DNA of 44,336 nt, taken from Marivita sp. Lineage in GTDB: Bacteria; Pseudomonadota; Alphaproteobacteria; Rhodobacterales; Rhodobacteraceae. Where the stretch lies: the NCBI RefSeq assembly GCF_022763305.1, contig NZ_JALEGT010000096.1, positions 1 through 44,336 of the forward strand. Reading direction: 5' to 3'. Under the pieces are notes generated by a model. That model worked only from the letters and a program-made list of their open reading frames with translations. It searched no databases and had not been told where the DNA came from. Positions 1 to 44,336 of this stretch are shown one piece after another. Position numbers and translations under genes: made by a program. Within the stretch, counting starts at the first letter, position 1; every line of letters begins with the position of its first letter.

Positions 1-99
1 GCCTATCAAAAGCACCGAGTCAAAAAGATAAAGAAGCAATCCAAATCAGAAGGCCATTACGCTAAACTGTAGCACTTATTTTGAAGCAGGTCCTTAGCG

Positions 100-645
100 C
101 ATAAGTTGGTCGGAAAGTTCTGCGATCACCTTTCGTTGCACCGCCAATCGTTGAACTACGCCCGCGAGAACGTACATATCTATCGTTCGACCAATGTACG
201 ACTGGATGAGAAAGATCACCGCGCTGCTGGAACCCCTGACAGACTACATCGGCACGGTGATTCAGGCGGCACGGGGCCGGCCTCGTTCCCAGACGACACC
301 CTGATCCGGATGTAAAGCGATGGCAAGGCCGGGAAGTTCCAGACTGCTCGAATGTGGAGCTATGTCCGTGACGAACGGCCATGGTGCGGTCAGGCGCCAC
401 CATGCACCTGGTACCAGTTCAGCGAGAACCGAAAAGGCGAACACCCCGCGCCATCTCCAGGAATCCATGTCGTCCATGCAGATGGCTACAACGGGTTCAA
501 CGGTATCTTTGGCGACAATCTGGCCACCCAGCAGGCCTTCATTGCCTACGTGCAGCGCAAATTCGTCGATGTCTTCGAACGCGACGGATCGGCGATTGCC
601 AAGGCGATCACACTATACGACAGCGGGGCGACAGGGGAAGGTTTA
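100..645 (+). pseudogene. Decayed IS66-family transposase (TnpC-like)
   Basis: Three stretches read like consecutive parts of an IS66 TnpC transposase. The first, about 106-205, encodes KFCDHLSLHRQSLNYAREN, matching the family's 'KFADHLPLYRQ...YAREGV' region. The next, about 205-265, is in another frame (WMRKITALLEPLTDYIG). The third resumes the original frame with PDDTLIRM, a TAA stop at 313-315, then MWSYVRDERPW, HADGYNGF and VQRKFVDVFERDGSAIA, matching the family's catalytic core. It therefore has at least two frameshifts and one in-frame stop, and it lacks most of the N-terminus and the C-terminus. No terminal inverted repeats or TnpA/TnpB partners were seen. The local base composition is visibly more AT-rich than the rest of the window. 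Family assignment is by motif memory; non-functionality is seen directly. Confidence 0.8.
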
Positions 646-745
646 TCACCCTGTCGCTCATTACTCAGCCTTCATCTTCAGAGAATATTGAACGGGAAGT
701 ATCTTTGGGCGTTGTCGCACAACAAGAGGCGCTCAGACATCACGG

Positions 746-1795
746 TCAATGAAGAAATGGCCGATTAATGGCTACATCTGCTGCGTCAAGCATCCGGACG
801 ACTGACCGCAGGCTTACCATCTGCTTCACCTCAAGGACATTGATAACCTCTAACACTGCATCGAGCGCATCATCTGGAAGCGCACGGCGCGAACCTTCTC
901 TGATCGCAAACCCCAAGAGATCAGATTTGGACAGAGCCGAAAGCTGCATGGGAGGACATCGACTTAGAAATGGGGCAGGCAGACCATCTAGAGAATTTGC
1001 AGTCATCACCCAAGTGATCCAAGACATGTCGAACGACACCCGAAAATAAGGGCACGCCCATTTCGCTGCGGTAAGCCGCTCGAGGAGTGGAAGCATGCCT
1101 TCGCTGAGAGAAAATCTCTGCCCTTTATTCGAAACCACGAGACCGGCCTTTTCGACTTCATCGATTATGATGACGGGATTTGCGACACCGGTTGACATGA
1201 TGCCGTCTAACGGTTTTCCTGGGCCTGCAGTGCTCCAGCCTCGCTGGGTGCCGACCACCGAAAAAGCGGCAGGCTCTCCCGTTGCTTCGATGATAGTTGT
1301 TGGAACAGACAGCTTCTCGGCGAGAAGGCGCGCCCAAAAACTTTTGCCGATTCCTGGCGGCCCTACCAATAGCAGTGGCTTCAAAAGTGGGGCGGGATCG
1401 CCGTTGCGCACAGACGCACGCATTTCCTGCCAAACGCGCTCGGTTGCTTCTGCCATCCATGGCATTTCGGCGTGGAGAGCACTTGCAATCTCATCAGCAT
1501 GATGTTCTGACTCAATTGGTCGTAATTCAGCGCCGTGCCGGAGAACCTCCAGCTTCCTTCTATCCTCCTTGCTAAGGTGCGACATTCTGGTCGCGCGAGC
1601 GACTGCAGTGAGATAAGATTCTGTTCGCCGACTAATCTTCAATTGGTCTGCCTCACTCAGCATTAAGTCCTTCTTGGTCGCAACACGCGCTAAGCGCAGA
1701 TTTTGAAGGTGCTGCCTCAAACGAGCCTCGATGTCGAAAGAAGTCGGCAACTCGTGGGGTGGGAAGGTGACGTCAACAAACTTGATCCGTGGCAT
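746..1795 (-). CDS. Lon-like AAA+ ATPase without protease domain
   Basis: A 349-residue protein with one AAA+ module in the C-terminal two thirds: Walker A GPPGIGKS (about residue 145), Walker B VIIIDEVEK (about 210), a sensor-1 stretch VMTAN (about 265), an arginine-finger-like SRC, and a sensor-2 helix SLRSVVRMLD near the end. The core resembles the ATPase of Lon or ClpX, but the polypeptide ends right after the ATPase lid, so there is no Lon Ser-Lys protease domain. The N-terminal ~100 residues are helical and unassigned. It would presumably act as a cytosolic remodelling or unfolding ATPase; the partner is unknown. It sits alone next to an IS66 remnant in an AT-richer patch, suggesting an acquired gene. 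The ATG at 1793-1795 follows GAGAGGATACCC, a weak ribosome site. The C-terminus ends 100 bp from the transposon remnant, so slight truncation is possible. Confidence 0.75.
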   Translation of the reverse strand: MPRIKFVDVTFPPHELPTSFDIEARLRQHLQNLRLARVATKKDLMLSEADQLKISRRTESYLTAVARATRMSHLSKEDRRKLEVLRHGAELRPIESEHHADEIASALHAEMPWMAEATERVWQEMRASVRNGDPAPLLKPLLLVGPPGIGKSFWARLLAEKLSVPTTIIEATGEPAAFSVVGTQRGWSTAGPGKPLDGIMSTGVANPVIIIDEVEKAGLVVSNKGQRFSLSEGMLPLLERLTAAKWACPYFRVSFDMSWITWVMTANSLDGLPAPFLSRCPPMQLSALSKSDLLGFAIREGSRRALPDDALDAVLEVINVLEVKQMVSLRSVVRMLDAADVAINRPFLH

Positions 1796-2216
1796 TGGGT
1801 ATCCTCTCTAATCCGGCGTGCCATTTAATCAGCAGCCAGTATCGCGCAGCGCAAAGCTGTTCGGTTGTCAGTAGGAGGATCCGGATCCCTGGCTTCGCTT
1901 TGAGTACAGATACCTTGTTCGGTCAACCACGTGGCGATGGCGACCGCTTGAAGAACAAAGATGTAAGCACCCGCTGTAAGGCCCGCGCAGAACCTAGTAA
2001 TATCAGAGACTTAGTGTAAAGTGTTCAATATATACCCAACAAATGTCCGTTCTTGGGGCCTGAATGTCCCTCAATTGCCCGCATTTACAGCCTCTAGCAA
2101 AATCAATAGCTTATGCCGCAGTGGCAGAGCATGACCCGCCAAGTGGCGGCCGAAATGCCCAAAATGGCAAACTTACCCTGGGCATTTCAATAATCAACAC
2201 CAACGACCCCGGCCAA
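1796..2216. other. 421-bp gap without a confident gene
   Basis: No convincing gene lies between the AAA+ ATPase and nrdJ. On the minus strand an open stretch from about 1997 to a stop at 1825-1827 has a protein-like composition, with one hydrophobic segment (AGLTAGAYIFVLQAVAIATW) and a polar tail, but no ATG, GTG or TTG start in frame; it may be a fragment. Two hairpins downstream of nrdJ (2136-2149 and 2153-2187) are the only clear structures. The rest must hold the ATPase promoter, which I could not identify. Confidence 0.4.
2153..2187 (-). terminator. Candidate nrdJ terminator hairpin
   Basis: AAATGCCC (2153-2160) and GGGCATTT (2180-2187) are perfect inverted 8-bp arms, about 30 bp past the nrdJ stop. 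The loop is 19 nt and there is no long U tract, so this may be an mRNA 3'-end structure rather than a classical intrinsic terminator. A second small hairpin, CCGCC-AAGT-GGCGG, follows at 2136-2149. Confidence 0.4.
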
Positions 2217-4508
2217 TTACCCGCACTTGCTGTGCCCACAAGACCCGCAGGTCATGCAGCCTTCGACCATGCGCATGTCGTACTGGCCGCAGCTGGGGCA
2301 GGCTTTGCCGCGACCGCCGGGCAGGTTGACCACCTGTGCCTGCGGATCGGATTTCAGCCCCATGCCTTCCCCCGCAAGGAACCCGATGGCGATCATGTGC
2401 TGTTCGATCACGCCGCCGATGGCGGCCAGAATCGACGGGATGTACTTGCCGTTCACCCATGCGCCACCCCGCGGATCGAAGACCGCCTTGAGTTCCTCGA
2501 CCACGAAGGACACATCCCCGCCGCGCCGGAACACAGCCGATATCATCCGCGTCAGCGCAACGGTCCAGGCGAAATGCTCCATGTTCTTGGAGTTGATGAA
2601 CACCTCGAAGGGGCGCCGATGCCCGCCGACAATGATGTCGTTGATCGTGAGGTAAATCGCGTGTTCGCTGTCCGGCCATTTCAGCTTGTAGGTAGCACCT
2701 TCCAATGCCTTCGGGCGGTCCAAAGGCTCGGACATGTAGATCACGTCGCCATGCGGCTGCTGCGGTTCTTCATCCGAGGATGTCACCACCTCCGGCGCGT
2801 CCGCCTTCTTTTCCTCAGCCACGGACAACACCGACCCTGTCACGTCATTCGGACGGTATGTCGTGCAGCCTTTGCAGCCGGTCTCGAACGCTTCCATGTA
2901 GACGTCCTTGAACGCCTCGAAGGAAATGTCCTCCGGGCAGTTGATCGTCTTCGAGATCGAGGAATCCACCCATTTCTGTGCCGCCGCCTGCATCTTCACA
3001 TGCTCCAGCGGGGCCAGGGTCTGGGCGTTCACGAAATAGTCGGGCAACTCCCTGTCGCCAAACTTTTCGCGCCACATCTGGACGGAGTAATCGACCACCT
3101 CTTCCTCGGTCCGCGTGCCGTCCTTTTGCAACACTTTGCGGGTGTAGGCATAGGCAAAGACCGGCTCGATCCCCGACGACACGTTCCCGGCGTAAAGCGA
3201 GATCGTCCCCGTCGGCGCGATCGAGGTCAGCAGCGCATTGCGGATGCCGTGTTCGCGGATCGCATCGCGCACGTCCTCGTCCATCATCTGCATGGTGCCG
3301 GATGCGAGGTACTTTTCCGCATCGAAGAGCGGGAACGCGCCCTTCTCCTTGGCCAATTCGACCGACGCCAGGTAGGCGGCGCGGGCAATCGCGTGCAACC
3401 AGCGCTCGGTCTGGGTTGCGGCCTCGTCCGAGCCATAGCGCAGACCCAGCATCAGCAGCGCATCCGCCAACCCGGTCACGCCCAAACCGATCCGCCGTTT
3501 GGCCTGCGCTTCGGCCCGCTGCGCCTCGAGCGGGAATTTCGACGCGTCCACCACGTTGTCCATCATCCGCACGGCCGTCGCGACCAACTCGTTCAGCGCG
3601 CCTTCGTCCAGCGCCGCCGCGTCCTCGAACGGGTCCGTCACCAGCCGGGCAAGGTTGATCGACCCCAGAAGACACGCGCCATATGGCGGCAGCGGCTGTT
3701 CCCCGCAGGGGTTCGTCGCGGCGATGGTTTCGACATAGCTCAGGTTGTTGGCCTGATTGATCCGGTCGATGAAGATCACCCCCGGTTCGGCATAGTCGTA
3801 AGTCGCGCGCATGATCCGGTTCCACAGATCCCGCGCCTGCACCGTGCGATAGACTTTGCCCTCGAACACCAGATCCCACGACCCGTCCGCCTTGACCGCC
3901 TCCATGAAGGCGTCCGTCACCAGCACCGACAGGTTGAACATGCGCAGCCGCGCCGCATCCGCCTTGGCGCCGATGAACTCTTCCACATCCGGGTGATCGC
4001 AGCGCATCGTGGCCATCATCGCGCCCCGGCGCGAGCCCGCCGACAAGATCGTGCGGCACATCGCGTCCCACACATCCATGAAAGACAGCGGCCCCGACGC
4101 ATCGGCGGCAACCCCTTTGACATCGGCGCCCTTGGGCCGGATCGTGCTGAAATCATACCCGATTCCACCGCCCTGCTGCATGGTCAGCGCGGCCTCTTTC
4201 AGCATCTCGAAAATGCCGCCCATGCTGTCGGGGATCGTGCCCATGACAAAACAGTTGAACAGCGTCACCGACCGCGCCGTACCGGCCCCTGCCGTGATCC
4301 GCCCCGCAGGCAGGTACTTGAAATCCTCCAGAGCGCCGTAGAAACGCTCTTCCCAGACCGCAGGCTCCGCTTCTACCTCGGCCAGAGACCGCGCGATCCG
4401 CCGCCACGTGTCCTCGACCGTCCGGTCCAGCGGCGCGCCATCCGCCTCTTTCAGACGGTACTTCATATCCCAGATCTGTTCAGCGATCGGCGCGGCAAAA
4501 CGGGTCAT
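2217..4508 (-). CDS. nrdJ: Class II (B12-dependent) ribonucleotide reductase
   Basis: Adenosylcobalamin-dependent ribonucleoside-diphosphate reductase, 763 residues. It makes deoxyribonucleotides in the cytosol with or without oxygen. The active-site finger-loop region NPCGEQPLPPYGACLLGSIN (about residue 265-290) is diagnostic for class II enzymes. The C-terminus carries CPSCGQYDMRMVEGC and CMTCGSCGHSKCG, redox cysteines that re-reduce the active site. The domain with FEVFINSKN and FVVEELKAVFDPRGG precedes them. The ATG at 4506-4508 follows AGAGGGG at good spacing. It is transcribed alone. Two dyads lie upstream at 4537-4552 and 4591-4606. I saw no cobalamin riboswitch box. The family call is secure. 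Confidence 0.96.
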   Translation of the reverse strand: MTRFAAPIAEQIWDMKYRLKEADGAPLDRTVEDTWRRIARSLAEVEAEPAVWEERFYGALEDFKYLPAGRITAGAGTARSVTLFNCFVMGTIPDSMGGIFEMLKEAALTMQQGGGIGYDFSTIRPKGADVKGVAADASGPLSFMDVWDAMCRTILSAGSRRGAMMATMRCDHPDVEEFIGAKADAARLRMFNLSVLVTDAFMEAVKADGSWDLVFEGKVYRTVQARDLWNRIMRATYDYAEPGVIFIDRINQANNLSYVETIAATNPCGEQPLPPYGACLLGSINLARLVTDPFEDAAALDEGALNELVATAVRMMDNVVDASKFPLEAQRAEAQAKRRIGLGVTGLADALLMLGLRYGSDEAATQTERWLHAIARAAYLASVELAKEKGAFPLFDAEKYLASGTMQMMDEDVRDAIREHGIRNALLTSIAPTGTISLYAGNVSSGIEPVFAYAYTRKVLQKDGTRTEEEVVDYSVQMWREKFGDRELPDYFVNAQTLAPLEHVKMQAAAQKWVDSSISKTINCPEDISFEAFKDVYMEAFETGCKGCTTYRPNDVTGSVLSVAEEKKADAPEVVTSSDEEPQQPHGDVIYMSEPLDRPKALEGATYKLKWPDSEHAIYLTINDIIVGGHRRPFEVFINSKNMEHFAWTVALTRMISAVFRRGGDVSFVVEELKAVFDPRGGAWVNGKYIPSILAAIGGVIEQHMIAIGFLAGEGMGLKSDPQAQVVNLPGGRGKACPSCGQYDMRMVEGCMTCGSCGHSKCG

Positions 4509-4536
4509 GGCAGCGATTCCCCTCTGATGGAAGACC

Positions 4537-4552
4537 GACAGGATACCCTGTC
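4537..4552 (-). promoter_or_regulatory. 16-bp dyad upstream of nrdJ
   Basis: GACAGGATACCCTGTC has perfect 6-bp arms (GACAGG/CCTGTC) around a 4-bp centre, 29-44 bp upstream of the nrdJ start. It could be an operator or an mRNA leader hairpin. NrdR boxes have the same 16-bp length, but the sequence is not the AT-rich NrdR consensus. Confidence 0.4.
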
Positions 4553-4590
4553 AGGGAAAAACAACAATTAGTTTTGATGGGACGAAAAGA

Positions 4591-4606
4591 CTACCACATT
4601 CGGTAG
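4591..4606. promoter_or_regulatory. 16-bp dyad between nrdJ and the DUF1489 gene
   Basis: CTACCACATTCGGTAG has 5-bp arms CTACC/GGTAG with a 6-bp centre and lies in the divergent region, 83 bp from the nrdJ start and 107 bp from the DUF1489 start. It is another candidate operator, possibly NrdR-like in size; the regulator is not known. Confidence 0.3.
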
Positions 4607-4712
4607 GACTTGGGGAAGACTCTGTGGATAACCCCATGAAAACCCTGTGCAGCCACGTCGCCCCTTGAACCCCCTTCTCCGACGTCTAATCTCCGCTGCA
4701 AGGGAGATCCCA

Positions 4713-5144
4713 ATGGCAGGCACCGTCCATCTCATCAAACTCTCGGTCGGCTCGGACAGTGTCGAACAGATCGAGGATTGGCAGCAGAACCGTTCGAAGC
4801 AGCGGGTCAACGGCCAGTATTTCCACCTCACCCGCATGTGGCCCAAACGCGAGGCGGACTTGCTCAACGGCGGCTCGATCTACTGGGTGGTCAAGGGTCT
4901 GGTGCAGGCCCGCCAGCGCATCATCGCACTTGAGGAAATCACCGGCGACGATGGCATCCGCCGCTGCGGCATCGTTCTTGACCCCGAACTGATCCGCACC
5001 GCCACCGCCCCCAAACGCCCGTTCCAGGGTTGGCGCTACCTCAAACCGGAAGACGCCCCGCCCGATCTGGGCAAATCGCGCCTCAACGACGACACCCTGC
5101 CCCCCGAACTGGCGGGCGCACTGGCTGAAATCGGTGTGCTCTGA
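4713..5144 (+). CDS. DUF1489 family protein
   Basis: A 143-residue cytosolic protein of the alphaproteobacterial DUF1489 family; no biochemical function is known to me. Recognisable stretches are MAGTVHLIKLSVG at the N-terminus, FHLTRMWPKR in the middle and RPFQGWRYL near the C-terminus. The start at 4713 is chosen because AAGGGAG lies 7 bp upstream; an upstream ATG in frame at 4647 would add 22 atypical residues. There are no membrane segments or signal peptide. It is probably monocistronic and divergent from nrdJ. Confidence 0.85.
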   Translation: MAGTVHLIKLSVGSDSVEQIEDWQQNRSKQRVNGQYFHLTRMWPKREADLLNGGSIYWVVKGLVQARQRIIALEEITGDDGIRRCGIVLDPELIRTATAPKRPFQGWRYLKPEDAPPDLGKSRLNDDTLPPELAGALAEIGVL

Positions 5145-5237
5145 CCGAACCGCACAGGTCCTCTGCGTTTCTGCACTGGCAGTTTCAGGATCAATGCATA
5201 GCTTGGGCGCACCCTCGCAGCGAACAGGAAAACCGAC

Positions 5238-6104
5238 ATGACCGACAGCTACACCCCTCCCAAAGTCTGGACATGGGACAAGGAAAACGGCGGCAAGTTT
5301 GCCAGCACCAACCGCCCCATTGCGGGCGCGACCCATGACAAGGAATTGCCGGTCGGCACCCACCCGTTTCAGCTTTACAGCCTTGCCACCCCGAACGGCC
5401 AGAAGGTCACGATCCTGTTCGAGGAATTGCTGGCAGCCGGTCACACCGGCGCGGAATACGATGCGTGGCTTATCAAGATCGGCGATGGCGACCAGTTCGG
5501 ATCGGGTTTTGTCGACATCAACCCCAACTCCAAGATCCCCGCACTCATGGACCGCTCCGGCGACACACCTGTGCGCGTCTTCGAATCCGCCGCGATCCTG
5601 ATGCACCTGGCCGAGAAATTCGACGCCTTCCTCGGGCCGAAGGAAAACCGCGCAGAGATGCTGAGCTGGCTCTTCTGGCAGATGGGCAGCGCGCCCTATC
5701 TGGGCGGCGGGTTCGGCCATTTCTACGCCTACGCGCCCGAACCGATGGAATACCCGATCAACCGTTTCGCGATGGAGGCCAAGCGCCAACTTGACGTGCT
5801 TGATCGGCAACTGGCCGACCGCGATTTCATCAGCGGGCCGGATTACACCATCGCCGACATGGCGATCTGGCCGTGGTATGGCGGGCTGGTTCTGGGCCGC
5901 CTCTACAACGCAGGCGCATTTCTTGACGTCGAAAGCTACACCAACGTGGTCCGCTGGGCCAAAGCCATCGACGCCCGCCCTGCCGTCAAACGCGGCCGCA
6001 TGGTCAACCGTGCCTTTGGCGACCCCAGCGAACAACTGCACGAACGCCACGACGCGTCGGATTTCGACACAAAGACGCAGGACAAGATCGCAGCCGCCGA
6101 GTGA
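5238..6104 (+). CDS. yghU: YghU-type glutathione S-transferase
   Basis: A 288-residue member of the Nu-class/YghU glutathione-dependent disulfide-bond oxidoreductase family. The N-terminal extension (about 45 residues) precedes a thioredoxin-fold domain with LYSLATPNGQKVTILFEEL, where TPNG is the glutathione-binding loop that replaces the Ser/Tyr of other classes. PALMDR and the ESAAILMHLAEKF helix (SNAIL-like motif) complete the GSH site. The C-terminal helical domain runs from about residue 135, with DYTIADMAIWPWY. It acts in the cytosol on disulfides or organic hydroperoxides. The start follows AGGAAAACCGAC. A strong GC hairpin lies right after the stop. Confidence 0.92.
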   Translation: MTDSYTPPKVWTWDKENGGKFASTNRPIAGATHDKELPVGTHPFQLYSLATPNGQKVTILFEELLAAGHTGAEYDAWLIKIGDGDQFGSGFVDINPNSKIPALMDRSGDTPVRVFESAAILMHLAEKFDAFLGPKENRAEMLSWLFWQMGSAPYLGGGFGHFYAYAPEPMEYPINRFAMEAKRQLDVLDRQLADRDFISGPDYTIADMAIWPWYGGLVLGRLYNAGAFLDVESYTNVVRWAKAIDARPAVKRGRMVNRAFGDPSEQLHERHDASDFDTKTQDKIAAAE

Positions 6105-6113
6105 CCCGCCGCA

Positions 6114-6136
6114 GCGCGCCGCGACAATCGGCGCGC
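6114..6136 (+). terminator. GC hairpin after the YghU-type gene
   Basis: GCGCGCCG (6114-6121) and CGGCGCGC (6129-6136) form a perfect 8-bp stem with a 7-nt loop, 10 bp past the stop. There is no U tract, so it may terminate weakly or protect the mRNA 3' end. Confidence 0.45.
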
Positions 6137-6176
6137 GGATATTGCCGCATCCCAGCGCGGCCTTATCTCACGCGGC

Positions 6177-7496
6177 ATGAAGGATGAGTTCGACAGCCGC
6201 AGCCGCGCCGTCCCCACCGGACGTGCCGCCCGTGCTGCCCGCATGGGCGGGCTGGCCGGGGGTCTTCTGACCTCCGCCGCCGCAGCCGGCGCGCGCTCGC
6301 TGTTTCAGGGCCGCAAACCGTCGCCCCGCGACATGTTCCTCACCCCGGCAAACGCCCAGCGCCTGACGCGTGAGCTTTCGCAGATGCGCGGTGCCGCGAT
6401 GAAGATGGGGCAGCTTCTCTCCCTCGAAGCAGGTGATCTGCTGACCCCCGAACTCGCCGCCGTGCTCCGCCCGTTGCAGGCGCAGGCGCATTTCATGCCG
6501 CCCGCGCAGCTCAAACAGGTGCTGACCAAAGCCTGGGGCGCAGATTTTACCAAACGGTTCAAAAAATTCGACGTCCGCCCCATCGCCGCCGCCTCCATCG
6601 GGCAGGTCCACCGGGCGCAAACCCAGGATGGCCGCGATCTGGCGATCAAGGTTCAATATCCCGGCATCCGCGACAGCATCGACAGCGACCTGCGCAACCT
6701 CGCCAGCCTGATGCGCCTCTCGGGCATGATGCCCAAGGGCCTCGACCTCGCTCCGCTGTTCGAGGACGCCCGCGCGCAACTGCATGAAGAGGCGGATTAC
6801 GAACAGGAGGCCCGCAGCCTGCGCCAGTTCGGAGACCTCCTGCAAGACGACCCGCACTTCATCGTCCCGCAGGTCCATGACGACCTCTCCACCCGCGACA
6901 TCCTCGCGATGGCGTTCATCCCCTCCGATCCCATCGACACGCTCGAAGATGCAGACCAGACCACCCGGAACCGGATGGCGGAACGCCTGATCGCCCTGAT
7001 GATGCGCGAGGTGTTCGACTTCCACCTTGTCCAGTCCGACCCCAACTTCGCCAATTTCCGCTGGCAGCCCGAGACCGGCAAACTGGTCCTGCTCGATTTC
7101 GGCGCAACCCGCCGCCTGACGCCCGACCTGGTGACCCGCGCCCGTGCCATCCTGCGCCCCGCGCTCGACAATGTCCTGCCCGGCATCGGCACCGCCCTGC
7201 GCGACCTTGGCCTGCTTGCCGACGCCCTGCCGGACAAAACCCGTGCCGAAATTCTGAGCATGGTCGAAACGGCCAACGCCCCAATGCTGCACCCGGACGG
7301 GTTCGATTTCGGCGACACATCCCTCGTGTCAGACCTGCGCGACCGGGGCATGGCGCTTGGCCGCGACCGGTCGATCCAGCACATCCCGCCGACCGAGGTG
7401 CTCTACCTGCAACGCAAGGCCGCCGGGCTGTTTCTGCTGGCGACGCGCCTGCGCGCGCAGGTCACGCTGCGCGACCTGTTCCAGACTTACGCATAA
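6177..7496 (+). CDS. ABC1/UbiB-like atypical kinase
   Basis: A 439-residue protein of the ABC1 (ADCK/COQ8/UbiB) family. The family's KxGQ motif appears as KMGQLLS (about residue 75) and the alanine-rich loop as AAASIGQVHRA (about 140), followed by the ATP-binding lysine in LAIKVQYPG. HEEADYEQEA, FHLVQSDPNFANFRW and VLLDFGATR (catalytic and metal-binding loops) are present. Family members support ubiquinone biosynthesis or lipid homeostasis. Unlike E. coli UbiB I see no C-terminal pair of membrane helices, so this is more like the soluble ADCK3-type paralogue. No Shine-Dalgarno precedes ATG 6177; TTATCT at 6163-6168 could be a -10 giving a very short leader. Confidence 0.88.
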   Translation: MKDEFDSRSRAVPTGRAARAARMGGLAGGLLTSAAAAGARSLFQGRKPSPRDMFLTPANAQRLTRELSQMRGAAMKMGQLLSLEAGDLLTPELAAVLRPLQAQAHFMPPAQLKQVLTKAWGADFTKRFKKFDVRPIAAASIGQVHRAQTQDGRDLAIKVQYPGIRDSIDSDLRNLASLMRLSGMMPKGLDLAPLFEDARAQLHEEADYEQEARSLRQFGDLLQDDPHFIVPQVHDDLSTRDILAMAFIPSDPIDTLEDADQTTRNRMAERLIALMMREVFDFHLVQSDPNFANFRWQPETGKLVLLDFGATRRLTPDLVTRARAILRPALDNVLPGIGTALRDLGLLADALPDKTRAEILSMVETANAPMLHPDGFDFGDTSLVSDLRDRGMALGRDRSIQHIPPTEVLYLQRKAAGLFLLATRLRAQVTLRDLFQTYA

Positions 7497-7499
7497 CGC

Positions 7500-7541
7500 G
7501 CCCAAACGCGTTGACGCGTTTGGGCACTCCGTCGACGGAGT
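7500..7541. repeat. Tandem palindromes between convergent genes
   Basis: Two hairpins lie back to back in the gap between the ABC1-kinase gene and hisG. The first is GCCCAAACGCG-TTGA-CGCGTTTGGGC (arms 7500-7510 and 7515-7525). The second is the perfect 16-bp palindrome ACTCCGTCGACGGAGT (7526-7541). Their centres are 21 bp apart. They probably act as a bidirectional terminator or 3'-end protector for both genes and belong to the same structural class as the arrays at 32.5, 35.9 and 44.2 kb. Confidence 0.75.
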
Positions 7542-7549
7542 GACCCGCG

Positions 7550-8242
7550 CTACAGCCCCAGCCGCTCGATCAACGCCCGCAGGTTCACCCGCTCCTGATC
7601 CGTCACCTCGGCCCGCCTGCTCCGGAACAGCGTCGCCTGGCTTTCCAGAATCGGCGGTTCATTCAGGATTTTCAGGTGGTTGGCCCGCAACGTCTCCCCG
7701 GTCGAGGTGATATCCGCAATCGCCTCAGCCGTCAGGTTCTTGACCGTGCCTTCGGTCGCCCCCTGACTGTCCACCAGCTGGTAATCCGCCACGCCGCCCC
7801 GGCGCAGATAGTCCCGCACCAGCCGGTGATACTTGGTGGCGATCCGCATCCGGAACCCATGCCGCGCGCGAAACGCTGCCGCGGCACCGTCCAGATCATC
7901 CAGCGTGTCCACATCGACCCAGCAATTCGGCACTGCCACGATCAGGTTCGCATGGCCAAACCCCAAAGGCGCCAGCGGTTCGACCTTCTGATCCCACTGT
8001 ACCAGCTTTTCCTGAATGAGGTCGTTGCCCGTCACCCCAAGGTGAATGCGCCCCGCCGCCAGTTCGCGCGGGATTTCCCCGGCCGAGAGCAGCACAAGAT
8101 CAACGCCGTCGACCCCGTCCACCGCACCGGCATATTCGCGCTCCGACCCCGTCCGCGTGAGCGTCACGCCCCGCGCGCCGAACCAGTCGAAGGTCTTTTC
8201 CATCAGCCGCCCCTTGGACGGCACACCCAGCTTGACCGTCAT
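7550..8242 (-). CDS. hisG: ATP phosphoribosyltransferase, short form
   Basis: Catalyses the first step of histidine biosynthesis (ATP + PRPP to phosphoribosyl-ATP). The 230-residue length marks the short HisG form, which lacks the C-terminal regulatory domain and needs HisZ. Typical stretches are LGVPSKGRLMEKT at the N-terminus, LGVTGNDLIQEK around residue 75 and the PRPP loop region near DSQGATEGTVKNL. It is the last gene of hisS-hisZ-hisG: its ATG overlaps the hisZ stop by 4 bp (ATGA), implying translational coupling and equal expression, as expected for a hetero-octameric HisG-HisZ complex. Confidence 0.96.
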   Translation of the reverse strand: MTVKLGVPSKGRLMEKTFDWFGARGVTLTRTGSEREYAGAVDGVDGVDLVLLSAGEIPRELAAGRIHLGVTGNDLIQEKLVQWDQKVEPLAPLGFGHANLIVAVPNCWVDVDTLDDLDGAAAAFRARHGFRMRIATKYHRLVRDYLRRGGVADYQLVDSQGATEGTVKNLTAEAIADITSTGETLRANHLKILNEPPILESQATLFRSRRAEVTDQERVNLRALIERLGL

Positions 8243-9336
8243 GGCAGCCCCCCAAGATCAAGCACCAGATCCGGCCGGATCACGCCACCCACCGCAGGGA
8301 TCTCGCGCCCCTGTCCAAGCCGCCGGGTCAGCGCGTCATAGCGCCCGCCCGTCGCGACAGGAGGCAGATCGGGCCGCGCCTCGGAATAGAAGCCAAAGAC
8401 AAACCCGTCGTAATACTCCATCGACGTGCGCCCGTAGGACGCCTCAAAGGGCAGATTTTCCACATCGACGCCCCGCCGCGCCATCGCCTCGCACCGCGCC
8501 TCGAACCGGTCGAGCGCGGGCAGCAGGCCCGGCATGTCCACCGCAATATCGCGCAGGTGTTCCAGCGCGTTGGGGCAGGTTTCCGACACCGACAGCACAG
8601 CGGTGATCAGATCGACCATCTCGGCCGACATCGCCGGTTCCGCCCCATCCGCGCGCAGCGCGTCGATCCGGGTTTCGATCTCGCGTTCGCTGCGCAGCCC
8701 GATCATGACGCCTGCATCCTGCAAAGGAGCCTCCGAGGCCAGCAGCGCCGCCCGCGACGGCGGCACGGGCGCAAGCCCGGCAAAGCGTTTGACCAGCGCC
8801 GTAAATCGCGCAGGCCGCCAGATGTGGCGCATCAAGGCCGCGCGCCGGTCCTCGGTCGTGGCAAGCCCCCGCACCATCGCGATGAGGATGCCGATGTCCC
8901 CGGTCGCCGCGCGCAGTCCCAGCGGGGCGAGCACATCGGAAAACTGTCCGAACACATCCGCATCCGCCGCCGCCGCATTGGCGCCGCCGAATTCCTCGTA
9001 ACCGACCTGCATGTATTCGCTGCGCCGGTCCGGGTGGTCTTCCTGCTTGCGGAACACTTCACCGAAATAGGTGTAGCTGGCCGGCAGACCGTCACCCGCC
9101 ATGTGGTACTGCACCACCGGCACGGTGAAGTCCGGGCGCAGCATCATCTCGCCGCGTTCCGGATCGGTCGTCACATAGGCCCGCGCGCGGATGTCCTCTC
9201 CGTAAAGGTCCAGCAGCACCTCGGCCTGCAGCAGGATGTCGGTTTCAAACCGTGCAGCCCCTTCGGCAACGAACCCGTCGCAGATGGATTCAGCCTCGAT
9301 CCGGACGCGGGACTTCATGGGAATGTCCTGCGCCAT
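8239..9336 (-). CDS. hisZ: HisZ, regulatory subunit of short-form HisG
   Basis: A 365-residue histidyl-tRNA-synthetase paralogue that binds histidine and gives feedback regulation to HisG. The class II synthetase core is recognisable: MLRPDFTVPVVQYH (motif-2 region) and GGRYDALTRRLG near the C-terminus. The anticodon-binding domain of HisS is absent. The start at 9336 ([10 protein letters not shown]) is chosen because it overlaps the hisS stop by one base (TGATG); a longer upstream frame would run 28 residues into hisS. An alternative start is the ATG six codons later (9318). It is translationally coupled to both neighbours. Confidence 0.93.
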   Translation of the reverse strand: MAQDIPMKSRVRIEAESICDGFVAEGAARFETDILLQAEVLLDLYGEDIRARAYVTTDPERGEMMLRPDFTVPVVQYHMAGDGLPASYTYFGEVFRKQEDHPDRRSEYMQVGYEEFGGANAAAADADVFGQFSDVLAPLGLRAATGDIGILIAMVRGLATTEDRRAALMRHIWRPARFTALVKRFAGLAPVPPSRAALLASEAPLQDAGVMIGLRSEREIETRIDALRADGAEPAMSAEMVDLITAVLSVSETCPNALEHLRDIAVDMPGLLPALDRFEARCEAMARRGVDVENLPFEASYGRTSMEYYDGFVFGFYSEARPDLPPVATGGRYDALTRRLGQGREIPAVGGVIRPDLVLDLGGLP

Positions 9337-10820
9337 CAGGAATAGCTTTCGAGGATCTCGCGCACCTTGGACACAAGCTGATCGCGCGGCACTTCGAACT
9401 GGTTCGGGCGGTCCTGCCATTCCTCGAGGCTGGCACTTTCCGCGATCTTGGCCCCAAGGATCAGGTCCTTGATCTGCACCACGCCATTGGCCTTTTCATC
9501 CCCGCCTTCGATCACGGCAACCGGCGAATTGCGCTTGTCCGCGTATTTGAGCTGATTGCCGAAATTCTTGGGATTGCCCAGATAGACCTCGGCCCGGATG
9601 CCCGCGCTGCGCAGTTCTGCCACCATCGCCTGATAATCGCCCATCCGGTCGCGATCCATGACGGTCACCACCACCGGGCCCTGCGTCTTGCTGCCGATCC
9701 GGCCTTTTTCGCGCAGAGCGGCCAACAGGCGATCCACACCGATGCTGACCCCCGTGGCGGGGACCGGCTGGCCGGTAAAGCGCTTGACCAGATCGTCATA
9801 ACGCCCACCGCCCGCGACCGATCCGAACTGCCGTTTGCGGCCCTTTTCATCAAGGATTTCAAAGGTAAGCTCGGCCTCGAAAACGGGGCCGGTGTAATAG
9901 CCCAGACCGCGCACCACCGACGGGTCGATGACGATGCGGTCCGGCCCATAGCCGCCAGCAGCCAGCAGATCAGCGATCTGCTCAAGCTCTGCCACACCCT
10001 CTGCCCCAATCGCGCTGTCACCAACCGCCGCCTGCAGATTCTCGATCGTCTGCGCCGCAGTTTCGCCTTTGGAGGTTAAGAACGCGATAACAGGCTCGGC
10101 CTGCGCATCGCTCAGGCCAACACCGTCGATATAGGCACCGGACGCATCCAGCCGCCCCTTGCCCAGCAACTCGCGCACACCGGCTTCACCCACCTTGTCG
10201 AACTTGTCGATGGTGCGCAGAACGGCGTCGCGCTGCCCCTCGTCATCAAGCCCCATCGCCTCCAGCACACCGTTCAGAACCTTCCGGTTGTTCACCCGAA
10301 CGATGTAATCCCCACGCGGAATGCCCACGACCTCCAGAGTGTCCGCGAGCATCGCGCAAATCTCGGCATCCGCCGCGACCGAAGCGGACCCGACCGTATC
10401 CGCATCGCATTGATAAAACTGCCGAAACCGCCCCGGCCCCGGCTTTTCGTTGCGCCAGACAGGCCCCATCGCATAGCGCCGGTAAGGCAGCGGCAGATCG
10501 TTGCGGTGCTGGGCATAGACCCGGGCCAGAGGGGCCGTCAGATCATAACGCAGCGCCAGCCAATCACCCGCCGCGCCATCCTCGTCCTCCTGCCACGCGA
10601 AAACGCCCTCGTTGGGGCGGTCTACGTCCGGCAGGAACTTGCCCAGCGCCTCGACCGTCTCCACCGCCGAGCTTTCCAGCGCGTCGAACCCGTACCGATG
10701 ATAGACCCCGGCGATCTGCGCCAGCATTTCGGCGCGTTCGGTCACTTCGGTGCCGAAATAATCGCGGAAGCCCTTGGGCGTCTGCGCCTTGGGCTTGGGG
10801 GCTTTCTTGTCTTTGGCCAT
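9336..10820 (-). CDS. hisS: Histidyl-tRNA synthetase
   Basis: Class II aminoacyl-tRNA synthetase of 494 residues that charges tRNA-His in the cytosol. After a lysine/proline-rich start ([20 protein letters not shown]), motif 2 is seen as [20 protein letters not shown] (about residue 120) and the histidine-binding loop as [14 protein letters not shown] (about 305), followed by GGGRYDDLV. The C-terminal anticodon-binding domain carries the VVVTVMD and [13 protein letters not shown] segments. The start at 10820 follows a weak GGGAATTG; the open frame continues upstream without homology. It is the first gene of hisS-hisZ-hisG. A large palindrome lies 120 bp upstream. Confidence 0.96.
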
Positions 10821-10941
10821 GGTCAATTCCCGATCGGGCTTGCGTGTCGCGCCTCCTCTAAACGCTGGAAACCGAGGGGGCAAGCAGAGCCGCGTCACCG
10901 CTATGGGCGAAGAGGTTAACAAATAGGTAAAAGGGCCGGAT

Positions 10942-10989
10942 CGGACCCAATGTTTCGCGCGCGAAACAATAGGTCCGGTTGCGGACCTA
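10942..10989. repeat. Nested and alternative hairpins between hisS and slyX
   Basis: A perfect 18-bp palindrome TGTTTCGCGCGCGAAACA (10951-10968) sits inside a longer imperfect one: CGGACC at 10942-10947 pairs with GGTCCG at 10972-10977, giving 18-bp half-sites with two mismatched pairs. The same GGTCCG can pair instead with CGGACC at 10982-10987 in the hairpin TAGGTCCG-GTTG-CGGACCTA (10970-10989). The two foldings exclude each other. The region lies between the divergent starts of hisS and slyX, so it could be leader or operator of either. Confidence 0.6.
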
Positions 10990-11031
10990 CTGCCTCTTGC
11001 CAAGACCCGCGCCCATGCGCATCTGTTGTGC

Positions 11032-11232
11032 ATGGATACAACCGCCCTCGAAGAACGCATCGCGCATCTGCTGCGCGTCACGGACGACCTGTCCGACACC
11101 GTGGCCCAACAGGCCAAGGAGATCGACCGCCTAACCGCGCGGGTCGAGATGCTGATGATGCGCGAAGCGGAACGCGAGGCCGAGGGAACCGGCGGCGTTG
11201 TGCTGGGCGACGAACGCCCGCCGCATTACTGA
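11032..11232 (+). CDS. slyX: SlyX family protein
   Basis: A 66-residue small protein, almost entirely a coiled coil ([18 protein letters not shown], then an [14 protein letters not shown] heptad pattern), with the short basic/proline tail ending PPHY that is typical of SlyX. The function of the family is unknown. The ATG at 11032 is preferred over a TTG two codons upstream; the Shine-Dalgarno is poor. It is convergent with the lipoprotein gene, with 11 bp between the stops. Confidence 0.85.
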
Positions 11233-11243
11233 TCCCGACCCCG

Positions 11244-12257
11244 TCAGTTGCCGCGAATATCGGTTTCGATCACTTCGCCGTCATGCAGGAGAATGGTCTT
11301 CCATTCCGGGTTTGATCCAAAGGTTTCATACACGCTGACAAAGGCCGTATCCCGCGCAAGACGCGACATGGATGACCCGCAGGGTTTGCCTGTGCCGACC
11401 CGACAAATGCGGGACTTCAGCGTTTCATAGGCCGCATCGGTGGCGGAATAGGGCTGCACCTTGGACGGCAGACCATAGCGCAGTTGCTCGTGGGTTTCAG
11501 GGCTGCCGAACATGGCAAGCGCCGCCGTGAACTGACGCACGCAACCGTCGTCAAAGCCTGTCAGATAGAACGTGTGCGGAGCAACATTGCCGGGCTGGCT
11601 GTCATAGAGCTCATAGGTCGAGCGGCCGTCGGGATAGCGTTCGACCCGTGTTCCCAGCTCGCGTGTGGACAGATCACAGACACGGGCCAGCACGCCATAG
11701 GGCAGCTGGGTTCCCTTGGCGACGATCTGATAATCCGGTGCATCCCGCGCCGGACCGGCTGATGGCGCCGGTGCCGCAACATCGTCCACCTGCCCCTCCG
11801 CAGGGAGGGCGGCAAGCTGTGTTGCATCGTCTGGCTGGGCGTCTGACTGACGGGCTCCTGCGGCGGCACGGCTCAGGAACCCAAGCAAACCGCGGCGTGG
11901 GGGCTCTGTGGCATCCTCGGATGACGCGTCGGCTTCGGTCTCGGCCACGGCGGCCACGACCACTGGCTCTTCCGTATCCGCTGTTTCGAGGCTGGATGTC
12001 GCTTCATCCGGCGCAGCCGCGTCTCTGCCGAACAGCCGCCCGAACAACCCGCGCGGTTGCGGTGCCTCGACCCTGTCGGCTTCAGTCGGACCAGTGATCT
12101 CATCGTCTGCGCGAATGTCACTCTCGCCGCGCAAGGCGGCCTGGATCTCGGTGTCGCTGACATCGGTGTCGGACAAGCGCGGCACGTCGCGCAGGGGGTC
12201 ACTGGCACATCCGGCAAGCAGACTGCCAACGATCAGGATCACGGCAAAACGAAACAT
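11244..12257 (-). CDS. Putative lipoprotein, unknown function
   Basis: A 337-residue predicted lipoprotein: MFRFAVILIVGSLLAGCAS gives a hydrophobic signal ending in the lipobox LLAGC, so cleavage before Cys16 or nearby is expected. Residues 20-170 are acidic, low-complexity and rich in Ala, Asp, Glu and Pro, broken by two short PRGLFGRLFGR and RRGLLGFLSRA segments that look like repeated amphipathic motifs. The C-terminal ~150 residues are ordered (YQIVAKGTQLPYGVLARVCD to ETDIRGN) and hold four or more cysteines. GTTGGGGGGTGAC precedes the start. The location would be the periplasmic side of a membrane. I do not recognise a named domain. Confidence 0.8.
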   Translation of the reverse strand: MFRFAVILIVGSLLAGCASDPLRDVPRLSDTDVSDTEIQAALRGESDIRADDEITGPTEADRVEAPQPRGLFGRLFGRDAAAPDEATSSLETADTEEPVVVAAVAETEADASSEDATEPPRRGLLGFLSRAAAGARQSDAQPDDATQLAALPAEGQVDDVAAPAPSAGPARDAPDYQIVAKGTQLPYGVLARVCDLSTRELGTRVERYPDGRSTYELYDSQPGNVAPHTFYLTGFDDGCVRQFTAALAMFGSPETHEQLRYGLPSKVQPYSATDAAYETLKSRICRVGTGKPCGSSMSRLARDTAFVSVYETFGSNPEWKTILLHDGEVIETDIRGN

Positions 12258-12342
12258 GTCACCCCCCAACTTGACGCCGCACCCTAGCGAGGCCCCGCAC
12301 CCCCGTCCAGCCGCGCCTGCGCGACTTTCCGCCCTTGGCAGA

Positions 12343-15300
12343 TCAGAGCTCTTCGACGTCGAGCACACCGCCCAGCGACTTGATGGCGCCTTTGATTTCG
12401 GGTGTCACGGGGAATTCGCGGGCCAGCGCCACATCAACTTCCCCCGGCAGCCCCGGCGCGTTGAGACAGCAGATGCGGATCGGCCCCTTTCCGGCCTTGG
12501 GCAACTGGTCCGCCGCGCGGGTCAGGACCGACGCCACATGCGGGACCGCGTCTGGCGCATCGACGAAGATGCGCAATCCCATGCTGACCGCATCCGCAAC
12601 GGCGGACTCGACCGGCGCCACGGACCGCCCCAGCAGCTTGAGCTGGTCGGATTCCAGCGTGGCCTCACAAGTGACCATGACCTTCGATCCGGTCTCCAGA
12701 TGATCGCGAGCGGCCTCGAGCGTATCAGAAAACAGCGTGACCTCATAGGCCCCGGTCGGATCGCTGAGCTGGGCAAAGGCAAAGCGGTTGCCGCGCGCGG
12801 ATTTGCGCTCCTGCCGCCCCGCAACAACCCCGGCCATCTTGACCACGCAGGGTCCGTTCTGCGCCTTGGCAAGAACGTCATCCAGCGTCATCGCGCCCTT
12901 GCGCTTGAGCGCGGTCATGTAGTCGTCGAGCGGATGGCCCGACAGGTAGAACCCCACGGCCTTGAACTCTTCCGACAGACGTTCAGCGGGCAGCCAGTCC
13001 GTCACGGGCGACAGGCGCGGTTCCGGCAGGTCGTCGCCCGCTTCGCCGAACAAGGACACCTGCGCCGAAGCGCGCTGTTCGTGGATCGCCGCGGAATAGC
13101 CGACCAGCGCATCAAGGCTTTCGAACACCCGCCTGCGGTTGCGATCAAGCTGGTCAAACGCACCGGACCGCGCCAGCATCTCCAGCGGCCTTTTGCCCAC
13201 GCGTTTCAGATCGACCCGTCTGGCCACGTCGAACAGGGTGACAAATGGTTTCTCGCCACGCGCCTCGGTGATCAGCTTCATCGCGTCCACACCGACGTTC
13301 TTGAGCGCGCCCAGCGCGTAGACCAGCGCCCCGTCCTGCACGTCGAACATCGCCTCAGACCGGTTCACGCAGGGCGGCACCCACGGCAGGCCCAGCCCTT
13401 TCTTCACCTCTTCGAAATAGGTGGCCAGCTTGTCAGTCAGGTGAATATCGCAGTTCATGACGCCCGCCATGAACTCGACCGGGTGGTTCGCCTTGAGCCA
13501 CGCCGTCTGGTAGCTCACCACCGCATAGGCGGCGGCGTGGGATTTGTTGAAGCCGTAATTCGCAAACTTCTCCAGAAGGTCGAACACTTCCGAGGCTTTC
13601 TTGGCCTCGACGCCATTCTCTGCCGCGCCCTTTTCGAACTTGGGGCGTTCGGCGTCCATCGCCTCCTTGATCTTTTTGCCCATCGCGCGGCGCAGCAGGT
13701 CCGCGCCACCAAGGCTGTAGCCCGCCATGACCTGCGCGATCTGCATCACCTGTTCCTGGTAGACGATGATGCCCTGCGTTTCCTCAAGGATGTGGTCGAT
13801 CAGCGGATGGACGGATTCCCGTTCCCGCAGGCCGTTCTTGACCTCGCAATAGGTGGGGATGTTTTCCATCGGGCCGGGACGGTAGAGCGCCACAAGCGCC
13901 ACGATGTCTTCGATACAGGTGGGCTTCATGCGCTTGAGCGCATCCATCATCCCCGAACTTTCCACCTGGAACACGGCAACGGTTTTCGCGGCGGCGTAAA
14001 GCTTGTAGGTCGCCTCGTCATCCAGCGGAATCTGACCGATGTCATTCTCGGCCCCTTCGAAAGGTGCATAAAGCTCTGTCCCATCCGCCGCGATATGCAA
14101 CGGGCGCCCGGACTTGAAGATCATGTCCAGCGCGTATTGGATGACCGTCAGCGTCTTGAGGCCAAGGAAGTCGAACTTCACCAGACCCGCCTGTTCCACC
14201 CATTTCATGTTGAACTGCGTCGCCGGCATGTCCGACCGCGGGTCCTGATAGAGCGGCACCAGCTCGTCCAAAGGCCGGTCCCCGATCACCACACCTGCAG
14301 CATGGGTGGAGGCGTTGCGCAGCAGCCCTTCGACCTGCTGGCCATAGGTCAGAAGCCGGTCCACTACCTCTTCCTCGCGCGCCGCCTCGCGCAGGCGCGG
14401 TTCATCCTTGAGCGCCTTTTCGATGCTGACGGGCTTGACCCCTTCGACCGGGATCATCTTCGACAGGCGGTCCACCTGCCCGTAGGGCATCTGCAACACC
14501 CGTCCCACGTCGCGCACCGCCGCCTTGGACAGAAGCGCACCGAAGGTGATGATCTGGCCAACCCGGTCCTTGCCGTACTTGTCCTGCACGTAGCGGATCA
14601 CCTCTTCGCGGCGGTCCATGCAGAAGTCGATGTCGAAGTCGGGCATCGACACACGTTCCGGGTTCAGGAAGCGTTCGAACAGAAGCTGGTAGCGCAGCGG
14701 ATCAAGGTCCGTGATGGTCAGCGCATAGGCCACCAGAGAGCCCGCGCCCGAGCCCCGCCCCGGCCCCACCGGGATGTCGTGGTCCTTGGCCCATTTAATG
14801 AAGTCGGCCACGATCAGGAAGTAGCCGGGAAAGCCCATGCCTTCGATGATGCCCAGCTCGAATTCGAGCCGCTTCTCGTATTCCTCGACCGGCGCGGCAT
14901 GCGGGATCACCGCAAGGCGGTCCTTCAGCCCCTGCCGCGCCTGACGCTTGAGTTCCTCGACCTCGTCATCCGCGAATTTCGGCAGAATCGGATCGCGCCG
15001 GTACGCCATGAAGGCACAGCGTTTCGCGATTTCCACCGTGTTTTCAATCGCCTCGGGCAGGTCGGCAAACAGCGTCACCATCTCCTGCGGCGACTTGAAG
15101 TAATGCTGCGGCGTCAACCGCCGGCGCGGCTCCTGCTGGTCGACATAGGCACCGTCGGCGATACAGATCAGCGCGTCATGCGCCTCGTACATGTCGGATT
15201 TCGGGAAATAGACATCATTGGTCGCCACCAGCGGCAGACCCATCGCATAGGCCATCTCCACGAAGGGCCGCTCGGTCAGGCGTTCAGCCTCCGGCAGGCC

Positions 15301-15843
15301 GTTTTCCCCCGGATGGCGCTGCAACTCGACATAAAGCCGGTCGCCGAAGATCTCGGCCAATCGCTGCATCACCGCCTCGGCGGCACCGCGATTGCCCTGT
15401 TGCAGGATGCGGCCCACCGCGCCATCCGGCCCGCCGGACAGGCAGATCACGTCTTCGCTGTGCTGCGCCAACTCGTCCAGCGTCACATGCGGCAGTTCCC
15501 CGTCATGACGCAGGTAAAGACAGGAGTTGAGCTTCATCAGATGCTCATACCCGGTCTCGGTCTGCGCCAGCAGAACCACCGGCGCAGGCGGCTTGGCCCG
15601 CTCGCCCGGCGCAGGATCGGCAACCCGCAGGTCGACCTGGCACCCGATGATCGGCTGCACCCCGGCACCCGCCGCCGAGACCGAAAACTCCAGCGCTGCA
15701 AACAGGTTGTTGGTGTCCGTCAATGCAACGGCCGGCATGTCCTTGGTGATGCAGAGATCGGGCAACTTCTTGAGCCGCACCGCGCCCTCGAGCAGCGAGT
15801 ATTCGGAATGCACGCGCAGGTGAATGAATCGGGGATCAGCCAT
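12343..15843 (-). CDS. dnaE: DNA polymerase III alpha subunit
   Basis: Replicative polymerase catalytic subunit, 1166 residues, the usual length for DnaE1. An N-terminal PHP domain starts with FIHLRVHSEYSLLEGAVRLK. The C-family polymerase active site is PDFDIDFCMDRREEVI (about residue 400), with the catalytic aspartates, preceded by GPGRGSGAGSLVAYAL and followed by the third-aspartate region near VKFDFLGLKTL. A clamp-binding motif QVSLFG lies near residue 930, and an OB-fold and C-terminal domain follow. The start at 15843 is supported by homology (MADPRFIHL). The gene is 85 bp upstream of the lipoprotein gene on the same strand and may be transcribed with it. Confidence 0.97.
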   Translation of the reverse strand: MADPRFIHLRVHSEYSLLEGAVRLKKLPDLCITKDMPAVALTDTNNLFAALEFSVSAAGAGVQPIIGCQVDLRVADPAPGERAKPPAPVVLLAQTETGYEHLMKLNSCLYLRHDGELPHVTLDELAQHSEDVICLSGGPDGAVGRILQQGNRGAAEAVMQRLAEIFGDRLYVELQRHPGENGLPEAERLTERPFVEMAYAMGLPLVATNDVYFPKSDMYEAHDALICIADGAYVDQQEPRRRLTPQHYFKSPQEMVTLFADLPEAIENTVEIAKRCAFMAYRRDPILPKFADDEVEELKRQARQGLKDRLAVIPHAAPVEEYEKRLEFELGIIEGMGFPGYFLIVADFIKWAKDHDIPVGPGRGSGAGSLVAYALTITDLDPLRYQLLFERFLNPERVSMPDFDIDFCMDRREEVIRYVQDKYGKDRVGQIITFGALLSKAAVRDVGRVLQMPYGQVDRLSKMIPVEGVKPVSIEKALKDEPRLREAAREEEVVDRLLTYGQQVEGLLRNASTHAAGVVIGDRPLDELVPLYQDPRSDMPATQFNMKWVEQAGLVKFDFLGLKTLTVIQYALDMIFKSGRPLHIAADGTELYAPFEGAENDIGQIPLDDEATYKLYAAAKTVAVFQVESSGMMDALKRMKPTCIEDIVALVALYRPGPMENIPTYCEVKNGLRERESVHPLIDHILEETQGIIVYQEQVMQIAQVMAGYSLGGADLLRRAMGKKIKEAMDAERPKFEKGAAENGVEAKKASEVFDLLEKFANYGFNKSHAAAYAVVSYQTAWLKANHPVEFMAGVMNCDIHLTDKLATYFEEVKKGLGLPWVPPCVNRSEAMFDVQDGALVYALGALKNVGVDAMKLITEARGEKPFVTLFDVARRVDLKRVGKRPLEMLARSGAFDQLDRNRRRVFESLDALVGYSAAIHEQRASAQVSLFGEAGDDLPEPRLSPVTDWLPAERLSEEFKAVGFYLSGHPLDDYMTALKRKGAMTLDDVLAKAQNGPCVVKMAGVVAGRQERKSARGNRFAFAQLSDPTGAYEVTLFSDTLEAARDHLETGSKVMVTCEATLESDQLKLLGRSVAPVESAVADAVSMGLRIFVDAPDAVPHVASVLTRAADQLPKAGKGPIRICCLNAPGLPGEVDVALAREFPVTPEIKGAIKSLGGVLDVEEL

Positions 15844-15979
15844 GCGGTCACACTATGCAGGGTCCGCGGCGCTGAAAAGCCCAAGCGGTGGTCGTTGCGA
15901 GAAGAAAAGACGGTGCTTTACATTTCCGACTAAATCAGTCAGTAATTGCGCTGCAATACCTGACAAAAGGAATCAACAA

Positions 15980-16297
15980 ATGTATGGGACAGTGATCAAG
16001 ACAGCATGCGTGGCCGCCTGCATCGGCACGATGGCCGCCGCCTCGGGGCCGGGCGAAACGCACCATGACGGGACAAGCTACCTCGCAGAAGGCGTGATGA
16101 CCTACGAGGTCTTCGAAGCCTCGGTCGAGCATGTCGATCTCATGGGGTGCCCGGCGGATTTCGACGCCGACGCCAATTTCTGCCGCATGACACTGGCATC
16201 GGACCTCGCCCATGTCTTCGTGTTCTCTTATGGCGGCAACCAACCGCTTCTCGCGGTAAAGAGCTACGAACTTGGCGACGGGTTCCTGCCGTTCTGA
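15980..16297 (+). CDS. Small exported protein, unknown function
   Basis: A 105-residue protein with a probable Sec signal peptide (MYGTVIKTACVAACIGTMAA, cleavage near AAASG). The mature part is about 80 residues with two cysteines (MGCPAD and NFCRMT) that could form a disulfide, and aromatic residues in a HVFVFSYGG strand. The start at ATG 15980 is preferred because AAAGGAATCAACAA precedes it and the signal peptide begins there; the longer open frame overlaps the dnaE start. It is not assigned to a family. Confidence 0.75.
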   Translation: MYGTVIKTACVAACIGTMAAASGPGETHHDGTSYLAEGVMTYEVFEASVEHVDLMGCPADFDADANFCRMTLASDLAHVFVFSYGGNQPLLAVKSYELGDGFLPF

Positions 16298-16314
16298 TTA
16301 CCAAAATCAAAAGT

Positions 16315-16328
16315 TAGCCACATGGCTA
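16315..16328. promoter_or_regulatory. Operator 1 of the ArsR-type operon
   Basis: TAGCCACATGGCTA: 6-bp arms TAGCCA/TGGCTA with a 2-bp centre. It differs from operator 2 at one base and its centre lies exactly 50 bp upstream of that site's centre, upstream of the probable -35. Confidence 0.75.
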
Positions 16329-16336
16329 GGTTTTTC

Positions 16337-16365
16337 TTGACGCAGGCCAGCTCCTGCCATTACCT
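16337..16365 (+). promoter_or_regulatory. Probable promoter of the ArsR-SRPBCC operon
   Basis: TTGACG (16337-16342) as -35, a 17-bp spacer, and a weak -10 TTACCT (16360-16365). A start seven bases downstream would fall on the A of the ATG at 16372, so the mRNA could be leaderless. The promoter lies between the two operators. Confidence 0.5.
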
Positions 16366-16378
16366 AGCCATATGGCTA
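16365..16378. promoter_or_regulatory. Operator 2, overlapping the start codon
   Basis: TAGCCATATGGCTA is a perfect 14-bp palindrome containing the ATG start codon of the regulator (16372-16374). Together with operator 1 it suggests negative autoregulation by an ArsR-type dimer. Confidence 0.8.
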
Positions 16379-16701
16379 ACCAACTCGATTCCGTTTTCTC
16401 CGCAATGGCCGACCCGACCCGCCGGGCGGTGATCGAACGCCTGCTCGACGGCCCTGCCAGCGTGTCCGACCTGCACGGCCCGCATGACATGGCGCTGCCG
16501 TCTTTCCTCAAACATTTGGGCAAGCTCGAAAAGGCCGGTCTGGTGCGGTCCGAAAAAACCGGCCGCACCCGCATCCTGCACATCGAGGCCGCCCCCATGG
16601 TCGCCGCTGAAGACTGGCTCACCCGACAGCGCAGGCTGTGGGAAGGGCGTCTCGACCGGTTGCAGGCGCTGGCCGAAGCTCTTGAAAGGCCCAATACATG
16701 A
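16372..16701 (+). CDS. ArsR-family winged-helix regulator
   Basis: A 109-residue repressor of the ArsR/SmtB family, in the subgroup that precedes AHSA1-like proteins. The N-terminus SVFSAMADPTRRAVIERLL is the typical helix 1-2 with DPTRR. The recognition region is SVSDL...LPSFLKHLGKLEKAGLVRSEKTGRTR (residues about 36-68) followed by the wing. There is no CxC metal-binding motif, so it is probably not metal-sensing. It is the first gene of a three-gene, ATGA-coupled operon and probably represses itself through the two TAGCCA-n2-TGGCTA operators. No Shine-Dalgarno precedes the start. Confidence 0.9.
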   Translation: MANQLDSVFSAMADPTRRAVIERLLDGPASVSDLHGPHDMALPSFLKHLGKLEKAGLVRSEKTGRTRILHIEAAPMVAAEDWLTRQRRLWEGRLDRLQALAEALERPNT

Positions 16702-17159
16702 CCGCCCCCATCGCCACCTTCCGTCTGACCCGCACCATCGCAACCCCGCAAGACCGCCTCTGGCATCTGCTGACCGACAGCAAATCGCGCGAACTCTGGG
16801 GCGCGCCGTCGGACGATGCCGTATTGGTGCTCGAAACCACCGACCTGCGCGAAGGCGGGCAGGAACGCCACCGCTGCGGACCGGCGGACAATCCCGAATT
16901 CACCGTCGACACCCATTGGTATCACATCGACGCCCCCACCCGCGCCTGTTTCACCGAGACGGTCATCGCAGGCGGGCAGCGCTTCGGCGTGTCGCTGGTC
17001 ACTTACGTGCTGGCGCCGGACGACCCTGCAACCACCCTCACCGTCGATGTCGCCGTGGCCTCGATGACCGGCGAGGACATGCAGGGCGATTTCGACGCAG
17101 GCTGGACCAGCGGACTCGACCGTCTGGAGCGCCTCATCCGCTCAGGAGAGCTGAAATGA
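16698..17159 (+). CDS. SRPBCC/AHSA1-like protein 1
   Basis: A 153-residue START/Bet v1-like (SRPBCC) domain protein. TFRLTRTIATPQDRLWHLL at the N-terminus and FDAGWTSGLDRLERLI at the C-terminus are the strand-helix and long C-terminal helix expected for the Aha1 homologue group. The fold encloses a hydrophobic pocket; the ligand is unknown. It overlaps the regulator gene by 4 bp and the next SRPBCC gene by 4 bp, so all three should be made together. Its expression is probably released when the ArsR protein leaves its operators. Confidence 0.88.
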   Translation: MTAPIATFRLTRTIATPQDRLWHLLTDSKSRELWGAPSDDAVLVLETTDLREGGQERHRCGPADNPEFTVDTHWYHIDAPTRACFTETVIAGGQRFGVSLVTYVLAPDDPATTLTVDVAVASMTGEDMQGDFDAGWTSGLDRLERLIRSGELK

Positions 17160-17623
17160 CCTTCAACCCGAGCACCGACCTTCAAATCGAACGGCTGATC
17201 AGGGCACGTCCCGAAACCATCTGGCGCTGCTGGGAAGAGCCGGACCTCTTCAAGCAATGGTTCACCCCGCCCCCCGTCGAAGTGACCGAAGTCGAGAACG
17301 ACTTGCGCCCCGGTGGTCGCGCCTTCAACGTTATGAAACTGCCTGATGGCACCCTGATGGAAAACGACGGCTGTTTCCTGCTGGCCGACAAATACAGCCG
17401 GCTGGTCTTTACCGATGGCGTTCTGCCGGGCTTCCGCCCCGCGCCGACCCCCGCCTTCATGACCGCCGATGTCCGTCTGATCCCGCAGGACAGCGGCACG
17501 CTGTACCACGCGCTTGTCATGCACTCCGATTCGGAAAAGCGCGATGCACATGAAAAGATGGGCTTTTTCGACGGCTGGGGCACCAGCCTGCACCAGTTGG
17601 CCCAGCTCGCCGAACGCCTCTGA
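17156..17623 (+). CDS. SRPBCC/AHSA1-like protein 2
   Basis: A 155-residue second SRPBCC domain protein, divergent from its neighbour. Typical features are LQIERLIRARPETIWRCWEE, LFKQWFTPPPVEV, the GGRAF strand and HEKMGFFDGWGTSLHQL, which matches the C-terminal helix of Aha1-type proteins. The start at 17156 overlaps the previous stop as ATGA; the frame is open far upstream but without homology. Two tandem SRPBCC proteins behind one ArsR regulator suggest paired or heterodimeric binding proteins for the inducing compound, which is inference. Confidence 0.88.
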   Translation: MTFNPSTDLQIERLIRARPETIWRCWEEPDLFKQWFTPPPVEVTEVENDLRPGGRAFNVMKLPDGTLMENDGCFLLADKYSRLVFTDGVLPGFRPAPTPAFMTADVRLIPQDSGTLYHALVMHSDSEKRDAHEKMGFFDGWGTSLHQLAQLAERL

Positions 17624-17669
17624 AACAGGCACTCGTCCCGGCGTCATCGGCATTTCAGGACAAAATCGC

Positions 17670-17699
17670 TTGCCAAACCGGGCCCCGCTTGCCTAGCCT
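17670..17699 (+). promoter_or_regulatory. Possible promoter of the xdh-purine transport operon
   Basis: TTGCCA (17670-17675), an 18-bp spacer and TAGCCT (17694-17699). This would give a leader of about 85 nt before xdhA. The spacing and the TAGNCT -10 match the better promoter at 35067-35096. Confidence 0.35.
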
Positions 17700-17792
17700 C
17701 ACAGCACGACAGGGATAACCCAGCGCGTTTTCTACGCCGCATCGAGGGCGCGCATATAACGGGGCATATTGGTAAGGCGGCAGGTTTTTCAC

Positions 17793-19193
17793 ATGGATAT
17801 CACCTTTCTTCTGAACGGAGAGAGCGTGGAGCTGCGAGACGTGTCCCCCACGGCAACGCTGCTCGATTGGCTGCGCGAAGAGCGCGGCCTCACCGGCACC
17901 AAGGAAGGCTGTAACGAAGGCGATTGCGGGGCCTGCACGGTGATGGTCACCGATGCGCGCGGCGCACGGGCGCTGAACGCCTGCATCCTCTTCCTGCCCC
18001 AGCTTGACGGCACTGCCGTGCGCACGGTCGAAGGCATCAGCGCCCCCGACGGCAGCCTGCACCCTGTGCAGCAGGCGATGATCGACCACCACGGCTCGCA
18101 ATGCGGCTTCTGCACGCCCGGTTTTGTCGTGTCGATGGCGGTTGCGCATCTCAACGGCGACCGGAACCACGACGACGTACTGGCGGGCAACCTCTGCCGC
18201 TGCACGGGCTACGCCCCGATCATCCGCGCGGCGGAGGCGGCCACCGATCAGCCCGCGCCCGATTGGCTCAGGGACACGCCCCCAGCTTCTCTGGTTCAAA
18301 AATACCTTTCGGGGGGTCTGGGGGGCAGACAGCCCCCCAGCCTCTCCGCCACGGAAACGCTGGACGAGCTCGCTGCCGCCTACGCCGCCCGTCCCGAAGC
18401 GACGCTGATCGCGGGCGCTACGGATGTGGGGCTGTGGGTCACCAAATCCCTGCGCGATCTGCAGGACGTGATTTTCCTCAACCGCTGCACCGAACTGCAG
18501 CAGATCGAGGAAACGGGCGATCACTTGCGCATCGGTGCAGGTGTCACCATGGACCGCGTTCTGAAAGCCGTCAAAAACCTGCACCCGTCTTATGCCGAGA
18601 TGATCCGCCGCTACGGCTCGACCCAGGTGCGCGCGGCGGCGACCATCGGCGGCAACATCGCCAATGGCTCGCCCATCGGGGACAACCCGCCCGCGCTGAT
18701 CGCACTGGGGGCCACGCTGCACCTGCGGGCGGGGGACCACCGCCGCGATATGCCATTGGAAGAGTTCTTTATCGACTACGGCAAACAGGACCGCGCCAAG
18801 GGCGAATTTGTCGAGGCCGTCACGCTCCCGCGCCACGCGCCGGGGTTGAAGGTTTACAAGCTCTCCAAACGCTTCGATCAGGACATCTCCGCCGTCTGCG
18901 GGGCGTTCAACATCACCGTGACAGACGCCACGGTCACGGACGCCCGCATCGCCTTTGGCGGCATGGCGGGTACGCCGAAACGGGCGAAAGCGGTCGAAGC
19001 CGCCCTGACCGGCAAGCCGTGGACCGAGGCCACGATCCGCGCCGCGATGGCACAAATGGCCGAGGACTACACGCCCCTGTCCGACATGCGCGCCTCAGCC
19101 GATTACCGCTTGCGGACGGCCGAAAACATGCTCCTGCGCTACTGGCACGAGGATCAGGGCATCGCGTCCAACGTGCTGGAGGTGTCGGCATGA
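17793..19193 (+). CDS. xdhA: Xanthine dehydrogenase small subunit (Fe-S/FAD)
   Basis: A 466-residue electron-transfer subunit of the molybdenum hydroxylase xanthine dehydrogenase, which oxidises hypoxanthine and xanthine to urate with NAD+. The N-terminal plant-type [2Fe-2S] domain has CNEGDCGAC (about residue 39), and the second helical [2Fe-2S] domain has QCGFCTPG (about 102) and NLCRCTGY (about 132). The FAD domain begins near residue 190, with [13 protein letters not shown] and the FAD loop [14 protein letters not shown]. Residues about 165-183 ([19 protein letters not shown]) are encoded by a G/C palindrome in the linker between the two halves. The ATG at 17793 is used; a TTG 24 bp upstream is less likely. 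The stop overlaps xdhB as ATGA. Confidence 0.95.
18292..18340 (+). repeat. In-frame palindromic insertion in xdhA
   Basis: CTGGGGGGC (18318-18326) and GCCCCCCAG (18332-18340) form a perfect 9-bp stem with loop AGACA, preceded by TTCAAAAATACCTTTC. The run resembles the REP-like intergenic palindromes I associate with roseobacters, but here it is translated in frame in the linker between the Fe-S and FAD domains. Confidence 0.65.
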
Positions 19194-21637
19194 CAGTCGC
19201 AAAACCCCTACCCCATGACGCGGCGCATCTGCATGTCACCGGACAGGCCCGCTATGTGGATGACATCCCGACGCCCAAAGGCACGCTGCATCTGGCTTTT
19301 GGTCTGAGCAGTATCGCCGCCGGGCGGATCACCGCGATCAATCTCGACGCCGTGCGTGCAGCCCCCGGTGTGGTGGGTGTCTGGGAAGCCAAGGACCTGC
19401 CCAGTGACTGCGATTGTTCACCCTCGGCCCATGACGAGCCGATGCTGTCGGGGGCCACGATCCAGTACCTTGGCCAGCCGATCTTTCTGGTCGCCGCCAC
19501 CAGCCACCTCGCCGCCCGCAAGGCGGCGCGTCTCGGGCAGATCAGCTATGCCGAACGCGACGCGATCCTGACCATCGACGAGGCTTTGGCCGCCGACAGC
19601 CGCTTCGAGGACGGCCCGCGCATCTGGGAAAAGGGCGATGCGGGTGAGGCCATCGACACCGCCCCGCGCCAGATCAGCGGCGTGATTGAAATGGGCGGGC
19701 AGGAGCATTTCTACCTCGAAGGCCAATCCGCCATGGCCCTGCCGCAGGAAGGCGGCGACATGGTGGTGCACGCCTCGACCCAGCACCCGACCGAGATCCA
19801 GCATAAAGTGGCCCACGCCCTGCACCTGCCGATGCACGCGGTGCGGGTGGAGACACGGCGCATGGGCGGCGGGTTCGGCGGCAAGGAAAGTCAGGGCAAC
19901 GCTTTGGCGATTGCCTGTGCCGTGGTGGCCGCGGCCACCGGCAAACCCGCCAAAATGCGTTACGACCGCGACGATGATTTCATGATCACCGGCAAGCGGC
20001 ACGATTTCCGCATCGAATACCGCGTCGGGTTTGATGATGAGGGTGTGATCTCGGGTGTTGAGTTCGAGCAGTACACACGCTGCGGCTGGGCGCAGGACCT
20101 ATCCCTGCCGGTCGCAGACCGCGCGATGCTGCATGCCGACAACGCCTATCACCTGCCCCATGTGCGGATCGAAAGCCATCGTTTGAAAACCAACACCCAG
20201 AGTGCGACGGCGTTCCGGGGTTTTGGCGGACCGCAGGGGATGCTCGGGATCGAGCGTGTGATGGATCACATCGCGCATGATCTGGGGCTCGACCCGGTCG
20301 CGGTGCGTCGGGCGAATTACTATTCGGCAGAGGTGGAGGGGGGCGTCGCCAGTGCAGCTCGGACCAATGGCGCAGCACTGGCGACCCCCGCGCCTTCGGC
20401 GCCCCCCCGGAGTTTATCCAGCAAGATGAAGGAGCAGGACATCGCGTCACGCGGCTCCGAGGAGCTGGTGGAGAACACCGGTGCTGAGGGGGCGGTCGCG
20501 GGGCAGACCACGCCCTACGGGCAGGTGGTCGAGGATTTCATCCTGCACGACATGACGGATCGGTTGCTGGACGGCGCGGATTACGAGGCGCGGCGTGCCG
20601 CGGTGGCGGAGTGGAACGCGGGCAATGCGGTGATCAAGAAGGGACTTGCTTTTTCACCGGTGAAGTTCGGGATTTCCTTCACGCTGACGCATCTCAATCA
20701 GGCGGGCGCTTTGGTGCATGTGTATCAGGACGGCTCCATCCACATGAACCATGGCGGCACCGAGATGGGACAGGGGCTGTTCCAGAAGGTGGCGCAGGTG
20801 GCCGCTGACCGTTTTGGCGTGCCGCTGGAGATGGTGAAGATCACCGCGACGGACACCGGCAAGGTGCCCAACACCTCGGCCACAGCGGCCTCTTCGGGGT
20901 CGGATCTCAACGGTATGGCGGTCAAGGCGGCCTGTGACACGATCCGCGACCGGATGGCGAACCATCTGGCGAGCCTGCATCAATGCGACGCGCGGGATGT
21001 GGTGTTTGCGGATGGTCAGGTGCGCGTTCAGGGCGAGACCTACAGTTTCGCACGTGTCGCGCAGATGACCTATGAGGCGCGGGTGAGCCTGTCGGCCACG
21101 GGGTTCTATCGCACGCCGAAACTGAGCTGGGACCGGATCAAGGGTCAGGGAAGACCGTTCTTCTATTTCGCCTATGGCGCGGCACTCAGCGAAGTGGCGG
21201 TGGACACGCTGACCGGCGAGTACCGCGTCCTGCGCACCGACATCCTGCACGATGCCGGATCGTCGCTGAACCCCGCGCTGGACATCGGGCAGGTGGAAGG
21301 CGGGTTCGTGCAGGGCGCGGGTTGGCTCACGACCGAGGAACTGGTCTGGGATCAGGCGGGCCGTTTGCGCACCCACGCGCCCTCGACCTACAAGATCCCC
21401 GCATGTTCGGACCGCCCGGACGTGTTCAACGTCGCGCTCTGGGACGGGCGCAACCGGGAGGACACGATCTACCGCTCCAAGGCGGTCGGAGAGCCGCCCT
21501 TCATGCTGGGCATGTCGGTGTTTCTGGCCCTGTCCGATGCGGTGGCCTCCTGCGGTGACGGCTACCCGACGCTGGACGCGCCCGCTACGCCCGAACGGGT
21601 GCTGACTGCCATCGAAAGGGTGCGCGATGGCGTTTGA
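19190..21637 (+). CDS. xdhB: Xanthine dehydrogenase large subunit (molybdopterin)
   Basis: An 815-residue molybdopterin-binding catalytic subunit. Typical stretches are [11 protein letters not shown] at the N-terminus, [11 protein letters not shown] (about residue 225), the [13 protein letters not shown] loop (about 340), [14 protein letters not shown] (about 520) and VGEPPFMLG near residue 765, which contains the catalytic base glutamate. It is longer than the usual ~770-780 residues because about 55 residues (from about 381 to 437) with a repeat-like composition lie between RRANYYS and [11 protein letters not shown], which are normally close together. It overlaps xdhA by 4 bp and xdhC by 11 bp. 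Confidence 0.95.
20345..20402 (+). repeat. In-frame palindromic insertion in xdhB
   Basis: GTCGCCAGTGC (20345-20355) and GCACTGGCGAC (20375-20385) are perfect 11-bp inverted arms with a 19-nt loop, flanked by G and C runs. GCGCC-TTC-GGCGC follows at 20390-20402. The element is translated in frame and falls in a loop position of the molybdopterin subunit. Confidence 0.65.
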
Positions 21638-22568
21638 TCTCAATGCCTTACGCGTTGCCGTTGCGGCACATGGCCGGGTTGCCCGCGTGGTAATCGCCGA
21701 GGTGCAGGGGTCATCGCCGCGCGAAGTTGGCGCGGCGATGCTTGTCTGGGACGGCGGGCAATCCGGGACCATCGGCGGCGGCGCGTTGGAGTATCAGGCC
21801 GCGCAACAGGCGTTTGTCCGCGAAGGGTTCAGCCGCCATCCGCTGGGGCCGGAGCTGGGCCAGTGCTGCGGTGGCTCGGTTACGTTGCTCACCGAAGTCT
21901 TTGACGCCAACCGGCTTGCCGACTTGGACGGCGAAACCATCATCGCGCGCGGGCCGGGCGAGATGCCTCTGGCGGTCAAACGCCTGACCACCTGCGCGCG
22001 CAATCAGGGCGTGGACCTGCGCCCGCGGATGGTGCAGGGCTGGTTTGTGGAACCCGTTGCACAGACCGCACAGCCCGTTTGGATCTGGGGCGCGGGCCAT
22101 GTCGGACGGGCGCTGGTGGATGTGCTGCACCCGATCCCGGAGTTCGAGATCACCTGGGTCGACACCGCTCCCAACCGCTTTCCCGACGCCATCCCCGAGC
22201 GCGTCAGCGCCCTGCCCGCCAGCGACCCTCTGCGTGTCGTGCCGCATGCGCCGCAAGAGGCCGCGCATCTGGTTCTGACCTATTCCCATGCGCTTGACCT
22301 GAGCCTCTGCGATGCGCTTCTGCACCACGGTTTCGGATTTGCCGGGCTGATCGGGTCCGACACGAAAAGGGCCCGATTTACTTCCCGCCTTCGCAAGATG
22401 GGGCACAGTGACGCCCAAATATCTCGCATTTGCTGTCCTATTGGGCAAAAATCCCTTGGAAAGCACCCTCAGGCGATTGCCGTCGGGGTTTCCGCCCAGC
22501 TATTGAGCCTTGCAACGACCAAATCAGGTGCCCTTTGCCCGACGACCTCCTTCGCCTCGACGGCCTGA
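21627..22568 (+). CDS. xdhC: XdhC, molybdenum cofactor insertion chaperone
   Basis: A 313-residue protein that binds molybdenum cofactor and loads the sulfurated form into XdhB. The conserved cysteine motif appears as GQCCGGSVTLL (about residue 73), with GSSPREVGAAMLV and GTIGGGALEY in the N-terminal domain. The C-terminal Rossmann-like XdhC domain has VWIWGAGHVGRALVDVL (about 150) and FAGLIGSDTKRARF. It overlaps xdhB by 11 bp, and its last 34 bp overlap the likely start of the ABC ATPase gene, so the operon continues into transport. Confidence 0.94.
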   Translation: MAFDLNALRVAVAAHGRVARVVIAEVQGSSPREVGAAMLVWDGGQSGTIGGGALEYQAAQQAFVREGFSRHPLGPELGQCCGGSVTLLTEVFDANRLADLDGETIIARGPGEMPLAVKRLTTCARNQGVDLRPRMVQGWFVEPVAQTAQPVWIWGAGHVGRALVDVLHPIPEFEITWVDTAPNRFPDAIPERVSALPASDPLRVVPHAPQEAAHLVLTYSHALDLSLCDALLHHGFGFAGLIGSDTKRARFTSRLRKMGHSDAQISRICCPIGQKSLGKHPQAIAVGVSAQLLSLATTKSGALCPTTSFASTA

Positions 22569-24058
22569 CCAAAGCCTATCCCGGTGTCGTCGCCAATGAC
22601 GACGTGTCCTTCGACATCCGCGAAGGGGAAATCCACGCATTGCTGGGCGAGAACGGTGCGGGCAAGTCGACGCTGGTCAAGATGATCTACGGGCTGGTGA
22701 AGCCGGACAAGGGCAGCATGACGCTGCGCGGCAAACCCTACACGCCGTCCGAGCCCAGCGCCGCGCGGCAGGCCGGGGTGGCGATGGTGTTTCAGCATTT
22801 CTCGCTCTTCGACGCGCTCGACGTGGCCGAAAACGTGGCGCTGGGGATGGAGAACCCGCCCAAGCCCCGCGACCTGGCCCGCCAGATCCGCGAGGTGTCG
22901 GAAACCTACGGCCTGCCGCTCGATCCGTCGCGCACCGTCGGCACCCTCTCGGCGGGCGAACGGCAACGCGTTGAAATCATTCGCTGTCTCCTGCAGGATC
23001 CGAAACTTCTGATCATGGACGAGCCGACCTCGGTGCTGACGCCGCAGGAGGTGGAGATCCTGTTCGAGACCCTGCGCAAGCTGAAATCCGAGGGCACGGC
23101 GATCCTTTATATCAGCCACAAGCTGGAAGAGATCCGCGCGCTTTGCGATCATGCGACGATCCTGCGGCTGGGCAAGAAGGTGGCGACCTGCACGCCGTCC
23201 GAAACCACCGCGCGCGCGATGGCGGAAATGATGGTGGGGTCCAGCTTTGCCTCACCTGCCGCCAAGGCCAAGACCCCCGGAGAGGTGCTCTTGCGGGTCG
23301 ACAACCTGACCATGCCCGCGCCCGGTGCCTTCGGCACGCCCCTGCGCGGGATCAGTTTCGAGCTGCGCGCGGGCGAGGTGCTGGGCTTTGGCGGGGTTGC
23401 CGGCAACGGGCAGGACGAATTGCTGCTGGCGCTGTCGGGCGAACGCACCTCCCAGCGCGGCACGATCTGGGTCAAGGGCGCGGATGTGAGCCGCGACGGA
23501 CCGGTGGAGCGCCGCGCGGTGGGCTTTCTGACCGCACCGGAAGAACGGCTGGGCCACGCGGCGGCCCCGAACATGAGCCTGACGGAAAACGCGGTGCTGA
23601 CGGCGGGACGGCGGCAACGGCTCGTGAACCGGGGCTTCATCAACTGGGGTCGCGCCGACGGCTTTGCGCAGGACGTGATCAAACGCTTCGACGTTCGCAC
23701 GCCGGGCACTCATGTGGCCGCGCGGGCGCTTTCGGGCGGCAACCTGCAGAAATTCGTCATCGGTCGCGAGGTGGCGCAGAACCCCGACATCCTTGTTGTC
23801 AACCAACCGACATGGGGTGTCGATGCGGCAGCCGCTGCAGCGATCCGTCAGGCGCTGCTGGATCTGGCGGCGCAGGGCGCGGCGATCCTCGTGGTAAGTC
23901 AGGATCTGGACGAGTTGATGGAAATCGCGGACCGCTTCGGCGCGCTGAACGAAGGGCGGCTGTCGGCGCTGCGACCAGTCGCGGATCTGAGCATCGACGA
24001 GATTGGTCTGATGATGGGCGGCGCGCATGACATGGAGGTGGCCCATGTTGCGGAGTGA
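22535..24058 (+). CDS. Purine/nucleoside ABC importer, double ATPase
   Basis: A 507-residue ATP-binding protein with two nucleotide-binding domains, as in BMP-type (basic membrane protein) purine and nucleoside importers. The first domain is canonical: GENGAGKST, signature LSAGERQRVEI and Walker B LLIMDEPTS. The second is degenerate, as usual in this family: GVAGNGQDE instead of a Walker A, signature LSGGNLQKFVIGRE, and VVNQPTWGVD with the Walker B glutamate replaced by glutamine. I use a TTG start at 22535 (MPDDLLRLDGLTKAYPG) because CAGGTG lies upstream and homology begins there; this overlaps xdhC by 34 bp. Confidence 0.92.
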   Translation: MPDDLLRLDGLTKAYPGVVANDDVSFDIREGEIHALLGENGAGKSTLVKMIYGLVKPDKGSMTLRGKPYTPSEPSAARQAGVAMVFQHFSLFDALDVAENVALGMENPPKPRDLARQIREVSETYGLPLDPSRTVGTLSAGERQRVEIIRCLLQDPKLLIMDEPTSVLTPQEVEILFETLRKLKSEGTAILYISHKLEEIRALCDHATILRLGKKVATCTPSETTARAMAEMMVGSSFASPAAKAKTPGEVLLRVDNLTMPAPGAFGTPLRGISFELRAGEVLGFGGVAGNGQDELLLALSGERTSQRGTIWVKGADVSRDGPVERRAVGFLTAPEERLGHAAAPNMSLTENAVLTAGRRQRLVNRGFINWGRADGFAQDVIKRFDVRTPGTHVAARALSGGNLQKFVIGREVAQNPDILVVNQPTWGVDAAAAAAIRQALLDLAAQGAAILVVSQDLDELMEIADRFGALNEGRLSALRPVADLSIDEIGLMMGGAHDMEVAHVAE

Positions 24059-24110
24059 CGCCTTTGCCCGAGTAAAGTATATGGAGGCGACCGATCAAAT
24101 GCATATTTAT

Positions 24111-24160
24111 GAAAAGAAGAAGCCTGGATTCGGCGCAGCCTGCCCTGCTTCTTCTTTTTC
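24111..24160 (+). repeat. Long stem-loop between ATPase and permease genes
   Basis: AAAAGAAGAAGC (24112-24123) and GCTTCTTCTTTT (24147-24158) are perfect 12-bp arms with a 23-nt loop, followed by TC. The 153-bp gap holds nothing else clear except a short unassigned frame (24081-24215). The element could attenuate or process the transcript inside the operon. The following permease has a strong independent Shine-Dalgarno. Confidence 0.6.
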
Positions 24161-24211
24161 CAAGTACGCACATTCCGACAAAAGCCAGCATGTGACGCAG
24201 GAGGGTGGCCT

Positions 24212-25297
24212 GTGATCCGGCTTGAAAAACGCCCGCAGCCGTCAAAAGCATGGACAGTGGCGACGCCGATCCTTGCCGTGGTTCTGACCATGATCTTCGG
24301 CGGCATCATGTTCGGCCTGATCGGCACCTCGCCGGTCGAGGCGATCCGGACGATCTTCTGGGATCCGCTGTTTCATCCTCAGTTTTCCGGGTTTTCGCGG
24401 CCGCAGCTGCTGGTCAAGGCCGGGCCGCTGATCCTGATCGCAATCGGGCTGTCGATCGGCTTCAGGGCAGGCATCTGGAACATCGGGGCCGAGGGCCAGT
24501 ACATCATGGGTGCCATCTGCGGCGCGGGGGCGGGACTTGCGCTCTACCCGATGGAGTCGGCGTTGATCCTGCCGCTGATGGTGGTGGCGGGCGCTTTGGG
24601 AGGCTGGGCCTGGGCGATGATCCCGGCGCTCCTGAAGGTGAAGTTCGGAACCAACGAGATCCTTGTCTCGCTGATGCTGGTCTATGTGGCCGAAAACCTT
24701 CTGGCCTCGGTCTCCTCCGGCCTCCTGCGCAACCCCGAAGGCATGGGCTTTCCCGGCTCGCGCAACCTGTCGCAATGGTCGTCCTCGCAGAACCTCGAGC
24801 TGATCCCGAACACCGGCATGCATCTCGGCGTGCTGGCAGCGTTCATCGCGGTGATCCTCGCCTATGTGCTGCTGACGCGGCACATTCAGGGCTACAACAT
24901 TCGCCTGACCGGCGAAGCGCCGCGGGCCGCGAAATTCTCGGGCGTGTCGCCTGCGCGCACCATCCTGTTCTGTCTGGGGCTTGCCGGCGCACTGGCCGGC
25001 ATGGCGGGGCTTTTCGAGGTCACGGGACCGGCGGGGCAGATCAGCATCGACTTTGGATCGGGCTATGGCTTCACCGCGATCATCGTGGCCTTCCTTGGGC
25101 GCCTGCACCCGGTGGGTATCCTGCTGGCGGGGCTGCTGATGGCGCTGACATACATTGGCGGCGAACTGGCGCAGCTCATGCTGGGTGTGCCCGGCGCGTC
25201 GATCCAGCTGTTTCAGGGGATGCTGCTGTTCTTCCTGCTGGGGGTGGATGTTCTGACCAATTATCGCGTCCGGTTCGGCGCGGCGGAGGTGGCGTGA
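24212..25297 (+). CDS. Purine/nucleoside ABC importer permease 1
   Basis: A 361-residue inner-membrane permease of the branched-chain/BMP type, with about nine hydrophobic helices. GLSIGFRAGIWNIGAEGQYI and the GEAPRAAKFSGV coupling-helix region match the larger permease of nucleoside importers (NupB/RbsC superfamily). The start is GTG at 24212 after a strong CAGGAGGGTGG. It pairs with the permease at 25593 to form the heterodimeric channel. The stop overlaps the ATG of the next small gene by one base. Confidence 0.92.
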   Translation: MIRLEKRPQPSKAWTVATPILAVVLTMIFGGIMFGLIGTSPVEAIRTIFWDPLFHPQFSGFSRPQLLVKAGPLILIAIGLSIGFRAGIWNIGAEGQYIMGAICGAGAGLALYPMESALILPLMVVAGALGGWAWAMIPALLKVKFGTNEILVSLMLVYVAENLLASVSSGLLRNPEGMGFPGSRNLSQWSSSQNLELIPNTGMHLGVLAAFIAVILAYVLLTRHIQGYNIRLTGEAPRAAKFSGVSPARTILFCLGLAGALAGMAGLFEVTGPAGQISIDFGSGYGFTAIIVAFLGRLHPVGILLAGLLMALTYIGGELAQLMLGVPGASIQLFQGMLLFFLLGVDVLTNYRVRFGAAEVA

Positions 25298-25602
25298 TGG
25301 GATCCTGTATCCTCAAACCCGCGTTCATGGGCCTGATGATGGGCGCGATGATGCTCTGGATGCTGCATGGCTGGCTGATCGGCGAGGGCCCGGCGAACAT
25401 GGTGCTCTTCGTGCTGGGGCATGTGGCCGTCGTGGCCGCCATCGCGCTGATCGCGGCACTGGGTCTGCACCGGCGCTTTCCGGGTCTGACGCGACTGACG
25501 CAGCATCGACCCAGCCTTTCGCATATCGTCATCATGCTGGGCAGCGCCGCGCTGTTTGCGCTGGTCGTCCACCTTGTGCATGGAGCGCCGACATGGACCT
25601 GA
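25297..25602 (+). CDS. Small membrane protein between the two permease genes
   Basis: A 101-residue protein with three likely membrane helices: FMGLMMGAMMLWMLHGWLI, MVLFVLGHVAVVAAIALIAA and IVIMLGSAALFALVVHLV. It is rich in Met and His (HGW, GHVA, HRRF, QHRP, HLVHG). It starts on the last base of the permease-1 stop (TGATG) and overlaps permease 2 by 10 bp, so it is tightly coupled to the transporter. I do not recognise the family; similar small proteins are not part of the standard BMP importer. It could be a stability or regulatory subunit. Confidence 0.75.
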   Translation: MGSCILKPAFMGLMMGAMMLWMLHGWLIGEGPANMVLFVLGHVAVVAAIALIAALGLHRRFPGLTRLTQHRPSLSHIVIMLGSAALFALVVHLVHGAPTWT

Positions 25603-26525
25603 GCGCCATCAACCCCGTCCTGCTGGTCGCGTCGATCATGATCTCGGCCACGCCGATCCTGCTGGCCGCCATCGGAGAGATGGTGGTCGAGAAATCCGGC
25701 GTTCTGAACCTTGGCGTCGAGGGCATGATGATCACCGGGGCGGTGATCGGCTTCATCGTCGCGGTCAACACCAGCGCGCCGCTTCTGGGCTTTGTCACGG
25801 CAGCGGTTGCGGGGGCGGTGCTGTCGCTCGCCTTTGCACTGCTGACGCAGGTCTTTCTGTCGAACCAGGTCGCAACGGGGCTGGGCCTCACACTGGTCGG
25901 TCTGGGGTTGTCGTCGCTTCTGGGCAAACCCTACGAGGGCGTCAAAGCCCCGACCCTGCCCAAGCTCGACATCCCGCTGCTGGGCGATCTTCCGGTTCTG
26001 GGGCGGATGCTCTTTTCGCATGACATCATGGTCTATTTCAGCCTCGCGCTGGTTGCGGCGGTCTGGGCGTTTCTCAGGTTCACGCGAGCCGGGCTGATCC
26101 TGCGGGCGGTGGGCGAAAGCCACGACAGCGCGCATGCCCTGGGCTACAAGGTGATCCGCGTCCGGGTCCTCGCCATCATGTTCGGCGGGGCCTGTGCCGG
26201 GCTGGGTGGCGCCTATCTCAGCCTTGTGCGCGTGCCGCAATGGACCGAAGGCATGACCGCCGGTGCGGGCTGGATCGCGCTGGCCATCGTGGTCTTCGCC
26301 AGCTGGCGCGCCGGCCGCGTTCTCATCGGTGCCTATCTTTTCGGCGGCATCACGGTGCTGCAACTCAATCTTCAGGCCGCCGGAATGACCTGGGGGGTGC
26401 AGTACTTGTCGATGTCCCCATATCTGATAACGATCCTCGTGCTCGTTTTCATCTCGTCCAACCGCAGCCGCAGCAGTCACGATGCACCGGCCAACCTTGG
26501 GCAGACCTTCCACGCGACCCGGTAG
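25593..26525 (+). CDS. Purine/nucleoside ABC importer permease 2
   Basis: A 310-residue inner-membrane permease, the shorter partner. ATPILLAAIGEMVVEKSGVL followed by NLGVEGMMITGA is the signature N-terminus of this family, and RAVGESHDSAHALGYKV is the coupling-helix region that contacts the ATPase. About eight to nine helices are visible. It overlaps the small membrane protein gene by 10 bp. A 61-bp gap with a short imperfect hairpin (GGGGCGTC/GACGTCCC near 26551-26568) separates it from the binding-protein gene. Confidence 0.93.
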   Translation: MDLSAINPVLLVASIMISATPILLAAIGEMVVEKSGVLNLGVEGMMITGAVIGFIVAVNTSAPLLGFVTAAVAGAVLSLAFALLTQVFLSNQVATGLGLTLVGLGLSSLLGKPYEGVKAPTLPKLDIPLLGDLPVLGRMLFSHDIMVYFSLALVAAVWAFLRFTRAGLILRAVGESHDSAHALGYKVIRVRVLAIMFGGACAGLGGAYLSLVRVPQWTEGMTAGAGWIALAIVVFASWRAGRVLIGAYLFGGITVLQLNLQAAGMTWGVQYLSMSPYLITILVLVFISSNRSRSSHDAPANLGQTFHATR

Positions 26526-26586
26526 GAAAACCGGGCGTATCCACTCAAACGGGGCGTCTGACGTCCCACCAATCGGGAGACCATAC

Positions 26587-27687
26587 ATGATCCGTAGAAC
26601 CTTGCTTGCGACCGCCGCAGCCGCAGCCACGCTGGCGGCCGCCCCTGCCCTTGCGCAGGACCCGACCGAAGCCTGTTTCGTCTACGTCGGACCCATCGGC
26701 GATGGCGGCTGGACCTACCAGCACCATCAGGGCGCACTGGCCGTCAAGGAAGAGTACGGCGACAAGGTCAACATCCGCTGGCAGGAAAGCGTGCCGGAAG
26801 GCGCCGATGCCGAGCGCGTCATCACACAGATGGCGATCTCGGGCTGTGACATCATCTTCACCACGTCCTTCGGCTATATGGATCCGACCAACAACGTCGC
26901 GGCCAAGTTCCCGGACGTGAAGTTCGAGCACGCCACCGGCTACAAGCGCGAGCATCCGAACGTGTCCACCTACAACGCGCGCTTCTACGAAGGCCGTGCG
27001 GTTGTGGGCCATATCGCGGGCAAGATGACCCAGACCAACAAGATCGGCTATATCGGCTCTTTCCCGATCCCCGAGGTCATCATGGGCATCAACTCCTACT
27101 TCCACCACGCCAAGCTGGCGAACCCGGATGTGGAACTCGTGGTCACATGGGCCTACACATGGTTCGACCCCGCGAAAGAAGCCGACGCGGCGCGCGCCAT
27201 GCTCGATCAGGGTGTCGACGTGATCACCGCACATACCGACTCCACCGCGCCGCTGGCGGAAATCGCCAAGGAAAACGGCAACGCGTGGGGCTTTGGTCAG
27301 GCGTCCGACATGGCAGCCTTCACCACCAACGATGACGGCACCCCGGGGCCGCGCATCGCGTCGATCATCGACGAATGGTCGCCCTACTATGTCAAGCGCG
27401 TCGGCCAGCTGATGGACGGCACCTACGAGCAGATCGACAGCTGGGCGGGCATGCCGGAAGGTGAAGTCGTGATCGGAACGATGAACGACGCGATCCCGGA
27501 CGATGTGAAAGCCGAAGCACAGGCCATGATCGACGCCATCACCGCGGGCGAATACCACCCGTTCACCGGCCCGATCAACAAGCAGGACGGCAGCGCATGG
27601 CTGGCCGAAGGCGAGACCGCCGATGACGGCACGCTGCTGGGCATGAATTTCTACATCGAAGGCATCACGGGCGACATCCCGAACTGA
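26587..27687 (+). CDS. BMP-family purine/nucleoside binding lipo- or periplasmic protein
   Basis: A 366-residue substrate-binding protein with a Sec signal peptide (MIRRTLLATAAAAATLAAAP, cleavage after ALAQ or nearby). The mature N-terminus FVYVGPIGDGGWTYQHHQG matches the ligand-contacting loop of the BMP/PnrA family, and FTTSFGYMDPTNNVAAKFPD follows. There is no lipobox cysteine, so it is probably soluble and periplasmic. Context with xdhABC argues for purine bases or nucleosides as ligand. It is the last gene of the operon, directly before a strong terminator, and follows CGGGAGACC. Last position with a nearby hairpin may help give higher copy number. Confidence 0.92.
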   Translation: MIRRTLLATAAAAATLAAAPALAQDPTEACFVYVGPIGDGGWTYQHHQGALAVKEEYGDKVNIRWQESVPEGADAERVITQMAISGCDIIFTTSFGYMDPTNNVAAKFPDVKFEHATGYKREHPNVSTYNARFYEGRAVVGHIAGKMTQTNKIGYIGSFPIPEVIMGINSYFHHAKLANPDVELVVTWAYTWFDPAKEADAARAMLDQGVDVITAHTDSTAPLAEIAKENGNAWGFGQASDMAAFTTNDDGTPGPRIASIIDEWSPYYVKRVGQLMDGTYEQIDSWAGMPEGEVVIGTMNDAIPDDVKAEAQAMIDAITAGEYHPFTGPINKQDGSAWLAEGETADDGTLLGMNFYIEGITGDIPN

Positions 27688-27718
27688 TCGGGAGACCTGC
27701 GTTCCCAGAACCACAGCC

Positions 27719-27748
27719 AACGCCTGGAGATTTCTCCGGGCGTTTTTT
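27719..27748 (+). terminator. Intrinsic terminator of the xdh-purine transport operon
   Basis: AACGCCTGGAGA (27719-27730) pairs with TCTCCGGGCGTT (27733-27744) with one T-G mismatch, which is a wobble pair in RNA, followed directly by a T run through 27748. It is a classical stem plus U tract, 31 bp past the binding-protein stop. Confidence 0.88.
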
Positions 27749-27792
27749 CATGACCGCGCGGACACGTCGCTGCCTGCTGCTCGTCTTGCAAA

Positions 27793-27821
27793 ATGACAAT
27801 GCCCCGGCGCGCTCCTAATCT
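27793..27821 (+). promoter_or_regulatory. Possible promoter of the SulP gene
   Basis: ATGACA (27793-27798), a 17-bp spacer and TAATCT (27816-27821). A start seven bases downstream coincides with the ATG at 27828, and no Shine-Dalgarno is visible, so the transcript may be leaderless. Confidence 0.4.
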
Positions 27822-27827
27822 GCCGGC

Positions 27828-29090
27828 ATGAAGCCACAGATTCTGTCCACCTTGCCCGGCTATACCGCTGCGCTGTTCCGGCGCGACGTGATCGCCGGAC
27901 TCACGGTGGCGATGGTGGCCTTGCCGCTGAGCCTTGCCATCGCGATCGCCTCCGGAGCCGATCCGGCCCAAGGACTTGTCACGGCAATTGTCGCAGGCTT
28001 CCTGATCTCGCTTCTGGGAGGCAGCCGGGTTCAGATCGGCGGGCCCACCGGGGCATTTATCGTCGTCGTCTTCGGCGTGATCGCGGATCATGGCTATGAC
28101 GGGCTGGTCCTTGCAACGCTGATGGCCGGGCTGATCCTGCTGGCTGCGGGATATTTCCGCGCCGGCAGCCTGATCCGCCTTATTCCCGAACCGGTGATCA
28201 ACGGCTTCACCATCGGCATCGCCATCATCATCGCGACAAGTCAGCTCAAGGATCTGTTCGGGCTGAGCGTGGCCGATGTACCGGCCGAGTTTCTGGCCAA
28301 GCTCGAGGTGCTTTGGGCGGCCCGGCCCGATTTTTCGACCGTGTCCGCGTTGGTGGGGATCGGCACCATGCTGCTCATCACGCTTTTCCGGCGTGCGGCC
28401 CCTGCATGGCCCGGACTGATCGTGGCGGTTGCGATCACCTCGGCGGTGGTGGCGATCATGGATCTGCCAGTCGATACCATCGGTTCCCGGTTTGGCGCGC
28501 TGCCGAACACCCTGCCCTGGCCGTCGATGCCGAAGATCACGCTGGGCAGGATCATCGAGCTTCTGCCCTCGGCGGTCATCATTGCCTTTCTCGCCGGGGT
28601 CGAGTCGCTTCTTTCGGCAATGGTGGCCGACCGGATGATTTCCAGCCAGCACCGGCCCAATGCGGAACTGCTGGCGCAGGGGGCCGCGAATATCGGATCG
28701 GCACTGTTTGGCGGCATGCCTGCAACCGGCGCCATCGCGCGCACAGCAACGAACATCCGTGCCGGGGGGCAGACGCCCGTGGCGGGCCTCGTGCACGCAG
28801 TGACCATCCTGATCGTCATGATCGTGGCGTCCGGACTGGTGGGCTACATGGCCATGCCGGCACTGGCGGGACTGCTGATCCTGACGGCATGGAACATGAG
28901 CGAGCCGCACAAATGGCGCGATCACATCAGGCAGCGCCGCTCCGATCTCGTCCTTCTGGTGCTGACCATGGGGCTTACGGTGCTGGCCGATCTCACCATT
29001 GCCATTGGGGTCGGTGTCGCGCTGGGTCTGGCCTTTCGTCTGCAGCGCCGGAATGCTCCGGCGTCGGATTGGTCCGAACCGGACCGGTAG
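27828..29090 (+). CDS. SulP-family anion transporter lacking STAS
   Basis: A 420-residue SulP (SLC26) transporter. FRRDVIAGLTVAMVALPLSL is the conserved first helix, GGSRVQIGGPTGAFIVVV the family signature, and FGGMPATGAIARTATNIRAG the conserved second-repeat motif. It ends soon after the last helix at LAFRLQRRN with a short polar tail, so the cytosolic STAS domain of most SulP proteins is absent. The substrate may be sulfate, bicarbonate or another anion; it cannot be told from sequence. It is probably monocistronic; pepT starts 69 bp downstream and has its own Shine-Dalgarno. Confidence 0.9.
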   Translation: MKPQILSTLPGYTAALFRRDVIAGLTVAMVALPLSLAIAIASGADPAQGLVTAIVAGFLISLLGGSRVQIGGPTGAFIVVVFGVIADHGYDGLVLATLMAGLILLAAGYFRAGSLIRLIPEPVINGFTIGIAIIIATSQLKDLFGLSVADVPAEFLAKLEVLWAARPDFSTVSALVGIGTMLLITLFRRAAPAWPGLIVAVAITSAVVAIMDLPVDTIGSRFGALPNTLPWPSMPKITLGRIIELLPSAVIIAFLAGVESLLSAMVADRMISSQHRPNAELLAQGAANIGSALFGGMPATGAIARTATNIRAGGQTPVAGLVHAVTILIVMIVASGLVGYMAMPALAGLLILTAWNMSEPHKWRDHIRQRRSDLVLLVLTMGLTVLADLTIAIGVGVALGLAFRLQRRNAPASDWSEPDR

Positions 29091-29158
29091 TAGACTGCGG
29101 GCTTGACTCTCCGCCCCGGCTCCTGCCCCTTCGCGATCAAAACCGACAGGAGCGCCGC

Positions 29159-30397
29159 ATGTCCCAATTTCACGAAGAGTTGAAAACCCGTCTCGTCCGC
29201 TATTGCGCCATCGACAGCCAGTCGGACATGGACCGCCCCGGCGCGCCCTCGACCGAGTGCCAGCACGACATGCTGGATCTCATGGTGTCCGAGCTGACCG
29301 AGATGGGCGCGCAGGACGTCACCAAGACGCCCTATGGCACCGTGATCGCCACGATCCCCGGCACAGCCCCCGGCCCGACCATCGGCTTTCTGGCGCATGT
29401 GGACACCGCACCTCAGTTCAACGCAACGGGAGTGAAACCCCGGGTGATCGAAGGCTACAACGGCGGGGTCATCACCTATCCCGACGATCCCGATCTGGTG
29501 CTTGATCCGACGGCATTCCCCTATCTCGCGGGCAAGGTGGGCGATGACATCGTGACCGCCTCTGGTCTCACGCTGCTGGGGGCTGACGACAAGGCGGGTG
29601 TGGCCATCGTGATGACTGCAGCCCGGCATCTGCTGCAGAACCCGGACATCCAACGCCCCACAATCCGTGTTGCCTTTACCCCGGACGAGGAAATCGGGCA
29701 CGGCGTCGATCCCAAGCTGCCCGCCGATCTGGCTGTGGATTTCGCCTATACCCTCGACGGCGGCGATCTGGGCGAAGTGACCTACGAGACCTTCTCGGCC
29801 GACTTTGCCGTTGTCACCGTGACCGGCGTGTCGATCCACCCCGGCTGGGCCAAGGGCAAGCTGGTGAATGCGATCCACCTTGCGTCCAGGATCGTCGACA
29901 CCCTGCCACAGGCCACCATGACCCCCGAAACCACCGATGGCATCGACGGGTTCATCCACGCGGTGGACATGAAAGGCAGCGCGGACAGAATGGAACTGCG
30001 CTTCATCCTGCGGGATTTCGAACGCGAGGGGCTCGAGGCCAAGGGCGCGCTTCTGCGGCAGGTCTGCGAGGCTATCGCAGCCACCGAACCGCGCGCGGAA
30101 ATCACCTGCACCATCACCCCGCAATATCGCAACATGCGCTATTGGCTCGAGACGGATATGACCCCGGTCGATCTGGCCCGCGATGCGCTGCGCGACCTCG
30201 GGATCGCCGAAAAATCCGTGCCCATCCGGGGTGGGACCGATGGGTCACGGCTGACGGAAATGGGCGTGCCCTGCCCCAACCTGTTCACCGGCATGCAGAA
30301 TGTGCACGGCCCGCTGGAATGGGTGTCGGTACAGGACATGACCCACGCCACCGATCTGTGTCTGCGGATCGCCGAGCGTGCCGCAGAGCGCGGCTAG
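29159..30397 (+). CDS. pepT: Peptidase T (tripeptide aminopeptidase)
   Basis: A 412-residue M20B-family dizinc aminopeptidase that releases the N-terminal residue from tripeptides in the cytosol. Metal ligands are visible in GFLAHVDTAP (His and Asp, about residue 78), LLGADDKAGVA (bridging Asp), PDEEIGHGV (catalytic Glu and ligand) and DGG. The lid-domain dimer contact HPGWAKGKLVNAI and the C-terminal RGGTDGSRLTEMG and NLFTGMQNVHG motifs are present. The start at 29159 follows GACAGGAGCGCC. The length matches the family. Confidence 0.96.
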   Translation: MSQFHEELKTRLVRYCAIDSQSDMDRPGAPSTECQHDMLDLMVSELTEMGAQDVTKTPYGTVIATIPGTAPGPTIGFLAHVDTAPQFNATGVKPRVIEGYNGGVITYPDDPDLVLDPTAFPYLAGKVGDDIVTASGLTLLGADDKAGVAIVMTAARHLLQNPDIQRPTIRVAFTPDEEIGHGVDPKLPADLAVDFAYTLDGGDLGEVTYETFSADFAVVTVTGVSIHPGWAKGKLVNAIHLASRIVDTLPQATMTPETTDGIDGFIHAVDMKGSADRMELRFILRDFEREGLEAKGALLRQVCEAIAATEPRAEITCTITPQYRNMRYWLETDMTPVDLARDALRDLGIAEKSVPIRGGTDGSRLTEMGVPCPNLFTGMQNVHGPLEWVSVQDMTHATDLCLRIAERAAERG

Positions 30398-30403
30398 GAC
30401 CGG

Positions 30404-31153
30404 TCAGTCCTCGTCGTCGTCCGACCAGCGTTTCATGTAGTCGGTCTGGTACACCCCACCCTGCGCCTGCTGCGTCAGCGGCTTGCGCACCACGTAATGC
30501 AGGATCACCGGCGACCCGGCGGGCAGCTCGCCCCGTATGCGGGGCCGCACGCCGGTGTCGTTGGGGTTCGTGGTCCGTGCCGTCTTGCGCGCATGGGCCG
30601 GGCGGATCGGCTGCAAAAGCAGGTCGAGCACCTCGTATCCCATCGCCTTTTGCCAGAAGCCGTACACCATCTCCGGGGTGATCTGGTAGAACCCGTGGTT
30701 GATCCAGTTGTTGCAGGGCGAATGCCCGATCAGCACGCCCCCCGGGCGCAGCATCCGGTCGATATTGCGATAGGCGGTGGGCAGTTCAAACACATGCTCG
30801 CAGGTGCCGCCGTCATAGATCACGTCGAACCGCGCGGCCAGGTCGTCCCCAACGGGCTGGGTCAGATCGTGGATGACGCTCGCGTTCTCGAAATCCGAAA
30901 AATCGAGCGAATCCACACTGTCGAAGCCCAGCTTGGCAAAGAACGTCTCGCTGTAAGCGTTGTCCGGGTTGCGCAGGTCATCCTCGGTCAGGCCCGGCAG
31001 ATGGGTCTGGATCGCCGCTTCGAAATCCTTGGCCGACGGCCCTCGTCTGCTACCGACAAAGCCCTGCCGCCCCAGCATGAGGAACGCGCCGCCCAGCTGG
31101 TGCCCCTTGACGGTTTCGATCAGCAGCGTGCCCAACGTATCCGGTATCGACAT
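30404..31153 (-). CDS. Methyltransferase-like protein with degenerate motif I
   Basis: A 249-residue protein that resembles class I SAM-dependent methyltransferases in its central half: RFDVIYDGGTCEHVFELP (motif II/IV-like) and IDRMLRPGGVLIGHSPCNNW (motif post-IV). The glycine-rich motif I is replaced by a non-canonical FLMLGRQGFVGSRRG near residue 25, so SAM binding is uncertain. The C-terminus is acidic (WSDDDED). It is convergent with pepT, with 6 bp between the stops. The substrate is unknown; related proteins I recall occur near surface polysaccharide genes, which are not seen here. Confidence 0.7.
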   Translation of the reverse strand: MSIPDTLGTLLIETVKGHQLGGAFLMLGRQGFVGSRRGPSAKDFEAAIQTHLPGLTEDDLRNPDNAYSETFFAKLGFDSVDSLDFSDFENASVIHDLTQPVGDDLAARFDVIYDGGTCEHVFELPTAYRNIDRMLRPGGVLIGHSPCNNWINHGFYQITPEMVYGFWQKAMGYEVLDLLLQPIRPAHARKTARTTNPNDTGVRPRIRGELPAGSPVILHYVVRKPLTQQAQGGVYQTDYMKRWSDDDED

Positions 31154-31273
31154 GACCTGTTCTCACCTATCACCCTTGCCCGGCACCATCCGCCGGGACC
31201 GAGGGCAATGCAACCCGCCCCAGGCCGAAGGCGCGGGACAGCGATGCGCGAAAACACCATGTGGACGAGGCGC

Positions 31274-31681
31274 TTAGTTGGTCTCCTGCAAGGACTGCAG
31301 ATAGCCCACCAGATCGGCAATCGGTTCGGAGACAAGCACCGGCTGACCGCTGGGCAGCTTCATCGGTGTGTTCGCGACCCCTTCGAAATAGGGGCCATAG
31401 ACGGGCATGGGCGACCCGTGGCTGACCAGCGGGTCGGTGCCGTCGATCCGCTTGAGCACCCGCTCCAGCGGGAAGGTGCCGTCATGCCGCGCCGACAGGG
31501 CCGTCAGATCCACGGGCTGCAACACCAGCGCACCGGCCAAAGGCCCCTGCCCCTTGGCATCCGCGCCGTGGCAGGTGGCGCAATGGGTCTGGAACAGGGC
31601 GCGCCCCTGATCGGCATCCTGCGCCATCACCGGCGCGGCTGTCAGGGAGAGAACGGAAAGGCAGGCAAGAACACGTCGCAT
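31274..31681 (-). CDS. Class I cytochrome c, periplasmic
   Basis: A 135-residue protein: Sec signal peptide MRRVLACLSVLSLTAAPVMA, then a single haem-binding CATCH motif (about residue 34), and a likely axial methionine in GSPMPVYGP or ANTPMKL. It is a small soluble c-type electron carrier. The divergent gene across a perfect FNR box encodes a DUF1194/VWA protein, so both are probably controlled by oxygen limitation. With the FNR centre at 31748.5, an activator position of -41.5 would put transcription near 31707, 26 nt before the start. Confidence 0.9.
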   Translation of the reverse strand: MRRVLACLSVLSLTAAPVMAQDADQGRALFQTHCATCHGADAKGQGPLAGALVLQPVDLTALSARHDGTFPLERVLKRIDGTDPLVSHGSPMPVYGPYFEGVANTPMKLPSGQPVLVSEPIADLVGYLQSLQETN

Positions 31682-31741
31682 GAGAGGGACTCCGTCTGTC
31701 TTAGAATACCCCGAGTCTGCCCCGACTGGCCCCGCGCGGCG

Positions 31742-31755
31742 TTGATCCGGATCAA
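31742..31755. promoter_or_regulatory. FNR/FnrL box between cytochrome c and DUF1194 genes
   Basis: TTGATCCGGATCAA is a perfect match to the FNR-family consensus TTGAT-N4-ATCAA. It lies almost exactly midway between the two divergent starts (about 67 bp from its centre to each), allowing class II activation in both directions. Confidence 0.88.
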
Positions 31756-31816
31756 GCCTTTTGCACTGGGCGGGAAACGGACTACCTCCCATGAAGTGAT
31801 CGTTGGAGGGTTCGAC

Positions 31817-32539
31817 ATGCGCGCTGTGGTCCTGTCTATCTGTCTTCTCTTTGCCGCGCCCGCGATGGCGCAGGACACCGATCTCGAACTGGTGCTGCTG
31901 GCGGATGCGTCCGGCTCCATCGACCAGCGCGAGATCGACTTTCAACGACAGGGCTATGCGCAGGCGATCACCGACCCCGAGGTTCTCGCCGCCATCGCCA
32001 ACACCGCCTATGGCTCGATTGCCGTGACCTATGTGGAATGGGCTGCCAACACGGCGGTGGTCGCCGACTGGATGAAGATCGACGGGCCGGAAAGTGCTGC
32101 GGCCTTCGCCGCCGAATTGCTCAACAAACCGCGTCAGGCCTATGGACGCAATGCCATCGGTGCTGCACTGCTCGACGGGTTGCGGCTGATGGAGACGAAC
32201 CAGTACGACGGCTGGCGGCGGGTGATCGACTTTTCCGGCGACAGCGTGCGCAGCTATTCCGGACCCTCGATTGCCGAAGCGCGGGCAACGGTGGTGGCTG
32301 CGGGCGTGACGATCAACGCCCTTCCGATCCTGCGCCCCGACGATCCCGGCCGCGCACAGGGCGGACTCGAAGCACAATACGAGGCGCAGATCATCGGCGG
32401 ATTGGGCGCGTTTGTGGTGACGGCCGAAAACCGCGAGTCCTTTGCAGAGGCGGTGAAGCGGAAGCTGATCCTGGAGATCTCGGGCGAGATGCCGGGGCAG
32501 GACGTGGCGGAGGTGGAAAGGCTCTTCGAAGAGCCTTAG
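31817..32539 (+). CDS. DUF1194 protein with VWA-like domain
   Basis: A 240-residue exported protein: Sec signal MRAVVLSICLLFAAPAMAQ, then a von Willebrand factor A-like fold starting LELVLLADASGSIDQREID with the MIDAS motif DxSxS. Later metal-site residues are plausible in FSGDSVRS (residues about 138-145). The function of DUF1194 is unknown; VWA domains bind partner proteins through a metal ion. GGAGGG precedes the start. It is divergent from cytochrome c across the FNR box. Its last codons (RLFEEP and stop) lie inside the first palindrome of the array that follows. Confidence 0.88.
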   Translation: MRAVVLSICLLFAAPAMAQDTDLELVLLADASGSIDQREIDFQRQGYAQAITDPEVLAAIANTAYGSIAVTYVEWAANTAVVADWMKIDGPESAAAFAAELLNKPRQAYGRNAIGAALLDGLRLMETNQYDGWRRVIDFSGDSVRSYSGPSIAEARATVVAAGVTINALPILRPDDPGRAQGGLEAQYEAQIIGGLGAFVVTAENRESFAEAVKRKLILEISGEMPGQDVAEVERLFEEP

Positions 32540-32583
32540 ACCGCGATTTCGAAATCGCGGATCAAGCGTCTTCGAAGACGCTT
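32518..32583. repeat. Array of three perfect TTCGAA palindromes, 23-bp period
   Basis: AAGGCTCTTCGAAGAGCCTT (32518-32537), CCGCGATTTCGAAATCGCGG (32541-32560) and AAGCGTCTTCGAAGACGCTT (32564-32583) are each perfect 20-bp palindromes starting exactly 23 bp apart, with 3-bp spacers. The array lies between convergent genes and covers the end of the DUF1194 coding sequence and the first base of the opposite stop codon. Confidence 0.9.
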
Positions 32584-33062
32584 CACTCGTCCAGCGACCC
32601 GTGCACAGCCAGCAGCGTCAGTTCCGCCTCCTGCGGTTCAATCACCCGGAAACTTTCCTTCACTCCGGCCTCGGTCAACTCGCGGCTCACCGTCAGCAGG
32701 GTGTTGGGCGCGTGTTCGTCACACAACTCTGCCATATGCGCGATCTCGGCTTCGGCCACCGGGCGCGCGGCCTCAACGGACGGCGCGCCGTAGATGTCGA
32801 CGAAATGCTGGGCAAGGCCCTGCACCAAAGCGGCGTGCTCCACCGGCTCCATCTGCGTCACCGCAACAAAGCTCACCCGGCCAAAGGTCTCGGCCCCGAG
32901 CCAGCCATTGGTGAAGGCCTGTTTCGCGCGGCCCTCAAGATCGGCCTCGGACCAGTTGGAAAACTCGAACCCGCCCGAAATGCACCATTCCCCGGTGCGG
33001 GCCGGGGAATGAAAGACGCGCTGGTCGCTTTCGTCGAAATGGATGGCGCGGGCCAGTTTCAT
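32583..33062 (-). CDS. DUF6505-type protein of the FDH locus
   Basis: A 159-residue soluble protein without signal or membrane segments. RAIHFDESDQRVFHSPARTG at the N-terminus and TGEWCISGGFEFSNW are its most distinctive stretches; a cysteine at about residue 106 lies in HMAELCDEH. I believe this is the family called DUF6505, seen with Mrp and biotin-ligase-like genes in Rhodobacterales; the function is unknown. The start at 33062 overlaps the previous stop as ATGA; the longer frame upstream reads through the neighbour. It is the last gene of the four-gene minus-strand operon. Confidence 0.75.
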   Translation of the reverse strand: MKLARAIHFDESDQRVFHSPARTGEWCISGGFEFSNWSEADLEGRAKQAFTNGWLGAETFGRVSFVAVTQMEPVEHAALVQGLAQHFVDIYGAPSVEAARPVAEAEIAHMAELCDEHAPNTLLTVSRELTEAGVKESFRVIEPQEAELTLLAVHGSLDE

Positions 33063-33766
33063 GAACGGATCTCCAGAAGGTCGGTCACGGGCAGCAGCAT
33101 GGTCTGCCCGTCGGTCCGAAGCAAGAGGCCAAGCTTTTCGTCCAGTCCGAGGAAGTGCCCGCTCTTGCCAAGGAAGGTTCCGTCCTGTCCCATCCCATGT
33201 GCCAGGCCGGACCATTCGGCGTGCAGCGGGCCCATGCCCTCATCCTCCCACCGGCTGATCCAGTTGAGCAGATGCCGCGACCAGCTTTCCAGCAGATCAG
33301 TCGGGGTCAGGTCGCCGCAGCCTTCGCTCATGAGGTCGGTCTCGTCCGGGGTTTCCCCACCGGCCACATTGGGCCGGGCAAAGACGAGATCAAACCCGGT
33401 GACCAGCCAGCCCGGCTCTGCGGTGCTGTCCGACGTGTCCGTCGCCCCGCGAATGGACCCGCAGAGCGCGCCGTTCACCCGGATCGGCCCATCCCAACAC
33501 AGATGCACCGCTAGTTCGGACGGGCCCAGCGCACCCAGCGCGTTCTGCAGCGCAACCCCGGTCAGCGGCAGCATCGCCGCCGCGTCGGCCAGCGGCACTT
33601 CGGGGGCCAGCACGATGGCCGCCTGCAACCGCTCGGGCGTCACGTCATAGAGGATCGTGCCCGCATCACAGCCCCGCGCCGCCTCTGAGCACGCCGCCTC
33701 GAACGGGTCGGCCCCCGCCGCGTTGATGCCCTGCATCAAGGGCGGGAACACCGGACCAGAGGTCAT
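33059..33766 (-). CDS. Biotin/lipoate ligase-like protein, ligase motif missing
   Basis: A 235-residue protein with the fold features of BirA/LplA ligases plus a C-terminal small domain (about 180-235, with GTFLGKSGHFLGLDEKLG). The ATP-biotin loop GRGRRGR is absent: the equivalent stretch reads ARGCDAGTILYDVTPERLQA. The lysine loop is also altered (CWDGPIRVNGALCGSIRG instead of WPNDI...GKK.G). It is therefore probably not an active ligase and may serve as a binding or scaffold protein. It overlaps the mrp stop by 4 bp and the DUF6505-type start by 4 bp, so it is coupled to an Fe-S carrier. A role in FDH maturation is inference. Confidence 0.75.
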   Translation of the reverse strand: MTSGPVFPPLMQGINAAGADPFEAACSEAARGCDAGTILYDVTPERLQAAIVLAPEVPLADAAAMLPLTGVALQNALGALGPSELAVHLCWDGPIRVNGALCGSIRGATDTSDSTAEPGWLVTGFDLVFARPNVAGGETPDETDLMSEGCGDLTPTDLLESWSRHLLNWISRWEDEGMGPLHAEWSGLAHGMGQDGTFLGKSGHFLGLDEKLGLLLRTDGQTMLLPVTDLLEIRS

Positions 33767-34827
33767 GCCTTGCCAGCAGAGATCAGCGTGCGGGCCAGAT
33801 CGCGGAACGCCCCGGCCTGTGCGCTGTCGGGTTTCGACACGACGATCGGCGCGCCGCCGTCTGCCGCTTTGCGGATGTCCAGATGCAGCGGGATTTCCGC
33901 CAGCAGAGGCACACCCAGCTTGGCCGCTTCCGCCGCAACGCCACCATGGCCGAAGATGTGCTCTTCATGGCCGCAGTTCGAGCAGATATGCGTCGACATG
34001 TTCTCGATCAGGCCGACAATCGGCACGTTCATCTGGTTGAACATGTCGATCCCCTTGCGCGCATCCAGAAGTGCGACGTCCTGCGGGGTGGAAACCACCA
34101 CCGCGCCATCGACATGCGCCTTCTGCGACAGGGTCATCTGCACATCCCCAGTGCCCGGCGGCAGGTCCACCAGCAGCACATCCAAGGCGCCCCATTGCAC
34201 CTGCATCATCATCTGCTGCAACGCCCCCATGAGCATCGGCCCGCGCCAGACCACCGCCTGACCTTCGTTCACCATGAGGCCGATGGACATCATGGTCACG
34301 CCGAAATTGCGCATCGGCAGGATCGTCTTTCCATCCGGGCTGGCAGGACGACCGGACACACCCAGCATCCGCGGCTGGCTTGGGCCATAGACGTCGGCAT
34401 CCAAGAGACCGACCTTGCGACCCTCGGCCGCCAGCGCACAGGCGAGATTCGCCGACACGGTGGATTTGCCGACGCCGCCCTTGCCCGAGGCAATCGCGAT
34501 GATCCGGTCCACACCGGGGATCTTCTCGGGGCCTGCGGGTTTCGGCCGTGCGCCACCTTTCAGGTCAGGCGGAGGCTTCGGTGCGGAATGCGCGGTCATC
34601 ACCGCCGACACGCTCTTGGCGCCCAGCGCCCTGACCGCGTCCTCTGCGGCCTGACGCACCGGGCCATAGGCATTGGCCTGATCCGGCGCGACCTCGACCA
34701 CGAAGCGCACCGCGTCGCCATCCACATTCAGGGCGCGGACAACACCCGCAGCCACGATATCCTGTCCCGAAACCGGATCGGTCACGGCTTTCAGCGCGGC
34801 CAGAACCGCGTCACGAGTCAGTGCCAC
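33763..34827 (-). CDS. mrp: Mrp/NBP35-type Fe-S cluster carrier ATPase
   Basis: A 354-residue P-loop ATPase of the Mrp/ApbC family that carries and transfers [4Fe-4S] clusters. The N-terminal MIP18/DUF59 domain (about 1-85) is followed by a deviant Walker A GKGGVGKSTVSANLA (about 120), VLLVDLPPGTGD (about 218) and the cluster-binding CxxC in STHICSNCGHEE (about 280). I choose the GTG at 34827, one base after the previous stop and behind AAGGGACAGGAC; an ATG at 34863 would overlap the upstream gene by 35 bp. It sits in an FDH locus with many Fe-S proteins, suggesting a dedicated carrier. Confidence 0.92.
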   Translation of the reverse strand: MALTRDAVLAALKAVTDPVSGQDIVAAGVVRALNVDGDAVRFVVEVAPDQANAYGPVRQAAEDAVRALGAKSVSAVMTAHSAPKPPPDLKGGARPKPAGPEKIPGVDRIIAIASGKGGVGKSTVSANLACALAAEGRKVGLLDADVYGPSQPRMLGVSGRPASPDGKTILPMRNFGVTMMSIGLMVNEGQAVVWRGPMLMGALQQMMMQVQWGALDVLLVDLPPGTGDVQMTLSQKAHVDGAVVVSTPQDVALLDARKGIDMFNQMNVPIVGLIENMSTHICSNCGHEEHIFGHGGVAAEAAKLGVPLLAEIPLHLDIRKAADGGAPIVVSKPDSAQAGAFRDLARTLISAGKA

Positions 34828-34828
34828 G

Positions 34829-35020
34829 TCAGTCCTGTCCCTTGATCGTTCCGGTGACGACATGTTCGAGATCGAGCCCGTCGATCGTCAGCACCATTTT
34901 GGCTTCGAATGTCTTGCCGCTGGTCTCGGCATCGCGCATCGCCTCTTCGATGGCCTGCTGGGACGTCACCCCAACCTGCTTGAGGAACTTGCGCATCGAC
35001 ATGTTGAAATCATCGCTCAT
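34829..35020 (-). CDS. DUF6494-type small protein
   Basis: A 63-residue soluble protein beginning MSDDFNMSMRKFLKQVGVTS, with a helix-rich first half and a beta-strand-like ending (FEAKMVLTIDGLDLEHVV). AGGGGAGACAACCG upstream of ATG 35020 is a good Shine-Dalgarno. I believe it corresponds to DUF6494; the function is unknown. It is the first gene of the operon with mrp, the ligase-like gene and the DUF6505-type gene, and is divergent from the TupA/cytochrome fusion. Such a small first gene could be an adaptor for the Mrp carrier, which is speculative. Confidence 0.75.
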   Translation of the reverse strand: MSDDFNMSMRKFLKQVGVTSQQAIEEAMRDAETSGKTFEAKMVLTIDGLDLEHVVTGTIKGQD

Positions 35021-35066
35021 CGGTTGTCTCCCCTGTGGCTCCATCCGCTCCCCGCGAGCTAGAGCG

Positions 35067-35096
35067 TTGACGGGTGTAAGCCAGCACCTTTAGGCT
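35067..35096 (+). promoter_or_regulatory. Promoter of the TupA/cytochrome fusion gene
   Basis: TTGACG (35067-35072), an 18-bp spacer and TAGGCT (35091-35096), followed by the Shine-Dalgarno AAGGAGG at 35104-35110 and ATG at 35119. The leader would be only about 16 nt. Confidence 0.55.
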
Positions 35097-35118
35097 TTCA
35101 AGCAAGGAGGAGGCCCCA

Positions 35119-35883
35119 ATGACCGCAATCCCGATCCTGTCGCGCGCCACGTTTGCCCTTGGGCTTGTGCTGACCGGTGCCACCGCCCTGACTGCACAGG
35201 AAGACAAGACCTTTACGCTGGCTGCCCCCGACGCCTTGGCAGAGAGCGGGTTGCTCGGATACATCCTGCCGCGCTTTTCGCTCAAGACCCAGACGCGGAT
35301 CACACTGGCGGGTCCCGACGCGGTCGCGGATGCGCGGTTCGGCGACACGGGAATGCTGGCCTTCGAGGGGCTTGGTACGGTGTGGCGGTTCGACAGCGGC
35401 ACGGACCCGGACGCCCAGCGCTTCGCCGACTGGCTGCGCTCGGATGTCGGGCGCAACACGGTGGACAGCTACGCGGTTGAGGGCGCCGCGCTGTTCACCT
35501 CCGAGGTCGAAGTGACACAGGTGGTCGTCGAAGTCAGCTATGACGGAGATGCCCAGCGCGGCGAGACCGCGTCGCTTGCCTTCTGCGGGCGCTGCCATGT
35601 GGTGAGCGAGAAGAACCGGATGAACTCCATCGGGTCGACGCCATCCTTTGCCGTGCTGCGGACACTGACCGATTGGGAATATCGGTTCCAGGCCTTCTAC
35701 GCACTCAATCCGCACCCGGCCTTCACCCAGATCGCGGACGTGACCGACCCCTTCGATCCATCGCGCCCGTCGCCGATCGCGGCGGTCGAGATGACGCTGG
35801 ACGATCTGGAGAACATCATGGCGTTCGTGCAGGGGATCGCGCCTGCGGATTTGGGCGGGCCTGTCCAATCCCTACAGGATTGA
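35119..35883 (+). CDS. Shortened TupA-like domain fused to cytochrome c motif
   Basis: A 254-residue exported protein (signal MTAIPILSRATFALGLVLTG). Residues about 30-55 (SGLLGYILPRFSLKTQTRI) match the N-terminal start of tungstate-binding TupA proteins, and about 95-125 (DAQRFADWLRSDVGRNTVDS) match the far C-terminal end of the same family. The ~130 residues normally between them are reduced to about 40. A cytochrome-like domain follows with one haem motif CGRCH (about residue 156) and EMTLDDLENIMAFVQG near the end. It lies between the Mrp operon and the FDH Fe-S protein. A haem electron carrier or sensor role is possible; oxyanion binding is doubtful because much of the lobe is gone. Confidence 0.7.
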   Translation: MTAIPILSRATFALGLVLTGATALTAQEDKTFTLAAPDALAESGLLGYILPRFSLKTQTRITLAGPDAVADARFGDTGMLAFEGLGTVWRFDSGTDPDAQRFADWLRSDVGRNTVDSYAVEGAALFTSEVEVTQVVVEVSYDGDAQRGETASLAFCGRCHVVSEKNRMNSIGSTPSFAVLRTLTDWEYRFQAFYALNPHPAFTQIADVTDPFDPSRPSPIAAVEMTLDDLENIMAFVQGIAPADLGGPVQSLQD

Positions 35884-35889
35884 GGCAGA

Positions 35890-35954
35890 ACGCCCTTGGC
35901 AGGGCGTGCCACCGCGATTTCGAAATCGCGGCAAGCGCGGTCGAACGCGCTTGC
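35890..35954. repeat. Array of three palindromes between convergent genes
   Basis: ACGCCCT-TGGC-AGGGCGT (35890-35907), CCGCGATTTCGAAATCGCGG (35912-35931) and GCAAGCGCG-GTCGAA-CGCGCTTGC (35931-35954). Centres are 23 and 21 bp apart. The middle unit is identical to the middle unit of the array at 32541-32560. The array ends 5 bp from the opposite stop codon. Confidence 0.88.
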
Positions 35955-35958
35955 CCGC

Positions 35959-37929
35959 TCAATGATCCTTTCGCTTCGAATAGGGCGAGTCGGTCAGGTA
36001 ATCATCCGTCGTGCGCGGGATGCGCGGCTCGCCCAGCGCAAACGGGTTGTTCTGGGAATGATACTGCGCCTGGATCCGGCAATTGTCGCACATCTGGATC
36101 ATCTTCGCCGCATCGCTGGTGGCGAACATGGAGTGCTTTCCCGCCAGTTTCTCGGTGATCTTCTCGATGGTCGATTTCACCCCGAACAGCGCCCCGCACT
36201 CGATGCAGGCGAAGGGTTCCTCTTCGTTCAGCACCACCTGGCTGAACGCCGCATCGGTGAGGTTCATGCGCGGCTCCAGCGTGATCGCGGTCTCCGGGCA
36301 GATCGTGGCGCAGATGCCGCATTGCAGGCAGGCGTCCTCCTGGAACAGCAGTTGCGGCAGGTCCGGGTTGTCGCCCAGCGCGCCCGAGGGGCAGAGCGAC
36401 ACGCAGCTCAGACACAGCGTACAGGCGTCCTTGTCCACCAGCACCGCCCCGTAGGGCGCGTTCTGCGGCAGCGACAGAATCTCGGCCTCGGGGTTCAGAG
36501 ACTTGGCCGCGACGCGGGCCACCTGACGGCGGGTGCCGATGGGCAGGCTTGGCGAGGCCACAGGCTTCGGAACAGCGTCCCCGTAGAGATGATCGCTCAG
36601 CGCGTCGGGATCGACCATGTCGATCACCTGGACCCGCCCTTCACCGGACAGGGCATTCGCCAACATTGCCTCGTGCTCCGGCGTGTCCCGTTCGGTGCGC
36701 GGGGCCAGCAGCACTTCGACCGACGCAAATCCACAGCTCAGCGCCGCCAGCATCTCGGCGTGGCCAAAGGCGGCAAGGCTGTCCATCGCAAAGGGAATCA
36801 CATCTGCAGGCAGGCCCCGGCCAAAGCGCGCGGCGAGGCGGATCATCTCGCCCCCATGATCGGCATCATGCACCAGCAGGCGCGGGGCAATCCCTCCCGC
36901 CTTGCGATAGGTGGAGGACAGCGCATCCAGCCGCCGGAACACGGCAGACACCGGCGGCGCGTCATAGGCGATGGCGCCCGACGGGCAAAGTGCGGCACAG
37001 GCCCCACAGCCCGCACAGATCATCGGGTCGATGGCGACGTGATCCCCGTCCGAAGTGATCGCCCCGGTCGGGCAGATGTTGAGACATTTGGAACAGCCGG
37101 TCTGTTCGGCACGGCTGTGGGCGCACAGCGCCGGCTCCAACGCGATATAGAGCGGCTTTTCAAACGTGCCGACCATCTGGACCGCTTCGGCCAGCAGTGC
37201 CGCCACCGCTCCGGGCTGGCGCGGATCGGCGCGCAGGTATCCTTCGCGCTTGTGCGGCGCGGGCACGAAGGGTGTGTCCCCGGTGAGGTCGATCACGAGG
37301 TCGCATTCGGACACGGCGCCGTCCTTGGGCGCGCTGAAGGTGAACGCCCCACGTCCGCCCGGCAGAAGCTGCGCAAAACCGTCGATCCGGACGTCGAACT
37401 GCCCCAACGCACCGGTCAGGCTACGCACACGCCCTCGCACCACGTCGAACCGGCGGTCCATCGGAACATCGGACGAGTCGGTCTGCAGAACCGTCACCGC
37501 CAGGGTTTCGCAAAGCTGTTCGGCGGCAGGAAACGCGGCGTCGCCCGCGCCCACGATCAGGCAGGTGCCTTCGCTGACCACATCCACCACCTTGGGCGCG
37601 GGCAAGGTCAACACCGCTTCGGCCGCGAGCGCCGCCTGTTTTGGTCCGGCCTTGGCCGCTTCGTCGCTCCAGCCGGCGCGGTCGCGGATATCAACGAGGT
37701 TTGGCGCGTCGATGCCCAGCTCTTCGGCCAACATGTCGAAGAAAGCACCTTCCTGCGCGCAGGCGATGATGACGTCGCCTGCTTCCATCGCCTTGGCGGC
37801 GGCCTCGGCCTGCGTGCCGCAGAGATTGGTGTAAACCTTTGACGGATCGAGCGAAGTTGCCGCGTCGATGGCGCTGGCGTCAACGGTCTGACTGCCGAGG
37901 CAGTCGCAAAGAAGCAGTCTGGTTCCCAT
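35959..37929 (-). CDS. Multi-cluster 4Fe-4S protein of the FDH locus
   Basis: A 656-residue soluble protein. The N-terminal ~250 residues look like an HdrA-related domain (LLLCDCLGSQTV, TNLCGTQ, ACAQEGAFFD) without a clear FAD-binding GxGxxG. Two 4Fe-4S ferredoxin pairs follow: GCSKCLNICPTGAI and CAGCGACAALCPSGAI (about residues 278-330), then CTLCLSCVSLCPSGAL and CLQCGICATICPETAI (about 503-560). Two CxxC sites, FACIECG (about 572) and MCDNCR (about 613), end the protein. It would hold at least four [4Fe-4S] clusters. In Rhodobacterales it sits by DUF3305/DUF3306 and FDH. It is divergent from DUF3305. It may pass electrons or clusters to the FDH system in the cytosol. Confidence 0.85.
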   Translation of the reverse strand: MGTRLLLCDCLGSQTVDASAIDAATSLDPSKVYTNLCGTQAEAAAKAMEAGDVIIACAQEGAFFDMLAEELGIDAPNLVDIRDRAGWSDEAAKAGPKQAALAAEAVLTLPAPKVVDVVSEGTCLIVGAGDAAFPAAEQLCETLAVTVLQTDSSDVPMDRRFDVVRGRVRSLTGALGQFDVRIDGFAQLLPGGRGAFTFSAPKDGAVSECDLVIDLTGDTPFVPAPHKREGYLRADPRQPGAVAALLAEAVQMVGTFEKPLYIALEPALCAHSRAEQTGCSKCLNICPTGAITSDGDHVAIDPMICAGCGACAALCPSGAIAYDAPPVSAVFRRLDALSSTYRKAGGIAPRLLVHDADHGGEMIRLAARFGRGLPADVIPFAMDSLAAFGHAEMLAALSCGFASVEVLLAPRTERDTPEHEAMLANALSGEGRVQVIDMVDPDALSDHLYGDAVPKPVASPSLPIGTRRQVARVAAKSLNPEAEILSLPQNAPYGAVLVDKDACTLCLSCVSLCPSGALGDNPDLPQLLFQEDACLQCGICATICPETAITLEPRMNLTDAAFSQVVLNEEEPFACIECGALFGVKSTIEKITEKLAGKHSMFATSDAAKMIQMCDNCRIQAQYHSQNNPFALGEPRIPRTTDDYLTDSPYSKRKDH

Positions 37930-37983
37930 GTTGGCCCTTTCGCGGCACGCGCCGGCGTGGTCTCTCGGTGAGGGTGTGATATT

Positions 37984-38019
37984 TTGACATAACCAAGGGC
38001 TATGCTAGGCAGATGTCAA
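37984..38019. promoter_or_regulatory. Dyad in the divergent FDH promoter region
   Basis: TTGACAT (37984-37990) and ATGTCAA (38013-38019) are perfect 7-bp inverted arms separated by 22 bp, between the start of the Fe-S protein gene (37929) and that of DUF3305 (38050). Each arm contains a -35-like TTGACA facing inward. TATGCT at 38001-38006 could be a -10 for the plus strand. It may be a regulator site or two facing promoters. Confidence 0.45.
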
Positions 38020-38049
38020 CCGCGCCCGTGAGGCTGGACGAGGGAGGAC

Positions 38050-38622
38050 ATGCGTTTGACCAACACAGACACCCGTTCCATCGAGATGCCGGTGGGCGTT
38101 GTGATGCAGCGCCGCCCCGGCGTGACCCGATGGCAGAAATGGGCCTACTCGACCGTGGCTTTGCTGCCCGGTGCGGGGCCTGCGCATTGGAAACTGTTGC
38201 GCGAAGACGGCGACGTTTCCGAGTTCCATGTTGGCACACGCAGCCTCACCCTGTGGCGCACCGATGCCGAGGCCTATCGCATCGGGCTTTCGGAAAAGAC
38301 GGTCTGCGCCTATGTGGTTCTGCAACCCGGCGAGGACGACTGGCCCTACAAGGTCAAGCTGATCACGGCGAACCCGCATGAGGCGATGCAATATGCCGAT
38401 GGCGGCGAGGACCTTGTGGAAAAGGTTCCGATGCCCCCGGCGCTTGTCGCTTGGGTGCAGGAGTGGACCGACCTTCATTTCGTGGAAGAGCCCTTCGTGA
38501 AGCGCAAGCGCAAGCGATATCATGAGGACAAGGCCGAGGACGGGATCGGCGACCCGCGCATCGCGCAGGCCAGCGATGTCTATCGTGCGCCGTCCAGCGC
38601 CCGGCAGGCGCGCAAGCCATGA
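38050..38622 (+). CDS. DUF3305 protein of the FDH locus
   Basis: A 190-residue soluble protein. PVGVVMQRRPGVTRWQKWAY near the N-terminus and the later VVLQPGEDDWPYKVKLITANP are typical of DUF3305, a family found beside formate dehydrogenase genes. The C-terminal tail is basic (FVKRKRKRYHEDK). The function is unknown. The start follows GAGGGAGGAC. It is the first gene of the plus-strand FDH operon, with a 4-bp overlap with DUF3306. Confidence 0.88.
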   Translation: MRLTNTDTRSIEMPVGVVMQRRPGVTRWQKWAYSTVALLPGAGPAHWKLLREDGDVSEFHVGTRSLTLWRTDAEAYRIGLSEKTVCAYVVLQPGEDDWPYKVKLITANPHEAMQYADGGEDLVEKVPMPPALVAWVQEWTDLHFVEEPFVKRKRKRYHEDKAEDGIGDPRIAQASDVYRAPSSARQARKP

Positions 38623-39302
38623 GCCGGGGCGCGGATTTCTGGTCGCGCCGCAAGGCGCGGGTGCAGGCGGAAGAGGCCGAAGAGACCCGCAAGGCCGAAG
38701 CGGCCGAGGTCGAAGCCAGGCAGAAGCAGCTTGAAGACAAGACCGATGCCGAAATCCTTGAAGAATTCGGCCTGCCCGACCCGGACAATCTGGAACCCGG
38801 TCAGGACATCGCGGGCTTCATGAACAAAGCGGTGCCCGAACGTCTGCGCCGCCGGGCGCTGCGCCAGCTGTGGCGGCTCAATCCGGTGCTCGCCAATCTG
38901 GACGGTCTCAACGATTACGACGGCGATTTCACCAATGCCGCAACCGATGCTCCGGGGGTCAAAACGGCCTACCAGGTGGGCAAGGGATTGCTGCGCCATG
39001 TGCAGGCCCTCGAGGCGCAGGAGCGCGCCAAGACGGCGGCGGCCCGTGGGGAAGACATTGATACCCCAGAGAATCTGTCGGAAATCGCCGACTCCGATGC
39101 GCTTGGCGAAGAATTTCCGGAAAACGAGCCGCTTCCGGAAATTATGCAAAGGGGTGCAATTTCTGCACCTGCATCTACGACCATAGTCGAAGGCCATCCG
39201 AACGAGGACGAATATGCCAACGGCACACCGTTGGATACAGTAACGAGGGAACCGACGCGTCCACGCCGGATGCGCTTCAGAACGGAGAACGAGACAGGAT
39301 GA
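38619..39302 (+). CDS. DUF3306 protein of the FDH locus
   Basis: A 227-residue soluble protein. It opens with the DUF3306 hallmark DFWSRRKARVQAEE, then an acidic, alanine/glutamate-rich coiled-coil-like stretch (about 14-50) and the conserved core VPERLRRRALRQLWRLNPVL followed by NDYDGDFT. The C-terminal ~80 residues are acidic and poorly ordered. The function is unknown; co-occurrence with DUF3305 and FDH implies a maturation role. The start overlaps DUF3305 and the stop overlaps the TorD-like gene, both as ATGA. Confidence 0.88.
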   Translation: MSRGADFWSRRKARVQAEEAEETRKAEAAEVEARQKQLEDKTDAEILEEFGLPDPDNLEPGQDIAGFMNKAVPERLRRRALRQLWRLNPVLANLDGLNDYDGDFTNAATDAPGVKTAYQVGKGLLRHVQALEAQERAKTAAARGEDIDTPENLSEIADSDALGEEFPENEPLPEIMQRGAISAPASTTIVEGHPNEDEYANGTPLDTVTREPTRPRRMRFRTENETG

Positions 39303-39913
39303 CGATGAGCGCGGCTCAGACCTCGCCAACGGTGTCGGAAGAAGACCGCCTGCGCGCGGATCTGTACAACTTCCTCGGCCTAATCCTGTCGGCGCCTCCC
39401 GATGAGTTCTTGCTGGCCCAGACCGCAGGTCTGTCCGGTGACGACACGGAGCTTGGGCAGGCGATCACACGGCTTGCCGGGTGCGCCGCGACAACAACTC
39501 CACAGCAGGCCGAACGCGAATTCAACAAGCTGTTCATCGGCCTCGGTCGGGGTGAGCTGCTGCCCTATGCCAGTTTCTACCTGACCGGGTTCCTGCACGA
39601 AAAACCGCTTGCCGTTCTGCGCAGCGACCTTGCCGCGCGCCGGATCGAGCGCGCGCCCAATGTCTATGAACCCGAAGACAACATCGCCACGCTGATGGAA
39701 GTGATGGGCGGTCTGATCGTCGGGCGCTTTTCGACCCCGTCCTCGCTCGAAGATCAGAAGCTGTTCTTCAACCGGCACATCGCGCCGTGGGCGGGCCATT
39801 TCTATGCCGATCTGGAAACCGCGACTTCGGCGATGCTCTACAGCGCCGTGGGATCGGTCGGAAAGGCTTTCATGCAGATCGAACGCGACGCGTTCAGACT
39901 GACCCCGGCCTAG
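39299..39913 (+). CDS. TorD/DmsD-family maturation chaperone
   Basis: A 204-residue, all-helical chaperone of the TorD family that binds the Tat signal of a molybdoenzyme and holds it until the cofactor is inserted. EEDRLRADLYNFLGLIL is the N-terminal helix; the family's central motif region is ELLPYASFYLTGFLHEKPL (about residue 88-106, E/YxxxY pattern), followed by EPEDNIATLMEVMGGLI. The most likely client is the FDH alpha subunit two genes downstream, and possibly the small Tat protein in between. ATGA-coupled to DUF3306. Confidence 0.9.
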   Translation: MTMSAAQTSPTVSEEDRLRADLYNFLGLILSAPPDEFLLAQTAGLSGDDTELGQAITRLAGCAATTTPQQAEREFNKLFIGLGRGELLPYASFYLTGFLHEKPLAVLRSDLAARRIERAPNVYEPEDNIATLMEVMGGLIVGRFSTPSSLEDQKLFFNRHIAPWAGHFYADLETATSAMLYSAVGSVGKAFMQIERDAFRLTPA

Positions 39914-39992
39914 GCCGGATCAAGACCGGGCGGGCCACCGCCCTTTCGCGGCCGATGCGCCGCATCAAACAGGAAGAAGGGAGGAACCTTCC

Positions 39993-40184
39993 ATGACCGA
40001 GAAAACCGAGGCGGCATCCAGCCGTCGTGATTTTCTGAAACTGGCAGGCACAGCAGCACCGGCTGCCGTGGCGGCAGTCGCGGTTTCGGGCACCGAAGCC
40101 GAAGCGGCGGAAACTCCGGTGGCCAACGGCCGCATGCAGGACACCCCGCATACCCGCGCCTACCTTGCCAGCGCCCGTTTCTGA
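39993..40184 (+). CDS. Formate dehydrogenase region Tat-target small protein
   Basis: A 63-residue protein: twin-arginine signal SSRRDFLKLAGTAAPAAVAA, then about 25 residues ending QDTPHTRAYLASARF. This matches a known family of very small Tat proteins found only near FDH genes, with a conserved T-x-H-x3-Y motif close to the C-terminus. The Tat route suggests export folded or in complex with a partner. AAGAAGGGAGGAACC upstream is a strong ribosome site. It sits between the TorD chaperone and FDH alpha. Its role is unknown; a small FDH subunit is plausible. Confidence 0.88.
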   Translation: MTEKTEAASSRRDFLKLAGTAAPAAVAAVAVSGTEAEAAETPVANGRMQDTPHTRAYLASARF

Positions 40185-40289
40185 CGAAACGGACCAACCC
40201 AGACTTCCCTGACCCGACCGGGATGTGACCGGTCGCAGGATGCAACCCCGCCAACGGCGCGCTGCGCCAGGTAGCTTGAAAGGGACACC

Positions 40290-43178
40290 ATGCTCAGAAA
40301 GAAAACCGGAGGGCTGACCCGGCGCGCTGCGCGGACAGGCCTGATTTCGGAAATCTCGAACAAATCCGTCGACCGACGCGCCTTCCTGCGCGGATCGGGC
40401 CTTGCCATCGGCGGTCTCGCCGCGATCAGTGCCACGGGCGGCACGGTCACGCAGGCGAGCGCGCAATCCGCCGTCAACAGCGCCGTCCAGACCGTGAAAT
40501 CGGTCTGCACCCACTGCTCGGTCGGCTGTACCGTTGTTGCCGAAGTGAGCAACGGAGTCTGGATCGGGCAGGAGCCCGGCTGGGACAGCCCGTTCAACCT
40601 TGGTGCGCACTGCGCCAAAGGGGCCGCCGTCCGCGAGCACGCCCACGGTGAACGCCGCCTCAAGTACCCGATGAAGAAAGAGGGTGGTGAGTGGAAGCGC
40701 ATCAGCTGGGAGCAGGCGATCAACGAGATCGGCGACAAGATGCTTCAGGTGCGCGACGAAAGCGGCCCGGATTCGGTCTACTGGCTCGGCTCCGCCAAGC
40801 ACAATAACGAACAGGCCTACCTGATGCGCAAGTTCGCGGCCTATTGGGGCACGAACAACATCGACCACCAGGCGCGGATCTGTCACTCGACCACCGTTGC
40901 GGGCGTTGCGAACACATGGGGCTACGGCGCCATGACCAACAGCTACAACGACATCCACAACAGCCGCGCGATCTTCCTGATCGGTGGCAACCCGGCCGAA
41001 GCGCACCCGGTGTCGCTGCTCCACATCCTCAAGGCGAAAGAGCAGAACAACGCACCGGTCATCGTCTGCGACCCGCGCTTCACCCGCACGGCCGCGCATG
41101 CTGACGAATATGTCCGCTTCCGTCCCGGCACCGACGTGGCGCTGGTCTGGGGTATCCTGTGGCACATCTTCGAGAACGGCTGGGAGGACAAAGAGTTCAT
41201 CCGCACCCGTGTCTGGGGCATGGACCAGATCAAGGAAGAAGTCGCCAAGTGGAACCCCGAAGAGGTCGAGCGCGTCACCGGCACACCCGGTTCGCAGCTC
41301 GAGCGGGTGGCCCGCACGCTGGCCAACAACCGTCCCGGCACCGTGATCTGGTGCATGGGCGGCACCCAGCACACCAACGGCAACAACAACACCCGCGCCT
41401 ACTGCATCCTGCAGCTTGCCCTTGGCAACATGGGCACCTCGGGTGGCGGCACCAACATCTTCCGCGGCCATGACAACGTGCAGGGCGCAACCGACCTGGG
41501 CGTTCTTGCCGACACCCTGCCCGGCTATTACGGCCTGGCTCCGGGATCGTGGGCCCACTGGGCGCGCGTCTGGGAAGAAGATCTGGACTGGCTGAAGGCC
41601 CGGTTCTCGCAGGAAACCGTCGGTGAGACACCGATGATGAACCTGACGGGCATCCCGGTATCGCGCTGGATCGACGGTGTTCTGGAAGACAAGGAAAACC
41701 TTGATCAGCCGGACAACACCCGTGTGATGGTTCTGTGGGGCCATGCGCCCAACTCGCAGACCCGTCTGCCGGAAATGAAGACGGCGATGGAAAAGCTCGA
41801 CACGCTGGTCGTGATCGATCCTTTCCCGACCGTGTCCGCCGTGCTGCATGACCGCACCGATGGCGTGTACCTGCTGCCGGCGACCACGCAGTTCGAAACC
41901 CGGGGCTCTGTCACCGCGTCGAACCGCTCGATCCAGTGGCGCGATCAGGTCATGGCACCGATGTTCGAGTCGAAGACCGACCATGAGATCATGGCGCTCT
42001 TCGCGCAGAAGTTCGGCTTCCACGACCGCATCTTCCGCAACATCGCGATGGAAGATGACGGTCTGACCCCAGTGATCGAAGACCTCACCCGCGAGTTCAA
42101 CCGCGGCATGTGGACGATCGGCTATACGGGTCAGTCGCCGGAGCGGCTCAAGCTGCACATGGCGAACCAGCACACCTTCGACCGCACCACGCTGCGGGCT
42201 GTGGGTGGCCCCGCCGATGGCGACTACTACGGCATGCCGTGGCCCTGCTGGGGCACGCCCGAGATGAAGCATCCGGGCACAGCGAACCTCTATGACATGT
42301 CGCTGCCGGTCTCCAAAGGTGGTCTGACCTTCCGGGCCCGCTTCGGCGTCGAGAAGGACGGCGACAACCTGCTGGCCGAGGGCGTCTATTCGCAAGGGTC
42401 GGAAATTCAGGACGGCTACCCCGAATTCACCATGCAGATGCTGATGGATCTGGGCTGGGACGGCGACCTGACCGCAGAAGAGCGCGCGGCAATCGACGCC
42501 GTGGCGGGTCCGAACACCAACTGGAAGACCGACCTCTCGGGCGGCATCCAGCGGGTGGCGATCAAGCACGAATGCGCGCCTTTCGGCAACGCCAAGGCCC
42601 GTGCCGTCGTGTGGACCTTCCCGGATCCGGTGCCGGTGCACCGCGAACCGCTCTACACCAACCGCTACGACCTCGTGGCCGACTATCCCACCTACGAGGA
42701 CAAGAAGTTCTGGCGTGTGCCGACGATGTACAAGTCGATCCAGGCCAAGGATTTCTCGGCGGATTACCCGATTGTTCTCACCTCGGGCCGGCTGGTCGAA
42801 TACGAGGGCGGTGGCGACGAGACACGGTCGAACCCGTGGCTGGCCGAACTGCAGCAGGACATGTTCATCGAGATCAACCCGCGCGATGCCAACAACCTAG
42901 GTGTGCGTGACGGGGCACAGGTCTGGGTGGAAGGCCCTGAAGGCGGCAAGGTCAAGGTCATGGCCATGCTGACGGAACGGGTTGCTCCGGGTGTGGCGTT
43001 CATGCCGTTCCACTTCGGCGGGCATTTCCAGGGCGAAGACCTGCGGGGCAAGTACCCGGAAGGTGCCGACCCCTATGTGCTGGGTGAATCGACCAACACC
43101 GCGCAGACCTACGGGTATGACTCGGTGACCCAGATGCAGGAAACCAAAGCAACGCTTTGCAAGATCATGGCAGCGTAA
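40290..43178 (+). CDS. Formate dehydrogenase alpha subunit, Tat-exported, Cys form
   Basis: A 962-residue molybdenum or tungsten bis-pterin enzyme of the DMSO-reductase superfamily that oxidises formate to CO2. The Tat motif DRRAFLRGSGLAIGG starts unusually late, at about residue 29. The [4Fe-4S] site is CTHCSVGC...HCAKG (Cys73, 76, 80 and 108). The metal ligand is Cys198 in ARICHSTTV; there is no in-frame TGA, so it is not a selenoprotein. GGNPAEAHPVSLLHIL, MGGTQHTNGNNN and the C-terminal MPFHFGGHFQG cofactor-binding region are typical. It pairs with the beta subunit 16 bp downstream and is probably periplasmic. AAAGGGACACC precedes the start. Confidence 0.95.
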   Translation: MLRKKTGGLTRRAARTGLISEISNKSVDRRAFLRGSGLAIGGLAAISATGGTVTQASAQSAVNSAVQTVKSVCTHCSVGCTVVAEVSNGVWIGQEPGWDSPFNLGAHCAKGAAVREHAHGERRLKYPMKKEGGEWKRISWEQAINEIGDKMLQVRDESGPDSVYWLGSAKHNNEQAYLMRKFAAYWGTNNIDHQARICHSTTVAGVANTWGYGAMTNSYNDIHNSRAIFLIGGNPAEAHPVSLLHILKAKEQNNAPVIVCDPRFTRTAAHADEYVRFRPGTDVALVWGILWHIFENGWEDKEFIRTRVWGMDQIKEEVAKWNPEEVERVTGTPGSQLERVARTLANNRPGTVIWCMGGTQHTNGNNNTRAYCILQLALGNMGTSGGGTNIFRGHDNVQGATDLGVLADTLPGYYGLAPGSWAHWARVWEEDLDWLKARFSQETVGETPMMNLTGIPVSRWIDGVLEDKENLDQPDNTRVMVLWGHAPNSQTRLPEMKTAMEKLDTLVVIDPFPTVSAVLHDRTDGVYLLPATTQFETRGSVTASNRSIQWRDQVMAPMFESKTDHEIMALFAQKFGFHDRIFRNIAMEDDGLTPVIEDLTREFNRGMWTIGYTGQSPERLKLHMANQHTFDRTTLRAVGGPADGDYYGMPWPCWGTPEMKHPGTANLYDMSLPVSKGGLTFRARFGVEKDGDNLLAEGVYSQGSEIQDGYPEFTMQMLMDLGWDGDLTAEERAAIDAVAGPNTNWKTDLSGGIQRVAIKHECAPFGNAKARAVVWTFPDPVPVHREPLYTNRYDLVADYPTYEDKKFWRVPTMYKSIQAKDFSADYPIVLTSGRLVEYEGGGDETRSNPWLAELQQDMFIEINPRDANNLGVRDGAQVWVEGPEGGKVKVMAMLTERVAPGVAFMPFHFGGHFQGEDLRGKYPEGADPYVLGESTNTAQTYGYDSVTQMQETKATLCKIMAA

Positions 43179-43193
43179 GGAGGAGAAAAAGAC

Positions 43194-43787
43194 ATGGCAC
43201 GCGCTAAATTTCTAGTCGACGCCGAACGCTGCATCGAATGCAACGCCTGCGTCACGGCCTGTAAGAACGAGCACGAGGTTCCTTGGGGGATCAACCGCCG
43301 GAAGGTGGTCACGATCAACGACGGCAAACCCGGCGAACGCTCGATCTCGGTGGCCTGCATGCACTGCTCGGACGCGCCCTGTATGGCCGTCTGCCCGGTG
43401 GACTGCTTCTACCAGAACGAAGAGGGTGTGGTCCTGCACTCCAAGGACCTCTGCATCGGCTGCGGCTACTGCTTCTACGCCTGCCCCTTCGGCGCACCGC
43501 AGTACCCGCAAGCAGGCAACTTCGGGTCGCGCGGCAAGATGGACAAGTGCACTTTCTGCGCCGGTGGCCCGGAAGAGAACCACTCCACCGCCGAGTTCGC
43601 CAAGTACGGCCGCAACCGCATCGACGAAGGCAAGCTGCCGATCTGTGCGGAAATGTGCGCCACCAAGGCCCTGCTCGCCGGGGATGGCGACGTGGTGTCG
43701 GCGATCTACCGCGAGCGCGTCGTGGCGCGCGGGTTCGGCTCGGGTGCATGGGGCTGGGGTACAGCCTACGACCAGAAAGACGGCTGA
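43194..43787 (+). CDS. fdh3B: Formate dehydrogenase beta subunit (4Fe-4S)
   Basis: A 197-residue ferredoxin-like electron-transfer subunit. Cysteine clusters are [15 protein letters not shown] (about residue 12), [18 protein letters not shown] (about 55-72), [16 protein letters not shown] (about 88-103) and [19 protein letters not shown] (about 122-160), enough for four [4Fe-4S] clusters. No signal peptide or C-terminal membrane helix is seen, so it is probably exported as a passenger with alpha and anchored by a separate cytochrome b, which is not in this window. A strong terminator follows within 30 bp. AAGGAGGAG precedes the start. Confidence 0.94.
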
Positions 43788-43815
43788 TCCGTTCAGGTCC
43801 CGTCAGCAAGACATC

Positions 43816-43846
43816 AAAAGCCCCGGAGATCGCTCCGGGGCTTTTT
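43816..43846 (+). terminator. Strong intrinsic terminator after FDH beta
   Basis: AAAAGCCCCGGAG-ATCG-CTCCGGGGCTTTT (stem arms 43816-43828 and 43833-43845), a perfect 13-bp stem followed by T. The T-rich end gives a classical terminator, and the A run makes it bidirectional in form. Confidence 0.92.
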
Positions 43847-43849
43847 CGT

Positions 43850-44200
43850 TGCGGTGCGCCGGGCGCAAGCCGAATCAACGCAAGTGGCACCGGTCGGGTG
43901 TTCTCCCGCCGGGTGGTTCTGGTGCAGGCCGGGCCTTAGCCCGGCATTTGGTCATAAGGAAAGCAGCGGCGCCGCCCCGTGGGCCTGACGGTTCTCTCGA
44001 GTCCGCGATTCAACGCGCGACCTGTGCTCTGGGTCTCAGAGCCTTGCAAGACCGGTCTCTCATGGTCAGCCTTCCGGCATACGAGAGAACTATCAGTATC
44101 GTCTGCGCGGCATGGGAGTGACCCTTCCCGCTCAAAAGCTTTTGTGGGCGTGGGTATCGGACGCGTGGGTTAAGAACCGGGAAACGGACCGTGCGGCGCG
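43850..44200. other. Structured stretch without a recognisable gene
   Basis: No convincing reading frame was found on either strand. Several hairpins occur: GCCGGGC-CTTA-GCCCGGC (43928-43945), GCTCTG-GGTCT-CAGAGC (44026-44042), a palindrome AGACCGGTCT (about 44049-44058), and long-range arms GTTCTCTCG (43991-43999) and CGAGAGAAC (44082-44090) that could close a multibranched structure. It could be a non-coding RNA, a long leader for a gene beyond the window, or decayed sequence. It does not match 5S rRNA, tmRNA or RNase P as I know them. Confidence 0.3.
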
Positions 44201-44310
44201 CGGTCTTTCGAAAGACCGGGACGACGGCTTGAAACCGTGTCACACGCGCGTTCGAACGCGCGTTTTCACAGAGCCTGCGAAGGCTCTGACCCGCATTTTC
44301 GAACATGCGG
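44201..44310. repeat. Array of five TTCGAA-type palindromes
   Basis: CGGTCTTTCGAAAGACCG (44201-44218, perfect), ACGGCTTGAAACCGT (44224-44238, imperfect), ACGCGCGTTCGAACGCGCGT (44244-44263, perfect), CAGAGCCT-GCGA-AGGCTCTG (44269-44288) and CCGCATTTTCGAACATGCGG (44291-44310, one mismatched pair). Centres are spaced about 21.5, 22.5, 25 and 22 bp. It is the largest of the four arrays and lies near the window end, so the flanking gene on the right is unseen. Confidence 0.88.
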
Positions 44311-44336
44311 CCGCAGCTCAAAGGTCGAGATCCACC

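Follow-up and report, generated by a model that had tools for sequence, protein, structure and literature searches.

What kind of element keeps its palindromes perfect while their arms change, and what could it do at the end of a gene? The question is raised by an array at 32.5 kb of the window, the whole stretch of 44,336 nt analysed here, which is the entire contig C12 (C12:1-44336) of a 121-contig, 4.43-Mb assembly (G000). As the initial annotation described, three perfect 20-bp palindromes start there at 32518, 32541 and 32564, with a period of 23 and each centred on TTCGAA, and one unit, CCGCGATTTCGAAATCGCGG, is identical in the 32.5- and 35.9-kb arrays, where it is the middle unit of each (Table 1). 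Three further arrays had been judged comparable. Those at 35.9 and 44.2 kb are indeed of the TTCGAA type, but the 7.5-kb pair belongs to a separate subfamily B, made up of palindrome pairs with CG-TYRA-CG centres (TCGA, TTGA or TCAA) 21-22 bp apart and seen at window 7500-7542 and in loci L015 (10094), L115 (17463) and L248. The best named relatives of the Fe-S protein of the window come mostly from Marivita (80-91% identity), which places the genome in that genus by homology, and the genus set used here consists of 17 genomes, G000 and 16 further ones.

Table 1. Palindrome units and flanking convergent genes in the window
Feature	Positions	Strand	Remark
Array 1 unit 1: AAGGCTCT-TCGA-AGAGCCTT	32518..32537		overlaps 3' end of the + strand gene 30497-32539
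Array 1 unit 2: CCGCGATT-TCGA-AATCGCGG	32541..32560		
Array 1 unit 3: AAGCGTCT-TCGA-AGACGCTT	32564..32583		adjoins stop of the - strand DUF6505 gene
Array 2 unit 1: ACGCCCT-TGGC-AGGGCGT	35890..35907		variant loop
Array 2 unit 2: CCGCGATTTCGAAATCGCGG	35912..35931		same as array 1 unit 2
Array 2 unit 3: AAGCGCG-GTCGAA-CGCGCTT	35933..35952		one core mismatch
Array 3 (subfamily B) unit 1: GCCCAAACGCG-TTGA-CGCGTTTGGGC	7500..7525		
Array 3 (subfamily B) unit 2: ACTCCG-TCGA-CGGAGT	7526..7541		
Array 4 unit 1: CGGTCTT-TCGA-AAGACCG	44201..44218		
Array 4 unit 2: degenerate, TTGAAA centre	~44222..44239		placed by eye
Array 4 unit 3: ACGCGCGT-TCGA-ACGCGCGT	44244..44263		
Array 4 unit 4: CAGAGCCT-GCGA-AGGCTCTG	44269..44288		
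Array 4 unit 5: CCGCATTTTCGAACATGCGG	44291..44310		imperfect
Left convergent gene of array 1, DUF1194 domain	30497..32539	+	gene call and domain
Right convergent gene of array 1, DUF6505	32583..33062	-	gene call and domain
Left convergent gene of array 2	35119..35883	+	gene call; no Pfam match
Right convergent gene of array 2, 4Fe-4S protein	35959..37929	-	gene call and domain

Our own gene calls agree that the arrays at 7.5, 32.5 and 35.9 kb lie between convergent genes. The right flank of the 44.2-kb array is found on contig C27: the final 97 bp of the window recur, in reverse complement, at the end of that contig. A 225-aa gene ends on C27, convergent onto the array, and the distance between the orthologues in genome G149 fits a window-C27 join at this point. 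On the left side, the nearest called gene ends at 43787, about 410 bp off. The assembly thus breaks at an array, the overlap with C27 lying within it (window 44240-44336). Arrays and assembly gaps also meet at the ends of L026 and L224, where the contig of another genome stops about 50 nt past the Fe-S stop, and in L265 a run of N follows the EEP-type gene, which was named from its sequence. Two other features were seen in this region. A classical bidirectional intrinsic terminator (A-tract, 13-bp stem, T-tract), unlike the arrays, lies at 43816-43845 and begins about 28 nt past the 4Fe-4S gene ending at 43787. The non-coding stretch at about 44000-44180, which carries 'agcgggaagggtcactcccatgccgcg' on the - strand, stands beside the EEP-type gene in about 10 of 15 Marivita genomes (by eye); it gave no Rfam match at gathering score and no tRNA, and it is a candidate small RNA or leader.

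Abundance and anatomy of the TTCGAA arrays

Hairpins were counted in 572,731 bp of G000, comprising the window and 39 stretches (12.9% of 4,426,255 bp). The TCGA loop was present in 24 of 271 four-nt-loop hairpins with arms of at least 6, and in 22 of 105 with arms of at least 7. Among the 64 exact palindromic cores, TTCGAA was the most frequent with 25 units (runner-up GTCGAC, 6) and the only one to form tandem pairs (6), and ten resamples under a first-order Markov model each produced 0-1 TTCGAA units, with no tandem pair for any core. When one core mismatch was allowed, TTCGAA came seventh by number (51; CCGCGG 66) and formed 17 tandem pairs versus 22 for the remaining 63 cores combined, a looser count in which 5 of the 22 are GTCGAC pairs and overlapping cores are not separated.

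Across the whole genome, the two-unit pattern TTCGAA-N15..21-TTCGAA matched 32 times versus once for the reversed control, and it was found in every one of the 17 genus genomes, with 8-60 matches each compared with 0-4 for the reversed control. The lowest Marivita counts, 8 versus 3 in G151 and 11 versus 4 in G162, are near background by count, and G151 contains genuine arrays despite its low count. At least one match occurred in 194 of 215 sampled genomes of the order, mostly 0-7 outside Marivita; these counts take in coding matches, and the reversed control is too low because TTC GAA are Phe-Glu codons. Beyond Marivita, one genome of genus g159 (55 versus 1) and three of genus g201 (22-47 versus 0-2) are array-rich. 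Seven loci from g159 and g201 contain arrays built in the same way, and no close homologue of the Fe-S protein was found in either genus. A three-unit pattern occurred in 5 of 149 genomes taken at one per genus: it was present 10 times in G000, looks genuine in G068 and partly so in G126, and does not in G102 and G109. In other Rhodobacterales genera (69 loci, 951,962 bp), 201 gene gaps between 30 and 400 bp long contained no TTCGAA array, and neither of the two clusters of tandem hairpins with arms of at least 7 in 72 loci (993,866 bp; three labelled Marivita) had TCGA loops. The initial annotation had described a family of tandem palindromes and proposed scanning the genome and related Rhodobacterales for it. 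The counts support a genome-wide family in G000, enriched over both resampled sequence and the reversed control, and the two-unit pattern recurs in every genome of the genus. The family is genuine, spread through one genus and common in two others, and both its form and its place are precise.

The anatomy of the units was read from 79 distinct arrays with 213 units, which had to show 5 or more of 6 arm pairs and no more than 2 mismatches to TTCGAA; positions 4-9 and the core were used in the selection and position 10 was not. This set contains mutual orthologues, one likely false positive (L103 2113) and a small number of arrays with a GTCGAC core, and some loci that come from named records may repeat genomes sampled under other handles. 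Counted outwards from the centre, pairing stays at 0.90 or above as far as position 10 and then drops to 0.37 at position 11, so the unit is 20 bp, with 8-bp arms, a TCGA loop and the core TTCGAA. Each array has 2-5 units, spaced 20-25 bp apart with a mode of 23. This range rules out strict helical phasing, and it leaves little of the earlier suggestion that a period of about two helical turns would align bound proteins on one face.

No base is fixed at arm positions 5-7, and positions 8-10 lean to G, A/C and A. There are 102 distinct 7-nt left arms among the 213 units, the commonest of which recurs 14 times. Degenerate dimer binding sites were rejected as an explanation, since arm bases are free to change and yet, at positions 4-8, pair in 0.98-1.00 of these preselected units, and half-site degeneracy would not pair. 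The core, read outwards from the centre, is C 0.94, T 0.99 and T 0.94 in these units, which were preselected near TTCGAA. Among 139 neighbour units that were chosen core-blind and had each of the six arm pairs, the core is exactly TTCGAA in 112, and 22 of the 27 variant cores are not palindromic, as expected of a loop. In predicted RNA stability, TTCGAA ranks 62nd of the 64 palindromic cores, tied with the least stable (six arms). A rank this low rules out a stable loop as the cause of the preference for TTCGAA, and the core must be maintained by something besides fold energy. The view that selection acts on structure and not on a fixed sequence is therefore borne out by the arms, which vary while paired, but not by the core, which is nearly fixed and is not explained by RNA stability.

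Placement at gene 3' ends

Of the 79 arrays, 45 lie between convergent genes, in agreement with the convergent bias first noticed in the window, 26 are co-directional, 2 divergent, 4 at contig edges and 2 'in gene'. Arrays begin at a median of 6 nt from the stop codon, and 76 of 105 distances fall within -2 to 10 nt, with 11 of 116 distances, all above 150 nt, left out. Among the co-directional arrays, 15 of 19 start within 10 nt of the upstream stop, where 5.9 would be expected under uniform placement; 7 of the 26 had no called stop within 200 nt and are left out of this count. Because genes were called with a custom script using a codon score, a long distance to the stop, or an array placed 'in gene' (two cases), may reflect a miscall. 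A survey of 118,019 genomes reports an inverted-repeat peak 50-80 bp past the stop codon (PMC13155455).

The U-tract hairpins of the same genomes are placed differently. In about 1.36 Mb of three genus genomes, 52 of them had a median distance of 24 nt from the stop (Mann-Whitney p 2e-11 versus arrays), and no U-tract follows the arrays, with T at 0.18-0.19 in the next 15 nt. Classical terminators are ruled out by the missing U-tract and by the 6 versus 24 nt, and the bidirectional terminators proposed in the initial annotation do not hold in the usual sense, although the convergent bias speaks for them. That bias would also suit bidirectional terminators that are I-shaped, lack a U-tract and stand in tandem. 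Methylosinus sporium, like the present host, is an alphaproteobacterium. Its most prevalent intrinsic terminators are reported to be I-shaped ends (PMC12403871). In addition, a strong terminator-like hairpin follows the EEP-type gene in the three genomes where that gene is most divergent (73-75% identity), at the place where 5 of the 12 others have an array, but the neighbouring sequence past the gene differs in those three. Considering also the lack of a U-tract and the short stop distance, we regard this explanation as improbable. In convergent gaps of 30-400 bp, a U-tract hairpin, an array or both were found in 9, 5 and 0 of 39 gaps in G000, in 7, 3 and 1 of 30 in G163, and in 5, 1 and 0 of 26 in G155; by these counts the arrays are a minority class of gene end.

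We favour the reading that the arrays are REP-like, stop-proximal hairpin arrays of the 3'-UTR that shield mRNA ends, a function that we infer and to which we would give an even chance. An array transcribed from either side would fold into two to five short hairpins, and both strands would carry the same UUCGAA loop, the core being self-complementary. After Rho-dependent termination or read-through, the hairpins would set the limit of the mRNA 3' end, and 3' exonucleases would halt at them just past the stop codon. The first hairpin would be close enough for the terminating ribosome to reach, and E. coli REPs arranged in this way are reported to act on translation. A putative loop- or core-specific factor would probably read the core.

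Pairing at the RNA and DNA levels

A stem kept only as mRNA should tolerate G-U pairs and not A-C. On the mRNA strand of the 26 co-directional arrays, G-U pairs numbered 2 versus 4 A-C in 469 pairs, whereas U-tract hairpins at 25 co-directional gene ends had 9 versus 1 in 225 (Fisher p 0.036 for the G-U/A-C ratio and 0.001 for the G-U rate, on small numbers). Hairpins without a U-tract at 61 gene ends were intermediate (17 versus 8 in 549), with a ratio not significantly different from that of the arrays (p 0.17). An mRNA-strand excess of G-U over A-C, the mark of a selected RNA structure, was thus not found in the co-directional arrays, where numbers are small. The convergent arrays gave G-T 11 versus A-C 1 over distinct units in file orientation, which has no fixed strand meaning, and the one-sided changes in orthologous units gave A-C 21 versus G-T 8, again in an orientation without fixed meaning. 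The pairing does not look kept by RNA alone, and the low predicted RNA stability of TTCGAA is a second difficulty for a plain RNA reading. The scarcity of G-U on the mRNA strand, on these small numbers, points to palindromy kept at the DNA level, and template switching or a reader of DNA hairpins may act in this way besides a role at the gene end.

The arrays might even be purely DNA-level elements, that is, cruciforms or single-stranded DNA hairpins bound by a putative nucleoid, topological or recombination protein that needs TTCGAA and any perfect stem. This would agree with the near absence of wobble asymmetry on the mRNA strand and with a core nearly fixed by sequence although the arms are free. 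However, a pure DNA element has no obvious reason to lie 6 nt from stop codons, the spacing is not strictly helical, and neither a Y1/RAYT match nor a candidate protein was found in G000. We consider this reading unlikely.

The orthologous gaps show how the arms evolve. The DUF6505 gene is present in 15 of the 17 genomes, and the gap beside it holds an array in 8 and a single palindrome in one more. In the 8 genomes with arrays, 98.4% of 192 cells are paired and 9 of 24 pairs have changed on both sides, each beyond all 500 shuffles; the pair-type number, one of five measures, was matched by 100 of 500. This gap was picked by its flanking gene, and relatedness inflates covariation counts, as the tool warns. 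Arms that change while pairing is kept, as the initial annotation anticipated for orthologous gaps, are therefore found here. The HisG gap of subfamily B, also near a stop codon and also covarying, was aligned for the 9 of 16 genomes with the gene in which both units are visible. Its cells are paired in 98.5% of 135, 3 of 15 pairs have changed on both sides (46 of 500 shuffles match), and its covariation score was matched by none of the 500 shuffles. In G150 (L208) and G163 (L212), unrelated CTCGGG...CCCGAG hairpins stand in the DUF6505 gap in place of the TTCGAA array.

Among 101 orthologous unit pairs (707 cells), some of which are probably misaligned or not true orthologues, 165 cells changed on both sides and stayed Watson-Crick, versus 58 changed on one side or broken. 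In 31 of the 86 differing unit pairs, 3-7 pairs were altered at once. Units are gained, lost and replaced among orthologous arrays, and some orthologous gaps are empty of hairpins. Since some orthologous gene ends have no array, each array is dispensable. Compensatory changes can arise by template switching, as has been published (PMC8794818). The palindromes could be a mutational by-product: template switching during replication, together with shuffling of units, would create them and keep them perfect, and they would simply be tolerated in 3' gaps. The excess of two-sided Watson-Crick changes and the simultaneous replacements agree with this, allowing for the probably misaligned units in these data, but the one core among 64, the 20-bp length, the 6-nt stop distance and the presence in 17 of 17 genomes would be left unexplained, and we think a by-product distinctly unlikely. 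The earlier idea that covariation reflects selection is upheld insofar as pairing is kept; the near-absent wobble on the mRNA strand and the common multi-pair replacements also fit template switching.

For the preferred REP-like arrays, perfect palindromy would probably be maintained by template-switch arm repair together with selection for pairing. A wider proposal, tentative and on balance doubtful, is that the arrays represent a class of repeat whose identity lies in its shape and not in its sequence. Around a TTCGAA core, a 20-bp stem with almost any arms would be duplicated or reassembled as a unit at the 3' ends of genes, and template switching or an enzyme that reads hairpins would preserve its palindromy at the DNA level; a putative dedicated core-binding factor would turn the stop-proximal hairpins into defined mRNA ends for both convergent genes. 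The arrays separate what such a palindrome seems to need (a perfect stem, a six-letter heart and a place about 6 letters past the stop) from what it does not need, a particular arm sequence. Orthologous arrays across one genus are also a natural test of whether compensatory change comes from selection or from template switching. If the hairpins shape mRNA ends, they would be a source of short symmetric 3'-end parts for alphaproteobacteria. The nearly fixed core and the wobble result are the points likeliest to surprise specialists.

Relation to known extragenic palindromes

Against Rfam, the whole window gave one match up to E 1, below the gathering score, and positions 43780-44336 alone gave six, all below it. 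The U-tract terminators of the same genomes likewise stand at gene 3' ends, but they have a U-tract, lie at a median of 24 nt and tolerate G-U. I-shaped terminators are similar to the arrays as U-tract-less hairpins at gene ends; however, the passages on them in PMC12403871 and PMC7406221 do not describe fixed-core arrays, and the Marivita element lies 6 nt from the stop. The pertinent parts of PMC12306157, PMC2267715 and PMC7821165 contain no match to the Marivita array. Y1_Tnp (RAYT) was also searched for, as many REPs have a RAYT transposase. There were no matches in G000, which rules out RAYT-mobilised REPs, and the transposase is present in 4 of the 17 genus genomes.

The REP/BIME elements of the GTAG/CGTC superfamilies are described as extragenic palindromes of 20-40 bp, often clustered, found downstream of coding regions and mostly between convergent or co-directional genes, with a family sequence, GTAG or CGTC end tags and G-T pairs in their stems (PMC3733652). 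The Marivita arrays are similarly extragenic, clustered, present in many copies and located at gene 3' ends, but no arm is conserved family-wide (102 distinct left arms in 213 units). A GTAG/CGTC end tag was not seen, no base exceeding 0.46 at positions 11-14 as read from a symmetrised profile, and the unit ends lean to AAG/ACG/CCG.

The initial annotation knew of no description of such tandem arrays. Arrays with free arms and a fixed core were indeed not found described in the open-access literature searched, but a near relative was: Br-REP1 of Bradyrhizobium japonicum, CCGGAATC-TCGA-GATTCCGG, is the closest found. This 20-bp palindrome with 8-bp arms is described as the middle one of three placed where the 3'-UTRs of two convergent genes overlap; dRNA-seq suggested complementary small RNAs at that site, 'fast evolution' was noted, and its one consensus occurs at about 200 intergenic sites (PMC5082802). 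The same source states that REPs hinder 3'-5' exonucleases, have a part in termination and, if no more than 15 nt from the stop codon, make ribosomes stall (PMC5082802), the last being the placement seen for the Marivita arrays. Both elements are 20-bp palindromes with a TCGA loop, grouped with other palindromes between convergent genes of an alphaproteobacterial host. They differ in the centre, which is TCTCGAGA in Br-REP1 and TTCGAA in Marivita, and the Br-REP1 consensus CCGGAATCTCGAGATTCCGG is not matched by the Marivita arrays, given their core and variable arms. Br-REP1 has a single consensus, whereas the Marivita arms differ from unit to unit with only TTCGAA nearly fixed, and the tight distance to the stop codon is likewise unlike Br-REP1. 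GTAG/CGTC REPs have a fixed sequence, end tags and stem wobble, and the arrays are set apart from them for this reason. We therefore file the Marivita arrays as a variant of extragenic palindromes, outside the GTAG/CGTC REPs.
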